This document shows, piece by piece, positions 1 to 64,000 of a DNA stretch of 64,000 nucleotides (within the stretch, counting starts at the first letter, position 1; the number at the start of each line of letters is the position of its first letter). The notes under the pieces were generated by a model. The model was not told the DNA's origin, did no database searches, and saw only the letters and a program-made list of their open reading frames with translations. The position numbers and the translations under genes are program-made. The DNA is from Syntrophotalea acetylenivorans (GTDB lineage: Bacteria > Desulfobacterota > Desulfuromonadia > Desulfuromonadales > Syntrophotaleaceae): NCBI RefSeq assembly GCF_001887775.1, contig NZ_CP015519.1:558001-622000 (forward strand), written 5' to 3'.

Positions 1-1
1 A

Positions 2-64
2 ACAGAAAAAGGCAAAACCAAAGGCGCAGGTAATGGTCAGGACAAGCAGTCCAAAGACGATTAG
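2..64 (+). CDS. C-terminal tail of an unidentified Lys-rich protein (cut by window edge)
   Basis: The frame open from base 2 encodes about 20 residues rich in Lys, Gly, Gln and Asp, ending at a TAG at 62-64. The same frame continues after the stop as an equally Lys-rich run (KKTTEKSSKKKGK) to a second TAG at 128-130, so the tail may once have been longer. The low-complexity basic sequence suggests a disordered C-terminus. Too little is visible to name a function, and it may be chance. Confidence 0.3.
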   Translation, partial: TEKGKTKGAGNGQDKQSKDD

Positions 65-234
65 CCTAAAGACAAGAAGACTACGGAAAAAAGCAGCAAG
101 AAGAAAGGTAAGATGAGGAAAGGCAAGTAGAGGGGCATTTGCTCGGGATAGATTCTTGAAGTCCGGCGCAGTCACTAGTTTTGCCGTGCGCCGCATCCAC
201 TACACTGACAGCTTGTTTACCGAAAGGACACAAC

Positions 235-792
235 ATGAACAAGGAAGATTTTATCCTTTTCAGTGGCGGGGCCAAAGGGGCGGAGGCTGAGTTTGGTGCC
301 AATGCCGAACGCCATGGTATCGAAGAAGTTAATTTTACCTTTGAAGGGCATACCATCGTTCGTCAAAGGGGTTTGCGTGTTTTGCATCACGAAGAACTGA
401 AAAATGGTGATGTGAGCCTGGAGTATGTGTCACGATTACTTAATCGGCGCTATACTGCCAGCCCTACGATCCGTAAGATCCTGCAGACCATCTGGTACCA
501 AATCAATCATGCCCAGCAGATCTTTGTTATAGGGGAGATCCTGGACGATAAGACCGTCAAGGGTGGTACCGGCTGGGGAGCTGAGTTTACCAAACTTTGC
601 AATAAGCCTTTATATGTTTTCGATCAAAAACAAGATGGTTGGTACCATTGGGTCGAATTCGATTGGGTCGCCCTAAGCGGCGATCAAGAGCCTGTCATCA
701 GCGATGTGCACTTCGCCGGCACCGGTACTCGATATTTACAGGAAAACGGTCGTGAGGCGATAATCAGCCTATTTGAACGCTCCTTTAAATAG
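235..792 (+). CDS. Hypothetical protein, SLOG/Rossmann-like
   Basis: This 185-residue protein is not one I recognise with certainty. The N-terminus (FSGGAKGAEAEFG) and a later GGTGWGAE segment followed by KPLYVFDQ resemble the glycine-rich nucleotide-binding loops of SLOG/DprA-type Rossmann folds. A Trp/Tyr-rich C-terminal part follows. The ATG at 235 is chosen because a GAAAGGA ribosome-binding site lies seven bases upstream; an in-frame TTG at 181 would add 18 residues without support. It is a single gene closed by a strong terminator at 821-866. A nucleotide-derivative or ligand-binding role is inferred only from fold resemblance. Confidence 0.5.
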   Translation: MNKEDFILFSGGAKGAEAEFGANAERHGIEEVNFTFEGHTIVRQRGLRVLHHEELKNGDVSLEYVSRLLNRRYTASPTIRKILQTIWYQINHAQQIFVIGEILDDKTVKGGTGWGAEFTKLCNKPLYVFDQKQDGWYHWVEFDWVALSGDQEPVISDVHFAGTGTRYLQENGREAIISLFERSFK

Positions 793-820
793 AAGGATTG
801 TTCACCGCATAGGTCGTTAA

Positions 821-866
821 GACAAAAGCCGCTTCGATATTCTCGAAGCGGCTTTTGTCGTTTTTA
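821..866 (+). terminator. Rho-independent terminator of the SLOG-like gene
   Basis: Long perfect hairpin with arms GACAAAAGCCGCTTCGA and its complement (821-837 and 843-859) followed by GTTTTTA. The A-rich opposite flank means it could also act on minus-strand transcription leaving the DUF3617 gene. Confidence 0.85.
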
Positions 867-899
867 CTTTGTTACTCTAAATAGATGCGATAAGGAGGA

Positions 900-1337
900 T
901 TATCTTCCGCAGTCACCGATGCGCTTGCCGGTTAGGGTATAGGTCATAGTCATATTGCTCGGTTCCATGGTGGCCGTCATGTTGCCCTGCATCTTGTTCT
1001 TTTCGTAGGTGATGGAGCTGTTAGCTTTCATCGTGTTGCCTTGGGACGAACAGACCATGTCATAGGTCACCGTGTTGCCGGTAGTAGTCATATTGGAGAT
1101 ATCGCATTGCTGATCGGGTTGGTCCGGTTGCTGCGTTTGTGGGATCAGGTCATCCTGGCTGATGCATTGGGTGGATTTGACCGGCGGCATCTGCATGGGC
1201 ATGCCAGGCAGTTTAATCACGGTGGTAATTTCCCATAATCCTTCTTGTATGTCGACTTTTGGTTTGTCGGCCTGGCAAGCGACGGAGCATAACATCACTA
1301 ATGCGATGGTAGTTAAACAAAGGCATTTCCGGAACAT
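900..1337 (-). CDS. DUF3617 family lipoprotein
   Basis: A 145-residue exported protein. The first 21 residues form a signal peptide with lipobox LCSVAC, so the mature protein should start at Cys21 and be lipid-anchored. The body has the DUF3617 pattern: an early GLWEITT segment, a central CISQDDL, Cys residues that could pair, and many Met/Thr residues in the C-terminal beta-rich part (TVTYDMVC, TMTYTLTG). Start supported by AGGAG upstream of the ATG. Members of the family have no established function. Transcribed alone on the minus strand, converging on the SLOG-like gene across a shared terminator. Confidence 0.8.
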   Translation of the reverse strand: MFRKCLCLTTIALVMLCSVACQADKPKVDIQEGLWEITTVIKLPGMPMQMPPVKSTQCISQDDLIPQTQQPDQPDQQCDISNMTTTGNTVTYDMVCSSQGNTMKANSSITYEKNKMQGNMTATMEPSNMTMTYTLTGKRIGDCGR

Positions 1338-1454
1338 GGTAGACTCCTATTGTAGAAGAGGTTGCAGACAATGGAGTAAATTTAATGGAAATGGGATATT
1401 AAGGCAAGATAAACAATGTAGCTATAGATAGTAACAATAAGTTTTGAAATTAAA

Positions 1455-1491
1455 CAAAAAAACGACCACAATAACTGTGGTCGTTTTTTTA
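1455..1491 (-). terminator. Bidirectional terminator downstream of tRNA-Leu
   Basis: Hairpin AACGACCACA...TGTGGTCGTT flanked by an A-run on the left and a T-run on the right, so it works in both directions. It closes the minus-strand gap-pgk-tpiA-secG-tRNA-Leu transcript. Confidence 0.8.
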
Positions 1492-1499
1492 ATTCTTTT

Positions 1500-1586
1500 T
1501 GGTGCCGAAGGCGAGACTCGAACTCGCACGACCGTTAAGTCACCGCCCCCTCAAGACGGCGTGTCTACCAGTTCCACCACTTCGGC
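1500..1586 (-). tRNA. tRNA-Leu (GAG)
   Basis: 87-nt class II tRNA with encoded CCA. The acceptor arm GCCGAAG pairs with CTTCGGC; the anticodon stem CCGTC/GGCGG closes loop TTGAGGG giving anticodon GAG; there is a variable arm and the T-arm GTTCGAGTC. It follows secG on the same strand, an arrangement common in Desulfuromonadales. Confidence 0.95.
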
Positions 1587-1653
1587 ATCGAACGGATTGT
1601 TTTATACTTTGTTGCGTCAGACCTGTCAATAATAAATTTCTGACAAGTCGAAA

Positions 1654-2007
1654 TTATTTGGTTTTTTCAGGGGGTGTTGCTTCCTCGGCGTTCGGTACGA
1701 CAACTGGCTCGGCAGTAGATTTTTCGGTTTGCGAAACTGCCTGGCCGATCGACTCGGGCATAATGCTGTCAGCACCGGGTTTGGCGTAGTAATAGGCGAG
1801 GAGCAGGCTGGTCAACATGAATATGACGGCCGCCCCGGTTGTCAACTTGCCCATGAAGCTTTGACCTCCGGTGGCTCCAAAGACCGTCTGGCTGGATCCT
1901 GCGCCAAAAGTCGCACCGATGTCGGCCCCTTTTCCGCCTTGCAAAAGGACAATTAGAACCAGGGCAAAACAGACTACTATATGAACAATTAACAGCAGGG
2001 TGGTCAT
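1654..2007 (-). CDS. secG: Preprotein translocase subunit SecG
   Basis: SecG is the small third subunit of the SecYEG channel and assists SecA-driven export. The 117-residue protein shows two transmembrane segments (about residues 3-22 and 55-75) around the conserved loop LLQGGKGADIGATFG...TVFGATGG. A Pro/Glu/Thr-rich hydrophilic tail of about 35 residues follows and is longer than in E. coli. RBS AAGGAG precedes the ATG. It lies 79 bases downstream of tpiA on the same strand and upstream of tRNA-Leu, the classic glycolysis-secG linkage. Confidence 0.95.
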   Translation of the reverse strand: MTTLLLIVHIVVCFALVLIVLLQGGKGADIGATFGAGSSQTVFGATGGQSFMGKLTTGAAVIFMLTSLLLAYYYAKPGADSIMPESIGQAVSQTEKSTAEPVVVPNAEEATPPEKTK

Positions 2008-2086
2008 AGACGGAAACTCTCCTTAAATATAATTACATTGAGACCCGTAAAATTAACATAGATGGCCTGGGCAGGGAAGAAAAAAG

Positions 2087-2842
2087 TCAGCTTTGTTTAA
2101 ACCGGGCGATTCGAATAAAGTCGCCTGCCTTAAGGCTGGCGCCACCCACCAGGGCCCCATCGATATCCGCCTGGCATATAAGACCGTCAATGTTTTCGGG
2201 CTTAACACTTCCGCCATAAAGAATTCTGGTGTTTTCTGCTACGGACGAATCAAACAGGTTTCCAAGTAGTTCGCGAATAAAGTGGTGTGCTTCCTGGGCC
2301 TGTTCGTTGCTGGCGGTCTGACCGGTGCCGATAGCCCATACCGGTTCATAGGCTACAGTCAGGCGATTCATTGATGCGCTATCAAGACCTGAAAGACCAT
2401 TGCGGGTCTGGCTTTCCAGAACTTCGAAGGTGCGGTTTTCGTTGCGCTCAGTCAAGGTCTCACCTATGCAGAAAATGACCCTAAGTCCCGCAGCCAGGGC
2501 GGCCTTAATCTTCTGATTGATAAATTCATCAGTTTCTGCAAAAAGATGGCGCCGCTCAGAATGACCTATTATGACAGCGCGGCAACCGACATCCCTCAGG
2601 AGGGTGGGGGAGATTTCTCCGGTATATGCGCCCTCCGCTGGATAGCAGTTCTGTCCTGCAAGAAGGATAGGGCTGTCCTTAAGGGCTTCCGCCAGCGGTG
2701 CCAGGGCCGTGAACGGGGGGGCAACGATAATTTCAACATTCTTCAGATCGTTCAGTTGTTCCTTGAGGGCTTTGGCAAGCCCCAGAGCTTCGTCAACTGT
2801 TTTGTTCAGTTTCCAGTTGCCGGCGATGATCGGTGTGCGCAT
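2087..2842 (-). CDS. tpiA: Triosephosphate isomerase
   Basis: Cytosolic TIM barrel interconverting dihydroxyacetone phosphate and glyceraldehyde-3-phosphate. Full length at 251 residues. Visible catalytic elements are Lys11 in GNWKLNK, His94 in IIGHSERR, Glu166 in AYEPVWAIGTG, and the phosphate-binding ILYGGSVKPEN near the C-terminus. RBS AAGGAG lies upstream of the ATG. Downstream partner of pgk and gap in the minus-strand glycolytic operon. Confidence 0.98.
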   Translation of the reverse strand: MRTPIIAGNWKLNKTVDEALGLAKALKEQLNDLKNVEIIVAPPFTALAPLAEALKDSPILLAGQNCYPAEGAYTGEISPTLLRDVGCRAVIIGHSERRHLFAETDEFINQKIKAALAAGLRVIFCIGETLTERNENRTFEVLESQTRNGLSGLDSASMNRLTVAYEPVWAIGTGQTASNEQAQEAHHFIRELLGNLFDSSVAENTRILYGGSVKPENIDGLICQADIDGALVGGASLKAGDFIRIARFKQS

Positions 2843-2915
2843 AAGGTCTCCTTCTTAATAACCTGATCGACTACTTCGATGCGAGGCAGCCGGTATTGTC
2901 GAGGGATAGTGGAGA

Positions 2916-4109
2916 TCAGGGTTTGTCGTTCAGGGCCATAATACCAGGCAGCTCTTTGCCTTCAAGAAATTCAAGGGAAGCGCCACCTCCAGTGGAAATA
3001 TGGGTCATGCGATCGGCAAGTCCGGATTTGTTCGCTGCCGCCACTGAGTCGCCGCCACCGATAATCGATACAGCTTTAGAGTCGGCCAAAGCCTGGGCAA
3101 TGGAAAACGTGCCTTTAGCAAATGCCGGAAATTCGAAAACCCCCATTGGGCCGTTCCATAGCACGGTGCCCGCCTTTGATACGATTTGGCAGTATTCTTC
3201 TATGGTTTGAGGGCCGATATCAAGCCCCATCCGGTTGTCAGGGAAGTTGTCGTTGCCACAAACCTGATGGTCTGCTTCCGCGCTGAACTCTGATGCTGCA
3301 ACATGATCCTGTGGCAGCACCAGGTTAACGCCGTGATCTACTGCTCGCCTCAGAAGGTCCTTGGCTAATGCAATGCGATCTTCCTCTACGAGGGATGTGC
3401 CGAGGTTGAAGCCTTGAGCACGCAGGAAGGTATAGGCCATGCCGCCGCCGATGAGCAGAGTGTCCACTTTATTGATCAGATTTTCTATGGCCGGTAACTT
3501 GTCGCTTACCTTTGCGCCGCCGATAATGGCAACCAGGGGACGGACCGGTTCGGCTACTGCTTGTCCAAGGTAACGGATTTCTTTCTCAATTAAAAAACCT
3601 GCTGCAGCCGGGGAGAGGAGTTGTGCGACGCCGGCTGTCGATGCATGGGCGCGATGGGCGGTGCCAAAAGCGTCATTGACATAGAGCTCAGCCAGGCTGG
3701 CAAGTTGGTCGGCAAAATGTGGGTCATTGGTTGTTTCGCCAGGATGGAAACGGACATTTTCCAACAGCATGACTTGCCCATCTTGGAGGGATTTGGCGAG
3801 AGTCTCTACTTCGGCGCCGATGCAGTCTGGAGCCATGATGACGGGGAGGTTGAGCAGCTTTGATAAATGCTCAGCGACAGGCTTTAAGCTGAATTCGGTC
3901 TTGGGCTGTCCTTTGGGGCGACCGAGGTGGGAGGCAAGGATTAAGCGGCCACCCTGGTCAAGAATGTGGCGTATGGTTGGAAGTGCGGCAACAATACGGT
4001 TGTCGTCGCTGATGCAGCCGTCGCTATCCAGGGGTACGTTAAAGTCAACGCGGCAGAAAACCCGTTTACCTCGGCAGTCGATATCCTTGACCGTCATCTT
4101 GTTCAGCAT
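2916..4109 (-). CDS. pgk: Phosphoglycerate kinase
   Basis: Transfers phosphate between 1,3-bisphosphoglycerate and ADP. 397 residues, normal for bacteria. N-lobe motifs RVDFNVPLD and SHLGRPKG, hinge [10 protein letters not shown], and C-lobe nucleotide site [13 protein letters not shown] are all present. The ATG at 4109 is preferred because GGGAGG precedes it and the protein then begins [10 protein letters not shown] as usual; an in-frame start 48 bases upstream has no family support. Lies between gap (110-base gap) and tpiA. Confidence 0.97.
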
Positions 4110-4220
4110 AGACAATCCTCCCTGATAAAATAAAGCTGTATCGCATGTTCGCTGCAAAGGAACAGCCGGCTTGTGGTGGAATAGTGAAAGTTCTTAAGTA
4201 TTGTAGACAGCTATGCCCTG

Positions 4221-5222
4221 TCAGGAATAGCAAATATGGCGCAGAAGTTCTACTACCCGGTTGGAATAACCCCATTCGTTATCGTACCAGGCCAGAACTT
4301 TAACCATGTTGCCGCCTATGACGTTCGTTGACAAGGCATCGACGATAGAAGAAGCCGGGTTGCCATTAAAGTCTATAGAAACGAGGGGTTGTTCGCAATA
4401 TTCAAGAATTCCCTTGAAGTTTGAAGTGGCCGCTATTCGCAACTTATCGTTAACTTCGGTAATGGAAGTTGGATGCTTGGTTTCGACTACCAGCGAAATC
4501 AGGGAGACGTTTGGAGTCGGCACCCGCACCGAGATGCCATCAAGGCGACCTTCCAGTTCAGGTAATACCCGGGCCACACCACGAGCAGCACCGGTGGTGG
4601 TAGGTATGATGGACAGCGCGGCAGCACGGGATCGACGGGGGTCCTCGTCCAGGTGGTCGAGGATCTGCTGACCGTTGGTGTAAGCATGGACGGTGGTCAT
4701 CATTCCCTTGATAATGCCGAAATTATCCATTAATACTTTGGCCACGGGGGCCAGACAATTGGTGGTGCAGGAGGCATTGGAAACGATGCGATGGCGCTGC
4801 GGGTTGTAAACGGATTCGTTGACACCCATGCAGATGGTGACATCAGGGTCTGTTCCGGGTGCGGTAATGATAACCTGTGAGGCTCCAGCCTGCAGGTGGG
4901 CCTCTGCCTGATGTCGTGCGGTAAATTGACCGGTAGCTTCTATGGCGACCTCGATACCAAGTTCACGCCAGGGGAGGGCGCCGGGGTCCGGTTGGGTCAA
5001 TACGGCAATTTTCTTGCCGTTGATCAACAGGGAGTTGCCTTCGGCAATAACCTCGGCGTCAAAAATGCCCTGTACCGAATCATATTTTAATAGATGGGCT
5101 AAGGCAGATGCATCGCTAGTGTCGTTGATGGCGACAATATCTATATCATCGGCAAGCCAGGCTGCGCGAAAGATGCTGCGACCGATACGGCCAAAGCCAT
5201 TGATTGCCGCTTTTATCGCCAT
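4221..5222 (-). CDS. gap: Glyceraldehyde-3-phosphate dehydrogenase (NAD type)
   Basis: Phosphorylating GAPDH, 333 residues. The NAD-binding start MAIKAAINGFGRIGR is followed by Asp34 in INDTSD, the residue that favours NAD over NADP. Catalytic Cys152 sits in ASCTTNCLAP, and the C-terminus contains WYDNEWGYSNRV. The ATG at 5222 has GGAG ten bases upstream and gives the usual N-terminus; an ATG 18 bases further out is possible. First gene of the gap-pgk-tpiA-secG operon, with a strong candidate promoter at 5335-5363. Confidence 0.97.
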   Translation of the reverse strand: MAIKAAINGFGRIGRSIFRAAWLADDIDIVAINDTSDASALAHLLKYDSVQGIFDAEVIAEGNSLLINGKKIAVLTQPDPGALPWRELGIEVAIEATGQFTARHQAEAHLQAGASQVIITAPGTDPDVTICMGVNESVYNPQRHRIVSNASCTTNCLAPVAKVLMDNFGIIKGMMTTVHAYTNGQQILDHLDEDPRRSRAAALSIIPTTTGAARGVARVLPELEGRLDGISVRVPTPNVSLISLVVETKHPTSITEVNDKLRIAATSNFKGILEYCEQPLVSIDFNGNPASSIVDALSTNVIGGNMVKVLAWYDNEWGYSNRVVELLRHICYS

Positions 5223-5334
5223 GTTTGAGTCGCTCCGCATTGCTTCCGGGAAAAAAGGGATGAGCTTTCTGAAGATAAAACCATTTTAAATTCAATAAGT
5301 TAAGCAGTTAGTTAGATGTTTCCACAAAATGGCA

Positions 5335-5363
5335 ATAATAACGAATTGCCTCTAAACCGTCAA
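5335..5363 (-). promoter_or_regulatory. Promoter of the gap-pgk-tpiA-secG operon
   Basis: On the minus strand, TTGACG (5358-5363), 17-base spacer, TATTAT (5335-5340) is a near-consensus sigma-70 promoter about 110 bases before gap. The spacer and -10 overlap the inverted repeat GGCAAT-N8-ATTGCC (5331-5350), a plausible operator. Confidence 0.6.
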
Positions 5364-5407
5364 CCGCTTTTGCCATTTGAAATTTAATTGAAGTGGGATT
5401 TGTCCGG

Positions 5408-5436
5408 TTGTACTTTGGTGCCTGTTATGGTATGAA
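5408..5436 (+). promoter_or_regulatory. Possible promoter of the YycJ-like gene
   Basis: TTGTAC, 17-base spacer, TATGAA in the divergent gap/hydrolase intergenic region. The boxes are weak matches, but it is the best-spaced pair on this strand. Confidence 0.3.
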
Positions 5437-5586
5437 AAGACCGCCTCCTAGGGTGTCAATAAAGTCATGGTGAAGAGTCCGTTTGCGGCTTGCCCTTTTG
5501 GCCCTCCGGTTGGTTTGCCTGGATTCCTGGTAAAATGTATAGATTTTAGACGTTTGCGCTCTCATCCCGGGCGCTGGAGAGTTTGT

Positions 5587-6360
5587 TTGCGGGTATGTTT
5601 GTTAGCCAGCGGCAGTAAGGGAAATGCCATCCTTGTTGAATCAGGAGGCAGTCGATTGCTTATTGACGCCGGACTGTCGGCTCGTGAAATCAATCGCCGA
5701 CTGGAGTTGGTCGGGGTCGACGGGCACTCTCTTGATGCGGTTTTGGTGAGCCATGAACATGGTGATCACTGCCGGGGACTGGGGCCCATGGCGAGGCGTT
5801 ATAAACTGCCGGTCTTTGTTCATCATAAAACTCGTTTGGCGTTGCGCAACCCGGGCCGCCTTGATGATTGTCGTGAATTTGATGATGGCAATACCCTGGT
5901 GTTTCAGGATGTGCAAATTGAAACGGTGCCCCTGACCCATGATGCCGTGGCTCCTGTCGGCTATCTTGTCGACACGCCTGCCGGCAAGGTCGGCGTACTG
6001 ACCGACCTTGGCATGACCACTCGGCTGGTTGTAGAGCGCTATCGACACTGTCGGGTGCTGATTCTTGAGTTCAATCATGACCAACAGATGCTTATGGAGG
6101 GTCCTTATCCTTGGCATCTTAAGCAACGGATTCGCAGCAATCATGGCCATCTGTCCAATGAATCGGCCGCCGGCTTGCTGTCCGATCTGGTTTGGGACGG
6201 TCTTGAAGGGGTCTTCCTGGCCCATCTGAGTGATACCAATAATTGTCCGCAATTAGCCGAAGTTAGTGCTCGTCAGGTTCTGTCGGCCCAGAACAGCTGT
6301 AACCCCCAAGTAATGATCGGAACTCAAGCACAGCCCAGTAGCTGTTTCGTGGCCGAATAA
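5587..6360 (+). CDS. Metallo-beta-lactamase fold hydrolase, YycJ/WalJ-like
   Basis: A 258-residue metallo-hydrolase. It begins with the family hallmark RVCLLASGSKGN, followed by the zinc motif SHEHGDH, then LTHDAV, LTDLG, LEFNHD and the late SNESAAGLL and LAHLSDTNN motifs. YycJ-type proteins are 5'-3' exonuclease-like enzymes linked to DNA repair or wall signalling. I place the start at TTG 5587 because GGAGAG precedes it by five bases and the family starts exactly here; the alternative ATG at 5467 would add 40 unlike residues. Stands just upstream of purL. Confidence 0.8.
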   Translation: MRVCLLASGSKGNAILVESGGSRLLIDAGLSAREINRRLELVGVDGHSLDAVLVSHEHGDHCRGLGPMARRYKLPVFVHHKTRLALRNPGRLDDCREFDDGNTLVFQDVQIETVPLTHDAVAPVGYLVDTPAGKVGVLTDLGMTTRLVVERYRHCRVLILEFNHDQQMLMEGPYPWHLKQRIRSNHGHLSNESAAGLLSDLVWDGLEGVFLAHLSDTNNCPQLAEVSARQVLSAQNSCNPQVMIGTQAQPSSCFVAE

Positions 6361-6423
6361 TCCAGGCCTTTTCTACTTATTGGCTGTCGTCTTGATTAAT
6401 AATTAGTTGTTAAGGAGTATGAT

Positions 6424-9405
6424 ATGGCTTGGAGAATCGAAGTCGGATTGAAAAAAGGCGTGCGTGACGCCCGCGGCGAAAGGGTCCGCCGTGAGATCGC
6501 AGAACATCTTGGTATACATCTGGAAGGGGTTCGGACTATCGACGTCTATACCGTCGATGCCGAACTTACTGCCGAGCAGATCGAAGCGGCGGCCAGCGGC
6601 CCTTTCTCTGACCCTGTGATTCAACAAGTGGCTATTGATCGGCCCTTAGCTTCTGATTTTGACATGCTTGTCGAGGTGGGATATCGACCCGGTGTTACCG
6701 ACAACGTCGGTCGTACTGCCGGCGAGGCATTGCAATACCTTACCGGAAGAGAGTTGGTAGCCGACGAGGGGGTTTATACATCGGTTCAATATCTCCTTAA
6801 AGGGCAGCTTGACCGAACTGTCACCGAACGTATTGCGTCGGGTTTTCTCGGTAACGGTCTCATTCAACGCTGGGAGATCATTTCTTCCAGTGAGTTTGAT
6901 CACAGCAAAGGCGTGCCTGTCTCTGTCCCCAAAGTGGTCAGTACTGCCGAGCCCAAGGTTCAACAGATAGACCTTGCCGTGGCCGACGAAGAATTGCTCC
7001 GGATCAGCCGTGACGGTGTTTTGGCCCTTAACCTCGAAGAGATGCAGGAAATCCAGCGGTTTGCTGCCGATCCCGCTACTTCCGCAGAACGTGCCAAGGT
7101 CGGCCTTGGGGCTTCCTTGACCGATGTCGAGTTGGAAGCCTTGGCTCAAACCTGGAGCGAGCACTGCAAGCACAAGATTTTTGCCGCCAATATTGAATAT
7201 GATGATGGCCAAGGCAATAGCGAAACCATCGACTCCTTGTTTAAAACCTATATCGTAGGCGCGACCCGTACCATCCGGGAGGCCATGGGTGACAAAGATA
7301 TCTGTTTGTCAGTCTTTAAGGACAACGCCGGAGTTATTCGTTTCAATAACGAATGGAGCCTGGTGTTCAAAGTCGAGACGCATAATTCTCCGAGCGCTCT
7401 CGATCCCTACGGCGGTGCCTTGACCGGTATTGTTGGCGTTAACCGTGACCCCTTCGGTACCGGTATGGGGGCCCGGTTGATGTTCAATACCGATGTCTTC
7501 TGCTTCGCTTCCCCATTTTACGCCCATCCCCTGCCGCCGCGACTGCTCCATCCGCGCCGTATCTTTGAAGGGGTCGTTGAAGGAGTAGAGCATGGGGGCA
7601 ATAAAAGCGGTGTTCCTACCGTCAACGGCTCTATTGTCTTTGATGACCGTTTTGCAGGGAAGCCTCTGGTCTACTGTGGGACGGCTGCCCTGATGCCCCT
7701 TGAGTTGCATGGTCAGCCTGGCCATGTGAAAAAGGCCCTGGCTGGCGACCGTATTGTCATGACGGGTGGTCGTATCGGCAAAGATGGCATCCACGGGGCT
7801 ACTTTTTCATCCGAAGAGCTGCATGAGGGATCACCGGTTACTGCGGTACAGATCGGCGATCCCATTACCCAGCGACGGATGTTTGACTTTCTGCTGATTG
7901 CTCGCGATCGTGGCCTCTATCGCTCTATTACCGACAATGGAGCTGGTGGTTTGTCGAGTTCGGTGGGCGAGATGGCCGAGGATACCGGCGGTTTTGAAAT
8001 GCATCTGGACCGGGCACCTCTTAAATACACCGGTTTGCAGCCCTGGGAAATTCTCATCTCCGAGGCCCAGGAGCGCATGACCCTGGCGGTACCGCCGGAA
8101 AAGATGGCAGAATTTATCGACCTGGCCAAGCAGATGGACGTGGAAGCTACCGATCTCGGTGAGTTTACCGATTCGGGTTACTACCACTGTTTATATGCCG
8201 GGAAGACCGTTTGTTATCTGCCCATGGACTTTATTCATGAAGGTGTCCCTCAGCTCCAGCTTAAGGCCCGCTGGGAAGACCGTGGTCACAAAGAGCCGGA
8301 AGTCGCTCAGCCCCTCGATATGAACGCCACTTTGCATAATCTGCTGGCGAGGCTCAATATCTGTTCCAAAGAGAGCGTGGTGCGGCGCTACGACCACGAG
8401 GTTCAGGGTGCTACGGTCCTTAAGCCGCTGGTCGGCGTGGAAAACGATGGACCCGCCGATGCGCCCATGATTCGGCCTTTGCCCGATTCCTTCGAAGGCA
8501 TCGTTACCGCCCACGGTATCTGCCCCCGATACAGCGATATCGATACCTACCATATGATGGCCTGTGCTATCGACGAAGGCCTTCGCAACTATGTGGCTGT
8601 CGGTGGCAACATCGATCATGTCGCCGGTCTCGACAACTTCTGCTGGTGCGACCCGGTTCAAAGCGACCGTACTCCCGACGGGGAATACAAGGCCGCCCAG
8701 CTGGTGAGGGCCAATAAAGCCCTTTACGACTACTGTGTCGCCTTTAACGTGCCGCTGGTTTCCGGCAAGGATTCGATGAAGAATGATTACCAGATCGGCG
8801 ACACCAAAATTTCTATTCCGCCGACGGTGCTCTTTTCCGTTATAGGCAAGACCGAGGATATCCGTAAAGGGGTGACCATGGACGTTAAGCGTCCTGGCGA
8901 CCTGGTCTACCTGCTCGGCACAACCCTTGACGAACTTGGTGCTTCCGAGTACTACGACATGTTGGGTCACCTCGGTGCTAATGTACCGAAAGTTGATGCT
9001 GCTACGGCCTTACAGCGCTACCGCACCCTTAATCGAGCTCAGCAAGAGGGGTTAATCGCTTCCTGTCACGATCTGTCCGATGGCGGATTGGGTGTTGCCC
9101 TGGCTGAAAAAGCCTTTGCAGGGGGGTTCGGCATTCGGGCAGATCTGCGCAAGGTTAAGCGAGAAGAGGGAATACGAGAAGACGCGCTGCTCTTTTCCGA
9201 ATCGCAGAGCCGTCTCCTGGTAACCGTGCGACCTGCCAATCAACAAGCTTTCGAGTCCCTGTTTAACAATCAGGATGTTTCCTTGCTCGGCGAGGTGACC
9301 GAAGATCAGGAATTGCGGATCGTGGGACTGAAGGGAGAGGTACTGGTTCGCTCCACTATCGATGATCTCAAAGAGGCGTGGCAATCGCCGTTAAGGGAGA
9401 TGTAA
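6424..9405 (+). CDS. purL: Phosphoribosylformylglycinamidine synthase, PurL with PurS-like N-terminus
   Basis: ATP-dependent conversion of FGAR to FGAM in purine synthesis, using ammonia from PurQ. 993 residues: too long for small PurL (~740) and lacking the fused glutaminase of large PurL (~1300). Residues 1-75 and about 79-155 are two PurS-like repeats (VEVGLKKGVRDARG and VEVGYRPGVTDNVG). The synthase core follows with TWSEHCKHK, FKVETHNSPSALDPYGGA, TDNGAGGLSSSVGE and LSDGGLGVALAE. RBS AAGGAG precedes the ATG. purQ starts three bases after its stop. Confidence 0.95.
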   Translation: MAWRIEVGLKKGVRDARGERVRREIAEHLGIHLEGVRTIDVYTVDAELTAEQIEAAASGPFSDPVIQQVAIDRPLASDFDMLVEVGYRPGVTDNVGRTAGEALQYLTGRELVADEGVYTSVQYLLKGQLDRTVTERIASGFLGNGLIQRWEIISSSEFDHSKGVPVSVPKVVSTAEPKVQQIDLAVADEELLRISRDGVLALNLEEMQEIQRFAADPATSAERAKVGLGASLTDVELEALAQTWSEHCKHKIFAANIEYDDGQGNSETIDSLFKTYIVGATRTIREAMGDKDICLSVFKDNAGVIRFNNEWSLVFKVETHNSPSALDPYGGALTGIVGVNRDPFGTGMGARLMFNTDVFCFASPFYAHPLPPRLLHPRRIFEGVVEGVEHGGNKSGVPTVNGSIVFDDRFAGKPLVYCGTAALMPLELHGQPGHVKKALAGDRIVMTGGRIGKDGIHGATFSSEELHEGSPVTAVQIGDPITQRRMFDFLLIARDRGLYRSITDNGAGGLSSSVGEMAEDTGGFEMHLDRAPLKYTGLQPWEILISEAQERMTLAVPPEKMAEFIDLAKQMDVEATDLGEFTDSGYYHCLYAGKTVCYLPMDFIHEGVPQLQLKARWEDRGHKEPEVAQPLDMNATLHNLLARLNICSKESVVRRYDHEVQGATVLKPLVGVENDGPADAPMIRPLPDSFEGIVTAHGICPRYSDIDTYHMMACAIDEGLRNYVAVGGNIDHVAGLDNFCWCDPVQSDRTPDGEYKAAQLVRANKALYDYCVAFNVPLVSGKDSMKNDYQIGDTKISIPPTVLFSVIGKTEDIRKGVTMDVKRPGDLVYLLGTTLDELGASEYYDMLGHLGANVPKVDAATALQRYRTLNRAQQEGLIASCHDLSDGGLGVALAEKAFAGGFGIRADLRKVKREEGIREDALLFSESQSRLLVTVRPANQQAFESLFNNQDVSLLGEVTEDQELRIVGLKGEVLVRSTIDDLKEAWQSPLREM

Positions 9406-9408
9406 GGA

Positions 9409-10233
9409 ATGTCCAAGCAAGTTAAAGCCATCGTTATTGCCGGCAACGGGACCAACTGTGAGCGGGAGACGGCTCACGCCATTCGTCTGGCCGGCGCCGA
9501 AGTGGTCGATATCGTCCACATCTCTGAGCTCCTTGCGGGCCGGGTGCTGCTTTCCGACTATCACTTTCTTAATCTGGCCGGCGGGTTCCTGGACGGCGAT
9601 GACCTTGGTTCGGCCAAGGCCGGCGCCAATCGCCTGTTGCATGCGCCAGTAGCCGGTAGCGGTGACCATCTTAGTGATCATCTGCGGCAGTTTATTGCTG
9701 ACGGCAAGCTGATCATGGGGGTTTGCAACGGCTTTCAGCTGATGGTCAAAATGGGGTTGTTGCCCGCTCTGGACGGTGAGTTGCGCCAGTCCGCCACGTT
9801 GACCTTCAATGATAACGGTCGCTTTGAAGATCGTTGGGTTTACCTTAAAACCGATCCGAATTCCCCTTGTGTCTTTACCCGCGGCCTGGACGGCATTTAT
9901 TTGCCGGTACGTCACGGGGAAGGGAAGTTGGTTGCCGAATCGGATCAGGTTCTTAAGGATATTGAGGCCAAAAATCTGTCCGTTCTAAAGTACAGCACCG
10001 CCGATTTTGCACCGACAATGGAATATCCAGCCAATCCCAACGGTTCTGCTGCAGCGATCGCCGGATTGTGCGATGAAAGCGGTCGCTTGTTTGGCCTTAT
10101 GCCTCACCCGGAAGCTTATGTCCATCGCACCCAGCATCCTCGCTGGACCCGTGAGGAAGATCTTCCGGAAGAGGGCATGGGTTTGTGGCTCTACCAGAAT
10201 GCTGTTAAATTTATTCGTGAAGAGTTGTTGTAG
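9409..10233 (+). CDS. purQ: Phosphoribosylformylglycinamidine synthase glutaminase subunit PurQ
   Basis: Class I glutamine amidotransferase delivering ammonia to PurL. 274 residues. It shows the oxyanion/nucleophile motif GVCNGFQLM (catalytic Cys) and the His-Glu pair in LMPHPEAY. The N-terminus AIVIAGNGTNCERE is typical. It starts three bases after the purL stop with RBS AAGG inside the purL terminal codons, so translational coupling is likely. Longer than B. subtilis PurQ (~227), as in the glutaminase domain of large PurL. Confidence 0.95.
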   Translation: MSKQVKAIVIAGNGTNCERETAHAIRLAGAEVVDIVHISELLAGRVLLSDYHFLNLAGGFLDGDDLGSAKAGANRLLHAPVAGSGDHLSDHLRQFIADGKLIMGVCNGFQLMVKMGLLPALDGELRQSATLTFNDNGRFEDRWVYLKTDPNSPCVFTRGLDGIYLPVRHGEGKLVAESDQVLKDIEAKNLSVLKYSTADFAPTMEYPANPNGSAAAIAGLCDESGRLFGLMPHPEAYVHRTQHPRWTREEDLPEEGMGLWLYQNAVKFIREELL

Positions 10234-10252
10234 CCACAAGAAGAGTTCGATA

Positions 10253-10280
10253 TTGACGTTTTACAAACTGGTGCTATGTA
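10253..10280 (+). promoter_or_regulatory. Possible purF promoter
   Basis: TTGACG (10253-10258), 16-base spacer, TATGTA (10275-10280) in the 112-base gap between purQ and purF. Good -35, weak -10. Confidence 0.35.
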
Positions 10281-10345
10281 GCGCTGGGATGCATACCAAG
10301 GTGAGTCAGATTTGCTAGGCATATCGCATGCCGGGAAGTGGTTTT

Positions 10346-11752
10346 ATGTTCGATAAATTTAACGATGAATGTGGTGTCTTCGGTATATTCGGTCATCCTG
10401 AGGCCGCCAATTTGAGTTATCTTGGGCTTTATGCTCTGCAGCATCGCGGTCAGGAAGGCTGCGGCATTTCCGCTTCTGACGGTTCGAGTGTTCGTACCCA
10501 TGTTGGTGGTGGTTTGGTTTCCGATGTGTTCAAAGACAACAAGATTTTCAATAGTCTTCCCGGGCAGGCGGCTATCGGCCACGTTCGTTATTCTACGGCG
10601 GGCGGGGACAGTCTTAAAAACTGCCAACCCATAACGGTTAAATACTCCCGCGGCAGTATCGCCGTAGCTCATAACGGCAACCTGGTCAATGCGCAGGAAG
10701 TGCGGTGTGACCTGGAAAAGAACGGTTCAATTTTTTCCACCACGGCCGATACCGAGGTCATAGTTCATCTTCTCGCTCGTTCTAAGGCAGATGCCCTTGC
10801 TGACCGTATAGCTGAAGCTTTGCGGGCCGTAAGGGGCGCCTACAGTTTGGTCTTTCTGAGTGAAACGCGGATGGTCGCCGTGCGTGATCCGAGCGGTTTC
10901 CGGCCACTGGTCCTCGGAAAAGTCGACGGCGCATACGTCGTTGCATCTGAGACCTGTGCTCTAGATCTTATCGAGGCTGAATATGTTCGTGAGGTCCAGC
11001 CTGGAGAAATGATTGTTTTTGACAAAGACGGCATGACCTGTTCGCATCCTTTTAAAGAAAAAAAATTATCTCAATGTATTTTTGAATTGATCTACTTCGC
11101 TCGTCCGGACAGCACTGTTTTTAGTCAACAGGTCTATGAAAAACGTAAAGATTTCGGTCGGCAATTGGCGCGGGAACATAAGGTTGATGCGGATATTGTG
11201 ATACCTGTTCCGGATTCCGGGGTGCCGGCTGCAATCGGTTATGCCGAGGAGTCTGGGCTTTCTTTCCAAATGGGGCTGATCCGCAATCATTATGTCGGTC
11301 GTACCTTTATCGAGCCGCAACAGTCTATTCGTCACTTCGGTGTTAAAATCAAGCTGAATGCCATTCGCGAGGTATTTGAGGGTAAGCGGGTCGTTGTTGT
11401 CGATGATTCCGTGGTAAGGGGTACCACCTCACGAAAAATCATCAAAATGATTCGCAAGGCAGGCGCAAAGGAGGTACATATGAGAGTATCTTCGCCGCCG
11501 ACCAGTTATCCCTGTTTTTACGGAATCGACACGCCAACCCGTAAGGAATTGATATCTTCGTCTCACACTATCGACGAGATTTGTAAATATATTACGGCCG
11601 ACACCCTCGGTTATCTGTCCATTGAAGGCATGCGCAAAGTAGTGGGGGTCGAAGACGGTACCTGCGGTAATTTCTGTGATGCTTGTTTTAATGGCGAATA
11701 TCCCGTAAAATTTCCGCGACTTACCGACGACGATCAATTGGGGCTTTTTTAG
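10346..11752 (+). CDS. purF: Amidophosphoribosyltransferase
   Basis: First committed step of purine synthesis: PRPP plus glutamine gives phosphoribosylamine. From the ATG at 10346 the protein has 468 residues and starts [17 protein letters not shown]. Cys9 would become the N-terminal nucleophile after propeptide removal, as in the B. subtilis type. The glutaminase motif [11 protein letters not shown], the PRPP loop [13 protein letters not shown], and C-terminal Cys residues ([11 protein letters not shown]) match the 4Fe-4S-bearing class. An ATG at 10328 would add six residues and is less likely given GGGAAG placed before 10346. Confidence 0.97.
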
Positions 11753-11821
11753 GGAGAGATCAGCAGGTGGGTTGCAGCTCAATAATCATAGAGTAATTTC
11801 TTAGCGAGTGGAGGGAAGGGT

Positions 11822-12385
<564 letters not shown>

Positions 12386-12402
12386 TGTGACCGACAGATT
12401 CA

Positions 12403-12443
12403 AAAAAAGGGAGGCTGCCATCTGGCAAGCCTCCCTTTTTTTT
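12403..12443. terminator. Bidirectional terminator between pyrE and the minus-strand aro/nadB genes
   Basis: Hairpin AAAAAGGGAGGCTGCCA / TGGCAAGCCTCCCTTTTT with a one-base bulge, A-run left and T-run right. It serves the convergent transcripts on both sides. Confidence 0.85.
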
Positions 12444-12455
12444 GGATTAACCCTG

Positions 12456-12662
12456 CTACTCATCAGGAATCTTGAACACTTCAAGCACTCCGGGTAGTGA
12501 ACGTAGCTTTGCAACATCGAAATGACTGGTTTCGCCGATAATTCCGAGAATGATCCGGTCAATACCGGTCGACTGATGAAAGTCGAAATCGAGATCGATG
12601 AGGTGTTGTTTCAGCTGTCGCAAGTCCTCATCCGAAGCAGATTTTTTCATTACAACCAACAT
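12456..12662 (-). CDS. Stand-alone DAHP-synthase ferredoxin-like (FXD) domain protein
   Basis: This 68-residue protein starts LVVMKKSASDEDL and ends GVLEVFKIPDE. That pattern matches the N-terminal ferredoxin-like regulatory domain of type I-beta DAHP synthases (start IVMKKGA..EE, then G..R..IG..G, then V..V..I), but no barrel follows. In intact enzymes this domain mediates allosteric feedback. It is encoded four bases downstream of the chorismate mutase gene, so it may act in trans on the shikimate pathway. Assignment is by motif resemblance only. Confidence 0.6.
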   Translation of the reverse strand: MLVVMKKSASDEDLRQLKQHLIDLDFDFHQSTGIDRIILGIIGETSHFDVAKLRSLPGVLEVFKIPDE

Positions 12663-12666
12663 GGCC

Positions 12667-12939
12667 TTATTTTCCTTTCGTCAAGAGGCGCTCAAGGCTC
12701 CTTGATTCATCAATCACTCTTTCAAACAACCGGACGATTGCGCTGTTGTCCAAGGGTCCATTATTGATCTTTTGCATGCGGGTAAAGATGCGTTTCTCCC
12801 GGCTGGGATCGTACACGGCCAGGTCTTGCTCTTTTTTGATTTCACCGATCTGCAAAGCAAGGGCTGCTCGTTTGTTGAATATTTCCAGTAACTGATCATC
12901 CAGTTGATCGATTTGTTTACGAATGCTATCGATATCCAA
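12667..12939 (-). CDS. Chorismate mutase, AroQ type
   Basis: All-helical chorismate mutase converting chorismate to prephenate. 90 residues with the active-site pattern: Arg in IRKQID, Arg in NKRAAL, Lys in IGEIKKEQ, and Arg-Glu in DPSREKRI. The TTG at 12939 is chosen as start because GGAG sits six bases before it; an earlier TTG at 12951 has no ribosome-binding site. No prephenate dehydratase or dehydrogenase domain is attached. Lies between nadB (23-base gap) and the FXD-domain gene on the minus strand. Confidence 0.9.
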   Translation of the reverse strand: MDIDSIRKQIDQLDDQLLEIFNKRAALALQIGEIKKEQDLAVYDPSREKRIFTRMQKINNGPLDNSAIVRLFERVIDESRSLERLLTKGK

Positions 12940-12962
12940 TATATACTCCAACTGTTAGCGTG

Positions 12963-14561
12963 TTAGAAGGCGATACGAATGGTCGTATCCCGTTTCCAGT
13001 TAAGGTCGTCAGTCTCTGGATAGTCTATGTTGAAATGCAACCCACGACTTTCTTTGCGTTGCATGGCACAGCGAACAATTAATTTTGCCACAGTAGTGAT
13101 ATTGCGTAATTCAATAAGATCGGATGTGGGGTAAAAGTCCCAGTAGTATTCGGCAATTTCTTGCTGAATCATTTCCATCCGGCGCAATGCCCGGGCCAGG
13201 CGACGATCGGAACGCACGATACCGACGTAATTCCACATGCAGCGACGGATTTCGTCCCAGTTGTGGGCCACGACAACTTCTTCGTCACTGTCTGTCGCCT
13301 GTCCATAGTCCCATGGCGGAACCGTGGGGTAGGGTGTGGCAGTTTCCTCCAGGCGTTCGAGAGAACGTTGTGCCACTCGGTCGGCAAAAACCACGCCTTC
13401 AAGCAGGCTGTTGCTGGCCAAGCGATTGCTGCCGTGCAGACCGGTAAAAGCGACCTCGCCAATGGCAAAAAGATTCTGCAGGTCCGATTCCCCCCATATG
13501 TCGACCTTGACACCACCGCAGAGATAGTGGGCGGCGGGTACTACAGGGATCGGGTCGCGAGTCATGTCGATATCGAATTTGAGACAGGTTTCATATATGT
13601 TGGGGAAGCGGTTGCGAATGTAGTCGGCATCACGATGGGTGATATCAAGGAAAACGCTGTCGTCGCCATGCACTTTCATCTCGTTGTCGATGGCCCTTGC
13701 CACGACATCCCGCGGAGCCAGGTCCTTGAGCGGGTGGTATGCTTCCATAAAGGCGGTGCCGTCACGACGGCGCAGGACAGCTCCCTCTCCGCGGACAGAT
13801 TCTGAAATTAAAAAAGATTTGGCGTTGGGATGGTAGAGGGTGGTGGGATGGAATTGCATGAATTCCATATCGGCAATGGTCGCACCGGCACGATAGGCCA
13901 TTGCCACGCCGTCCCCCGTAGCCACGTCAGGGTTGGTGGTATAAAGAAAAACCTTGCCGGCACCACCTGTGGCCAGTACGGTGACTCTGGCGCCAAAAGG
14001 TATGACCTCCCGGCCTTCGATGTCCAGGACATAGGCACCTATACAATGGCTTGGATACTCCTTGCGGCCAGTGGTTTTTGTGTCAGTAATTAGATCGACG
14101 GCAATATGATGTTCGTAAATTGTGATATTGGGGTGATTGCGGGCCGCAGACACCAGGGCACGTTCGATTTCTCGGCCGGTGATATCTTTAGCATGCAAAA
14201 TGCGCCGTTTACTATGCCCGCCTTCACGAGTCAGGTCATAGGTGTCGTCATCTTTTTTGGTGAACTTTACACCCCAGTTGATCAGGTCATGAATGGCTTT
14301 GGGGCCGCTTTCAACAACCAGTTGCACAACATCTTCGCAGCAAAGATTCGCCCCCGCTATCATGGTGTCCTTGAAGTGGGAGGCAAAAGAATCTTCTGTC
14401 GAAATGACTGAGGCGATACCGCCTTGGGCCAAATTGGTGGCAGTCTCGGACATCTCTCTTTTAGTTACAAGGGCAACGGTGCCTCGCTCGGCGACTTTCA
14501 ATGCATAAGAAATCCCAGCAATGCCGGTGCCGATGACCAAAAAGTCTGACGTAATCTTCAA
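12963..14561 (-). CDS. nadB: L-aspartate oxidase
   Basis: FAD enzyme oxidising L-aspartate to iminoaspartate, the first step of NAD synthesis; in anaerobes fumarate can be the acceptor. 532 residues. FAD motif VIGTGIAGISYAL is near the N-terminus. Other conserved parts are NLAQGGIASV, the substrate region HTKRRILHAKD-like GGHSKRRILHAKD, FMQFHPTTLYHP, and GEVAFTGLHGSNRLASNSLLE. The start is TTG at 14561 with GAGG eight bases upstream. First gene of a short minus-strand unit with chorismate mutase and the FXD protein. Confidence 0.96.
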   Translation of the reverse strand: MKITSDFLVIGTGIAGISYALKVAERGTVALVTKREMSETATNLAQGGIASVISTEDSFASHFKDTMIAGANLCCEDVVQLVVESGPKAIHDLINWGVKFTKKDDDTYDLTREGGHSKRRILHAKDITGREIERALVSAARNHPNITIYEHHIAVDLITDTKTTGRKEYPSHCIGAYVLDIEGREVIPFGARVTVLATGGAGKVFLYTTNPDVATGDGVAMAYRAGATIADMEFMQFHPTTLYHPNAKSFLISESVRGEGAVLRRRDGTAFMEAYHPLKDLAPRDVVARAIDNEMKVHGDDSVFLDITHRDADYIRNRFPNIYETCLKFDIDMTRDPIPVVPAAHYLCGGVKVDIWGESDLQNLFAIGEVAFTGLHGSNRLASNSLLEGVVFADRVAQRSLERLEETATPYPTVPPWDYGQATDSDEEVVVAHNWDEIRRCMWNYVGIVRSDRRLARALRRMEMIQQEIAEYYWDFYPTSDLIELRNITTVAKLIVRCAMQRKESRGLHFNIDYPETDDLNWKRDTTIRIAF

Positions 14562-14790
14562 AGGAAAAGCCTCGTCGATTAAAGAAAAAACGTAAAAAGG
14601 CGATATAAATTAAATCGAAGTAGCAAAAAAGCCACTGACAAAAGAGTCTATGGCCGATTACTTGCTGCTTCGAGGGATTTATTATCTAGGCCCAGTTCCA
14701 TATTGTCAAGAATTTTGCCTTTGGTAAATCTGTTGTAATACTGAGGCTTTCAATATATATTTGCTGAAAATTTCGTTTTTGGATAGTTCT

Positions 14791-15363
14791 ATGAAAGTAA
14801 TTAAGCTTGTTTTAATTGCCGGTGTGTTTTCTGCGATGGTGGTCTGTACTTCTTCTGTCGCAGGTTGGTGCGACATATATAAATATGTGGACTCTGATGG
14901 AGTGGTCCATTTTACGAATACCCCGACAGGAAACAAATTCAGGTTTTATTTAAAGGAATCTCCTCGGCCCGAGGCCGGCAGCGGGACTTTGAATGATCAA
15001 ATTGCTCGATCGGCCAAGGCCTTTGACCTGGACGAAGCGTTGATAAAAGCAGTCATCAAGGTTGAAAGTAATTATAATCCTAAGGCGGTATCGGCCAAAG
15101 GAGCTCAAGGGATCATGCAACTGATTCCTTCCACTGCACGGGAGATGCAAGTACAGGATCCCTTCAATGCGGCGGACAATATTCGTGGTGGCAGTCGTTA
15201 TCTGCGGCAGATGCTTGATCAGTTTGGCGGTAACCTGGAATTGGCCTTGGCAGCATACAATGCCGGGCCGGGTAATGTGCGCCGCTATGGCGGTGTTCCG
15301 CCTTTTGCCGAAACACAGAACTATATACAGCAGGTAAAAAAATACCTGCAATTCTATCGTTAG
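14791..15363 (+). CDS. Lytic transglycosylase with DUF4124 and SLT domains
   Basis: Exported murein lytic transglycosylase, 190 residues. A signal peptide spans about residues 1-25. A DUF4124-like segment follows (IYKYVDSDGVVHFTNTP). The C-terminal SLT domain has catalytic Glu in VIKVESNYNPKA, then AQGIMQLIPSTA, and AAYNAGPGNVRRYGG. It would cleave glycan strands to 1,6-anhydro ends in the periplasm. The ATG at 14791 gives a clean signal peptide; an upstream in-frame TTG at 14761 is less likely. pgsA follows 15 bases later. Confidence 0.92.
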   Translation: MKVIKLVLIAGVFSAMVVCTSSVAGWCDIYKYVDSDGVVHFTNTPTGNKFRFYLKESPRPEAGSGTLNDQIARSAKAFDLDEALIKAVIKVESNYNPKAVSAKGAQGIMQLIPSTAREMQVQDPFNAADNIRGGSRYLRQMLDQFGGNLELALAAYNAGPGNVRRYGGVPPFAETQNYIQQVKKYLQFYR

Positions 15364-15378
15364 TTAAGAAAGTCTTTT

Positions 15379-15966
15379 ATGGATTGCCGTACAGGGTCTT
15401 TGAACCTGCCAAACCTGCTTACTCTAGGGCGTATAGCGTGTATTCCCCTGCTTGTCTCATTTCTTTTTTTCGATGGAAGGGGCAGTTCCTTTGGTGCAGC
15501 GCTGATTTTTTCTCTAGCAGCCATTACTGATTGGCTTGATGGTTATCTTGCACGAAAGTGGCAAGTAGTTACTGTCTTGGGGAAATTTCTCGATCCCCTG
15601 GCAGACAAGTTGATAGTCATGGCTGCATTGATTATGCTTATCCCTCTTGGGAGAGTTCCGGCCTGGGCAGTTTTTGTGATTCTTGCTCGTGAGATTATCA
15701 TCACAGGCCTTCGTTCGATTGCCGCAACTGAAGGGATAGTTATCGCCGCAAGCAATCTGGGTAAGTATAAGACCATTTTGCAAATGGTCGCCATCATCGG
15801 ACTGTTGCTGCATTATGACTATTACTGGTTTTTCGGCATGCGCTATGAGTGGTTGCATGTTTCTATGCACCGCATCGGTTTAGTCTATTTCTATCTGGCA
15901 TTGGCCTTGACCCTCTGGTCGGGTATCGACTACCTGGTCAAGTTTTTCAGGGTCATTAATCGTTAA
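15379..15966 (+). CDS. pgsA: CDP-diacylglycerol--glycerol-3-phosphate 3-phosphatidyltransferase
   Basis: Integral-membrane enzyme making phosphatidylglycerol phosphate from CDP-diacylglycerol and glycerol-3-phosphate. 195 residues with several hydrophobic helices. It carries the CDP-alcohol phosphotransferase signature (D..DG..AR, then G...D...D) in DWLDGYLARKWQ and LGKFLDPLADK. N-terminal LNLPNLLTLGRI is typical for PgsA. Likely co-transcribed with the preceding transglycosylase. Confidence 0.95.
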   Translation: MDCRTGSLNLPNLLTLGRIACIPLLVSFLFFDGRGSSFGAALIFSLAAITDWLDGYLARKWQVVTVLGKFLDPLADKLIVMAALIMLIPLGRVPAWAVFVILAREIIITGLRSIAATEGIVIAASNLGKYKTILQMVAIIGLLLHYDYYWFFGMRYEWLHVSMHRIGLVYFYLALALTLWSGIDYLVKFFRVINR

Positions 15967-15998
15967 GGAAATAATGAAGATAAAGTTCGAAATTTTAG

Positions 15999-16027
15999 TT
16001 GACTTGGAAAATGCCTTTTGCTATTAA
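15999..16027 (+). promoter_or_regulatory. Promoter of the tRNA-Gly pair
   Basis: TTGACT (15999-16004), 17-base spacer, TATTAA (16022-16027), about 38 bases before the first tRNA-Gly. A GC-rich GCCCGCTCGC follows the -10, resembling a stringent-type discriminator of stable-RNA promoters. Confidence 0.6.
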
Positions 16028-16064
16028 TAGGCCCGCTCGCAACGGCGAGTGGTTAAACAATTGA

Positions 16065-16139
<75 letters not shown>

Positions 16140-16146
16140 TGAATTC

Positions 16147-16178
16147 AAGGCCTCAGGACAAAGTCCTGAGGCCTTTAT
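16147..16178 (+). terminator. Terminator-like hairpin after tRNA-Gly copy 1
   Basis: AGGCCTCAGGAC-AAA-GTCCTGAGGCCT with a weak T tail (TTATA). It may separate or process the two tRNA-Gly transcripts. Confidence 0.6.
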
Positions 16179-16234
16179 AAAATATTTGATAAAGTTAGAC
16201 CGCGGTTACAGCGCGGGACAATAAAAATGATTGA

Positions 16235-16309
<75 letters not shown>

Positions 16310-16315
16310 CTATTT

Positions 16316-16350
16316 CAAGACCTTGGGACCTTGTCTCGGGGTCTTTTTGT
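16316..16350 (+). terminator. Terminator after tRNA-Gly copy 2
   Basis: Hairpin AAGACCTTGGGAC...GTCTCGGGGTCTT followed by TTTGTTT. Confidence 0.65.
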
Positions 16351-16585
16351 TTCGAGTAATTCCAGGCCTGGCTTGATTTGCTGCGCTGTTTTCATTGTGG
16401 CCGACAGGGAGAGGGGCTGAATTCTCGGATGTTCTTTTTTTGATAGAGGTTTGTCGTGTTTACCGGCAGATGGCCCTGTCTGCAAGGCCTTATCTGCTGT
16501 GATTTCTAAATCTTAAAAAACAGCTCGTGCATCTATCGAAAAAGAAGTTGCCTTTTTCTATGTTGCATGTTAGAAATTCGTTTTT

Positions 16586-16663
<78 letters not shown>

Positions 16664-16773
16664 TTTTTTAACACCTGTTGGCTGAATGAATTGCCCGTTA
16701 TCAGTCATCGGTTTTGAGGTAAGCAAGTAGCAACCGTTTCGCCATACAAGTTAAGTGTAGAGAGTCGGCTCAT

Positions 16774-16850
16774 GCGCCAGTAGCTCAGCTGGATAGAGCA
16801 TCGGCCTTCTAAGCCGAGAGTCCCAGGTTCGAGTCCTGGCTGGCGTGCCA
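16774..16850 (+). tRNA. tRNA-Arg (UCU)
   Basis: 77 nt with encoded CCA. Acceptor GCGCCAG/CTGGCGT; anticodon stem TCGGC/GCCGA around CTTCTAA, anticodon TCT. Confidence 0.96.
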
Positions 16851-16875
16851 CATTCTCTATTCAGACATATTTTGG

Positions 16876-16903
16876 TTGACAAGCGGTCGGGTAGTTTTGT
16901 AGA
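16876..16903 (+). promoter_or_regulatory. Possible tRNA-His promoter
   Basis: Perfect -35 TTGACA (16876-16881), 16-base spacer, weak -10 TGTAGA, ending 17 bases before tRNA-His. Confidence 0.45.
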
Positions 16904-16920
16904 CTGCCGCAGCTTTTACG

Positions 16921-16996
16921 GTGGGTGTAGCTCAGTCGGTAGAGCACTGGATTGTGGCTCCAGTTGTCGAGGGTTCGATCCCCTTCACTCACCCCA
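16921..16996 (+). tRNA. tRNA-His (GUG)
   Basis: 76 nt with encoded CCA. Acceptor GTGGGTG/CACTCAC; anticodon stem CTGGA/TCCAG around TTGTGGC, anticodon GTG. The base before it (16920) is G and opposes C73, giving the extra G-1 that marks tRNA-His. Confidence 0.96.
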
Positions 16997-17009
16997 TTTT
17001 ACAACGACT

Positions 17010-17079
17010 GCCCGTCTCCCGGTGATCCGCGGGCCGCTATCGAGAGATTAGCGGTTGGATCGTCAATGACGGGCTTTTT
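17010..17079 (+). terminator. Terminator after tRNA-His
   Basis: Outer stem GCCCGTC/GACGGGC followed by TTTTTG, with an internal GCCGCTA/TAGCGGT hairpin; a branched terminator. Confidence 0.6.
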
Positions 17080-17181
17080 GTTTTTCAGTCGGCGTTATTT
17101 CTATCAGTTTTGTTCCTTGGCAGCAAAACAAGTTCCTTCCCAATTTGAGGATTGATTGAAAAACCTATATTCTTACCTGAT

Positions 17182-17266
17182 GCGAGAGTGGCGGAATTGG
17201 CAGACGCACTGGATTTAGGATCCAGCGGGTTAAACCGTGGGGGTTCGAGTCCCCCCTCTCGCACCA
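17182..17266 (+). tRNA. tRNA-Leu (UAG)
   Basis: 85-nt class II tRNA with encoded CCA. Acceptor GCGAGAG/CTCTCGC; anticodon stem CTGGA/TCCAG around TTTAGGA, anticodon TAG; variable arm present. Sits 114 bases before tig. Confidence 0.96.
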
Positions 17267-17380
17267 AGTCTTCTGTTTGAATTTACGTTTTACCAGAGCT
17301 TTATCTATATGGTTGGCCTATGCCTTCAAGGCGTCCAGGCCGCTAAACATTTATCCATTTATCCTGTGAGGTAGTTAGTA

Positions 17381-18706
17381 ATGAATGTGAAGGTTGACGA
17401 TATTAGCAGCGTAAAGAAACAACTTTCCTTTGAGGTGCCTGCTGGCCGGGTTGATGAAGAAATTGATTCGGCCTATAAGGAGCTTGCCAAAACCGCCAAG
17501 GTCAAAGGTTTTCGGCAGGGTAAGGTGCCTCGCGCGGTACTAGAGCGTCATTATGCCGCCAGCATTGAATCTCAGGTATTGGAACGTCTGGTCAGTGACA
17601 GCTACTTCAAGGCGCTTAAGGATGAAAAGATCCTGGCTGTGTCCGGCCCGGAGATTACCGACGGTGGTGTTTTGGAGAAGGGCAAGCCCTACACCTTTAA
17701 AGCACAGGTTGAAGTTCAGCCCGAGGTTGAAGCCAAAGATTATCTTGAGCTCCCACTTAAGAAGGAAACTTTCAAGGAGGATGAGACACTGGTTGGTGCC
17801 CGCCTCGAAGAGATGCGCCTTGGGAGTGCCCAGCTTGAAACCACCGATCGGGATGAAGCCCAATCCGGAGATACTGTCCTTATCGACTTCGAAGGATTCA
17901 TTAATGGTGTCCCATTTGAAAACGGTGCGGCACAAGATCATTCTCTCGATTTGGGTTCCAATACATTCATCCCCGGTTTTGAAGACCAGCTTGTTGGGAT
18001 GAAAGTAGGGGAAGAAGGGGAGATCGCTGTCACGTTCCCCCTTGATTACGGCAAAAAAGACCTGGCTGGCCAGGATGCGACCTTTAAGGTAAAAATAAAA
18101 GAGATTAAAGAAAAGGTTCTCCCGGAACTGAATGATGAGTTTGCTGCCCAGATGGGGTTGGCGTCTCTTGACGACCTGCGTGCTCGGGTTAAGGAAGCCC
18201 ATGAGTCACAGGAGCGTTCTCGTATTGAGCAGGAATTTCGGGATCAGCTTGTTGACCTGCTTATCGAGCGCAATCCTCTTGAAGTACCTGAGAGTATGGT
18301 TAAGAGCCAGCTCGATTACATGTTGGAAAATCTCAGTAATCGGATGCAATCCCAGGGTATGAGCCTCGAAGCCATGGGAATGACCCCGGATTCCTTCAAG
18401 GAGGTTTATCAAGAGATTGCCGTTAAGCAAGTTAAGGGCAACTTACTGCTGGAGGCTATTGCTCTGCAGGAATCGATTAAGGTTGAAGAAACCGAGATCG
18501 AAGAAAAACTCGAGGAAATTGCCGAAAAGCACAACGCCAGTAAAGAAATGGTAATGAACTTCTATTCCGATGAATCCAAGCGGCGCGGCCTGGTGGCGCA
18601 ACTTGCTGAAGAAAAGGTCATCCACTACCTGACCGGCAAGGCGAATATCGAAATGGTTGAAGAGTCGATTGCGGCCGAAGCCGATCAGGGCAACGATAAG
18701 GAGTAA
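17381..18706 (+). CDS. tig: Trigger factor
   Basis: Ribosome-bound chaperone and prolyl isomerase that meets nascent chains at the exit tunnel. 441 residues. The N-terminal ribosome-binding signature [13 protein letters not shown] lies near residues 47-59. The FKBP-type domain spans about 150-245 ([28 protein letters not shown]). The C-terminal helical arms end in an acidic tail. RBS GAGG precedes the ATG. First gene of the tig-clpP-clpX-lon series, with clpP starting four bases after its stop. Confidence 0.97.
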
Positions 18707-18710
18707 CTCC

Positions 18711-19295
18711 ATGAGTCTCATACCCATGGTGGTAGAGCAGACAGGTCGGGGCGAACGGGCTTACGACATCTACTCGAGACTGCTAAAGGATCGGATTATC
18801 TTTCTCGGTGGGGCTATAGACGACCATCTGGCGAATCTGATCATTGCTCAGTTATTGTTTCTTGAATCGGAAGACCCTGATAAGGACATCCACCTCTATA
18901 TCAATTCTCCAGGTGGAGTGGTAACTGCGGGCATGGCGATTTATGACACCATGCAATACCTCAAGGCCCCTGTGTCGACCATTTGTGTTGGTCAGGCTGC
19001 CAGTATGGGGGCTGTTTTGCTGGCTGCTGGTCAGGCGGAAAAACGCTTTGCCCTGCCTAATGCCCGGATCATGATTCATCAGCCTCTTGGTGGATTTCAG
19101 GGGCAAGCAAGCGATATCAGTATTCATGCGCAAGAAATTTTGCGTCTAAGGGATAATCTCAATCAAGTTCTTGCCCATCATACCGGGCAAAGTCTCGAGA
19201 CCATTGCTGCCGATACCGAACGCGATTTTTTCATGGGTAGCGAAGCGGCAAAAAAATATGGTATCGTAGACGGAACAATAGAGAGAAAGTCCTGA
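18711..19295 (+). CDS. clpP: ATP-dependent Clp protease proteolytic subunit
   Basis: Barrel-forming serine protease partner of ClpX. 194 residues. Catalytic Ser in [14 protein letters not shown], His in IMIHQPLGG, and the later Asp in DTERDFFM are visible. N-terminal [30 protein letters not shown] is typical of processed ClpP. Start set by AAGGAG overlapping the tig stop; a longer in-frame ORF from 18657 runs through tig and is rejected. clpX follows after 21 bases. Confidence 0.98.
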
Positions 19296-19316
19296 TATTA
19301 GGTTTGGAGGCGCTTT

Positions 19317-20570
19317 GTGAGTAATAACGACGAAAAATCCGGGTATCTTACCTGCTCCTTTTGCGGGAAAGGGCAGGATGATGTCAAAAAACTCATTGCC
19401 GGGCCCGCTGTTTACATCTGTGATGAATGTATAGAATTGTGCAAGGATATCATCGCAGAAGAGGCCAAGCTTGAGGATACTTCGACCAGCGAGGCAGGAA
19501 GTTTGCCGCGCCCCGCTGAAATCAAAGACATCCTCGATGAATATGTAATCGGGCAGGAGATGGCCAAAAAGGTCCTTTCCGTAGCTGTTTACAATCATTA
19601 TAAGCGCATAGAGTACGGTGCGGCGTCTCACGGTGATGTAGAGGTACAAAAAAGTAATATTCTTCTCTTGGGTCCGACGGGTAGTGGTAAGACTTTGCTG
19701 GCCCAGACCCTGGCTAAATTGCTCAATGTGCCCTTTGCCATTGCCGATGCAACCAACCTTACCGAGGCCGGTTATGTCGGTGAGGATGTTGAGAATATTA
19801 TTCTCGCTCTTCTGCAGTCCGCAGATTACGATCTTGAAAAGGCCCAGCGCGGCATCATCTACATCGATGAAATTGATAAGGTGGCTCGTAAATCTGAATC
19901 CCCTTCGATTACTCGTGATGTTTCCGGGGAAGGTGTCCAGCAAGCTTTACTCAAAATCATCGAAGGTACTCAGGCCAGTGTGCCGCCCAAGGGAGGCCGC
20001 AAGCATCCGCAGCAGGAATTTCTCAAAGTCGACACGAGTAATATTCTGTTTATCTGTGGTGGGGCTTTTACCGGTCTGGAAACAATTATTTCCAGACGCT
20101 CAGGCTCCAAAGGTATGGGCTTCGGTGCCGAGGTGAAGCAGACGAAAGAGGTCGATCTCGGCGAACTGTTGGCTCAGGTTGAACCGATGGATCTAATTAA
20201 ATTCGGTCTGATCCCAGAGTTTATTGGCCGGCTTCCGGTAATAGCGACCCTTGAAGAACTTGACGAGGAAGCCCTTGTGCAGATTCTCCAGGAACCCAAG
20301 AACGCATTGGTAAAGCAGTATCAGAAGCTTTTTGAGATGGAAAAGGTTAAGCTCAAGTTCACCGACGGTGCTCTGGTCGCGGTAGCTTCTCAAGCTCTAA
20401 AGCGTAAGACCGGTGCTCGTGGGCTGCGTTCTATTCTTGAAAATTCCATGTTGGATGTCATGTACGATATCCCGTCCCAGGACCGGGTCAAGGAAGTCGT
20501 TATCAATGAAGATGTTGTGCTGCATAAAGCTAAGCCGATCGTTCTCTATGATTGCGCTGAGTCGGCCTGA
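19317..20570 (+). CDS. clpX: ATP-dependent Clp protease ATP-binding subunit ClpX
   Basis: AAA+ unfoldase feeding ClpP. 417 residues. The N-terminal zinc finger is intact (CSFCGKG...[10 protein letters not shown]). Walker A GPTGSGKT, Walker [10 protein letters not shown], and the ClpP-contact loop region (IGRLPV) are present. Start is GTG at 19317 with a perfect GGAGG seven bases upstream. Confidence 0.98.
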
Positions 20571-20591
20571 TAAGGGGTTTTATAACTACTA

Positions 20592-23018
20592 GTGATTACT
20601 GATCATATTATGAATACATTGGAACAAGGCAAAGGCAGAAGCGTGTTACCGCTTCTGCCTTTGCGCGATATTGTCATTTTTCCTTATACGGTAACTCCGC
20701 TGTTCGTGGCCAGAGCCAAGTCGATTCTTGCTTTGGAAATGGCTATGGATGGCGAAAAACGAATCTTTTTGGCGACCCAGATCGATCCCCAGATTGATGA
20801 ACCTAAAGCGGACGATCTATACTCCCATGGAACCATAGCGCAAATCGTGCAGTTGCTTAAACTGCCCGATGGCACTGTTAAGGTTTTGATGGAAGGGAAA
20901 CAACGTGCTTCGATAGCCAATGTGCTCTATGAAGAAGATTGCTACCTGGCTGAAGTTGATGCTCTTGAAGAAGAACAGGTTGTCTCTGCTACGCCTGAAC
21001 TTGAGGCCTTAATACGCAGTGTTAACGATCTTTTTGAGGTTTATGTCAACCTTGGAAAGAAGGTGCCTGCAGAGGTTGCCGCATCAGTCTCCTCGTCGGC
21101 CGATCCCGGCCGCCTTAGCGATACGATAATCGCCCATCTCAGTGTGCGCATTGAAGAAAAGCAGGAGCTTCTTGCTGAGACAGACCCTTATAAACGTCTC
21201 GAGGATATCGCGGTCCTTATCAGTCGGGAAGTTGAGATTCTGCAAATCGAAAAAACGATTCGTTCGCGAGTCAAAGGCCAAATGGAGCGCAGCCAGAAGG
21301 AGTATTACCTAAACGAGCAGATGCGTGCCATTCAAAAGGAACTTGGCGAACACGATGAGTTTACCAATGAAATACAGGAACTAGAAGACGCTATTCGCGG
21401 TCGGCGTATGTCTAAAGAGGGGCAGGATAAGGCCCTCGGAGAATTGCGCAAACTGAAAATGATGTCGCCTACTTCCGCCGAGGCCACTGTTATACGAAAC
21501 TATATCGATTGGTTGGTTGAGTTGCCTTGGAAAAAAGGAACCCGGGACCGCCGCGACCTCGATCACGCCGAACGTATTTTGGAATCGGATCATCATGGCC
21601 TTGAAAAGGTCAAAGAAAGAATACTGGAATATCTTGCCGTACAAGCTTTGGTGAAGAAGATCAAGGGGCCGATCCTTTGTCTGGTCGGTCCTCCCGGGGT
21701 GGGTAAAACTTCGCTGGGAAGGTCTATTGCGCGCTCTTTGGGCCGAAAATTTGCTCGCATTTCTTTGGGGGGCATGCGCGACGAAGCCGAAATCAGAGGA
21801 CATCGCCGTACCTATATCGGTGCCATGCCAGGGAAGGTTCTTCAGGCTCTTCGCAAAGTCTGTGTGAAAAATCCTGTAATTCTTCTGGATGAGATAGATA
21901 AGGTTAATAGCGATTTTCGTGGGGACCCTTCCTCGGCGCTTCTTGAAGTCCTTGATTCGGAGCAAAACAGCACCTTTGGAGATCATTATCTAGAGGTCGA
22001 TTACGACCTTTCAGATGTTCTTTTTGTCGCGACAGCTAACAGTCTGCACGGCATTTCCAAGCCTTTGCTTGACCGGATGGAAATTATTCGAATTGAAGGC
22101 TATACGGAAGATGAAAAGCTGAATATTGCTAAGTCATACCTTGTCCCCAAGCAATTGGAAATTCACGGATTCAAGACTGAGCAAGTCGAATTTAAAGATC
22201 CGGCAATTTATGAAATTATCCGTCGATACACCCGTGAAGCCGGGGTGCGTAACCTCGAGCGGGAGATAGCAAATATTTCCCGGAAATTAGCTCGAAGGTT
22301 GGTAAAATCACAGGACAAGAAACAGCATTTCCTGATCGATAAAGGGCAAATCAAAGAATTGCTCGGCGTTACACGGTTTGAATATGGAATCAAAGAGGAG
22401 GAAAGCTGTGTTGGTCTTGCCACTGGTCTGGCTTGGACTGAGGTCGGTGGAGAGCTTCTCAATATCGAAGTAGCTGTATTGCCCGGACAGGGCAAACTTA
22501 CCGTTACTGGCAAGCTTGGTGATGTCATGCAGGAATCTGCCAAGGCTGCTCTAACCTATGTTCGTTCTCGTTGGCGCGAACTTGGGATCGAAAAAGACTT
22601 CTATCAGATGATGGAAATCCATATTCATGTTCCGGAGGGCGCCATACCTAAAGATGGCCCATCGGCAGGCATTACCATGGCCATTGCCCTGGCCTCTGCG
22701 CTCACAGGGAGGCCTGTAGATCGCGATATCGCCATGACTGGCGAGATCACCCTGAGGGGCAGGGTGTTGCCCATTGGAGGGCTCAAGGAGAAACTCCTGG
22801 CCGCTAAACGAGCTGATATTCACACCGTACTGATCCCTCAAGATAACGAAAAGCAATTAGAGGAAGTCCCCGAGGCCATCCTTAAAGCCTTGCAGGTCAT
22901 CCCTGTAGGCCATATGGACCAGGTGGTGGAAGAAGCTCTCAAGGTGGTGGCACCATTACCCCCTTCCAAAAATCAAGATGATGGACCCCTTTCAACCAAA
23001 GGTGAAATCCGTCACTAG
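20592..23018 (+). CDS. lon: ATP-dependent protease La
   Basis: Cytosolic AAA+ serine protease degrading misfolded and regulatory proteins. 808 residues. The N-domain starts [19 protein letters not shown]; Walker A is GPPGVGKTS and Walker [11 protein letters not shown]. The proteolytic domain has the catalytic Ser in [11 protein letters not shown] and Lys in [13 protein letters not shown] at 20592 is used here; an ATG at 20610 is equally possible because neither has a strong ribosome-binding site. Downstream of clpX by 21 bases. Confidence 0.97.
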
Positions 23019-23049
23019 AATTAGAATGCATTCTTCTGTAAATAAATTC

Positions 23050-23079
23050 TTGACACTGTTTTTGAAATTCTGATATAAG
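23050..23079 (+). promoter_or_regulatory. hup promoter
   Basis: Perfect -35 TTGACA (23050-23055), 18-base spacer, -10 TATAAG (23074-23079), placed about 50 bases before the HU start codon. One of the clearest sigma-70 promoters in the window. Confidence 0.7.
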
Positions 23080-23130
23080 AACTGAGTTTTCGCGGGGCTT
23101 ATAAAATCTCATCCAAGTGGAGGTATGACT

Positions 23131-23403
23131 GTGACTAAAGCCGATCTCGTAAATGCTATGGCAGATAAAGCTGGTGTTAGCAAAGCCGATTCCGAAAAAG
23201 CTCTTAAGGCCTTTATCGACGTTGTAACTGAAGCTCTGCAGGCTGGAGACAAAGTTGCTTTGGTTGGTTTCGGCACTTTCAGCGTCGGTGAGCGTGCCGC
23301 ACGCATTGGCCAAAATCCCCAGACAGGCAAGAAGATTGAGATTGCCGCTTCTAAGACCCCCAAGTTCAAAGCGGGTAAGGGTCTGAAGGACGCAGTCAAC
23401 TAA
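23131..23403 (+). CDS. hup: DNA-binding protein HU
   Basis: Histone-like dimeric DNA-bending protein. 90 residues: [17 protein letters not shown] at the N-terminus, [21 protein letters not shown] as the beta-arm with its tip, and a Lys-rich C-terminal helix. Start set at GTG 23131, since GTGGAGG ends seven bases before it; an ATG two codons earlier (23125) sits only one base from the Shine-Dalgarno and is implausible. Own promoter at 23050-23079. Confidence 0.96.
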
Positions 23404-23467
23404 GAAAAAAAATATTCAGAGTAGCCATGTTGCTCTGGTTATAAATGGGAAACCGAAATAGTCTATT

Positions 23468-23496
23468 TTGTAAGACTTCTTCGCTTTGACTATTCG
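23468..23496 (+). promoter_or_regulatory. Possible promoter of the tRNA-Asp/Val/Asp cluster
   Basis: TTGTAA (23468-23473), 17-base spacer, TATTCG (23491-23496), 24 bases before the first tRNA. A 10-bp inverted repeat AATGGGAAAC / GTTTCCCATT (23444-23453 and 23499-23508) brackets it. Confidence 0.4.
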
Positions 23497-23519
23497 TTGT
23501 TTCCCATTCGTTTCTTTGC

Positions 23520-23596
23520 GGGGCTGTAGTAGAGTCGGTTACAACGCCGGCCTGTCACGCCGGAGGTCGCGGGTTCGAGTCCCGTCAGCCCCGCCA
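23520..23596 (+). tRNA. tRNA-Asp (GUC), copy 1
   Basis: 77 nt with encoded CCA. Acceptor GGGGCTG/CAGCCCC; anticodon stem CCGGC/GCCGG around CTGTCAC, anticodon GTC. The D-stem GTAG/CAAC contains an A12-A23 mismatch (23531 opposite 23543). Confidence 0.95.
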
Positions 23597-23605
23597 TTTA
23601 GTTCC

Positions 23606-23681
23606 GGGCGAATAGCTCAGTTGGGAGAGCATCGGCCTTACAAGCCGAGGGTCACAGGTTCGAGCCCTGTTTCGCCCACCA
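23606..23681 (+). tRNA. tRNA-Val (UAC)
   Basis: 76 nt with encoded CCA. Acceptor GGGCGAA/TTCGCCC; anticodon stem TCGGC/GCCGA around CTTACAA, anticodon TAC. Confidence 0.96.
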
Positions 23682-23696
23682 AAATTCTGTATATGC

Positions 23697-23773
23697 GGGG
23701 CTGTAGTAGAGTCGGTTACAACGCCGGCCTGTCACGCCGGAGGTCGCGGGTTCGAGTCCCGTCAGCCCCGCCA
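23697..23773 (+). tRNA. tRNA-Asp (GUC), copy 2
   Basis: Identical to copy 1 including the D-stem A-A mismatch (23708 opposite 23720) and the preceding GC and following TTT, so this is a recent duplication around tRNA-Val. Confidence 0.95.
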
Positions 23774-23777
23774 TTTT

Positions 23778-23816
23778 AAAAAAGGCAACCTGTAATAGGG
23801 TTGCCTTTTTTTATTT
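23778..23816 (+). terminator. Terminator of the tRNA-Asp/Val/Asp cluster
   Basis: AAAAAAGGCAACC-TGTAATA-GGGTTGCCTTTTTTT; stem of more than ten pairs with a long T tail. Confidence 0.88.
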
Positions 23817-23856
23817 TCCTTCGCGAAAACAAAGGTTTTTAGAGACGTTTTCCCCG

Positions 23857-23872
23857 GCAAGAAATTTCTTGC
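23857..23872. promoter_or_regulatory. 16-bp perfect palindrome upstream of ftsEX
   Basis: GCAAGAAATTTCTTGC reads identically on both strands and lies 133 bases before ftsE. Such uninterrupted symmetry suits a dimeric regulator; none can be named. Confidence 0.4.
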
Positions 23873-24004
23873 AGCTCCTCTTTACCTTCCATGAGAAAAC
23901 GTGGTACATCATTTCATTGAATGGCCCGGTTCTTTCGCTGACCATTTTCTTAAATCTATTTGTCTTCAACGCACGCTCATATTATTTAAAAAAGGTAGTC
24001 GGGT

Positions 24005-24673
24005 ATGATTCAGCTTTACAACGTTTGTAAATCTTATCAAAAAGACTCTTCTGCTGCTCTTCATAATCTGAACCTGAAGATCCCCAAAGGGGACTTTGTG
24101 TATATCACGGGGCCATCCGGTGCCGGTAAATCTACCCTGCTTAAACTCCTGTATTGTGCCGAAAAGCCGAATCGGGGTCAGATCCTGGTTAACGGTCAAA
24201 ACATCACCCGGATTGGAACCGGCCATATTCCGCTCCTGCGTCGGCGCACGGGTATTGTGTTTCAGGATTTTAAACTGCTCGAAAACCGTACACTCTTTGA
24301 AAATGTCGCTTTTCCGTTGGAAGTCCAGGGAAAAAAGCGCTACGAAATAAGCAATAAGGTCTACCAAACGCTTAAACATGTGGGGCTGCATGGGAAGCTT
24401 CATAAGTATCCTTTGCAGCTCTCAGGCGGTGAACAGCAGCGGGTAGCCATAGCCAGGGCTCTGGTTATTGATCCGCTTATTTTATTAGCGGACGAACCTA
24501 CGGGAAATCTCGATTTTGAGGTGACTTTAGGGATTGTCGATTTATTCAAGGGAGCGAACGCCCGCGGTACCACCGTTTTGCTTGCCACCCATAACCGCGA
24601 GATGATTCGTCGCTTTCCCCGTCGCGTGATTGCATTGGAGAATGGACAACTGGTTGATGACTACACACCTTAA
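24005..24673 (+). CDS. ftsE: Cell-division ATP-binding protein FtsE
   Basis: ABC ATPase which, with FtsX, couples cytokinesis to murein hydrolase activation. 222 residues: Walker [10 protein letters not shown] near residue 39, Q-loop [12 protein letters not shown], signature [15 protein letters not shown], Walker [13 protein letters not shown], and H-loop LATHNREM. Opening [11 protein letters not shown] is typical of FtsE. ftsX follows 76 bases later, and a small ORF overlaps its 3' end. Confidence 0.97.
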
Positions 24674-24746
24674 GGCTGTTGCTTTACATGGTCTCATTTT
24701 TCCTCTAATTTTACTTGGTTGCCGTTTTCGCAAGGTTGGGGGGTGA
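24657..24746 (+). CDS. Possible 29-residue lipoprotein-like peptide between ftsE and ftsX
   Basis: An ATG inside the last codons of ftsE opens a 29-codon frame ending TGA three bases before the ftsX GTG. It has a basic start ([12 protein letters not shown]), a hydrophobic core and LILLGC, which fits a lipobox, leaving only eight mature residues. It fills the ftsE-ftsX gap exactly and its stop lies in the ftsX Shine-Dalgarno region, so it could be a leader peptide or translational coupler. Equally it could be chance. Confidence 0.35.
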
Positions 24747-24749
24747 ACC

Positions 24750-25646
24750 GTGTTGGACCGAACAATTTATTTGATACGCCGCGTTTTTCGGAATATTAAA
24801 CAAAGTCCCATACTTTGTACTGCCGCCATCGGTACCGTGGCTGTCGCTTTGACCGTTCTTGCTTTTTTCGCTTTGATTGTGATCAACGTTCAATCTGTTG
24901 CATCCCATTGGAGCGAAGAAATCCATGTTGTCGCATACCTGGATAATGAACCGCAACCGACCCGACTTGCCGATTGGCGAAAACTACTTTTGAGTATGCC
25001 GGAAGTGGCCAAGGTCACTTATGTGGATCGCGATGAGGCTTTCCGTCGATTTAGTTCGCGCCTAGGACCCGATTCAGATCTTCTGGAAGGATTCGATTCT
25101 GAAATTCTTCCTGCGTCGCTCGAAATTTCACTGAAGGTTGATCATCGTAATCGCCAGGCCGCCGAAGCTGTTGTCTCACGACTTAAGCAAAACCCCGACT
25201 TTTCGGATTTTAGTTATGGTCAGGATTGGTTGGACCGTTTTGAAGCTTTCCTCGATACGCTGCGCTTTGGCGGTTATGTGCTTGGTGCCTTTTTGCTTTT
25301 TGCGGCCCTTTTCATTGTTTCCAATACCATCAAACTCACCCTCTATGCCCGCCGTGACGAGCTTGAGATCATGTCTTTGGTCGGGGCTACATCCTTGTTT
25401 ATAAAAACGCCTTTTTTGCTAGAAGGGGCATTTCACGGCACGATCGGTTCGCTGATAGCGCTTGGTGGTTCTTTTGCGCTGTTTCAAATGTTTTTGCAGC
25501 GCGGACTGACATCCCTTTTGTTGGGTGCCGGAGGCGGGCAAGTCGTTTTTCTCTCCTGGCAACAACAATTATTGTTGGTTGCCACTGGAACCACTCTTGG
25601 GGTCATTGGCAGTGTTCTTTCATTGCGTAAATTTGTCCGTATCTAG
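24750..25646 (+). CDS. ftsX: Cell-division protein FtsX
   Basis: Permease-like membrane partner of FtsE. 298 residues. One transmembrane segment spans about 25-48, followed by a periplasmic domain with VVAYLDNEPQP and YVDRDEAFRRF. Three C-terminal membrane segments carry the FtsX core (LRFGGYVLGAFLLFAALFIVSNTIKLTLYARRDELEIMSLVGA region, about 175-225). The start is GTG at 24750 with GGGGGG upstream. The next gene encodes its probable periplasmic target, an EnvC-like protein. Confidence 0.95.
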   Translation: MLDRTIYLIRRVFRNIKQSPILCTAAIGTVAVALTVLAFFALIVINVQSVASHWSEEIHVVAYLDNEPQPTRLADWRKLLLSMPEVAKVTYVDRDEAFRRFSSRLGPDSDLLEGFDSEILPASLEISLKVDHRNRQAAEAVVSRLKQNPDFSDFSYGQDWLDRFEAFLDTLRFGGYVLGAFLLFAALFIVSNTIKLTLYARRDELEIMSLVGATSLFIKTPFLLEGAFHGTIGSLIALGGSFALFQMFLQRGLTSLLLGAGGGQVVFLSWQQQLLLVATGTTLGVIGSVLSLRKFVRI

Positions 25647-25658
25647 AAAGGACCCTTG

Positions 25659-26816
25659 ATGTCCTTTTATCAAATGCTACTTTATCTTCCTCTTCTTCTG
25701 CTGCTACTGTTCGGTCATCCGGGAGACCTTTTTTCGAAGGACCTCCATGGCAATCGACAGGAATTGAAGGAGATTCGGCAGCGTATTGAGAAGCTGTCTG
25801 CCAGCCTGGAAAAGGAACAGAAGAAGAAAACGACCTTGCAAAAGGACCTGGCCGGGGTGCAGAAGCAGTTAACCCGTTTACGGGCTCGTGAGGAAGAGCA
25901 TGCCAGCAACCTTAAGTCATTAAAAAAGGATATTTCCGTTAAAGAGGAAGCTATCCGTAAAATCACGGCCGCGAGCCAGGAACGCCGTAAGTTGGTCGCA
26001 CGCCGTCTTGGAGCCATCTATCGTGGAGGCCAGACGCGCTTTCTGCGTATCCTGTTCGCAAATCGTTCTCCGGCTGAAATAGCCGAAGATTATCATTACT
26101 TCAAAAAGGTAGTTCAACACGACCGGAGCCTGCTGGCATCCTTCCGTCAAGAGCAAGAGGCCCTTGCTGGTGAGCTCGCCTCTCTAGAGTCCTTCGAGGA
26201 ACAGCGAAAACAGCAAATTGAGCAGCTCAAGATCAGTCGTGAAACGTTGAAGAAAGGGCGGCGACTGAAAAAACAGCTGCTCTCGAAACTTAAGCGCCGA
26301 CAAGGCGCTTTGTCCGTAGAATTGAAAACCCTTAAGGAAAAAAGCGCACGCTTAGCTGCTCTGGTCAAAAAGCTTGAATCCGCCCCAACCAGCAAGTATA
26401 CTCAGGTATTCGGCGACTTCTCCCGCCAAAAGGGGAGGTTAGCTTGGCCTGTAAAAGGGCGGATCAAGGTACCGTTTGGTACCGGTCGTCTGGCCGGTCT
26501 TGGGACCTTGTATGATAGCCAGGGGGTCGAAATTGAAGTATCCGGCAACCAGGCCATTCATGCCATATGGGGTGGTACGGTTATTTATGCCAATAACTTC
26601 CGTGGCTTTGGCAATATGATCATTGTTGACCACGGGGACAACTTTTATTCTCTTTATGCCCAAGCCAGTCGTTTACAAAAAAAAGTCGGGGATTCTGTTT
26701 CGACCGGTGAATTATTAGGCTACCCCGGGTTTGAAGATGCCGACAGCATTTACTTTGAAATCAGGCATCACGGCACTCCCCTTGACCCACTGGCTTGGCT
26801 TAAACCTCGTACTTAA
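25659..26816 (+). CDS. EnvC-like murein hydrolase activator (coiled coil plus degenerate LytM)
   Basis: 385 residues. A signal peptide is followed by a long coiled coil (about residues 30-240, rich in Lys, Glu, Gln and Leu) and a C-terminal M23/LytM domain. The zinc ligands of active LytM enzymes are missing: the first motif reads YDSQGVEIEV without His, and the usual HxH position reads LYAQAS. This is the EnvC pattern, where the protein activates amidases instead of cutting murein. Position right after ftsEX supports this. ATG 25659 has AAGGA seven bases upstream. Confidence 0.88.
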   Translation: MSFYQMLLYLPLLLLLLFGHPGDLFSKDLHGNRQELKEIRQRIEKLSASLEKEQKKKTTLQKDLAGVQKQLTRLRAREEEHASNLKSLKKDISVKEEAIRKITAASQERRKLVARRLGAIYRGGQTRFLRILFANRSPAEIAEDYHYFKKVVQHDRSLLASFRQEQEALAGELASLESFEEQRKQQIEQLKISRETLKKGRRLKKQLLSKLKRRQGALSVELKTLKEKSARLAALVKKLESAPTSKYTQVFGDFSRQKGRLAWPVKGRIKVPFGTGRLAGLGTLYDSQGVEIEVSGNQAIHAIWGGTVIYANNFRGFGNMIIVDHGDNFYSLYAQASRLQKKVGDSVSTGELLGYPGFEDADSIYFEIRHHGTPLDPLAWLKPRT

Positions 26817-26840
26817 CTTTGTTTTACAGGAGTCCACCTA

Positions 26841-28162
26841 ATGCAAAACAAAAAGCGCCCGACAGCATTGGCTCTTATGTTGGTGATGGTGGTTTTTGGC
26901 TGGCTGGCGACCAGTCAAGCCGATCGCGCTGCGACTGCTCAAGAGGTAGATAGCTATCAGGAACTACAACTCTTTACCGATGTTTTGTCGATTATCCGCA
27001 GAAGTTATGTCGAAGAGGTGGATATGAAAGAGTTGGTTTACGGTGCGGTTAACGGTATGTTGGCTTCTCTCGACCCCCACTCTTCATTCATGCCCCCGAT
27101 GTCTATAAAGAGCTTAAAATCGATACGAGCGGTGAATTTGGTGGCCTGGGAATAGAGATTACTATTCGCGACGGCATTCTTACCATCGTTTCTCCTATAG
27201 AAGATACACCAGCAGACCGAGCCGGTCTGTTGGCCGGCGATATGATAGTGAAAATTGAGGACCGATTTACCAAAGACATGTCCATTATGGAAGCTGTCAA
27301 GTTGATGCGGGGTCGAAAGGGCACCACGGTCAAGATTTCGATCATGCGTGAGTCCTTGGCCAAGCCGACGGACTTTGAGATTGTTCGGGAGATTATTAAA
27401 GTAAAAAGCGTCAAGGCACGTACCCTTGAGGACAATTTTGGTTATATTCGAATCGCCCAGTTTCAGGAGCGGACCCAGGATGATCTAATCAAAGCACTTG
27501 CTTCGCTAAAAGCAGATAACAATGGCATTCTGAATGGTCTGGTGCTGGATTTGCGTAACAATCCCGGTGGCTTGCTTGACCAGGCGGTTAAGGTTTCCGA
27601 CACCTTTTTGGAGCAGGGACTGATAGTTTATACCGAAGGACGAGAAGAGGGGAGCCAGATGCGTTTTTCAGCCCATGCTCCTGATACTGAACCGAACTAT
27701 CCCATTGTAATCTTGATTAATGGCGGAAGTGCCAGTGCTTCCGAAATTGTGGCCGGTGCTTTGCAGGATAACGATCGAGCCGTAATTCTTGGCACCCAGA
27801 GCTTCGGTAAAGGCTCGGTGCAGACCATCATTCCCATGAATGACGACACCGGTCTGCGTTTAACCACCGCTCGATATTTTACGCCCAACGGTACTTCGAT
27901 TCAGGCTAAAGGAATTGTTCCTGATATCCTGGTAAAACCTGTTGAGATAAAAGAAGTCGATGGATTACAGTCGTTTAGAGAGAAAGACTTAACCAATCAC
28001 ATTAACTCTCCAGATGAAAACCATTCGACACCTGTTCAAAAAACAAAAAATCTAAAGTTCACCCTCGACCCCAAAAGTCAACGAGATTATCAGCTGTTGA
28101 GAGCTCTTGATCTTTTGAAAGGCTGGCAAATCCTAAAAGGCCTTAACGGTAAGGCGGCCTGA
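26841..28162 (+). pseudogene. ctpA: Carboxy-terminal processing protease CtpA, interrupted by a -1 frameshift
   Basis: Two frames together make one S41 protease. Frame one (from ATG 26841) gives a signal-anchor start and LYGAV-type segment VYGAVNGMLASLDPHSSFM, then goes out of frame after the run of five C at 27093-27097 and stops at 27155. Restoring one base there gives PPDVYKELKIDTSGEFGGLG and continues through the PDZ domain to 28162. Catalytic Ser in GGSASASE and Lys in SFGKGSVQT are intact. Either a sequencing or real homopolymer deletion, or recoding. Follows the EnvC-like gene and would process periplasmic proteins. Confidence 0.88.
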
Positions 28163-28189
28163 CGGTCATTCGTGATAACGGTTTGCATT

Positions 28190-28220
28190 TCAGGGGGGTG
28201 TTTTCATCCCCCTGTTTTTA
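28190..28220 (+). terminator. Terminator-like hairpin between ctpA and the deacetylase gene
   Basis: AGGGGGGTG-TTTTC-ATCCCCCT followed by GTTTTTA, ending just before the next gene; may attenuate read-through. Confidence 0.5.
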
Positions 28221-28229
28221 TGGATAAAT

Positions 28230-29417
28230 ATGGCCAAGAAAAAAACACCCCCCCGGAAAATAACCCGTCGAAAAAGTCGGGCCCAGCGTGCAGCAAGTCA
28301 TCGCTTCAGGGTAATGCTGGCAGCATTGTTCGTGACGGGGTTTTTGATCCTCTGCCTGGTGGTACTTGGATATCTTCGACAAACCTGGCATTCAAGGCAC
28401 CAACCCGTGCCGATATCTGTTGTACAAACACCGGCTATCGGAGATGTCCAGCTTGAATTGGATAGCATGTTGTGGCGGGCAGGCATCTCATTTGACCGGT
28501 TACAGATTACTCCTGAATCCGGATTCTTGTATTATGAGGTGCGAGCCCCATTACCGGCACCTAAAGATCTCAAGCAGTTGCAACATCGCTTAAAGAAACT
28601 GTCGAAAGAACTGTGGGTCGAGAACAGACAGCCCGGGGGACAGCTTGTTATCCGTTTTAACAAGGAAATTTTATTCCTCATCGATTTCAAGCCTTCCAAA
28701 ATCGCCGAATCGGTTCCCGTTAGACCGCGGATGGCCATCATCATGGATGACCTGGGTCATGAAACCCATTCAGCCAAAACCCTTATCGACATTCAACTAC
28801 CCGTTACTTTTGCTATTCTCCCTTACACGGCACAGGCCGGTACGGTAGCTCGTTTGGCGCACCAGAATGGTTATGAAGTGATGTTGCATATCCCTATGGA
28901 ACCGCAGAACTACCCGGCTATCGATCCGGGACCCGGGGCCTTGATCATGAGCATGGACCCTTTTGCAGTCCAGAATCAATTACGACAATGGCTCGATGAA
29001 TTGCCTTATGTGGTGGGAGGTAATAACCACATGGGTTCACGCCTGACGGAAGATCCAGAGTCCATGGGCGCAGTGCTGGAAGTTCTACGGGAACGAAGGA
29101 TGTTTTTTATCGATAGTCGGACCAGTGCTTCTTCTGTTGCAATCATTGAAGCGCGCCGAAAGGGAGTCCCGGCCATCTCGCGGGATGTTTTTTTGGATAA
29201 TGTACGAGAAGTTCCCGCCATCGCGCGAGAAATTCGTAAATTGGCCGGTATGGCCCGGCGGCGGGGTTCTGCCGTTGGTATCTGCCATCCTTATCCTGAA
29301 ACTCTGGCGGCGCTACGACAAGAGGCAGAGGTGCTGCGTGAACAAGGAATTGATGTTGTGCCTGTGTCTCAGTTGCTGGTGAAAGCCAAGGGAAGGACGG
29401 TCGGCAAGGGCGGGTAG
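28230..29417 (+). CDS. Divergent polysaccharide deacetylase family protein (YibQ-like)
   Basis: 395 residues: a very basic start (KKKTPPRKITRRKSR), one membrane anchor at about 28-48, then the divergent polysaccharide-deacetylase domain beginning RPRMAIIMDDLGHE. Conserved parts include VTFAILPYTAQA, EVMLHIPMEPQNYP, NNHMGSRLTE, FFIDSRTSASS and ICHPYPETL, which supply the Asp/His residues expected for metal binding. Real substrate unknown for this family. It usually sits after ctpA in these bacteria, as here, in the ftsEX-envC-ctpA group. Confidence 0.88.
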   Translation: MAKKKTPPRKITRRKSRAQRAASHRFRVMLAALFVTGFLILCLVVLGYLRQTWHSRHQPVPISVVQTPAIGDVQLELDSMLWRAGISFDRLQITPESGFLYYEVRAPLPAPKDLKQLQHRLKKLSKELWVENRQPGGQLVIRFNKEILFLIDFKPSKIAESVPVRPRMAIIMDDLGHETHSAKTLIDIQLPVTFAILPYTAQAGTVARLAHQNGYEVMLHIPMEPQNYPAIDPGPGALIMSMDPFAVQNQLRQWLDELPYVVGGNNHMGSRLTEDPESMGAVLEVLRERRMFFIDSRTSASSVAIIEARRKGVPAISRDVFLDNVREVPAIAREIRKLAGMARRRGSAVGICHPYPETLAALRQEAEVLREQGIDVVPVSQLLVKAKGRTVGKGG

Positions 29418-29430
29418 TAATTTGTCCTGA

Positions 29431-30831
29431 CTAGCGCAGTTTTTTTGAAACGTTGGATAGGGTCTGCTCAAATGCTGAACGTTGTTCGGCGGGCAATATT
29501 CCTGGGGACGATGGTGACCCGGCTCTGCGAATGAGCAGAAAACAGTTGTCTGCAACGTTTTCAGCAAGCACTGTCGTCTCCAGCAAGCGATAAAGCCTGG
29601 TTTTCTCCCGGTGTAAAAAACGACTTTCGAACTCTTTGACCTCTATGGTTTTCTGAGAAATCTCCAGGCCATTTTCGTCAAATCGGTGGAAAGTAAGGCC
29701 GGGTTTTTCAAAACCGTTTTTAGTTGATGCCATCCGCATGACAAAATAGGAACGTTGAGCCGATTCTCGAAAAAGTTCTCGTAGAGGGTTGCTCGGTGAA
29801 ATTTCTTTTTGCGAACGGTAAAAATGGCGGAATACTAAATCCGAGAAACAGGATTCTTCCAGATAGCCGCTGACCTGACCATCGGATGTTTCGCAATAAT
29901 ACTTTGCCGAAACATCTTCTTTTTCATCAAACAAGGATTTGCCGCAAATCAGACAGTCAGGCACAAGTCGTTCACGAAGTTTCAGCAGGGCCTGATCTTG
30001 CTGCCGTTGTTTTGCAGCCAAGTTCTGGCGAAGGTCATCGATACGAAATTGTTTGCACTCCTTGAACGACAGTAGTACCTGGCGGGCAAGATGAGAGAAT
30101 TGTAAATGAACATTGGTTCCCCGGCCATGGGTCAAAACAGGATAGATTCGGCCTTCGGGATTTGTGTTCAACGATTCCACTTTGGGACTCTTGGCAATAT
30201 AGCCCTCCATGCAGCGGTATCCCCGATTGATCGCATAGGCCTTTAGCAGCTGGTATGCATCGGTGAAAGGACCTTTATAGCGTATGCGAGAGTCGATCAA
30301 GCAGGGCAGCAGGCGCAGAGCACGTTTGGAAATGCCCTGGCTTTCACAAAAATCGTAGAGATTTTTACAGTTCTCCAGTGATGGGGCGTCCTTGACGGGA
30401 ATAATAACTCGATCGGCTGCATACAATGCATTACGGGTTAATATATCCAGGGTAGGGCGGGTGTCTATTAACACAATCCCTTTCAGTGCTCCGGTCGCCA
30501 AGGTTCGTGCCAGCCGATCAAAACCGGCCTCCTTTACTTGTGGCAGGTCTTCGAGGCGGCGATTGGAAGGGATAAACTGGACTCCATATTCTCCAACTTC
30601 CAGTAATTCCTCCGGTCGGCTACCGGTGAACAGCCCGCTTACATCGGCGTCTCCCGGGCTTTTGCCGATACGGAACATGCGATCAACAGAGAAATGATTG
30701 TCAAAACTAAACAGGGTAACCGGTAGTTCTTCGTTCAAAGCCTTCAGGTAAATGGCCAAGTTGGTGGCCAGGGTCGTTTTACCGACACCGCCCTTTTCAC
30801 TTGAGATTGTTATAACGTAGGGACTTTGCAT
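29431..30831 (-). CDS. ParA/MinD-like ATPase with a Cys-containing C-terminal domain of unknown function
   Basis: 466 residues. The N-terminal half is a P-loop ATPase with the deviant Walker A KGGVGKTT near residues 13-20, followed by GIVLIDTRP and IIPVKDAP, as in ParA/MinD/Soj. The C-terminal 200 residues are unlike partitioning ATPases: a helical stretch, then CLICGK (about 294-299), YYCETSDG and ESCFSD, spacing that could bind zinc. No ParB gene is adjacent. Monocistronic, convergent with the deacetylase gene (13-base gap) and divergent from xseA. Function cannot be assigned. Confidence 0.75.
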   Translation of the reverse strand: MQSPYVITISSEKGGVGKTTLATNLAIYLKALNEELPVTLFSFDNHFSVDRMFRIGKSPGDADVSGLFTGSRPEELLEVGEYGVQFIPSNRRLEDLPQVKEAGFDRLARTLATGALKGIVLIDTRPTLDILTRNALYAADRVIIPVKDAPSLENCKNLYDFCESQGISKRALRLLPCLIDSRIRYKGPFTDAYQLLKAYAINRGYRCMEGYIAKSPKVESLNTNPEGRIYPVLTHGRGTNVHLQFSHLARQVLLSFKECKQFRIDDLRQNLAAKQRQQDQALLKLRERLVPDCLICGKSLFDEKEDVSAKYYCETSDGQVSGYLEESCFSDLVFRHFYRSQKEISPSNPLRELFRESAQRSYFVMRMASTKNGFEKPGLTFHRFDENGLEISQKTIEVKEFESRFLHREKTRLYRLLETTVLAENVADNCFLLIRRAGSPSSPGILPAEQRSAFEQTLSNVSKKLR

Positions 30832-30970
30832 GGAACGATCCTTGGTTGATTGCTAGGCTTATACCTTATAGAAGCAAGCAGTGCGGCCTGTCAATAAAAA
30901 CCCCGGGATTCCTTAGAAGAAATCCCTTGATGGATTCTTTTAATTCGGTTCGTTACAGGAAATTTGCACA

Positions 30971-32194
30971 ATGGATTCAGGAACTGTTTTAACCGTTTCG
31001 CGATTAGTCAACCTGTTAAAGGAACTGGTCGAAGACAATTTCGTGCAAGTAGTGGTTAGAGGTGAGGTAAGTAATTTTTCTGCTCCCGCATCCGGTCACT
31101 ATTATTTTGCCCTAAAGGATGATCGCCACCAAATGAAGGCGGTTATGTTCCGCATGCATAATCGTGCTCTCGACTTCGTCCCTAAGAACGGGATGGAAGT
31201 TATGGCCCAGGGGCATATGTCCCTTTATGCTCAACGGGGAGAGCTGCAGCTTGTTGTCGACAAACTGCAACCCTGCGGCCTCGGCAGTCAGCAAGTCGCC
31301 CTGGAAGAGCTTCGGGCCCGCCTGGCAGGGGAAGGTCTGTTCGACCCTTCCCGTAAACGGAAGCTTCCGGCCTTCCCGGTAACTATCGGTGTCGTCACCT
31401 CCGCAACGGGTGCTGCTGTGCACGATATACTTAACGTGTTGCGCAGACGCGGCAGTGGGCTGAAAATCCTACTATGTCCTGTGCCGGTTCAAGGGGTCGG
31501 AGCTGCCAAACAGATTGCCGCAGCCATTCAGGACCTTAATCGTCATGCCCAGGCCGATGTATTGATTGTCGGGCGCGGCGGGGGTTCACCGGAGGATCTT
31601 CATGCATTCAACGAAGAACCGGTGGCCCGTGCTATTTACGCATCAGCCATTCCGGTTATTGCAGCCGTTGGTCATGAAATCGATTTTTCCATCGCCGATC
31701 AAGTTGCCGACCTGCGCGCCCCGACTCCAAGTGCCGCAGCCGAACTGGTGGTCAAAGAGCGGCGAGAGTTGGAGAGCCATATTGATCATTTGACCTTGCG
31801 TCTTTGCGGCCAGATGAACAATCGCTTGAGCTTGCTGCGTGAGCGTATTAACGGTCTTAAAAACCGCTTACAGGGCGGGCTTTATCGTTTTGATTCGTCC
31901 AGGCAAAAGGTCCTGGATCTGCTTCGGCGTGTGGAGGCTTCAATGCAGGTTCGTCTCCAGGATGCCGCCACCAAACTACAACTTGCCGCCGGACGTCTTG
32001 ATAGCTTATCGCCTCTGGCTACGTTAAAGCGGGGCTATGCCATCGTTACTCGCATCGGTGATAATGCGGCTATTCGAGATACGGCGGAACTTGAAGTTGG
32101 AGTCCCCCTGCATTTGCGCTTCTCCCACGGTAGCGCAGAAGCGGTTGTGACTTCTCTTGATTCGGAAACTTTTCGACAGAAGCCCCTTGACTGA
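30971..32194 (+). CDS. xseA: Exodeoxyribonuclease VII large subunit
   Basis: Catalytic subunit of ExoVII, degrading single-stranded DNA from both ends. 407 residues. The OB-fold start (LTVSRLVNLLKELVE, VVVRGEVSNFSAPASGHYYFALKD) is followed by the catalytic region IGVVTSATGAAVHDIL, ADVLIVGRGGGSPEDL, PVIAAVGHEIDFSIADQVAD, then a long coiled coil and a C-terminal LKRGYAIV. xseB follows after 65 bases. Confidence 0.97.
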   Translation: MDSGTVLTVSRLVNLLKELVEDNFVQVVVRGEVSNFSAPASGHYYFALKDDRHQMKAVMFRMHNRALDFVPKNGMEVMAQGHMSLYAQRGELQLVVDKLQPCGLGSQQVALEELRARLAGEGLFDPSRKRKLPAFPVTIGVVTSATGAAVHDILNVLRRRGSGLKILLCPVPVQGVGAAKQIAAAIQDLNRHAQADVLIVGRGGGSPEDLHAFNEEPVARAIYASAIPVIAAVGHEIDFSIADQVADLRAPTPSAAAELVVKERRELESHIDHLTLRLCGQMNNRLSLLRERINGLKNRLQGGLYRFDSSRQKVLDLLRRVEASMQVRLQDAATKLQLAAGRLDSLSPLATLKRGYAIVTRIGDNAAIRDTAELEVGVPLHLRFSHGSAEAVVTSLDSETFRQKPLD

Positions 32195-32259
32195 TTAGGC
32201 TAAGGGTGTCGATAATCAAGATTGATTGATTTATTTATTTGAAAAGGATTTCATTCGGC

Positions 32260-32484
32260 ATGGCCAAACAAGATAATTTTGAAACGGCGCTGCATACCCT
32301 GGAAGGGGTGGTAGACCGGTTGGAAAATGCAGATCTGTCCCTCGAAGAGGCTTTGTCTGCTTTTGAACTTGGTGTAAAGAGTGCCTCACGTTGTCAGAAA
32401 CTGCTGCAGGCGGTTGAAACTCAGGTGGATGTTTTGCTTAAGAAACAGGACCAAACTCTTACTACTGAAAAATTTCAGGAATAA
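32260..32484 (+). CDS. xseB: Exodeoxyribonuclease VII small subunit
   Basis: 74 residues: FETALHTLEGVVDRLENADLSLEEALSAFE is the family pattern. Binds the coiled coil of XseA. ATG 32260 is favoured over an in-frame start at 32239 because the latter would translate through the AAGGAT Shine-Dalgarno. ispA starts 21 bases later. Confidence 0.95.
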   Translation: MAKQDNFETALHTLEGVVDRLENADLSLEEALSAFELGVKSASRCQKLLQAVETQVDVLLKKQDQTLTTEKFQE

Positions 32485-32504
32485 CCTTCTCATTCGGAGA
32501 TAGA

Positions 32505-33395
32505 ATGGATCTCAAAAACTACCTTAAAGACCGTCGGCAGCGGATTGACGCTGCCCTCGATCAGTATCTACCTGCTGAGGATTCCTTGCCTGAACGTCTT
32601 CATCAGGCTGTGCGTTATTCGGTTTTCGCCGGTGGAAAGCGGCTTCGCCCGATCCTTATGCTGGCGGCCTGTGAAGCCGTTGGTGGCGATACGGAGAAGA
32701 TCCTGCCGGCAGCCTGTGCCATGGAGATGATCCATACCTATTCGTTAATTCACGACGATCTTCCTGCTATGGATGACGACGATCTTCGCCGTGGCCGGCC
32801 AACCTGTCACAAAGTCTACGGGGAGGCCCTTGCCATTCTCGCCGGTGATGCGCTATTGACCGAAGCCTTCATTCAACTCTCCGGCATGAACGGTAATACC
32901 TTCCAGGCCGACGATGCCTGCCGCCGTGCGACGCATATAATCGCTCGTTGTGCCGGTTCCAGAGGCATGGTTGGCGGTCAGGTGGTCGACATGGAATCCG
33001 AAGGCAAAGAGATCAATCTGCCGACTCTGGAATATATTCATACCCATAAGACCGGTGCTTTGATTTTAGCCTCGGTGCAGGTCGGCGCCTTGCTTGGAGG
33101 TGCAGATGAAGCATCTTACGATGCATTAACTCGCTATGCCGAAGCATCGGGCCTCGCTTTTCAAGTGGCGGATGATATCCTCGATATCATTGGTGATCAG
33201 GATTTGCTCGGTAAGGATGTCGGCAGCGATGAGGCACGGGGCAAGGCGACCTACCCGGCATTGCTCGGACTAAGCGTCGCCCGGAACCGGGCGCGGGACC
33301 TGCGGGACTTGGCATTGGAAAGCCTGGCAGGCTTCGGTGAGGCCGCTGAACCCCTGCGCCAGATCGCCCATTATATCGTCGATCGCTCCTTTTAA
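32505..33395 (+). CDS. ispA: Geranylgeranyl/farnesyl diphosphate synthase
   Basis: Trans-prenyltransferase condensing IPP with allylic diphosphates to farnesyl diphosphate. 296 residues. First Asp-rich motif DDLPAMDDDDLRRGRPT, GGKRLRP for IPP binding, HTHKTGALI, and second Asp-rich motif FQVADDILDIIGD. In the usual xseA-xseB-ispA-dxs order, where dxs supplies the MEP-pathway precursor. RBS GGAGA precedes the ATG. Confidence 0.95.
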   Translation: MDLKNYLKDRRQRIDAALDQYLPAEDSLPERLHQAVRYSVFAGGKRLRPILMLAACEAVGGDTEKILPAACAMEMIHTYSLIHDDLPAMDDDDLRRGRPTCHKVYGEALAILAGDALLTEAFIQLSGMNGNTFQADDACRRATHIIARCAGSRGMVGGQVVDMESEGKEINLPTLEYIHTHKTGALILASVQVGALLGGADEASYDALTRYAEASGLAFQVADDILDIIGDQDLLGKDVGSDEARGKATYPALLGLSVARNRARDLRDLALESLAGFGEAAEPLRQIAHYIVDRSF

Positions 33396-33418
33396 ATAAA
33401 CATGGAGTACGCCAATCA

Positions 33419-33575
33419 ATGATGGTGCCGCAAAAAGACACCCTGCTACAGGGCAATCATTTTTCAGGACTTCGACATGTACTAGGTATGCTTTCACCCC
33501 TGAAAAATCAGAGCACCTTGCAGGCCGAAACTTTTGCTCAAGCCATCTCGTGACTATTTGCGAAAGCATAATTCA
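33419..33575 (+). repeat. Leader element copy A, upstream of dxs
   Basis: Fills the ispA-dxs gap up to the dxs start codon. It aligns over about 150 bases with copy B (45322-45491 on the minus strand). Shared blocks are ATGGTG-CGCAAAAAG, TTTTTCAGGAC-TCGACA, CACCCC-TGAAAAA, and a terminal TTGCGA--GCAT. Internal hairpin ATTTTTCAGG / CCTGAAAAAT (33459-33468 and 33499-33508). It also contains a 44-codon ORF (33419-33553). Could be a structured leader RNA or a dispersed genomic repeat. Confidence 0.65.
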
Positions 33576-35480
33576 ATGAGTATTCTGCAGCAACTTCAAT
33601 CACCCGCTGAATTAAAAGATCTGTCTCAGGGCGAACTTGAGCAACTCACCGCTGAATTGCGTGAAAAAATCATCTCCACAGTCTCAGCCACTGGCGGCCA
33701 TTTAGCGAGTTCATTGGGCGTTGTCGAGCTGACCGTCGCCTTGCATCGAGTCCTGAATTCTCCGGAAGACAAAATAGTCTGGGATGTTGGGCATCAGGCC
33801 TATGCCCACAAACTGCTCACCGGTCGCCTTGAACAATTTCATACCTTGCGCCAGCTTGGTGGCATCAGCGGCTTCCCAAAACGCCAGGAAAGCCCCCATG
33901 ATGCCTTTGACGTCGGTCATAGCAGTACTTCTATTTCCGCTGCTCTCGGTATGGCCGCTGCCCGGGACTGTCAGAATAAACAACAGAAGATGGTCGCTGT
34001 CATAGGTGATGGTTCTTTGACCGGCGGTCTGGCTTTTGAGGGACTCAACCATGCCGGGCACCTGAATAAAAATCTTATTGTCGTGCTTAACGATAATGAA
34101 ATGTCCATTTCCCCCAACGTCGGCGCCATCTCTTCTCTCATCAGCCGTAAGTTGACTTCCGAATTGGCGGTGAGACTTAAAAAGGAAGCTGAGAATTTTC
34201 TCAACCACGTGCCACGTTTCGGCAAAGACCTGCTCAAAGTCGCTCGACGTGCCGAAGAGGCCCTGAAAGGCTTTTTCACCCCAGGCATGTTATTCGAAGC
34301 CCTCGGTTTTGAATATGTCGGCCCCCTTAACGGGCACCGTCTCGACCAACTGGTGGACGCATTTGAAAATGTAGTCAACCTCGATGGGCCGGTTCTCGTC
34401 CATGTTGTTTCCCGCAAGGGACGAGGCTATCAGCCTGCCGAGGAAAACCCTTCTTTGTTTCACGGGATTGGTCCTTTCGACCGGGAGACCGGTGTCCCTC
34501 AAGCCAGTAAGGGAGGAAAGACCAGCTATACCGGAGTGTTCGGGAAAACCCTGGTTCAACAGGCCGAACAGGACGAGCGTATTGTCGCCATTACGGCGGC
34601 GATGCTTGAAGGAACGGGTTTGAAGGACTTTTCTCAATGCTATCCCGACCGGTTCTTCGATGTGGGGATCGCAGAGCAGCATGCGGTCACCTTTGCCGCT
34701 GGCCTTGCCAGTCAGGGCCTGCGCCCTACGGTGGCCCTCTATTCAACCTTTTTACAACGGGCTTATGACAACGTGGTCCACGATGTGGCGTTGCAAAATT
34801 TGCCCGTCACCTTTGCTATCGATCGGGCTGGCCTGGTCGGTGCCGATGGGCCTACTCATCACGGGGTGTTCGATTTCTCCTATCTGCGCCATATCCCCAA
34901 TCTCACTATCATGGCCCCCAGAGACGAATTGGAACTACAGCGGGCCATGGTAACCGCCACCACAGTCGAAGGTCCTTTTGCTTATCGCTACCCTCGGGGG
35001 CAGGCTCTCGGACTTCCCCTGGGAGACTTGCCCGCAGCTGCCGATATTGGTCGTGGAGAGAAATTGCGTGATGGTACCGACGGGGTTGTTTTTGCTCTTG
35101 GGGTAGTTTGTCGTGATGCTTTGCAAGCGGCTGCAGTATTGGAAAAAGAAGGGTTGTCGCTGGCTGTAATTGATGCCCGATTCCTTGCCCCTCTTGACAG
35201 ATCAATGATCTCAGATGAAGCACGACGTACCGGTTTGGTCTTTACCGTAGAGGAAAACGTATTGGCCGGAGGTTTCGGTTCAGCGATACTTGAATTGCTC
35301 GCCGAAGAGCAACTTACCCCCCGTGTACTGCGTATGGGACTACCCGATAGTTTTGTTGAGCAGGGAACTCAACAGGAACTTCGCGCCTTATGTGGTATCG
35401 ATGGTCCTGGAATTGCCAAACAGATTCGGAAATTTTGCAACATGGCTAAACCCGAGCCATCGGAAGAGTCCTCAAACTAA
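33576..35480 (+). CDS. dxs: 1-deoxy-D-xylulose-5-phosphate synthase
   Basis: TPP enzyme making DXP from pyruvate and glyceraldehyde-3-phosphate, entry of the MEP isoprenoid pathway and a precursor route for thiamine and pyridoxal. 634 residues. TPP/Mg site [18 protein letters not shown]...[25 protein letters not shown] and [15 protein letters not shown] in the second and third domains. ATG 33576 gives the standard [10 protein letters not shown] start; the upstream in-frame start at 33534 lies in the repeat element. Shine-Dalgarno weak (GAAAG). Confidence 0.97.
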
Positions 35481-35497
35481 GGCAGAAACCAATTGAT

Positions 35498-35525
35498 CGG
35501 GCCGCCTTCGGGCGGCCTTTTTTGT
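35498..35525 (+). terminator. Terminator of the xseA-xseB-ispA-dxs unit
   Basis: GGGCCGCC-TTC-GGGCGGCC followed by TTTTTTG; strong. Confidence 0.9.
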
Positions 35526-35546
35526 GTCGCCCCATATCCTATGCAA

Positions 35547-35579
35547 CTGTCAACCAATAGTCCTCGGCAGGTTGACAAT
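35547..35579. promoter_or_regulatory. BirA-type biotin operator
   Basis: TGTCAACC-N14-GGTTGACA (35548-35555 and 35570-35577) is an inverted repeat with the sequence type and spacing of biotin-repressor sites (TTGTNAACC/GGTTNACAA). It lies 31 bases before bioW, and the right arm includes a perfect -35 TTGACA, so binding of biotinyl-AMP-BirA would block the bio promoter. Confidence 0.8.
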
Positions 35580-35608
35580 GTTTGGATGGCCATGCTAGCT
35601 TTCGAGCC

Positions 35609-36415
35609 ATGAAAAGACCACTATTCAGTATTCGCATGCAGGCTTCAATAAACGGAAAGCACCTATCCGGCGCAGAGCGCCTGAGTGTCGCGGATGACCT
35701 TGAACGGTTAGCTGCAGGCATGGTGAAGAGGGCTTTGGGGCATATGCGAGGCAGGGCAGAGAAAATACAGCTTACCATTGAAGAAGTAGAAACTGGGCAA
35801 ATCGACACTGGAGTCCTGCCGGATTTGCATACGTATCTAGTGGACGATTATCATCATGGCCGACGGGCCGCAACCGCTATTTTAGTTAAATCGGGCGTAA
35901 CTCCTGTAGCAATCGCCAGGGCCATGGATGCTATGGCCTCCGGCGCAGCACCTGACGGTCGCAGTATGCGCGGAGCGATGCTTATCGATTCAAAGAACGG
36001 TAACCGTCTTGAACCGGATAAGGCGCGGGGAGTTCGTGTCAGTCGCATGGATCTGACCGAGCAAGCCCGTCATGAATTGATCCTCGGGCTGCAAGCTTTG
36101 GGCCTTGATAATGACCATGTTCGTGAAGCTCTGGTTTTAGCCGCAAAAGTTATTACCGCTCCCGGAATCGTAGCCGAGCTCTGTTGGTCCGATGATCCTG
36201 ACTATACCGCCGGCTATGTAGCAAGTGTTCAGCAGGGGTATATGCGATTTCCTCATCTTAAACCTCTGGGGGACGAACGGGGAGGGCGGGCATTTTTCCT
36301 CGCATCCGGGGAGCATGATTTGTCAGAGCTTATGGATTATCTGCAATCCAAGCCTTTACTCTTTGATCGTATCGGTCGATTGTACCGGGCTAAACCCTGG
36401 AGTGAAGACTTATGA
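35609..36415 (+). CDS. bioW: 6-carboxyhexanoate--CoA ligase (pimeloyl-CoA synthetase)
   Basis: Activates free pimelate to pimeloyl-CoA with ATP. 268 residues. Family features: FSIRMQAS...HLSGAERL at the N-terminus, RGAMLIDSKNG, a strongly conserved RGVRVSRMDL, the C-terminal YTAGYVAS and GGRAFFL. ATG 35609 is used because BioW proteins begin just before SIRMQAS; the Shine-Dalgarno is weak, possibly as transcripts are nearly leaderless. First gene behind the BirA-type operator; bioF overlaps its stop by four bases (ATGA). Confidence 0.9.
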   Translation: MKRPLFSIRMQASINGKHLSGAERLSVADDLERLAAGMVKRALGHMRGRAEKIQLTIEEVETGQIDTGVLPDLHTYLVDDYHHGRRAATAILVKSGVTPVAIARAMDAMASGAAPDGRSMRGAMLIDSKNGNRLEPDKARGVRVSRMDLTEQARHELILGLQALGLDNDHVREALVLAAKVITAPGIVAELCWSDDPDYTAGYVASVQQGYMRFPHLKPLGDERGGRAFFLASGEHDLSELMDYLQSKPLLFDRIGRLYRAKPWSEDL

Positions 36416-37587
36416 TCGACTGGCAATCTCAGCTTAACAGCCTGAATGACAGGGGCTTGCTTCGCCGTTTGCGTACGGTCACTAGCGATCAAGGTGCATA
36501 CGTCGAAATCGATGGCCAAAGGGTCCTGCTCCTTTGCTCTAATAACTATCTAGGCCTGGCTACTCACCCTAAAATAATCGAAGCAGCCCAAAGGGCGACA
36601 GCTCGCTACGGGGCGGGCAGTGGCGGCAGTCGGCTGATTTCCGGATCCATGAGGTGTCATCAGCTGCTGGAAGAAGACCTGGCGGCCTTCAAGGGAACTG
36701 AACGTGCGTTACTGTTCAATTCGGGTTATGCCGCCAACTGCGGAATCTTGCAGGGGCTTTTGGGGGAGGGCGATCTTATCTTCTCCGACTCCCTCAATCA
36801 CGCATCCATAATCGATGGTTGTCGCCTGAGCAAAGCTCGAACGATAATCTATCCTCACGGAGATTTTGAGGCTCTTGATGCCCTGATGATGCAGGAAGTT
36901 TCTCGTCGCCAGGGCCGCTGGTTGATGGTCACCGATGGCGTGTTCAGCATGGATGGCGACTTGGCGCCATTACCTGAATTGGTAAAACTAAAGAAACGGT
37001 ACGATGCCCTGCTAATGGTCGATGATGCCCATGGAACCGGTCTTTTAGGTGCCGGAGGTCGCGGCACCGGTGAATATCTGGAATGTCTGGAGGACATCGA
37101 TCTGCATATGGGCACCCTGGGCAAAGCGTTAGGGGGGGCGGGGGCTTATTTGGCAGGACCCTCAGCGGCTATCGAGCTACTTATCAACCGGGCACGTTCC
37201 TTTGTTTTCTCTACCAGTCTTCCTCCGGGAGTCCCCGCAGCAGCTTCGGCTGCCCTGGAAATCGTTGCCGGATCAGAAGGCGACGAACTGCGACAAAGGT
37301 TGGTTGAAAATCGAATCCGCTTTATCACCGGTTTGCGTCAGGGGGGCCTGGAGGTAGAGGAGCACCCCAGTCCCATCGTACCTATACTTACAGCCGAACC
37401 GGCACCGACTATGGCTGCCAGCGAGCGTTTGATAACTGAAGGATACTTTGTTCAGGGGATTCGCCCTCCGACGGTGCCCGCTGGCAGTTGTCGATTGCGG
37501 GCCACCCTGATGTCCCTGCATCAGCCATCCGATCTGGATGCCGCGGCGAAGGCAATCGTACAAGCCGTGCAAGGAGCCTCTCAATGA
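36412..37587 (+). CDS. bioF: 8-amino-7-oxononanoate synthase
   Basis: PLP enzyme condensing pimeloyl thioester with L-alanine. 391 residues. LLCSNNYLGLATHPK near the N-terminus, YGAGSGGSRLISGS, DDAHGTGLLG, and the PLP Lys in GTLGKALGGAGAYL. It starts in an ATGA overlap with bioW and ends in an ATGA overlap with the bioH-like gene, so the four genes are translationally coupled. It could use pimeloyl-CoA from BioW or pimeloyl-ACP from BioC/BioH. Confidence 0.95.
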   Translation: MIDWQSQLNSLNDRGLLRRLRTVTSDQGAYVEIDGQRVLLLCSNNYLGLATHPKIIEAAQRATARYGAGSGGSRLISGSMRCHQLLEEDLAAFKGTERALLFNSGYAANCGILQGLLGEGDLIFSDSLNHASIIDGCRLSKARTIIYPHGDFEALDALMMQEVSRRQGRWLMVTDGVFSMDGDLAPLPELVKLKKRYDALLMVDDAHGTGLLGAGGRGTGEYLECLEDIDLHMGTLGKALGGAGAYLAGPSAAIELLINRARSFVFSTSLPPGVPAAASAALEIVAGSEGDELRQRLVENRIRFITGLRQGGLEVEEHPSPIVPILTAEPAPTMAASERLITEGYFVQGIRPPTVPAGSCRLRATLMSLHQPSDLDAAAKAIVQAVQGASQ

Positions 37588-38390
37588 AAGAGTGGAATTT
37601 GGCAGACGGTCGTGTCCTGCGGTTTCGTCAGGCCGGCAGCGGTCCCACCCTGGTGCTTCTGCACGGCTGGGCTATGTCTTCAGCGGTTTTTGACGAAGCG
37701 GTACAGAATCTAAGTAACGAATTTTGCGTACTGGCACCCGATCTGCCCGGGCACGGCCAATCGACGAGCTGCAAAGATTATAGCCTCGATTCTTTGGCCA
37801 GGGACCTGGCCTTATGGATGGAAGGGTTGCAACTCACCGATGTTCGTCTTCTGGGCTGGTCCCTCGGCGGTCAAATCGCCCTTCGACTGGCCAGCCTGAC
37901 CAAACATCGTCTGTCCCGTCTATTACTAATAGCCACTACGCCACGATTCGTGGCTGACGAAGAATGGTCTCACGGGCTGGCCGAAGGCCAGGTGCGTATC
38001 ATGGCGCGGGGGCTACAGCGTCGTTTTGCCAGGACCCTTGAGGACTTTTTCAACCAGCAATTCGGTGAACAGGAGATAAATTCAGGCCGTCGGCAGTGGC
38101 TCAGTGAACATCTTTCGCCATCGGTCATGCCACCGCAGCAGGAAGCCGCTTTAGGCGCCTTGGAGACCCTGCGAACGAGCGATTTGCGCGCAGAGTTGGT
38201 CGAATTAGAGCTGCCCACGCTGGTTCTGCATGGGACAGAAGACAAGATTATTCCTTTGGGTGCTGGACGTTATCTTGCCGGGACTTTAGCACAAGCCCGT
38301 TTTCAACCGCTGGAGCAGGCTGGACATGCCCCCTTTCTCAGTTGTCCTGAAGAGGTCTTTCAACTATGGCGGGAGTTTTGCCAACCATGA
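37584..38390 (+). CDS. bioH: Pimeloyl-ACP methyl ester esterase (BioH-like alpha/beta hydrolase)
   Basis: 268-residue alpha/beta hydrolase. Oxyanion segment LVLLHGWAMSS, nucleophile Ser93 in LLGWSLGGQIAL, probable Asp near 220 (HGTEDKIIP), and His248 in AGHAPFLS, all closely matching BioH. In the BioC-BioH route it removes the methyl group from pimeloyl-ACP methyl ester. It overlaps bioF and bioC by four bases each. An in-frame extension back to 37488 lies inside bioF and is rejected. BioH assignment over a generic esterase rests on motif and neighbours. Confidence 0.85.
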   Translation: MKEWNLADGRVLRFRQAGSGPTLVLLHGWAMSSAVFDEAVQNLSNEFCVLAPDLPGHGQSTSCKDYSLDSLARDLALWMEGLQLTDVRLLGWSLGGQIALRLASLTKHRLSRLLLIATTPRFVADEEWSHGLAEGQVRIMARGLQRRFARTLEDFFNQQFGEQEINSGRRQWLSEHLSPSVMPPQQEAALGALETLRTSDLRAELVELELPTLVLHGTEDKIIPLGAGRYLAGTLAQARFQPLEQAGHAPFLSCPEEVFQLWREFCQP

Positions 38391-39196
38391 TAGCAGCGGT
38401 AGATAGTCGCCGTTTGCGACGCAATTTCAGTACAAGCGCCGACAGTTACGATCACCATGCCCAGGTTCAAAAACAGGTCGTGGCCAATCTGTTGAACTTT
38501 ATCGCACCCTCCTGCCCGGAACAGGGGACCTTCCTTGATGTCGGCTGCGGCACCGGGACTCTGTCTTACGAACTCTGTAGAATCCATCCTCAACTGCAGC
38601 CCGTTCTGTCGGATATTGCCCATGGTATGACCTTGCAAGGTCGCAGCCGCCTGTCTAAAGCATTGGCAGTCGATGCTGCCGCCGAAGCCTTGCCCTTTGC
38701 CGATTACAGCCTGGATATGGTCTGCTCTTCGTCCGTCTATCAATGGGTTCTTGACCTCCCAGGCGCCTTTGCCGAAAGTGCTCGGATTTTACATGAGGGA
38801 GGTCTCTTCGCCTTTGCATTGTTCGGGAAGAATACCCTCAGGGAGCTTAAAACAGCTTATCGGGAGGCAGCAAGAATCCATGGAGGGGAGACAGGACACC
38901 TGCACGAGTTGCCGGATATGGCTACCGTTGAACAGGCCTTGAATGCGGCCGGATTTGTGCAGATAGAGCTCCAACGGCAGGAACTTGTTGAATACCATAG
39001 GGATGTAACGGATCTGTTGCGCAGCCTGAAACGGATCGGTGCCGGCAATGCCAGTTCAAGAGCCCCCCGCGGTTTGGCATCCCGCAGCCAACTACAGAAA
39101 ATGACCGCTATCTACCGGCAACGTTACGGGAAGAACGACCAAATTCCAGCAAGTTACGAAGTCCTATTCGGGATGGCGACAGCCCCGACACGATAA
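38387..39196 (+). CDS. bioC: Malonyl-ACP O-methyltransferase
   Basis: SAM methyltransferase that caps malonyl-ACP so fatty-acid enzymes can build the pimeloyl chain. 269 residues. N-terminal RRNFSTSADSYDHHAQVQ is the BioC hallmark; the SAM site is FLDVGCGTGTLS, followed by SSSVYQWVLD. ATG 38387 overlaps the bioH-like stop (ATGA) and has GGGAG upstream. Last gene of the biotin operon; no bioA, bioD or bioB is in the window. Confidence 0.92.
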   Translation: MIAAVDSRRLRRNFSTSADSYDHHAQVQKQVVANLLNFIAPSCPEQGTFLDVGCGTGTLSYELCRIHPQLQPVLSDIAHGMTLQGRSRLSKALAVDAAAEALPFADYSLDMVCSSSVYQWVLDLPGAFAESARILHEGGLFAFALFGKNTLRELKTAYREAARIHGGETGHLHELPDMATVEQALNAAGFVQIELQRQELVEYHRDVTDLLRSLKRIGAGNASSRAPRGLASRSQLQKMTAIYRQRYGKNDQIPASYEVLFGMATAPTR

Positions 39197-39222
39197 TAAT
39201 AACGTAAGATAGCCAGAGCGGG

Positions 39223-39522
39223 TTATTTGCAGGGGGCTTGTTTGAAGAGAGCTTGGATGATCAGGCGGGCTTGTTCCGAAATGACCGAATAGTAAACTTC
39301 TACGCCGCTGCGCCGTCCTTCTATTATGCCTTTGTTCTTGAGCAAGGCAAGGTGTTGGGATACGGTGGCTTGAGGCAGGCCAAGGCATTCCCATATTTTT
39401 TTGACATTACAGGCTTCCGACAGCAGGCCGGCGACTATTTTAAGCCGAATCGGGTGGCCGAGAACCTTGAGAATTTCTGCTTCTCGCTCGTAACTTTGGG
39501 TCTTGATAAAATCTTCTGGCAT
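39223..39522 (-). CDS. ArsR/SmtB family transcriptional regulator
   Basis: Winged-helix repressor of 99 residues. LKVLGHPIRLKIVAGLL and the recognition helix LPQATVSQHLALLKNKGII are typical. Cys residues lie at the ArsR-like position (EACNVKKIWECLG) and near the C-terminus (APCK), so metalloid, metal or thiol sensing is possible. Divergent from the cation antiporter gene, with the AATAT-ATGA-ATATT repeat (39558-39571) between them as a likely operator. GAGGAAAAC precedes the ATG. Confidence 0.88.
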   Translation of the reverse strand: MPEDFIKTQSYEREAEILKVLGHPIRLKIVAGLLSEACNVKKIWECLGLPQATVSQHLALLKNKGIIEGRRSGVEVYYSVISEQARLIIQALFKQAPCK

Positions 39523-39557
39523 GTTTTCCTCTGTGTCGGAAGTATTGTAAGAAATTG

Positions 39558-39571
39558 AATATATGAATATT
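39558..39571. promoter_or_regulatory. Candidate ArsR-family operator
   Basis: AATAT-ATGA-ATATT, a perfect AT-rich inverted repeat of the kind bound by ArsR/SmtB proteins, between the regulator and the divergent antiporter operon. Confidence 0.5.
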
Positions 39572-39662
39572 AGTGATCGGATTCTTTGATGTCAATCGCT
39601 TTTTCCAGCCATTAACAAAGTCATTCAGCAACGCTGATAATTTCCAGGAGATATTTCGATAA

Positions 39663-40595
39663 ATGGTAGCCGCTTTCTTTTTTCTGCTCGGGTTGGCGAT
39701 TCTATATGTTGGCGCTGAAACCATGGTCAATTCCAGTTCTCGTTTAGCCGCTTCCTATGGGATACGCCCATTGATTATCGGCATGACCGTAGTTGCTTTC
39801 GGTACCAGTATGCCGGAAATGATGGTGTCCTTGCTGGCTTCTTTTAAAGGATCGACTGATATTGCAGCCGGCAATATCGTTGGTTCCAATGTCGCCAATA
39901 TCGGACTGATACTCGGTTTTACCGCATTAATAGCTCCGCTTTTAGTCCCCCGTTCGCTTCTTAGACGGGAGGTGCCCTTCATGATCGGCGCCTCGCTGTT
40001 GTTGTTCGTACTGGTGCTCGATGGATATCTCGGCTTTTATGACGGGGCGCTCTTATTTGCCCTGTTATTGGTATTTCTCGGTTATTGTCTGCGTACAGCA
40101 CGCAAAATGGGAGATGACGCCGGTCAGGGTTCTTCCATGATGGCCAGCAGGTCCCGACCCAGGGATCTGTTTCTGGTGTTGATAGGGATTGCAGGCCTCG
40201 GCATCGGCGCGGAAATGATGGTTCGTTCTGCGGTGATCCTGGCCCGTGCATTTGGTATCTCGGAGTTGGTTATTGGGATCAGCGTGGTGGCCATCGGCAC
40301 CAGTTTGCCGGAGTTGGCCGCCAGCGGTCTCAGTGCTTTGAAGGGACACGCCGATCTGAGTATCGGCAATGTGCTTGGCAGTAATATTTTCAATATTCTA
40401 TTCGTGCTCGGGATCTGCCCCATGATTCGTCCCATGGCTGTCGACCCGTCGTTGTTGCAGTTGCAACTGCCTGTCATGCTGGTTTTCTCTATCGGTCTTA
40501 TTCCTTTGCTGGGACACCGCTATAAAATCTGCCGCTGGAAGGGGCTCCTGCTTCTTGGCGGTTACCTGGCGTTTATTATAGGACTTTTTCTATGA
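39663..40595 (+). CDS. Sodium/calcium exchanger family (CaCA) antiporter, YrbG-like
   Basis: 310-residue inner-membrane cation antiporter with about ten hydrophobic helices. Two inverted alpha-repeats are clear: VVAFGTSMPEMMVSLLAS...GNIVGSNVANIGLILG and VVAIGTSLPELAASGLSA...GNVLGSNIFNILFVLG. The Glu in each PE pair is the ion-binding residue in this family. CCAGGAG precedes the ATG. It shares an ATGA overlap with the DUF3108 gene. Exchange of calcium or another divalent cation for sodium or protons is inferred from the family. Confidence 0.92.
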   Translation: MVAAFFFLLGLAILYVGAETMVNSSSRLAASYGIRPLIIGMTVVAFGTSMPEMMVSLLASFKGSTDIAAGNIVGSNVANIGLILGFTALIAPLLVPRSLLRREVPFMIGASLLLFVLVLDGYLGFYDGALLFALLLVFLGYCLRTARKMGDDAGQGSSMMASRSRPRDLFLVLIGIAGLGIGAEMMVRSAVILARAFGISELVIGISVVAIGTSLPELAASGLSALKGHADLSIGNVLGSNIFNILFVLGICPMIRPMAVDPSLLQLQLPVMLVFSIGLIPLLGHRYKICRWKGLLLLGGYLAFIIGLFL

Positions 40596-41425
40596 GATTT
40601 ATCTGGAAGCATCTCTTCATTGTTTTTGGATTATCATTCCTCCTTTTCGCTAGTGCAGAGGGTCAGGATCTCGCTACCACTGTTGACCCTGACGAAAAGA
40701 GAGAACCTGTACATCCCGCTGTCGAACAGTATCGCTACGATATTGCTTTTTTATGGTTTGATCGTCTGGCCGAAGCTCAATTAAGCCTTCAGCCGGTCGA
40801 AGAGCCGAACCGCTGGCAGGCAACCCTGGAAGCTAATACACTCGGTGTTGCAGCATGGTTAACCAGCGACCGTGCCCAAAGTTATGTCTCCTTGATGCAA
40901 CTCGACAAGGAAGAGGGCTTTACTTCTTTACGCCATGATTCGAACATCAGTAAAACTAAAGAAGGCCGGAAGCGGGTGCGACTCAAAAGATACCTGTTCG
41001 ACCACAAACAACAGAAAATAATCCAGAGGGTCACTCGTAACGGTCGGCAAAAAGAGGATCTTGTTCTACCGATGCCTCCGGTCAAACCTAACGATATTCT
41101 GACCGCCTTTTATAATTTCCGGCAAGGTGTTTACGGGCCATTGGTCAAAGGCGCAAAATATCGTATACCGACTTATAGTCGAATGGTTGCCAGTGAAATT
41201 ATCGTTGAAGTGCTGGCAGATAAGCAGAGACCGCGCAGCCCCAAATTCCCCAAACAAGGGCTCCTTCTCAAAGTACAGATCGACAAAGAAGTCTTCGATA
41301 CCGACAACGGCATCGTGTATGTCTGGCTGGATGCTCAGGGCAGGCCGGCTCAGGTCGTGGTAGAAGACGTTATCGGCATGGGGGATGTGCGTTGTACTTT
41401 ACAACAGAAAGGGCAGAGTTCATGA
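40592..41425 (+). CDS. DUF3108 domain exported protein
   Basis: 277 residues with a signal peptide (FIVFGLSFLLFASAEG), then the DUF3108 pattern: YDIAFLWFDRLAEAQLSL, repeated short beta-like segments, DILTAFYNFRQ and a late VYVWLDAQGRPAQVVVEDVIGMGDVRCTL. Likely an envelope beta-rich protein; no enzymatic function is known. Overlaps the antiporter gene upstream and the pyrophosphatase gene downstream by four bases each. Confidence 0.8.
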   Translation: MRFIWKHLFIVFGLSFLLFASAEGQDLATTVDPDEKREPVHPAVEQYRYDIAFLWFDRLAEAQLSLQPVEEPNRWQATLEANTLGVAAWLTSDRAQSYVSLMQLDKEEGFTSLRHDSNISKTKEGRKRVRLKRYLFDHKQQKIIQRVTRNGRQKEDLVLPMPPVKPNDILTAFYNFRQGVYGPLVKGAKYRIPTYSRMVASEIIVEVLADKQRPRSPKFPKQGLLLKVQIDKEVFDTDNGIVYVWLDAQGRPAQVVVEDVIGMGDVRCTLQQKGQSS

Positions 41426-43071
41426 TCGAACCCCTGGTATATGTTGTCGGCCACAAGCATCCCGATACGGACTCAATATGCAGCGCCATCGGTTATGCCC
41501 GTTTGCGTCAATTGCAGGGTTTGACCGGCGTGACCGCTGCCCGTGCCGGAAATCTTAATCGGCAAACGGAATTTGTACTGAAACATCTCGTTGTCGACGT
41601 TCCGCCCTTGCTCACCGATGTTTCTCCCAGGGTACGGGATTTGGTCCGTTCTCCCGCCGTTACCATCGGTGGTGAGACCCCTCTGGCCATTGTTTTAGAA
41701 CAACTCCATCATCATGATGTCCGTCTTCTACCGGTAATTGATGAGGAACAACGCCCGCAAGGCCTGATGATGCTCAAACGAGCGGCTGAAGGATTTTTAC
41801 TGCCGTCCGATGAAAGTGCAAGCCGGCGGGTATTGACCTCTTTAGCGGCACTGCAGGAATGTCTGCAGGGCAGGGCCCTAAACAGCATCGACGATAGGAA
41901 ACTCGAAGAGCTGGAACTTTATGTCGGCGCTATGGCCTTTGAATCCTTTGCAGAGCGGGTGGCCCATTGCGACCCGCGCCGGCTGCTTATCATTACCGGG
42001 GACCGACAGGAAATTCAGGCTCACGCCGTAAACCTCGGCGTACGCGTTCTGGTGATTACCGGTGGCGGAACCATCTCGCCGGAGTTATTGACGATGGCCC
42101 GTCAGAAACAGGTAACCGTTCTCAGTACAAACTTTGACACCGCCACAGCCGCCTGGCGAGCGCGGCTGTCGACCCCGGCTCATTGTCTTATGGAGCGCAA
42201 CTGTCCTACGGTGGGTCTTCTCGATTGTCGCGAAGATTTACGGCTGAAATTGCTTCATGGGGGATGCCCTGGCGTCCTCGTCCTCGATAGCGCCGGTAAA
42301 GTCACCGCTGTAGCCACTAAAAGCGACCTTTTGGTTGAAACGCCCCTCAAATTGATTCTGGTCGATCATAATGAACTGTCCCAGGCCGTAACCGGTGCCG
42401 ACCGGGTAGAGATTCTGGAAGTGATCGACCACCACAGGCTGGGGAACTTTCATACCGAGAAGCCGATTCGCTTTATCAACCAGCCATTGGGAAGCACCTG
42501 CTCTCTTGTTGCCAGTCTCTACCGTCAAGCTGGATTGGAACCCGAGAAAGAGTGCGCGGGTTTGCTGCTGGCCGGGTTGCTCTCCGACACGGTCCTCCTC
42601 AAATCCCCCACCACCACCGATATTGATCGAGAGTTAGCCTCCTGGCTGGGAGAGCTGGCACAACTCGATCCGCAAAACTTTGGTCAGGAGATGTTCGCCG
42701 CGGGCAGTGTCCTGAGCGCTTATGAAAGCACGGAACAATTGATCCTGTCGGACTTTAAGGAATATCGTGCAGGAGAACGCTTGTTCGGGGTAGGGCAGGT
42801 GGAAGTGGTTGGATTTGAAGAATTTCACGGTATTAAACAGGCCCTTCGTCAAGAACTTGCTGATTTGCGACAACGACGAGGCATGTCAGCCGCCGGACTG
42901 CTGGTGACGGATATCGTGCGGGAGACCAGTTTGTTGTTGGCCGACGGGGAAGCCGATTTGCCCTATCGAATTGGCTATCCGGAACTGGAACCGGGACTGT
43001 ACGAACTGCAGGACGTGCTGTCCCGTAAAAAGCAGTTGGTGCCCCATCTGCTTAAAGTCTTGCAAGGCTAA
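41422..43071 (+). CDS. Manganese-dependent inorganic pyrophosphatase with CBS and DRTGG domains
   Basis: Family II PPase splitting PPi to two phosphates in the cytosol. 549 residues, much longer than simple family II enzymes (~310). Metal-site pieces: VGHKHPDTDSI at the start, LSDTVLLKSPTTTD, and the DHH motif VIDHHRLGNF. The insert (about residues 65-300) carries two CBS halves around a DRTGG-like TGDRQEIQ segment, which in relatives binds adenine nucleotides to regulate activity. ATG 41422 overlaps the DUF3108 stop (ATGA). Confidence 0.9.
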   Translation: MIEPLVYVVGHKHPDTDSICSAIGYARLRQLQGLTGVTAARAGNLNRQTEFVLKHLVVDVPPLLTDVSPRVRDLVRSPAVTIGGETPLAIVLEQLHHHDVRLLPVIDEEQRPQGLMMLKRAAEGFLLPSDESASRRVLTSLAALQECLQGRALNSIDDRKLEELELYVGAMAFESFAERVAHCDPRRLLIITGDRQEIQAHAVNLGVRVLVITGGGTISPELLTMARQKQVTVLSTNFDTATAAWRARLSTPAHCLMERNCPTVGLLDCREDLRLKLLHGGCPGVLVLDSAGKVTAVATKSDLLVETPLKLILVDHNELSQAVTGADRVEILEVIDHHRLGNFHTEKPIRFINQPLGSTCSLVASLYRQAGLEPEKECAGLLLAGLLSDTVLLKSPTTTDIDRELASWLGELAQLDPQNFGQEMFAAGSVLSAYESTEQLILSDFKEYRAGERLFGVGQVEVVGFEEFHGIKQALRQELADLRQRRGMSAAGLLVTDIVRETSLLLADGEADLPYRIGYPELEPGLYELQDVLSRKKQLVPHLLKVLQG

Positions 43072-43105
43072 GAGACAAATATTTACCTGTTGTTATCAGT
43101 ACGCA

Positions 43106-43135
43106 GAAAAGCCGGGATTAAATCCCGGCTTTTCA
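43106..43135. terminator. Bidirectional terminator between the pyrophosphatase and DUF255 genes
   Basis: AAAAGCCGGGATT-AAATCCCGGCTTTT; perfect stem with A/T flanks serving convergent genes. Confidence 0.85.
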
Positions 43136-43153
43136 CGTTGGAAGCTGTTTTGG

Positions 43154-45295
43154 TCAACCTTCCAGCATGGCGATCAACTCGTCAACGCTGGTTACCGGAG
43201 CTTGACAGGTTTCGCCCCGGCAAAGATAGGCGGTTGTCTGACCATCGATGGCCGCCTTGCCCTGCAGCAAGGGGGTCAGTTCGTTGAGTTGCGTATCTTC
43301 CGCATCGGCGCATAACACCAGGGTGCGGGGTAAAAACCGCTCGCGCAGGGCCCTTAACATTTTATCCATGCCCGTCCCGTTTAGGTCGCTTGCCAGGACC
43401 ACCACATCCTTGGGACCCAGAGCAAAGTCCAAGGCGCAGTAGAGCAGAGATGTGCCGGTGGGATAGCGGGCGGCTTGGGCAAGGCTGGTTTTAATAGCTG
43501 CCTCGCCCCGCTCGGTCATGGCTTGATCGCCGGTCAAGGCCGCAAGCCGCAGCAAATTCCAGGCAGCAGCCGAATTGCCCGCCGGTACGGCACCATCTAT
43601 GATTGTTTTACTGCGAGTCAATACGGTTTCCGCATCTTCTGCACTGTCGAACAGGTTGCCCTGGCCATCCCCGAACAAACGTTCCATATCTGCAGTCAGT
43701 TCCAGAGCCATAGCCAGATAACGGCTGTCGAAGCCCGCCTGATAAAGTTCGATCAAGCCCCAACAAAAGAAGGCGTAATCGTCGAGGAAACCGGGCACCG
43801 CCGCTTCGCCCTGACGGTAACGACGCAACAGACGACCATCATCGCGGCGCAGGTTATTCAGGATGAAGTCTGCGCTGGCACAGGCGGCAGCCAGATACTC
43901 CTCCTTATCTAGAACCGTTGCCGCCCTGGCCAAAGCGGCGATCATCAAGCCGTTCCAGGCGGTCAGTATCTTGTCGTCCCGATGGGGCCTTATGCGTTCT
44001 TCCCGGGCCGTAAACAACATTTGCCGCCCAAGAGCCAGCACTTCGCCAAGCCGTTCCGGTTCAATGCCGAACCAGGCGGCCCACTGATTAACATCCATTT
44101 CCAGCCGAACAATGTTCTTGCCTTCAAAATTACCTTGTTCAGAGACTTCATAACAGTGAGAAAAGATGGTGCCGTGTTCATGACCGAGCACTTCCTCGAC
44201 CTGTTGCGGCGTCCACAGGTAAAAAGTCCCTTCGACTCCCTCGGAATCGGCATCCTCACCGCTGTAGAATCCCCCCTGTTCATCGGTCAGGTCACGCAGA
44301 ACATATTCGCTGACTTCGTCGACCATGGTGGAAAAGAAAGGATCTCTGCTGGTTTGGTAGGCATCCGCCGCGGCCAGGGTCAGCAAAGCCTGGTCATAAA
44401 GCATCTTTTCGAAATGGGGGACCCGCCAGTGGGCGTCGACGGCATAGCGATGCACACCAAAACCGATGTGGTCGTAGGTGCCGCTCAATCGAATGTTTTG
44501 CAGGGTTCGCATGGCCATGGTCTGCGCATTTTCAAGCCCGAGGCGCTGACCAAGGCGCAAAAGAAGGGAGAGGTTGTGGGGAATAGGGAATTTGGGCGCC
44601 TCGCCAAAACCTCCCCGGTCCTTGTCAAAGGTCTTGAAAAAATGGGAATAGGTTTGCTCCAGGGGCTCTTCGGTGAGGTGTTGGCCCTCGGTATTGCCTG
44701 TAGCCCCCTTCTCAAGATTTATCAGCGATTCAGTCAGTCTTTGCCCTGAATCGAGGAGTTGCTGGCGATTGCTCTGCCAGGTATTGCCGATCCGCTCGAG
44801 TATATCGGTGATACCGGCCATATCCCCCCGCGCCTCGCGGGGCATATAGGTGGCAGCGTAGAAAGGCTGTTTGTCCGGAGTGATAAAGACATTAAGGGGC
44901 CAGCCGCCTCCGCCGGTGAGGATCTGGCAGGCCGACATGTAGGTGTTGTCCACATCGGGGCGCTCCTCGCGGTCGACCTTGATCGGGACGAACAAGCGAT
45001 TGAGAACGGCCGCCACTTCCTCGTTTTCAAAGGATTCGTGTTCCATGACGTGGCACCAGTGGCAGGTCGAATAACCAATGGACACCAGCACAGGTTTATC
45101 CTCGCGCCGGGCCAGAGCAAAGGCCTCTTCTCCCCAGGGGTGCCAGTCGACGGGGTTTTCGGCGTGCTGCAGCAGGTAAGGGCTCTTTTCGAAGATCAGG
45201 CGGTTATAGTGATCGCCGCCGTCGGCAGGCAGGGTGCTGGTATCAACGGCGGACAGGCGACTGACGGTGTCTTGCTGGACGGGGTCCTGTTTCAT
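43154..45295 (-). CDS. Thioredoxin-like DUF255 (YyaL/SSP411 family) protein
   Basis: 713 residues. The N-terminal domain has the family hallmark [29 protein letters not shown] and a thioredoxin-like [10 protein letters not shown] (CxxC), then [15 protein letters not shown]. The rest resembles an (alpha/alpha)6 barrel ([56 protein letters not shown]). Biological role is unsettled for the family. It is monocistronic with a 390-base upstream region holding leader element B. Confidence 0.88.
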
Positions 45296-45321
45296 GACAG
45301 CTCCTCAGGGCGCGGAAAAAA

Positions 45322-45491
45322 TTATCCATAATCAGATTTGATGCACTCGCAATAAAATCATAGGATGGCGAAGCAAAGATTTCATCCGACAAGGCTTGGT
45401 GTTTTTTCAGGGGGGTGAAGAAATACATCGAGGTTGTCGAGGTCCTGAAAAAACGCCGTGACGCCGCGGGTCGGACTTTTTGCGACACCAT
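45322..45491 (-). repeat. Leader element copy B, upstream of the DUF255 gene
   Basis: Minus-strand element homologous to copy A (33419-33575), ending 26 bases before the DUF255 ATG. Hairpin GTTTTTTCAGG / CCTGAAAAAAC (arms 45401-45411 and 45444-45454, loop 32). Relative to copy A, one stem pair changes from A-T to T-A, so pairing is kept. An 82-codon ORF (45243-45491) crosses into the DUF255 gene and is probably not real. Confidence 0.65.
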
Positions 45492-45551
45492 TATTTTTCA
45501 GGATAACAGAACCCGCCGATGCGGGCAAACCGCCGTCATGACTTGTGAAAT

Positions 45552-45588
45552 AAAAAAGGCCCCATGAACGGAGGGCGGTCATGGGGCA
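45552..45588 (-). terminator. Terminator of the ATP-grasp/GNAT/aminomutase operon
   Basis: On the minus strand GCCCCATGA-N-TCATGGGGC followed by a CTTTTTTA tail, 100 bases beyond the kamA-like stop. Confidence 0.75.
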
Positions 45589-45687
45589 AGGGCTGGCCGC
45601 TGAACAAAGCAGCGCGGCCGGCATCGCGTATAGTTTGGTCAGGCTGTGCCAGGCAAACCGTAGAAGCCATCGAATGCCGATTAAGAC

Positions 45688-46767
45688 TCAGGCCTGAAGG
45701 GCGACCTGCCAAAGCTCTTCTTCCTTGGGCTGGGCGTTAGCGTATCGGTAATCGTGGCCCAGATAGTTTTTCAACAGAACCTCGCTGCCCAGGGATTGCA
45801 AGTATTCAGGCAATAGAGGAATTTTCCCGCCGCCTCCAGGGGCATCGATAACGAAGGCCGGCACCGCAATGCCAGAGGTGTGGCCTCGAAGCCAACGCAG
45901 AATCTCCAGCCCCTCTTCGACGGTGGTGCGGAAATGCTCGGTGCCCAGCACCAGGTCGGCCTGGTAGAGGTAGTAGGGCTTGACCCGGATGCTCAGCAGT
46001 TTTTGCATCAGCCGACGCATGGTGTGCGGATCATCGTTGACCCCGCGCAGCAGCACGGTCTGGTTGCCGAGGGGTATCCCTGCGTCGGCCAGGCGGGCGA
46101 TCGCTTTGGTCGATGAGTTGGTGATCTCGTCCGGGTGGTTAAAATGGGTGTTGAGATACAGGGGATGATAACGGTGCAGCATGCGTACCAGTGCCTGGGT
46201 AATACGTTGGGGCAGCACAACCGGCATGCGGGTGCCGATGCGGATGATCTCCACCGTAGGGATGGCTCTCAGCTCCTTGAGTATCGCCTCCAGCTGCTCG
46301 TTGCTTAGCAGCAGCGGGTCGCCGCCTGACAGAATGACATCGCGGATCTCCGGATGGTTGCGGATATAGGCCAACCCCTGGGCGATGGTGTCGCGGCTGA
46401 TCTGCATATTCTCCTTGCCGACCTTGCGCTTGCGGGTACAGAATCGACAATACATGGCGCACTCGGAGCAGACCATGAACAGCACTCGGTCGGGGTAGCG
46501 GTGCACCAGATTCGGCACCGGGCTCTGTTCCTCCTCGTCGAGGGGGTCGGCGCAGCAACTCCCTTCTTCCAGCTCGTCCATTGAGGGGACCGCCTGGCGC
46601 CAGATGGGGTCGCCTACCGATTGAATCAAACTCAGGTAGTAGGGGGTGACTCGCATCGGATAACGCTCGGCAACATCGGCTAGAGGCCGGGGGTCGATAC
46701 CGTAACGACGGGTCAGCCGGGTCGGAGATGTGATGCTGGCTTGCAGCATTTTTTGCCAGAGTTCCAT
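45688..46767 (-). CDS. KamA-family radical SAM aminomutase (lysine 2,3-aminomutase-like)
   Basis: 359 residues. Radical SAM cluster motif CSECAMYCRFCTRKR (Cys-x3-Cys-x2-Cys within it), SAM-binding SGGDPLLL, and the PLP Lys in DAPGGGGKIPLLP as in clostridial lysine 2,3-aminomutase. The C-terminus is shorter than KamA/AblA (~415) and a little longer than EpmB (~340). Expected reaction: moving an alpha-amino group to the beta position, most likely L-lysine to L-beta-lysine. No efp or epmA neighbour; last gene of an operon with a GNAT and two ATP-grasp ligases. Confidence 0.85.
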   Translation of the reverse strand: MELWQKMLQASITSPTRLTRRYGIDPRPLADVAERYPMRVTPYYLSLIQSVGDPIWRQAVPSMDELEEGSCCADPLDEEEQSPVPNLVHRYPDRVLFMVCSECAMYCRFCTRKRKVGKENMQISRDTIAQGLAYIRNHPEIRDVILSGGDPLLLSNEQLEAILKELRAIPTVEIIRIGTRMPVVLPQRITQALVRMLHRYHPLYLNTHFNHPDEITNSSTKAIARLADAGIPLGNQTVLLRGVNDDPHTMRRLMQKLLSIRVKPYYLYQADLVLGTEHFRTTVEEGLEILRWLRGHTSGIAVPAFVIDAPGGGGKIPLLPEYLQSLGSEVLLKNYLGHDYRYANAQPKEEELWQVALQA

Positions 46768-46771
46768 TACC

Positions 46772-47254
46772 TCAGGAGTCCTTCATAGTCGTAAAGCGTT
46801 TGACATAAGTCAGCCGGTCGTCTCCGGGGCGATAGAAGTCCCGGATGCGGTTTTCTTCGCAGTATCCGGCCTGGCGATAAAACTCACGAGTCCGCTGGTA
46901 ATGGCCCTGGGACGAAGTTTCCAGGCAGATCATCCGTCCGCCGGCGGCACGGGCCTGCCGCTCGGCATGACGCATAAGCTGTCGCCCAATTCCCTGCCCC
47001 TGGCAATCCGGGTCAACGGCGATCCAGTAGATATCGTAGGTCCCCTCGGTCATGGGCACCGGACCGTAAAGGATATAGCCTTGCACCTCATCGCCGCCAT
47101 TGGCAACGGCGACGCGGTAGTCCTGCTGCAGCGGATCGTTGATCATGATCTCCAACAACTCCAGAGCGCAAGCGATCTCCACCTCGGTAAAGGCCTCGCA
47201 TTGGTGCAGAATCAAAATCAGGGCGGGCAGGTCGGTAGCGCGTAGTTCACGCAT
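46772..47254 (-). CDS. GNAT family N-acetyltransferase
   Basis: 160 residues: ELRATDLPALILIL start, and the acetyl-CoA loop WIAVDPDCQGQGIGRQLM followed by ETSSQGHYQRTREFYRQAGY. Much shorter than the beta-lysine acetyltransferase AblB (~270), so not a clear AblB. AAGGAG precedes the ATG. Its start overlaps the end of the upstream ATP-grasp gene by eight bases and kamA follows four bases after its stop; the substrate is probably an amine produced in this operon. Confidence 0.85.
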   Translation of the reverse strand: MRELRATDLPALILILHQCEAFTEVEIACALELLEIMINDPLQQDYRVAVANGGDEVQGYILYGPVPMTEGTYDIYWIAVDPDCQGQGIGRQLMRHAERQARAAGGRMICLETSSQGHYQRTREFYRQAGYCEENRIRDFYRPGDDRLTYVKRFTTMKDS

Positions 47255-48257
47255 GAGATATCTCCTTGCGGCGCTGAGCCAGGCTCACCATCCGGGCAAT
47301 GAATTCGGGATAGGTCATTCCTGCGGCGCGGGCCGCCCGGGCCAGGCCGGCGTCCGGTGCTATGTCGGGGTTGGCATTGACCTCCAGGATATAGGGCACC
47401 CCCTCCCTGAATCGGATATCGATGCGGGCGTAATCCCGGCATTCCAGGATTTTGAAGGCTCTCAACGCCACATCCTTGATCAGCACCTCTTCGCGAAAGC
47501 GCAGCGTTGCCGGGCAGACCGGGCTCGTGCCGCTGAACTCCGCGGAGTCTTCTTGCCACTTGCCGCTATAACTGACAATGGGGTGGGGCAGGGCCGGATC
47601 GAAGCGAATCTCCGAGATCGGCAGTACCACCGGCGGGCTGTTGCCGATGATGGCCACGTTGAATTCACGACCGACGATGAACTCTTCGACCAGGGCGTCC
47701 TGGCGATAGGTTTGATGGATATAGCGGATCCGGTTGTGAAGGGCCTTTTCGGTAGCGACGATGCTGTCGCCGGTAATGCCGAGGGAGGCGTCCTCAAAAC
47801 GCGGCTTGACGATCAGGGGATAGGTTAGTCCCTTGATTTTTGGAAGCTGACCACCGTTCCGCACCAGGATATGGCGGGGGGTAGGCAGATGATGGGCGTT
47901 GAACAGGTCCTTTGAGCGGGCCTTGTCCTGGCTCAGGCCTAAGCAATAGGGAGTGGCGCCGGTAAAGAACAAGCCGAGCAACTCCAGCAGGGCGGCTACA
48001 TGCATCTCACGGCTGCTGTCGCCCCAGAAGCCTTCGCACAGGTTGAACACCAGGTCGCAGGCACTGTTTCTTAGACAGGTGATAAATTCGCCGATGTCGG
48101 CAAGCAGGGGCACAAGTACCGCCTCATGGTGCAGGCTGTGCAAAGCCGCCAGTACCGCTTCGGCTTCGTGCCGGGCGCCCTGCTCGGACAGCAGGTCGAT
48201 GGACTCCCCCCGGGCCGGAGTCGCCGGGGCTTCGTTAAAGCAGACAGCAATCCGCAT
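47247..48257 (-). CDS. D-alanine--D-alanine ligase-like ATP-grasp protein 1
   Basis: 336 residues. N-domain RIAVCFNEAPATP; ATP-grasp parts YPLIVKPRFEDASLG, DALVEEFIVGREFNVAIIG, and the Mg/ATP residues in RIDIRFREGVPYILEVNANPD. These match Ddl-type carboxylate-amine ligases, which form peptide bonds via acyl phosphate, but the N-terminal loop differs from true Ddl and no murein genes are nearby. ATG 48257 with GGGGG upstream is preferred; the ORF could extend to 48308 inside the previous gene. Overlaps gene 2 by 23 bases. Confidence 0.85.
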   Translation of the reverse strand: MRIAVCFNEAPATPARGESIDLLSEQGARHEAEAVLAALHSLHHEAVLVPLLADIGEFITCLRNSACDLVFNLCEGFWGDSSREMHVAALLELLGLFFTGATPYCLGLSQDKARSKDLFNAHHLPTPRHILVRNGGQLPKIKGLTYPLIVKPRFEDASLGITGDSIVATEKALHNRIRYIHQTYRQDALVEEFIVGREFNVAIIGNSPPVVLPISEIRFDPALPHPIVSYSGKWQEDSAEFSGTSPVCPATLRFREEVLIKDVALRAFKILECRDYARIDIRFREGVPYILEVNANPDIAPDAGLARAARAAGMTYPEFIARMVSLAQRRKEISHA

Positions 48258-49305
48258 GGCTAACCCCCTTAACCAGATGGTGACGGGCAATGGCCGCATC
48301 AGCCACACCGAGAATCAACTCGTCGTAAGACAGACCCGCTGCGCGGGCCGCCTTGGGGAAACAGCTGTTCTGCTCAGGGCGAGGCAGCACGCCGGGCAGG
48401 GGATTGAGTTCGATAATGTTTGGCTGACCGCTGGCGTCGAGGCGCACATCGATGCGGCACCAGTCCCGACAGCCCATAACCTGAAAGGCCTTTTTGCAAA
48501 CCCTTTCGATGGCATTGTGCAGCGACGGATCAAGAGGTGCCGGGCAGGCAAAAATATCCAAGGGTTGCTCTTCGGTGTCCCAGATCCATTTGGCCTCAAA
48601 AGAATAGATAGGATTGACCCCGGCCGGCAAAGCGGCGAAGTCGATCTCGACAACGGGCAGTATACGCAGAGATTCGCCGTTTCCGAGCAGCGCCACGGTG
48701 AACTCACGACCAGGCAGAAACTCTTCGATCAGCACCGGCTGACGGTACGTTTTCAGCGACCATTCCACCTGACGCAGCAACTCCTTGCGGTTAGTCACCA
48801 GAGCGCGGTCGGTGACTCCCTTGCTGGAGCCTTCCAGAATGGGTTTGACGATCAGCGGATAGCGCAACCGGGCCGGAACATCTACCAGACTCTCTACCAG
48901 GGCGAAGCGTGGCGTCGGCACCCTATGGTAACTGAGAATCTCCTTGGTGCGGCGTTTGTCCAGACAGTTGCCGAGGGTCAGCGGATCGCTGCCGGTGTAA
49001 GGCAAGCCGAGCATGTCGAGCAGGGCAGGGATCTGGGCTTCGCGGCTGGCACCGAGCAGACCTTCGGCCATGTTGAACACCAGGTCCGGTCGCAGAGCCT
49101 GAAAGCTGGCAAAGGCGTAATGGTCGGCCTCCACCAGGGATACCCGGTGGCATTGAGAAAGGGCGGAGCGAACAGCATCGATCGTGTCGAAATCGTCCCA
49201 CTCGGCGTAGAGGTCTTCCGCTGCGGCAAGAGGAGCGACGGAGGGCGAATTGGATGGCGCGCAGGCGGAATCCTGGCGCAGATTGAACGTGAGCGCGATG
49301 TGCAT
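48235..49305 (-). CDS. D-alanine--D-alanine ligase-like ATP-grasp protein 2
   Basis: 356 residues, a distant paralogue of the downstream ligase. HIALTFNLR start, DLVFNMAEGLLG, LGLPYTGSDPLTL, YPLIVKPILEGSSKGV, PVLIEEFLPGREFTVALLG, and RIDVRLDASGQPNIIELNPLPG. The GSSKGV loop and ELNPLPG are closer to genuine Ddl (EGSS.G, EINT.PG) than protein 1. First gene of the operon; AAGGGG six bases before the ATG. Two Ddl-like ligases in series suggest two successive amide bonds or two substrates. Confidence 0.85.
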   Translation of the reverse strand: MHIALTFNLRQDSACAPSNSPSVAPLAAAEDLYAEWDDFDTIDAVRSALSQCHRVSLVEADHYAFASFQALRPDLVFNMAEGLLGASREAQIPALLDMLGLPYTGSDPLTLGNCLDKRRTKEILSYHRVPTPRFALVESLVDVPARLRYPLIVKPILEGSSKGVTDRALVTNRKELLRQVEWSLKTYRQPVLIEEFLPGREFTVALLGNGESLRILPVVEIDFAALPAGVNPIYSFEAKWIWDTEEQPLDIFACPAPLDPSLHNAIERVCKKAFQVMGCRDWCRIDVRLDASGQPNIIELNPLPGVLPRPEQNSCFPKAARAAGLSYDELILGVADAAIARHHLVKGVSHADCCLL

Positions 49306-49340
49306 ATGTAACCCCTTTTATAAAGCCTGACGGAACGAAT

Positions 49341-49356
49341 TCCTCCATTTGGAGGA
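49341..49356. promoter_or_regulatory. Inverted repeat in the leader of the ATP-grasp operon
   Basis: TCCTCCATTTGGAGGA, 7-bp arms, 36 bases before the first ATP-grasp gene. The half-site ATTTGGAGGA recurs in the promoter spacer at 49476-49485 on the minus strand. Confidence 0.45.
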
Positions 49357-49469
49357 CACGGTTCATTCATCGGACTCGGGACGCCTGTCGGCGGGTGGCT
49401 ATAAAAAGGGGTTGCTTTTTATGCTGTTCGTCGTGCATCTCCCGGGCCGGAATGCGGCCGATGAAAAAT

Positions 49470-49498
49470 CATATACTCCTCCAAATATCACCTGTCAA
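49470..49498 (-). promoter_or_regulatory. Promoter of the ATP-grasp/GNAT/aminomutase operon
   Basis: On the minus strand TTGACA (49493-49498), 17-base spacer, TATATG (49470-49475); perfect -35 and good -10, giving a leader of about 155 bases. Confidence 0.65.
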
Positions 49499-49629
49499 CA
49501 GGAAAAATCACGCCCCTTGTAAAAAGATATAAGTATTATAATTTCAGATATCTACAATGCTAGCTTCTCATGTAAGGCACTGTCCTCTAAAGTTTTCTGA
49601 AAGGTCAGTTTTTGAATAAACATAAAAAA

Positions 49630-49643
49630 TTGATCCGTATCAA
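49630..49643. promoter_or_regulatory. FNR/HcpR-type site upstream of hcp
   Basis: TTGATCCGTATCAA is an exact TTGAT-N4-ATCAA CRP/FNR-family palindrome, 92 bases before the hcp ATG. Regulators of this family control hcp in response to NO or nitrite in other bacteria. Confidence 0.65.
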
Positions 49644-49735
49644 TCTCCTGCTTGATCGGAAAGTTTAGGCTGAGCCCAACAATCAGCCAAAAGAAATGTT
49701 TAGATTTCTATTTTTCCTCAGCAAAGGAGAAACAC

Positions 49736-51367
49736 ATGTTTTGTCATCAATGCGAGCAAGCAGCCAACGGTACCGGCTGTAATAAAGTAGGAGTTTGCGG
49801 TAAACAGCCCAATGTGGCAGCGCTCCAGGACAATCTGCTGCACGGCCTGCAGGGGCTCGGATTTTTTGCCAGCAAAGCCCGTAAGCTGGGTGCTACCGAT
49901 CCTGCTTTCGACGCTTTTCTGATTGAGGGGCTGTTTGCTACGGTGACCAACGTTGATTTCGATGCGGCCCGTCTTGCCAATATTATCGTGCGTTGTGCCG
50001 AACTTAAAAATAAAGCCCAGAAACTGTACGAGGACGCCTTTAAAGAGGCCCACGGCATCAAGGCACGAACTTTTGAGAATGGCGCCCCGTCCTGGGTTCC
50101 GGCAGCGGACCTGGTAACTCAGGGCGAGCAGGTCGGCATCGAAAAACTGCACAGCGATCCCGATGTTCGTTCCGTGGTGGAAATACTTATTTACGGCCTC
50201 AAGGGCATGGCCGCCTACGCCGATCACGCCCGTATCCTCGGCAAGACCGATCCCGAAGTCACCGCCTTTATCGAACAAGCCCTGGCCGCTACCTGCGACC
50301 CGGAGCTCGGCCTGATGGATTTCGTCAACCTGTCGATGGAATGCGGCAAGCACAACCTGACCGTCATGGGGCTGCTCAATGAAGGTCACGTCGACAACTA
50401 CGGTCATCCCGTACCGACGCCCGTTAATACCGGAACCAAGGCCGGCAAAGGCATTCTGGTTTCCGGTCACGATCTGAAAATGCTCGAAGAATTGCTTAAG
50501 CAGACCGAAGGCAAGGGCATCAACGTCTACACTCACGGCGAGATGCTGCCAGCCCACGGCTATCCGGGTTTGAAAAAATACGCCCACCTCGCCGGCAATT
50601 TCGGTGGCGCCTGGCAGGACCAAGCGAAAGAGCTGCCCCAGTTCCCCGGTGCGATCATCTTTAACACCAACTGCATTCAGAAACCAGCGGACTCCTACAA
50701 GGACCGGCTCTTTACCTGGGGTTGCACGGCATGGCCTGACGTGACCCACATCGATGGTTTCGACTTCAGCGCCATCATCGACAAGGCTCTGGCTTGCCCC
50801 GATGTGGCCGAAGCTCCTGGCAAAGAGATCCTGGTCGGGTTTGGTCACAATGCGGTACTCGGTGTCGCCGACAAGGTCATCGAAGCGGTCAAGGCCGGCG
50901 ATATCAAACATTTCTTCCTCATCGGCGGCTGCGACGGTGCCAAGAGCGGACGCAACTACTACACCGAGTTCGCTGAAAAAGTGCCACAGGATAGTGTTAT
51001 CCTGACTCTGGCTTGCGGCAAATACCGCTTCAACAAGCTTGATTTCGGCGACATCGGCGGTATCCCGCGTCTGCTCGACATCGGTCAGTGCAACGATGCC
51101 TATAGCGCGATCCAGATCGCGGTCGCTCTGGCCGGCGCCTTCGACTGCGGCGTCAATGACCTGCCTCTGAGCATGATTCTCTCCTGGTATGAGCAGAAGG
51201 CGGTGGTTATCCTCCTGACCCTGCTGCACCTCGGTATTCAGAACATTAAGCTTGGACCCAGTCTGCCGGCTTTCCTCACCCCCAACGTCCTCAACTTCCT
51301 GGTGGAGAATTTTAATATTGCTCCCATCACCACTGCCGAAGAGGACCTGAAGGCGATTCTTGGCTGA
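49736..51367 (+). CDS. hcp: Hydroxylamine reductase (prismane / hybrid cluster protein)
   Basis: Hybrid iron-sulfur-oxygen cluster enzyme reducing hydroxylamine or NO. 543 residues. N-terminal Cys3, Cys6, Cys15, Cys21 (MFCHQCEQAANGTGCNKVGVCG region) match the cubane-cluster spacing of strict anaerobes. Hybrid-cluster ligands are seen in NTNCIQKP, TWGCTAWPD, LIGGCDGAKSGRNYY and LACGKYRFNKLDFGDIGG. ATG 49736 is set by AAAGGAGA; the longer ORF from 49652 is rejected. Divergent from the ATP-grasp operon, ended by a strong hairpin. Confidence 0.97.
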   Translation: MFCHQCEQAANGTGCNKVGVCGKQPNVAALQDNLLHGLQGLGFFASKARKLGATDPAFDAFLIEGLFATVTNVDFDAARLANIIVRCAELKNKAQKLYEDAFKEAHGIKARTFENGAPSWVPAADLVTQGEQVGIEKLHSDPDVRSVVEILIYGLKGMAAYADHARILGKTDPEVTAFIEQALAATCDPELGLMDFVNLSMECGKHNLTVMGLLNEGHVDNYGHPVPTPVNTGTKAGKGILVSGHDLKMLEELLKQTEGKGINVYTHGEMLPAHGYPGLKKYAHLAGNFGGAWQDQAKELPQFPGAIIFNTNCIQKPADSYKDRLFTWGCTAWPDVTHIDGFDFSAIIDKALACPDVAEAPGKEILVGFGHNAVLGVADKVIEAVKAGDIKHFFLIGGCDGAKSGRNYYTEFAEKVPQDSVILTLACGKYRFNKLDFGDIGGIPRLLDIGQCNDAYSAIQIAVALAGAFDCGVNDLPLSMILSWYEQKAVVILLTLLHLGIQNIKLGPSLPAFLTPNVLNFLVENFNIAPITTAEEDLKAILG

Positions 51368-51403
51368 TAAGAAGCAACAACAGCATAACCTCCCATTCGT
51401 ATC

Positions 51404-51435
51404 GGGCGGCGATCCCCCTCGCCGCCCACTTTTTC
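51404..51435 (+). terminator. hcp terminator
   Basis: GGGCGGCGA-TCCCCC-TCGCCGCCC followed by ACTTTTTCC. Confidence 0.8.
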
Positions 51436-51499
51436 CGAGAGGCAAAAGCTGTTAAAACCTATATGTAATCTGTCTCACACCCGCTCCTTACAGTCGTTA

Positions 51500-51610
51500 A
51501 AGACCAAAAGGCGCAAAGAAAGACAAAATCGAAAAGGAAAGGTCTTGATTCCCTTGGCGACTTTGCGGCTTTAGTGAGCGAAGCGAACTAGCGTGAGCCT
51601 GGTTTTGAAT
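51500..51610. repeat. Imperfect inverted repeat, GGCGCAAAG type
   Basis: AAAAGGCGCAAAGAAAGAC on the left and CTTGGCGACTTTGCGGCTTT on the right are imperfect complements around an AT-rich centre. This looks like a dispersed intergenic palindromic repeat, not a gene. Confidence 0.45.
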
Positions 51611-51652
51611 TGCGGTAAGATAAAATAGTTAATCACGAAAGAGAGGACCGAT

Positions 51653-51958
51653 ATGAATTCAATCCATCTTAAAGATGCCGAGCAGGTACCCATCAATATT
51701 GCAGCACACAAACTCTTTGCTTCGGAGAGAACCGAGGTCATCCATCTGTGCTTCAAGCCCGGCGAGGAACTGGCAAAGCATCCCAACCCCTTTGATGTCA
51801 TTTTTTATGTGCTCGAGGGCAGCGGAACCCTTGAAGTAGGGGAGGAGAGCGCGAATCTTGGAGCCAACACCCTGATTGAAATCCCGGCGGATGAGATGCG
51901 TGGCTGGACCAATACCGGTTCGGAAGATCTGCGGGTGCTGGTGATCAAGGTCCTGTAA
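51653..51958 (+). CDS. Small cupin-domain protein
   Basis: 101-residue single-domain cupin. The two cupin motifs are partly conserved: PGEELAKHPNPFDVIFYVLEGSGTLEV (one His kept of the metal set) and IPADEMRGWTNTG. Such proteins bind metals or small ligands; the substrate is unknown. AGAGGACC precedes the ATG. Monocistronic, closed by a hairpin at 51985-52022. Neighbour of hcp and htpG but separated from both by repeat-bearing spacers. Confidence 0.8.
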   Translation: MNSIHLKDAEQVPINIAAHKLFASERTEVIHLCFKPGEELAKHPNPFDVIFYVLEGSGTLEVGEESANLGANTLIEIPADEMRGWTNTGSEDLRVLVIKVL

Positions 51959-51983
51959 ATCGCATGAATAATAGCCGTAAATA

Positions 51984-52023
51984 TAAAAGGACGTTTGCTA
52001 AAATGGCGGGCGTCCTTTTTTCT
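51984..52023 (+). terminator. Terminator of the cupin gene
   Basis: AAAAGGACG...CGTCCTTTTTTT hairpin with a 17-base loop. Confidence 0.7.
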
Positions 52024-52041
52024 AATCTGAAATCAGGAAAC

Positions 52042-52140
52042 AAGGATTCTCTTTCCGTCTTCGCGTGAAAAAGAATATTTCCGCCCCTGTCTCACGAGAA
52101 ACGGCGAAGCACGCGAAGGTAAACAAACGCCTGAATCCTT
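52042..52140. repeat. Long imperfect inverted repeat, CTTCGCGTG type
   Basis: Outer arms AAGGATTC / GAATCCTT (52042-52049, 52133-52140) and inner arms CTTCGCGTG / CACGCGAAG (52059-52067, 52110-52118) form a ~100-base cruciform-like element between the cupin gene and htpG. No coding potential seen. Confidence 0.55.
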
Positions 52141-52206
52141 CTTCTCGATTTTTTGCCACCATTTACTGATCACTCATTACTCGTTACGCCTTAAAGCCCC
52201 AAAAGG

Positions 52207-52235
52207 TTGACAAACGGTCTCTCCATGCCTACATT
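52207..52235 (+). promoter_or_regulatory. htpG promoter
   Basis: TTGACA (52207-52212), 17-base spacer, TACATT (52230-52235), 51 bases before the htpG ATG. Confidence 0.55.
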
Positions 52236-52285
52236 TGGCTCTGCTTTCCGTAACAAACTCATGATTTCAGGAGGACAGACCGAAC

Positions 52286-54139
52286 ATGGCCGAGCAAAAC
52301 GCGCCCGAAAAGGGCAATATTTCTATTCATACCGAGAACATTTTTCCCATTATCAAAAAATGGCTGTACAGCGAAAAGGAAATCTTCCTGCGGGAATTGG
52401 TCTCCAACGCTGTTGACGCCATCACCAAATTGCAACATGTCAACCTTGTCGAAGGCCTGCAACTGGCCGAGGACTATGAGGTCAACATCAGCATCGACAA
52501 AGATGCCTGCACTTTAACCATCAAGGACAACGGCATCGGCATGACCGCCGATGAGATCCGCAAGTACATCAACCAGGTCGCCTTCTCCTCTGCCGAGGAA
52601 TTCGTCGAGAAGTTCAAGGGCATGGAGGACAAGAACCAGATCATCGGCCACTTTGGCCTCGGGTTCTATTCCGCCTTCATGGTCGCCGACAAGGTCGAAA
52701 TCCGCTCCCTGTCCTATCAGAAGGATGCCGCCGGCGCTCACTGGACCTGCGAAGGCACCACCAGCTACGAGTTGGAGGAGATCGATAAAAAAGACCGTGG
52801 CACCGAGATCATCCTTCATCTCGAAGAAGAGGAAAAGGAGTTCCTCGAAGCGAACAAGGTACGCGAAGTGGTCAAGCGCTACTGCAACTTCCTGCCAGTA
52901 ACGATCAAACTTGAAGGTGATCAGGTCAACGACAGCGCGCCGCTGTGGAACCAGTCGGCCAGCGAGGTGACCGAGGAGCAGTACAAGGAATTTTACGCCA
53001 AGCTCTATCCTATGGCAGACGAGCCCCTGTTCTGGATTCACCTTAACGTCGACTTCCCCTTCAACCTCAAGGGAATTCTTTACTTTCCTCGCCTAACTAC
53101 TGAATTCGACGTGGCAAAGAGCCACATCAAGCTCTTTTGCAACCAGGTGTTTGTCTCCGACAATTGCCCCGAGTTGATTCCCGAATTCCTCACCCCCTTG
53201 CAGGGCTGCCTCGATGCCCCCGATCTGCCCCTGAACGTATCCCGTTCTTACTTGCAGAACGAACCCCAGGTTCGCAAAATCCGTGAGGTCATCACCAGCC
53301 GGGTTGCCAGCAAGATCAACGACCTGGCCCGGCAGGACCGGGAGGCCTTCAGCAAAATCTGGGAGGACATCCACACCTTCGTCAAGTACGGCATGATGCG
53401 CGAAGACAAGTTTTACGACAAGATCAAGGACCAGGTTATCTTCCGCACCACCGACGATTGCAAGTACGCCACCCTGGACGAATACCTGGTTCGCGCCGCC
53501 GCGAAACACGACAAGAAGGTCTACTACGCCAACGACGAGGCGGCCCAGGCCACTTACATCAAGCTCTTCAAGAGCCAGGACATGGAGGTTGTTCTTCTCG
53601 ACGCTTTGATCGACAGCCACTTCATCCAGTTCCTGGAGATGAAGAACAGCGAGATCAAGTGGGAACGCGTCGATTCCGACGTCACCGAAAACCTGCTGGA
53701 AGAAGACCGCAAGATCGAGCTGGCCGGTCCCGACGAGCAAAAGTTGCAGACCGAGCAGGTCAAGACCTTCTTCGAAGAACACCTTAAAGCCACTGGCCTT
53801 GAGGTGCGAGTTGAAAGCCTCAAGGACGACAGCGTCTCCGGTATGATCCTGCTCTCGGAGCAGACCCGTCGCTTCAAGGAGATGACCCGCTCCATGAGCC
53901 AGGACGCTGACATGCCCGACATGTTTGCCGAGCACACTCTGATGGTCAATCTCAAGAGCCCGGTGGTGCAGAACATTATCAAGCTGCAGGATGCCAAGCA
54001 AGAGGAAGATGCCACCATGCTCGTCGAGCAGGTCTATGACTTGGCCATGCTTAGCCAGCGCTCTTTCGACAAGGAGCAGATGGAAGCCTTTTTGGCCCGC
54101 AGCAACAAGATTCTGGAAAAGCTCGGCGGCATGGGCTGA
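52286..54139 (+). CDS. htpG: Chaperone protein HtpG (Hsp90)
   Basis: Bacterial Hsp90, 617 residues. GHKL ATPase motifs: ELVSNAVDAITK (Mg-binding Asn), IKDNGIGM, and the lid-region GHFGLGFYSAFMVAD. Middle domain contains LYFPRLTTEFDVAKSHIKLFCNQVFVSDNC; the C-terminal dimerisation domain is complete. AGGAGG lies eleven bases before the ATG. Own promoter and strong terminator; single-gene unit. Confidence 0.98.
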   Translation: MAEQNAPEKGNISIHTENIFPIIKKWLYSEKEIFLRELVSNAVDAITKLQHVNLVEGLQLAEDYEVNISIDKDACTLTIKDNGIGMTADEIRKYINQVAFSSAEEFVEKFKGMEDKNQIIGHFGLGFYSAFMVADKVEIRSLSYQKDAAGAHWTCEGTTSYELEEIDKKDRGTEIILHLEEEEKEFLEANKVREVVKRYCNFLPVTIKLEGDQVNDSAPLWNQSASEVTEEQYKEFYAKLYPMADEPLFWIHLNVDFPFNLKGILYFPRLTTEFDVAKSHIKLFCNQVFVSDNCPELIPEFLTPLQGCLDAPDLPLNVSRSYLQNEPQVRKIREVITSRVASKINDLARQDREAFSKIWEDIHTFVKYGMMREDKFYDKIKDQVIFRTTDDCKYATLDEYLVRAAAKHDKKVYYANDEAAQATYIKLFKSQDMEVVLLDALIDSHFIQFLEMKNSEIKWERVDSDVTENLLEEDRKIELAGPDEQKLQTEQVKTFFEEHLKATGLEVRVESLKDDSVSGMILLSEQTRRFKEMTRSMSQDADMPDMFAEHTLMVNLKSPVVQNIIKLQDAKQEEDATMLVEQVYDLAMLSQRSFDKEQMEAFLARSNKILEKLGGMG

Positions 54140-54162
54140 TTTGGAAAATGTAGACGTGAAGG

Positions 54163-54197
54163 GAAGGGGCGAACCGCAGTTCGCCCCTTTTTTGTTT
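54163..54197 (+). terminator. htpG terminator
   Basis: AAGGGGCGAAC-CGCA-GTTCGCCCCTT followed by TTTTTGTTT. Confidence 0.9.
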
Positions 54198-54333
54198 CTA
54201 TCTCAAGATTTGTTGCAGTAGCGGTCCCTGCTGAAAAGAGAAACCCTTGGCAAGATGTGGTTGCCTCAACTATAATAGGAGGCACTGAGGTTGGCCGGGT
54301 TATCACAGAACCCACCGTCGCAAAAGGGGAACA

Positions 54334-55149
54334 ATGCTCAAAAAGCCCATCTGGATAAGCCATCGCGGCTACGCGAAAAAGACCGTTGAAAACACCCGGG
54401 CCGCGTTTTGCGCCGCCGTCGATCATGGGTTTTCCTGCCTGGAAACCGATCTGAGACTGACCCGGGACGGGCGTATCGCCCTGGTCCACGATCCTGATTT
54501 GAGGCGTCTTGCCGGTGACCGGCGCAGGGTGCAGGACTTAACGGCAGCGGAACTGGCCAGTATTCGCTTGAGGTCCCCTGATAAAACACGCCCTGGTCCC
54601 AATGCCTCCGTCTCCTCGAACAAGCAAATAGATGATGCAAACTCGGTGATGTTCTTCGACGATTTTGCCACCGAATTTTCCGAGTGCCGATGGGTGCTGG
54701 ACATCAAGCCGGAGGCAGGCGAAAAAACCATTCTGGCCCTGGCCCGTTGGGCTAAAGCTAAAAACTTGGTCGATAAAATTATTCATAACGCCAAGATGCT
54801 GACCTGGGATGCCGGCCATCAGGCGCTTGCAGGCAAGCATTTTCCCGGGCTGCAGTTTTATCCACGTCAGCTGGAATGTTGGCGGGCTGGCCTCGCCGCG
54901 CTGTCCGGAGTTCCTGCTCTCGGTGGAATTCAGTCCGGCAAAACCTATGCCTTGCCTCCCTCTGTTTCTGGCCTGCCCCTGTTTCGGTCGTCCATTGTTC
55001 GGCACTTTCACAATAGGGGCGCATCTGTCGTGGCTTTTCTTCCCCCGTGCGGGGTCACGGCGGGGAGGGCGGCTGCGGTTGGCTTTGATGAAATTTTGAC
55101 CAACCATGAAATATTGCCGGAAGTAGCTCCCGGGGTCGGAACAATTTAA
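54334..55149 (+). CDS. Glycerophosphodiester phosphodiesterase
   Basis: 271-residue GDPD TIM barrel hydrolysing glycerophosphodiesters to glycerol-3-phosphate and an alcohol. Catalytic pair in ISHRGYAKKTVENT (His, Arg, Glu, Asn) and metal residues in CLETDLRLTRDGRIALVHD; later DIKPEAG supplies the third acidic position. No signal peptide, so probably cytosolic. AAAGGGG precedes the ATG. Converges on the MATE gene across a 118-base gap. Confidence 0.92.
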   Translation: MLKKPIWISHRGYAKKTVENTRAAFCAAVDHGFSCLETDLRLTRDGRIALVHDPDLRRLAGDRRRVQDLTAAELASIRLRSPDKTRPGPNASVSSNKQIDDANSVMFFDDFATEFSECRWVLDIKPEAGEKTILALARWAKAKNLVDKIIHNAKMLTWDAGHQALAGKHFPGLQFYPRQLECWRAGLAALSGVPALGGIQSGKTYALPPSVSGLPLFRSSIVRHFHNRGASVVAFLPPCGVTAGRAAAVGFDEILTNHEILPEVAPGVGTI

Positions 55150-55267
55150 CTTTCCGAGCTTGACTAGAATTCTCGCAATTATCCCCCGCAAGTATCGCTT
55201 ACAGGTGAAAAGGGGGAGACACTCCCCATAATTTCCCCCAAAACGGAACTCCTGTCAGCTTTAGGCA

Positions 55268-56671
55268 CTAGCTACCATCCCCCACCACAGCCAGGGCCTT
55301 CCATTTACCACTTCGGTAACGCAGATAAAACACTCCGCTGAAAATCAGAATAAAAGCAACAAGCGCCAACCAGGCCGCCAGGGGCGGCAGGGCCAGTACT
55401 TTGAGAAACACAGCCAGCACCGGCACCAATAGCCAGTGCAGGGTCACCGAGGCACACATGGCCCAGAAGGTATCGCCTGCGCCGCGCAAAGCGCCGCTGA
55501 ATACCACGATAACCGCCTCGGCCAGGACGTAGAATGCGGCCAGGCGCAACATGCTGGTTGCCAGGGGCGCAGCTTGTTTGAAAAGAACATCAGCTTGGCG
55601 GGGTTCAAAAATCGTCACCAGTGCTCCCGGCAGGGCAACGAACAGAAAGAGAATCACCAGCGAGTAGCTGCAGGCCATTTTGAGTCCAGAGCGGGCGACG
55701 CGCTGGGCAATATCCGGTTGACCGGCTCCCATGTAACGGCCCACCAGGCTGACTACCCCGATCTGGATGCCGAGCAGCGGCACGAAGGAAACCAAGTCCC
55801 AATTAAAAACGATAGTCACCGCTGTTGCCGTTACCGGACCGTGACCATGAAAGATCATGATCATTGTGGTGAAAGCGACCAGGTTGAGAAACATCTCAAC
55901 TCCGGCCGGCGACCCATAGCGCAACAGCTTGGACATGACCGCCCGGTCGAAGCGTAGAGCCTTCAGAACGTTGTACTCGTGGCGATTAGCACGCCCCAGG
56001 TAGGTTGCCAGCAGCACAAGCAAACCACAGAAGCTGCCGAATAACGTGCCGTAAGCGGCGCCTTTCAAACCTAGAGCGGGCAGGCCTAAATTGCCGAAAA
56101 TCAGCCCATAGTTGGCGATGATATTGACCACCATGGCGACCATGGCAGAGAACATCACCACCCGGGTGCTCCCGATGCCTGAAAAGAAGCTGCTCAGGCA
56201 GGTGCGCAACAGAACCAGGACGGCTCCGTAGAGCAGGATGTCGAAATAGACGCGCTGCTGCGCCAACTGCTGCGCCGGCAGATTCATGAATTCGAAATAG
56301 GCATGGCCCAGCGGTCGCGCCGCCAGGATCAGCGGTGCCGCCAATAGCGAGATCAGTACCGCCTGGCTGACCACCAGGGCGCTCTTTTCCTTGCGTCCGG
56401 CCCCCAGGTACTGGGCCGCCAGAGCGGTTACGTAACCAATTAGACCGATAAAAAAGGTCATCATCGTGAAGGAGGCCAGCCCTCCTGCCATGGACGCGCT
56501 CATGGGCACTGGACCGAGGCGGGACAGAAAAACCCGGTCGGTAAAGATAAGCGCTGTTTCACAGCCGTGGGAGATGACCATGGGCAGGGCCAGAGCGATC
56601 ATCTCGCGCAGGCCGCCTTGACCGTGGTGATCCGTTGCGTTCAACTGCATATTTTTCGAAGTTTCGTTCAT
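55268..56671 (-). CDS. MATE family efflux transporter
   Basis: 467 residues with about twelve transmembrane helices in two MATE halves (LREMIALALPMVISH at the start; FGSFCGLLVLLATYLG mid-protein; second half from about residue 235). It would export cationic compounds using sodium or proton gradients. Substrate cannot be predicted. Monocistronic, with no convincing Shine-Dalgarno before the ATG at 56671. Confidence 0.92.
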   Translation of the reverse strand: MNETSKNMQLNATDHHGQGGLREMIALALPMVISHGCETALIFTDRVFLSRLGPVPMSASMAGGLASFTMMTFFIGLIGYVTALAAQYLGAGRKEKSALVVSQAVLISLLAAPLILAARPLGHAYFEFMNLPAQQLAQQRVYFDILLYGAVLVLLRTCLSSFFSGIGSTRVVMFSAMVAMVVNIIANYGLIFGNLGLPALGLKGAAYGTLFGSFCGLLVLLATYLGRANRHEYNVLKALRFDRAVMSKLLRYGSPAGVEMFLNLVAFTTMIMIFHGHGPVTATAVTIVFNWDLVSFVPLLGIQIGVVSLVGRYMGAGQPDIAQRVARSGLKMACSYSLVILFLFVALPGALVTIFEPRQADVLFKQAAPLATSMLRLAAFYVLAEAVIVVFSGALRGAGDTFWAMCASVTLHWLLVPVLAVFLKVLALPPLAAWLALVAFILIFSGVFYLRYRSGKWKALAVVGDGS

Positions 56672-56987
56672 GATATCAATTATTTGTTGCGCCCGTCTTG
56701 CGGATAAAAAACCGCTGGTTCACCAACGGTGCCAGCACTTTTCAATAGAATCCTTTTCCATAAGGAAGTCAATGCGATACTGCTACTGCAGGTTCAGAAG
56801 TATCGTTGATGCATCCATAAAATATGAAGTCACACAGGAAACCAGGTTATGGGGGATGTTCCTGTTTTACTTTGGTATGCAAGGCATGTTAGAAAGACTT
56901 TGTTTTTCATTATAACTACTTGTTCTTAATACCGTTGTCTATCTGTGAAACCTTTTCTGTGACATCATTCAATTCAGGGGAAAGTCC
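56672..56987. other. Non-coding divergent spacer between the MATE and AAA genes
   Basis: 316 bases, AT-rich at its right end. A TATAAC near 56912 could be a -10 for the AAA gene, but no good -35 lies at the right distance. A short plus-strand frame here has no ribosome-binding site or recognisable sequence. Nothing else is supported. Confidence 0.4.
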
Positions 56988-58469
56988 ATGGACCGTTTCA
57001 ACGATCTTGAGATCCTCATAGACTCGCAGTATCCCATAATATGCATTGAAACCCACGAAGAAGCCCGTGCCGAGGACATCGTTGCCGGTATCTGCGAAAA
57101 CATGGGACTTCCATTTTTTCACTGGGTGGCTACTGAGGGGGTAACCAGACGGGGAGAACCGCAAGCGGTATATAAGACCAAGAGTGCGATGGAGGCATTG
57201 AACTTTGTTTCTTCTTCCTCTCTGGAGGCGGTTTACCTGCTGAAGGACCTGCATTGTTACCTTGAAAATTCTGTCACGGTAAGAAAATTACGGGATATTT
57301 GTCATGTATTCCGTCAGAAGCGAAAGTCCCTCATTCTTACTGCACCAAATTTCGACATTCCTCCTGAGTTGGCCAAAGATGTGGTGTTCTTTGAGCTGTC
57401 CCTGCCTTGTGCAGAAGAACTGAAAAAACTTGTGATCCAAGTGGTCCGCAGCGTGTCCAAACGGCGAAATGTTGCTGTCGAGATCGATGTTGCTACTGAG
57501 CGTAAGCTCGTACAGTGTCTTCAAGGCCTAACGCTCAACGAAGCGGAAAGGGTGCTCACCCGGGCTATTGTCCAAGATGGAAAGTTGGCGGCTGATGATC
57601 TGCCGCTGATTCTCAGTGCGAAAAAACAAAAGATTTCCCAATCTGGTTTGATCGAATTTTTTCCTCATCAGGAAAAGTTTGACGATATCGGTGGTCAGAA
57701 CAATCTCAAAGACTGGTTGAATCTAAGAAAAGACGCCTTTTCCGAGGAAGCGAAGCGTTTCGGTATCGATCCACCACGGGGGGTGTTGCTGCTAGGTATT
57801 CAAGGGTGCGGGAAGAGTTTGATGGCCAAGGGTATCGCTCAGGCCTGGGAGCTGCCTTTGTTGCGACTCGACACCGGTTCTCTTTACTCTAAATTTATTG
57901 GCGAAACGGAGTCCAATGTAAGGGAAGCGATTCGCCTGGCCGAGTCCCTTGCCCCGGTGGTGTTATGGATCGATGAAATTGAGAAGGCCTTTACAGCCCC
58001 CAGCGGTTCAGATGCCGATGGCGGCGTTTCGGCTCGCCTGCTGGGGACTTTTCTTTCGTGGATGCAGGAGAAAAAGGCTCCGGTTTTTGTCGTGGCAACC
58101 GCCAACAACATCTCTTTGCTTCCGCCCGAACTGCTTCGTAAAGGGCGGTTCGATGAAATATTCTTCGTGGACTTACCGGAAACACAGGAAAGGGCTGAAA
58201 TTTTCCGCCTTCATTTACAACGGCGCAAGCGGGATCCTGCCGCTTTTAATCTTCAGGCTCTCGCCACCGCAGCGGAAGGGTTCAGCGGGGCAGAGATAGA
58301 GCAGGGCATTGTCTCCGCCCTGTATTCCGCCTTTTCAGGGCGCCGCAAACTTACTACGGATGACATACTTCAGGAACTGAAGGGCACCCGACCTCTTTCT
58401 TTGACCATGAAAGAAAAAATCGATCAGATGCGCAGATGGGCGGAGGGGAGGACGGTTTCTGCCGCTTAA
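56988..58469 (+). CDS. AAA family ATPase, Ycf46-like
   Basis: 493 residues. The N-terminal third (FNDLEILIDSQYPIICIETHEEARAE, then FHWVATEG) and the AAA core match the Ycf46 family. Walker A GVLLLGIQGCGKSLMAKGIAQAWELPLLRLD, sensor-bearing GETESNVREAIRLAE, Walker B VLWIDEIEKAF and SRF-type RKGRFDEIFFVDLP are intact. Ycf46 relatives are implicated in carbon-dioxide use in cyanobacteria; the role here is unknown. AGGGG precedes the ATG. Single-gene unit. Confidence 0.88.
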   Translation: MDRFNDLEILIDSQYPIICIETHEEARAEDIVAGICENMGLPFFHWVATEGVTRRGEPQAVYKTKSAMEALNFVSSSSLEAVYLLKDLHCYLENSVTVRKLRDICHVFRQKRKSLILTAPNFDIPPELAKDVVFFELSLPCAEELKKLVIQVVRSVSKRRNVAVEIDVATERKLVQCLQGLTLNEAERVLTRAIVQDGKLAADDLPLILSAKKQKISQSGLIEFFPHQEKFDDIGGQNNLKDWLNLRKDAFSEEAKRFGIDPPRGVLLLGIQGCGKSLMAKGIAQAWELPLLRLDTGSLYSKFIGETESNVREAIRLAESLAPVVLWIDEIEKAFTAPSGSDADGGVSARLLGTFLSWMQEKKAPVFVVATANNISLLPPELLRKGRFDEIFFVDLPETQERAEIFRLHLQRRKRDPAAFNLQALATAAEGFSGAEIEQGIVSALYSAFSGRRKLTTDDILQELKGTRPLSLTMKEKIDQMRRWAEGRTVSAA

Positions 58470-58686
58470 AACTCTTGGTTCTGTCGTTGAAGTTGGGGTT
58501 GACTCTATCTTGAAATTTTGTGCTGCGTCGTTTGAAAACTAGGGTCTGTGAATTAATATCCCATACTTCATCATCATACACGCAAGGCTGAGCTTAGAAG
58601 TGACTTTACCCCTCGAGTTATCGGGGTGATTCGCAATTAAGCGGTACCTTGACTGGCTGGACAGCACATTCCTTAGGTTTGAAAAG

Positions 58687-58720
58687 ACAGGGGTCCTCAG
58701 ATAATTCTGAGGACCTCTGT
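58687..58720 (-). terminator. Terminator of the oxidoreductase operon
   Basis: ACAGGGGTCCTCAGA-TAAT-TCTGAGGACCTCTGT; on the minus strand the hairpin is followed by CTTTTC. Lies 24 bases beyond the KorB-KorC stop. Confidence 0.65.
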
Positions 58721-58743
58721 TGAATAACAGCTATAATTCCCCG

Positions 58744-60165
58744 TTACAATTTTGTTTCTCCTGCCGCATCCCAACCAGCTTTAACAGCTTTCAGGTTGAT
58801 GTCGACCAAAGCTGGTTTCTTAAAGGTTTCTCCAAGGAAGCTATTCAAGTCATCCAGACTGAACATTCCGGATATTTTCGCATAAAATCCCAACACCACA
58901 ACGTTGGCAGCCTTTGCTGAACCGGCCTCTGTTGCCAGATCGGTCGCCGGAAGGGCGAAAGCCTTACCTTTGAGATCTGGTGGGACCTGATCGATCAAAG
59001 AGCTATTATAGATAATCAGCCCGTCTGCCTGCACCAGTGGCCCGAATTTTTCTAGGGAAGGGCGATTCAAGGCGACCAGCACATTTGGATCGTCAACTAT
59101 CGGAGAGCCGATGGTGTTTTTACTTACCACCACCGAGGCGTTGGCCACACCGCCGCGCATCTCCGGGCCGTAGGAGGGTAACCAGGTGACCTCCATGTCG
59201 CGCTGCATGGCCATTTGCGCCATCATCATGCCGAGGGACAGGATTCCCTGGCCGCCGAACCCGGCAAACTTGAAGCGCATTTCATCGCGCGGCATTTCAA
59301 TCTGTTGGTCGCCTTTATCGACCTTGTCCACCAATCCCAGCTGTTCAGCCACCGCAGCAAATTCTACCCTCTCGCAAGGACGTTCTACCGCTTCCCCCTC
59401 ATCTGCAATATCCTTAAATACGCCGAAAGGGTATTGCTTGCTGACTACCTCGTCGATCCACTCGCAGGCCTCTACGGGATTCTTTTTCCAGTTCGTGGGA
59501 CATTGTGACAGCACTTCGATAAAAGCATAACCTTTTTTGTCTCGCTGAATTTCCAGGCCGCGTTTGATTACCTTGATTGCTTGCCGAATGTTTTTGGGGT
59601 TGTTGACGCCAACCCGGGCGACCAGAGTCGGTGCTTCCAGCCCGGCGATCATCTCAGCCATCTGCAGTGGAAAACCGTCATTTTTAACGGTGCGTCCGGT
59701 GGGGGAGGTGGTTGAGGTCTGATCGATCAACGTGGTCGGGGCCAACTGACCACCGGTCATGCCGTAGATGTTGTTATTGACGAAAAAGACAATCATGTTC
59801 TCGCCACGGTTGGCTGCATGGATAGCGTTACTGGTGCCGATGGCGGCCAGGTCGCCGTCCCCCTGGTAGGAGACCGTGATCGCATCGGGGTTGGCGCGGC
59901 TGATGCCCGTGGCAACGGCCGAGGCCCGGCCGTGGGCGGCAGAAGCGCATGCACCTTCGAAGTAATAATAGATGAAGACCCCGCAACCGACCGGACCGAC
60001 ATAGATGGTGCGATCCTGAATACCTAGTTCAGCGACCTGATCGGCGATGATTTTGTTCAGAGTGCCGTGGCCGCAACCGGGGCAGTAGTGGGTGGTCTTC
60101 TGCAGGCTCGGCTTGCGCTCAAAGGTGTCGAAGAATGCGGTCGATTTTTCGAATACTTTAGACAT
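58744..60165 (-). CDS. 2-oxoacid:ferredoxin oxidoreductase, fused beta-gamma subunit
   Basis: 473 residues joining two normally separate subunits. Residues 1-275 are the TPP-binding beta subunit: HYCPGCGHG, YVGPVGCGVF, SYQGDGDLAAIG (Mg/TPP), VNNNIYGMTGGQ. From about 290 the gamma subunit follows: MRFKFAGFGGQGILSLG, LPSYGPEMRGGVANASVVVS. Oxidatively decarboxylates or reductively forms a 2-oxoacid with CoA and ferredoxin; the substrate cannot be fixed from sequence. Overlaps the alpha subunit gene by eight bases. Confidence 0.92.
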   Translation of the reverse strand: MSKVFEKSTAFFDTFERKPSLQKTTHYCPGCGHGTLNKIIADQVAELGIQDRTIYVGPVGCGVFIYYYFEGACASAAHGRASAVATGISRANPDAITVSYQGDGDLAAIGTSNAIHAANRGENMIVFFVNNNIYGMTGGQLAPTTLIDQTSTTSPTGRTVKNDGFPLQMAEMIAGLEAPTLVARVGVNNPKNIRQAIKVIKRGLEIQRDKKGYAFIEVLSQCPTNWKKNPVEACEWIDEVVSKQYPFGVFKDIADEGEAVERPCERVEFAAVAEQLGLVDKVDKGDQQIEMPRDEMRFKFAGFGGQGILSLGMMMAQMAMQRDMEVTWLPSYGPEMRGGVANASVVVSKNTIGSPIVDDPNVLVALNRPSLEKFGPLVQADGLIIYNSSLIDQVPPDLKGKAFALPATDLATEAGSAKAANVVVLGFYAKISGMFSLDDLNSFLGETFKKPALVDINLKAVKAGWDAAGETKL

Positions 60166-61213
60166 TTTTCGCCTCCTCTAGACACAGTTTGGCCTGTTCA
60201 ACCAGCTCATCCAGACCAGGAAGATTACCACCGACCCGGCCGTAATGTTTTACCGAATGTCCTGGCAGGGACAAGCGCACATCCTCGACAAACTGTCCAC
60301 GACTTAATTCCACCGATAAGACCGGGACCCCCGATTTAACAACTTGCTGATAAACCTTGGTGGGGAAGGGCCAGAGAGTCTGTGGCCGGACCAGGGTGGC
60401 GTTGATTCCCTGGTCCTTCAGCAGGTCTACGGCGCTGCGCAGCATCCGGCCGGTAATACCGTAACCTGTCAGGACGATGTCTGGGACATCGGCACCGTAG
60501 ACTTCAGCCTTGGCTTCGCTGTCAGTGATCTGCTGGTACTTGTCATGGAGCTGATTGATGTGGACTTCCATATCGTCAAAATCGAGATAGATCGAGGTGA
60601 CCAGGTTGTTGTTGCTCTCCGGTTTTGTGTCGAGGGCCCAGGGCTTTTCACTTCTTTGAGTCGGCTCCTGCCGGACGTCGATCGGTTCCATCATCTGCCC
60701 CAAGGTAGCGTCGGTAAGCAGGAAAACCGGAGTACGCCATTTATCGGCCAGATCGAAGGCCTCTATGGTCATCCGATAGGTTTCTTCCACCGAAGCGGGT
60801 GCCAGGACGATGGCCCGGTAATCGCCGTGGCCTCCGCCTTTGACCACCTGGTAATAATCGCTCTGTTCCGGGCCGATGTTGCCGAGACCGGGACCGACCC
60901 TTTGGACGTCGACGATAACGCAGGGCAACTCTGCACCGGCCAGATAGGAAATCCCCTCCATTTTCAAACTGATGCCGGGGCCGGAGCTGGCCGTCATAGT
61001 GCGTAGACCGGAGGAGGCGGAACCGAAGACCATGTTGATGGCCCCGATTTCACATTCGGCCTGAACAAAGACCTTGCCAAGAGGGAGAAAATACTCGCTG
61101 GCGGCATGGGCGATTTCACTCGCCGGCGTAATCGGATAACCGTAGTAGGCGTCGCAACCGGCGACGAGAGCGCCGATGACCACCGCCTCGTTTCCTTTAA
61201 CTAATTTCTTCAA
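60158..61213 (-). CDS. 2-oxoacid:ferredoxin oxidoreductase, alpha subunit
   Basis: 351 residues. Pyrimidine-domain features KGNEAVVIGALVAGCDAYYGYPITPASEIAHA, AECEIGAINMVFGSASSGLRTMTASSGPG and GPEQSDYYQVVKGG; a C-terminal transketolase-like domain contains GYGITGRMLRSAVD. Start is TTG at 61213 with GGAG eight bases upstream. Works with the beta-gamma fusion; electrons probably pass to the ferredoxin domain encoded by the upstream ligase gene. Confidence 0.93.
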   Translation of the reverse strand: MKKLVKGNEAVVIGALVAGCDAYYGYPITPASEIAHAASEYFLPLGKVFVQAECEIGAINMVFGSASSGLRTMTASSGPGISLKMEGISYLAGAELPCVIVDVQRVGPGLGNIGPEQSDYYQVVKGGGHGDYRAIVLAPASVEETYRMTIEAFDLADKWRTPVFLLTDATLGQMMEPIDVRQEPTQRSEKPWALDTKPESNNNLVTSIYLDFDDMEVHINQLHDKYQQITDSEAKAEVYGADVPDIVLTGYGITGRMLRSAVDLLKDQGINATLVRPQTLWPFPTKVYQQVVKSGVPVLSVELSRGQFVEDVRLSLPGHSVKHYGRVGGNLPGLDELVEQAKLCLEEAKNV

Positions 61214-61235
61214 AATAGAGACTCCTGATATCTAT

Positions 61236-63122
61236 TTATGGGCGCTTAACTGTGACTCCACCAGGCTCAGGGCAGACAAGATAACAGTTGCCGCAGCCGA
61301 TGCATCCTTCGCCTGAAACCACCGTGGTTGGGTAGCCAAGGGCGTTGATCTTGTCGGAGGTGCTCAGGATCTTCTTCGGGCAATGGATAATGCAGAGCCC
61401 GCAGGCTTTACACAAGTCCGCATGGATGATTACGGAGGGTTTCCTAGCGTCTGTGTCGACTGCTGCCTCTTCGTGGAATAATTCATCTTTGATGCCGAGT
61501 TGTTCTCGGGCAATGTCGCGCAGCTTGTATTTCTGTACTTTGCCGCTGGCGGTCATCGGATAAGCGTCGAGAAAAAAGACATGTTTCGGTTTCTTAAAGG
61601 GGGCAATGCGACTACGGGCGAAGTCGATGACGTCTTCTTCAGTGATATCTGCACCCTCTTTGCGGATGATGAAGGCACCGACCACTTCGCCGTATTTCTC
61701 ATCGGGAATACCGATAACCTGGACATCGAGAACCCCTTCCATGGTGAAAAGGAATTCTTCAATCTCGCGGGGATAGATATTCTCGCCGCCGCGGATGATC
61801 ATGTCTTTGATTCGCCCGGTGATGCGGAAATAGCCATCTTCATCCATTTCCGCCTGATCGCCGGAGTGCAGCCAGCCCTCGGCATCGATTGCGTCACTGG
61901 TTTGCTCCGGCATATTGTAGTAGCCCTTCATGACGTTATATCCACGGCAACAAAGCTCGCCGCGTTCGCCTGTTGCTACATTTTTCCCGGTATCGGGGTC
62001 GATGATCTTGACTTCGATTTCCGGCAGTGCCGCACCGACGGTGCCGGTGCGCTGGGCCACAGAATCGTCAGTTCGGGTCTGGGTGATTACCGGCGAGGCT
62101 TCGGTCAAGCCATAAGCGATGGTGATATCCGTGCAATGCATTTTCTCCATCACTTGACGCATGGTTTTCTCAGGGCATGGGGAGCCGGCCATGATTCCGG
62201 TGCGCAGGGAACTGAGATCGAACATGTCGAACATCGGGTGATCCAGTTCAGCGATAAACATGGTGGGTACGCCGTAGACCGCGGTACACTTCTCTTTCTG
62301 GATTGCCGCCAGGGTCAACAGGGGATCGAAGATTTCCAATGGGACCAGGGTGGTTCCGTGGGTCAGTGCCGCCATTACTCCGAGCACGCAACCGAAACAG
62401 TGGAAAAGGGGTACCGGCAGGCAAAGGCGGTCGGCCTCGCTGAACTTCTGGCGATTGCCGATGTAATAGCCGTTGTTGAGGATGTTGTAGTGGCTGAGCA
62501 TTACCCCTTTAGGGAAGCCGGTGGTCCCTGAGGTGTACTGCATATTGATGACATCGTGCGCGGAGAGAGAGTTCTTGATCGCGTTCAGCTCGCTGTTATC
62601 ATCCTGGTCACCAAGCAGCATCAACTCTCGGGTGTTATATGTGCCACGGTGCTTCTCCTGGCCGATGAAAATAACGTTCTTCAGCGCCGGGAACTTCTCG
62701 CTTTTGAGCTGTCCCCTTTTACAAGAGGAGAGTTCCGGTATCAGATCGTTGACCGTTTTCAGGTAATCGTGATCGCGGAAGTGTCCGATCAGGGCCAAGG
62801 CCTTAAGGTCGGCCTGCTTAATCAGGTATTCCAACTCGAAACTGCGGTAATGGGTGTTGATGGTAACCAGCACCGCGCCGATCTTAGCGGTGGCGAACAT
62901 GAAGGTGGTCCAGTCCGGGACGTTGGTCGCCCAGATACCGACATTGTCACCCTTTCCGATCCCGATCGCCAACAAGCCTTTGGCCAGACGGTTGACCCGG
63001 TCGTCGAACTGCTTGAAGGTGAAGCGCAGATCGCGGTCCGGATAGACAATAAATTCATGATCTGACAGGCGCTGTACCTGCTCCTCGAAAAAGGCACCTA
63101 TCGTTTTGTCTGTATGTGGCAT
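61236..63122 (-). CDS. Acyl-CoA ligase fused to a 2[4Fe-4S] ferredoxin domain
   Basis: 628 residues. Residues 1-555 are an AMP-forming acyl-CoA synthetase: [20 protein letters not shown] (P-loop), [45 protein letters not shown], and catalytic Lys in [14 protein letters not shown]. After a short linker come two cluster motifs, [14 protein letters not shown] and [14 protein letters not shown]. The ferredoxin part looks like the delta subunit of the oxidoreductase encoded next, so one polypeptide may join acyl activation and electron transfer. 12 bases after the regulator gene. Confidence 0.92.
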
Positions 63123-63134
63123 AGCGGCCGTCTC

Positions 63135-63713
63135 CTAACAGGGGGTGTAAACGACGGCCAGAATACGCGCGTTTTCGTCGCCTTTGGCATGGACATCATG
63201 GGGAATGACCGAATCGTAATAGATACTTTCGCCCGCCTTCAATTCATAAGAAGTTTTTCCGTAGGTGATTTGGATGGCACCGGAAATAACAAAGATAAAT
63301 TCCTCTCCTTCATGAGCAGAAAGCGGTGGCGCCTCACCGCTGAGTGGCTTGACATCGATCATAAAAGGTTCCATGTGACGGTCTAGCTTGCCGGCTCCCA
63401 TTGAATAGAAGTCTAAGTTGCTGCTTGTCGCATTCGGATCTTTCCCGGAAAAGCGGATTACGCCGGGAGCTTGAGCCGATTTGAAGACTACCGGGCCTTC
63501 GATCGGATCATCATCCAGCAGGGTGCCAAGACGAACACCCAGGGCTCGGGAAATCTCCATCAGGGGTGTGAGGGAAGGTAGCAGGGCTCCTTCCTCAATC
63601 TGCCGGATCTGGTCGATATGGCAGTGACTCTGTTCGGCTAATTGCTCGACAGTCATCTCTTTGGTTTCGCGCAACTGGCGTACTTTGGCTCCGATCTTGA
63701 CCTCTGTAGACAT
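63135..63713 (-). CDS. XRE-family regulator with C-terminal cupin
   Basis: 192 residues. The N-terminal helix-turn-helix spans about residues 10-65 (VRQLRETKEMTVEQLAEQSHCHIDQIRQIEEG). A cupin_2 domain follows from about 110 (GEAPPLSAHEGEEFIFVISGAIQITYGKTSYELKAGESIYYDSVIPHDVHA segment). Cupin regulators of this type sense a small ligand and often control adjacent acyl-CoA or amino-acid metabolism genes. AAGGAGAG precedes the ATG. First gene of the ligase-oxidoreductase operon, so probably autoregulatory. Confidence 0.9.
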   Translation of the reverse strand: MSTEVKIGAKVRQLRETKEMTVEQLAEQSHCHIDQIRQIEEGALLPSLTPLMEISRALGVRLGTLLDDDPIEGPVVFKSAQAPGVIRFSGKDPNATSSNLDFYSMGAGKLDRHMEPFMIDVKPLSGEAPPLSAHEGEEFIFVISGAIQITYGKTSYELKAGESIYYDSVIPHDVHAKGDENARILAVVYTPC

Positions 63714-64000
63714 TTTCTCTCCTTTTTAGACAGTGTTCTATATGAAAAACATAGATAGCTGGAAGCTTAACTCTCTAGGATTTCATAACCTGCCCCATAA
63801 GCCGAAAATGGTCAAGAAAGAAAGTTTGTCCTGGCTTAAGTTTTGTTTTGGTAGGATTAAAACCTGATTATGATTGGAGGTTTTATGAGCGTATTTTATG
63901 CGTTGTAATCTTCTTTTAATGGAGGTTCGCAGGGTGAATATAAAGATGTTTGTCGGTGATAAGGGTTTATTTGCATGTTGACATAGGATGGCTGATGGGA
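63714..64000. other. Right-end spacer
   Basis: AT-rich upstream region of the XRE-cupin operon. I see only very short frames and no clear promoter hexamer pair, tRNA or repeat here. Confidence 0.4.

Follow-up and report, generated by a model that had tools for sequence, protein, structure and literature searches.

A mobile family of ~150-bp repeats, very probably MITEs, precedes dxs and often adjoins stop codons in Syntrophotalea acetylenivorans

ERIC elements are 127 bp long and duplicate TA. These ERIC/IRU repeats of enterobacteria are often located at the 3' ends of genes (PMC10969869, PMC2229807). The family described here resembles them in its size, its imperfect palindrome, its tens to hundreds of copies, its mostly intergenic location and its frequent placement at gene ends, but differs by a 6-bp duplication of the type ANNNNT, by ends of the form GATG...CATC, by its occurrence in another bacterial order and by exact insertion at stop codons. 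Identity with ERIC was rejected, as the combination of TA duplication and ERIC ends was not found, the sequence itself being compared through Rfam only. The MITE Chunjie of Geobacter uraniireducens is summarised as 178-235 bp long, with 38 full copies and a location inside an operon (Chen et al. 2008, PMC10969869). Compared by this description only, Chunjie is likewise a MITE, from a related order or class, but is longer than the ~150 bp found here. For Pelobacter carbinolicus, which belongs to the same order as our source organism, multicopy non-coding intergenic sequences are listed in a supplement (PMC3543383); their likeness to the present family is again one of description only.

A second group of known systems is relevant with respect to orientation. 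Tn7 with TnsE, the IS200/IS605 elements IS608 and ISDra2 and other insertion sequences whose transposases contact the beta clamp insert in an orientation that follows the replication fork (PMC5371812; as summarised there, Gomez et al. 2014 treat fork-oriented insertion). The family described here shares this property, although the reported cases are autonomous elements and this family is non-autonomous.

Two copies in front of dxs and a DUF255 gene

The window analysed here is a stretch of 64,000 nucleotides (positions 558,001-622,000) of the S. acetylenivorans genome, which consists of one contig of 3,218,469 bases. Within the window, ispA encoding a polyprenyl synthetase (32505-33395, plus strand; Pfam PF00348, 205 bits) is followed by dxs (33576-35480, plus strand; Pfam PF13292, 410 bits), and the gap between them carries copy A of the family (33421-33571, plus strand), a ~150-bp MITE. 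Its left end falls at 33420 or 33421, and 4-5 bases separate its right end from the dxs start codon ATG at 33576. Copy B (45339-45493, minus strand) lies upstream of a gene for a DUF255/thioredoxin-like protein (43154-45295, minus strand; Pfam PF03190, 258 bits). The homology of both copies, recognised already in the first-pass annotation, was confirmed with 68% identity over 155 columns (E = 1e-7), and the alignment also agreed with the claim that both face their downstream genes, dxs and the DUF255 gene, in the same way. The distance of 0-26 bases to the start codon given there had to be corrected, as copy B stops 43 bases short of the start of DUF255 at 45295. Copy A matched the family profile with 102.7 bits and the family consensus with 79% identity over 112 bp, and copy B with 134 bits and 87% identity, respectively. 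The left end of copy A points toward the replication origin, corresponding to leading-strand orientation; copy B is one of 7 among 68 copies in lagging-strand orientation. As detailed below, we conclude with high confidence that both copies represent a non-autonomous transposable element (MITE) which is mobile, oriented with the replication fork and found in excess at stop codons.

Two further duplications were observed in the window. Regions 16055-16346 and 23517-23776, both in tRNA clusters, contain duplicated genes for tRNA-Gly(gcc) and tRNA-Asp(gtc), whose flanks are identical or nearly so, and region 47247-49311 is a diverged tandem duplication with a period of ~1.03 kb.

Structure, distribution and mobility of the family

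A search of the whole genome with copy A revealed 43 matches, and the consensus revealed more, with identities up to 97%. The first 26 bases of the consensus were found at 50 places with at most 3 mismatches, compared to 0 for a reversed control pattern. A profile search of genome stretches picked partly around such matches yielded 62 copies with at least 100 bits and 68 copies with at least 60 bits after merging of overlaps, numbers which represent copies found rather than a density. The part of the first-pass annotation which considered a repeat family that inserts is thus borne out by ~70 copies and their mobility.

Aligned copies begin and end abruptly (GATGGCGTCGCAAAAA ... TTTTTGCGAATGCATC), with GATG and CATC at their termini. 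The ends form imperfect terminal inverted repeats of ~16 bp, with GATGGCGTCGCAAAAA at the left and GATGCATTCGCAAAAA as the reversed right end, and can be described as GATGNNNTCGCAAAAA ends; the congener G004 holds 319 exact end motifs. The consensus can be written as TGATGGCGTCGCAAAAAGTCCGCCC...TTTTTCAGGACCTCGACATAC-loop-GTATGCC...CCTGAAAAA...TAGGACGAAATTTTTGCTTAGCCATC CTATGAG TTTTTGCGAATGCATCA. Such terminal repeats, the size of ~150 bp, the copy numbers given above and the lack of a conserved reading frame are those of a MITE. The first 126 bases of the consensus are predicted to fold into a single long imperfect hairpin (z = -6.0 as RNA, -5.3 as DNA). Pairing was retained in 89% of cells, and 18 pairs were changed on both sides compared to 9.6 in shuffled controls; departures on one side only comprised 78 G-U and 62 A-C. 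These pairing data do not separate upkeep of the palindrome at the RNA level from upkeep at the DNA level.

The copies diverge in length, with internal deletions down to ~31 bp. An element of this minimal size at C1:1945512-1945544 (L261) contains little beyond both terminal repeats and is flanked by AATTGT/AATTAT, which suggests that the ends alone are enough for movement. A second minimal element is located at C1:1719810 (L258), and minimal derivatives span about 31-45 bp. Head-to-tail arrays of 2-3 copies at C1:1258493-1258948 (L009), C1:3065092-3065386 (L070) and C1:2409451-2409746 (L042) apparently arose by unequal recombination or by insertion beside an existing copy.

The family was matched in 29 of the 58 genomes searched, our own included, at E <= 0.001, with a patchy presence among relatives. 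When 84,980 species genomes were scanned for an exact 25-mer, the matches listed belonged almost exclusively to Desulfuromonadales, with a few from bins labelled Bacteroidales, Chloroflexi or Desulfobacteraceae, which are probably mis-binned. The plasmid and phage collections searched contained no family match; in IMG/VR, one contig classed as viral matched (L335:272-403, IMGVR_UViG_3300033553_000705), and its copy starts right on the TGA closing an open frame. Another MITE-like family, having the ends TAGGAGGCTGTCSGA...TCSGACAGCCTCCTAG, was also observed (L151:1354-1475, L153:3374-3470, L320, L327). It is nested in some copies and also occurs directly before DUF255 genes of relatives, where the gaps look like general landing sites.

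Evidence for mobility came from target duplications and from orthologous sites. Many copies are bounded by 6-bp duplications, for example AAGGTT, AACTTT, ATGGAT, AACGGT, ATTCTT and TTTATT. Among 40 full-ended copies, 12 matched in at least 5 of 6 bases, compared to 1.9 expected from shuffling (2000 rounds, maximum 8), and the matches peaked at a length of 6. The duplicated target has the form ANNNNT, and the next base is a purine, as seen by eye in about 18 of 20 copies located outside stop codons. At ispA-dxs, the site is empty in the congeners G001 (L295) and G004 (L297), in which the gap consists only of TAAATCAACCATGGAGTACGTCCAGCA. A third congener, G002 (L296), carries an independent insertion of the family ~20 bp upstream, in opposite orientation and with the duplication AACCAT; no element was found at this place in the other genera checked. 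The DUF255 site lacks the element in three of four congeners, and the fourth, G004, has a copy which may or may not correspond to copy B. Similarly, the stop-codon site between metY and cysK is empty in L336, L337 and L339 and filled in L338 and L340: three congeners read ...CTT TGA, whereas in the source genome and in G001 the element follows ...CTT T. In G001 (L340), the metY-cysK copy is directly followed by AATGCATTGCAAAAACTTATAG, the remnant of a second, inverted end, so that this stop-codon site seems to have been struck twice.

Target duplications, empty sites and independent insertions show that the family is mobile. Together with the sharp ends and the hairpin, the duplications and empty sites identify it as a MITE of ERIC-like build, and the sites at ispA-dxs and DUF255 show that it is not a leader of dxs or the DUF255 gene.

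Insertion at dxs and readings of copy A

The insertion in front of dxs can be traced base by base. Copy A is bounded by the left duplication ATCAAT (33415-33420, plus strand), which has the 6-bp length of the family duplications, and by the right duplication TTCAAT (33572-33577, plus strand), which has 1 mismatch, is supported by the empty sites L295 and L297 and ends with the AT of the dxs start codon. The motif GGAG (33404-33407, plus strand), conserved in L295, L296 and L297, is likely the ribosome-binding site used by dxs before the insertion. Its distance to the dxs ATG is 11 nt in the empty congeners and now ~170 nt in the source genome. The element hit the out-of-frame TGA of ATGAGT, moving the ribosome-binding site off the dxs start codon and creating a 44-codon upstream frame (33419-33553, plus strand; from translation), which starts at the former position of the dxs ATG and stops 22 nt before the present one. 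Translation of dxs now probably proceeds via re-initiation or from the in-frame upstream start TTG at 33534.

Two functional readings of copy A compete with that of a MITE. The first-pass annotation had left room for a small protein, and the 44-codon frame does stand behind the old dxs ribosome-binding site. Frames read from the same ATG in 58 copies, however, gave 18 different outcomes from 3 to >50 codons, and the coding score of the region is weak (9); the frame is therefore not a conserved small protein, and we regard a coding function inside copy A as scarcely conceivable. A cis-acting RNA leader, also suggested there, would be riboswitch- or attenuator-like and have dxs and DUF255 as its regulon; the sense orientation of both copies before genes, the stability of the hairpin predicted for RNA and the excess of pairs changed on both sides would agree with it. 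Yet this leader reading fails at dxs, where two congeners lack the element, a third carries it in reverse and the other genera checked have none, so that the conservation with the regulated gene across species expected for a riboswitch was not found, and DUF255 is without it in three of four congeners. Moreover, the ~70 copies adjoin unrelated genes in all four contexts, no Rfam family matched at its gathering score (best weak matches E >= 4.8), a sigma-70-like promoter was not found, the 78 G-U against 62 A-C departures give little sign of RNA wobble tolerance, and a hairpin is expected of a palindromic transposon in any case. An RNA leader is consequently very improbable. The distribution of the family shows no tie to gene starts, and its commonest position is precisely that of the stop codon which ends the preceding gene.

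Orientation, stop-codon position and transposition

The GC skew, by which alone origin and terminus were placed, puts the origin at about 2.25 Mb and the terminus at about 0.645 Mb, just beyond the window. With respect to these positions, the leading strand contains the top strand of 61 of the 68 copies. Genes show the same preference to a lesser extent (224 of 326, 69%), and the orientation of the copies exceeds this gene bias with p = 4e-5. Of 29 copies with at least one neighbouring gene that does not point the way of the element, 26 are nonetheless aligned with replication (chance p = 8e-6), which demonstrates a fork orientation independent of gene direction. In G008, which belongs to another genus, the locally G-rich strand carries 17 of 22 copies, and among copies with short flanks from many genomes it carries 71 of 104; in G050 the bias is weak (about 10-11 of 14). 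Such an orientation may result from insertion coupled to the replication fork, a behaviour known from transposases in contact with the sliding clamp. Elements of the IS200/IS605 type make no target duplication and possess subterminal hairpins and a fixed tetranucleotide at one end. Their single-strand transposition, considered as a source of the polarity, is excluded because the present family has 6-bp duplications.

The stop codon of the upstream gene coincides exactly with the initial TGA of the element in 23 of the 68 copies. The last base of the target duplication then is the T of TGA, TAA or TAG, and the GA of the element restores TGA. Upstream co-directional genes end at the exact position in 23 copies, at -2 in 1 and at 0 in 4, with few in the next 30 bases and no more than 4 at any other single position; gene starts and ends were taken from a simple hexamer model, which nevertheless places the stops of long frames reliably. 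In 11 of 12 stop-codon copies with a readable duplication, its right-hand copy continues TGA, TAA or TAG, indicating a cut of the ancestral stop codon behind its T; for one case, metY-cysK, empty orthologous sites confirm this. A left-flank site model derived from the copies outside stop codons predicts only ~1% at stop codons; this model covers non-coding sites and stop codons and omits the purine after the site, which would raise the value only few-fold. Among 53 copies from other genomes that have a co-directional gene upstream, 23 occupy the exact stop position, compared to only 2 of 22 in the G008 sample. No report of a MITE inserting exactly at stop codons was found in the open-licence literature searched.

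The plain dispersed repeat that the first-pass annotation set against its own proposal implied many copies at random orientation and position: the copies are indeed many, but neither their orientation nor their position is random. The strong polarity along both replichores could instead indicate a repeat spread passively by recombination, or a KOPS-like or ter-like motif which organises the chromosome and is held in one orientation by selection. This is highly unlikely given that target duplications, empty sites and exact insertion at stop codons show transposition, that exceptions in opposite orientation are tolerated, that copies diverge in length down to the ~31-bp deletion forms and that the family is patchy among relatives. 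A more serious alternative accepts the MITE but attributes both biases to survivorship, insertions that break frames, promoters or ribosome-binding sites having been lost and those at gene ends on the majority strand having remained. It would profit from the 69% of genes on the leading strand, from the unchanged protein after insertion at T|GA and from the palindromic GATG/CATC ends, which restore a TGA stop in either orientation. The orientation nevertheless exceeds the gene bias and persists in 26 of 29 copies whose surrounding genes do not all point that way, the positions next to the 23 exact ones are sparsely occupied though they should be equally harmless, and site preference alone accounts for ~1% only. 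Survivorship as the whole explanation is therefore possible but rather doubtful. Selection against other sites surely contributes, and the stop-codon excess could partly reflect it, yet it fails to account for a single position standing out from those around it. Returning to biases set at insertion, we tentatively propose that the transposition machinery, and not later selection, might recognise stop codons and have a fixed polarity relative to the fork, the GA end rebuilding TGA and leaving the host gene intact; for the stop codons, the mechanism would combine preferential use of the site with this restoration.

The MITE is presumably moved in trans by a transposase of the DDE type, a class suggested by the 6-bp duplication alone. 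A search of 2.55 Mb for paired ends at a spacing of 0.5-5 kb and with agreeing 6-mers did not reveal an autonomous partner sharing the ends of the family, nor did partial listings of terminal inverted repeats. The paired-end search yielded one weak match and one MITE pair flanking an OmpA-like gene (L226:3295-4401). The latter consists of two inverted copies with identical outer 6-mers ACAATT and is possibly a composite mobilisation or a coincidence, the right copy having a near-duplication of its own. Copies with a left end only in L097, L137, L157, L158, L160 and L195 were rejected as partners, being truncated or rearranged MITEs. A truncated copy at C1:2562840-2562905 (L114) adjoins a phage-type integrase gene, which is no transposase for this family.

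These results remove a false regulatory element from the front of an essential isoprenoid gene and replace it by a mobile family found across Desulfuromonadales. At dxs, the insertion constitutes a natural experiment in which a ribosome-binding site was parted from its start codon. With its replication polarity, this MITE joins the transposable elements for which sensing of fork direction is known. If the stop-codon preference belongs to the insertion reaction, it would represent a natural, damage-free insertion of DNA at gene ends, and it would raise the testable question of how a DNA transposase finds a codon that is meaningful only in translation.
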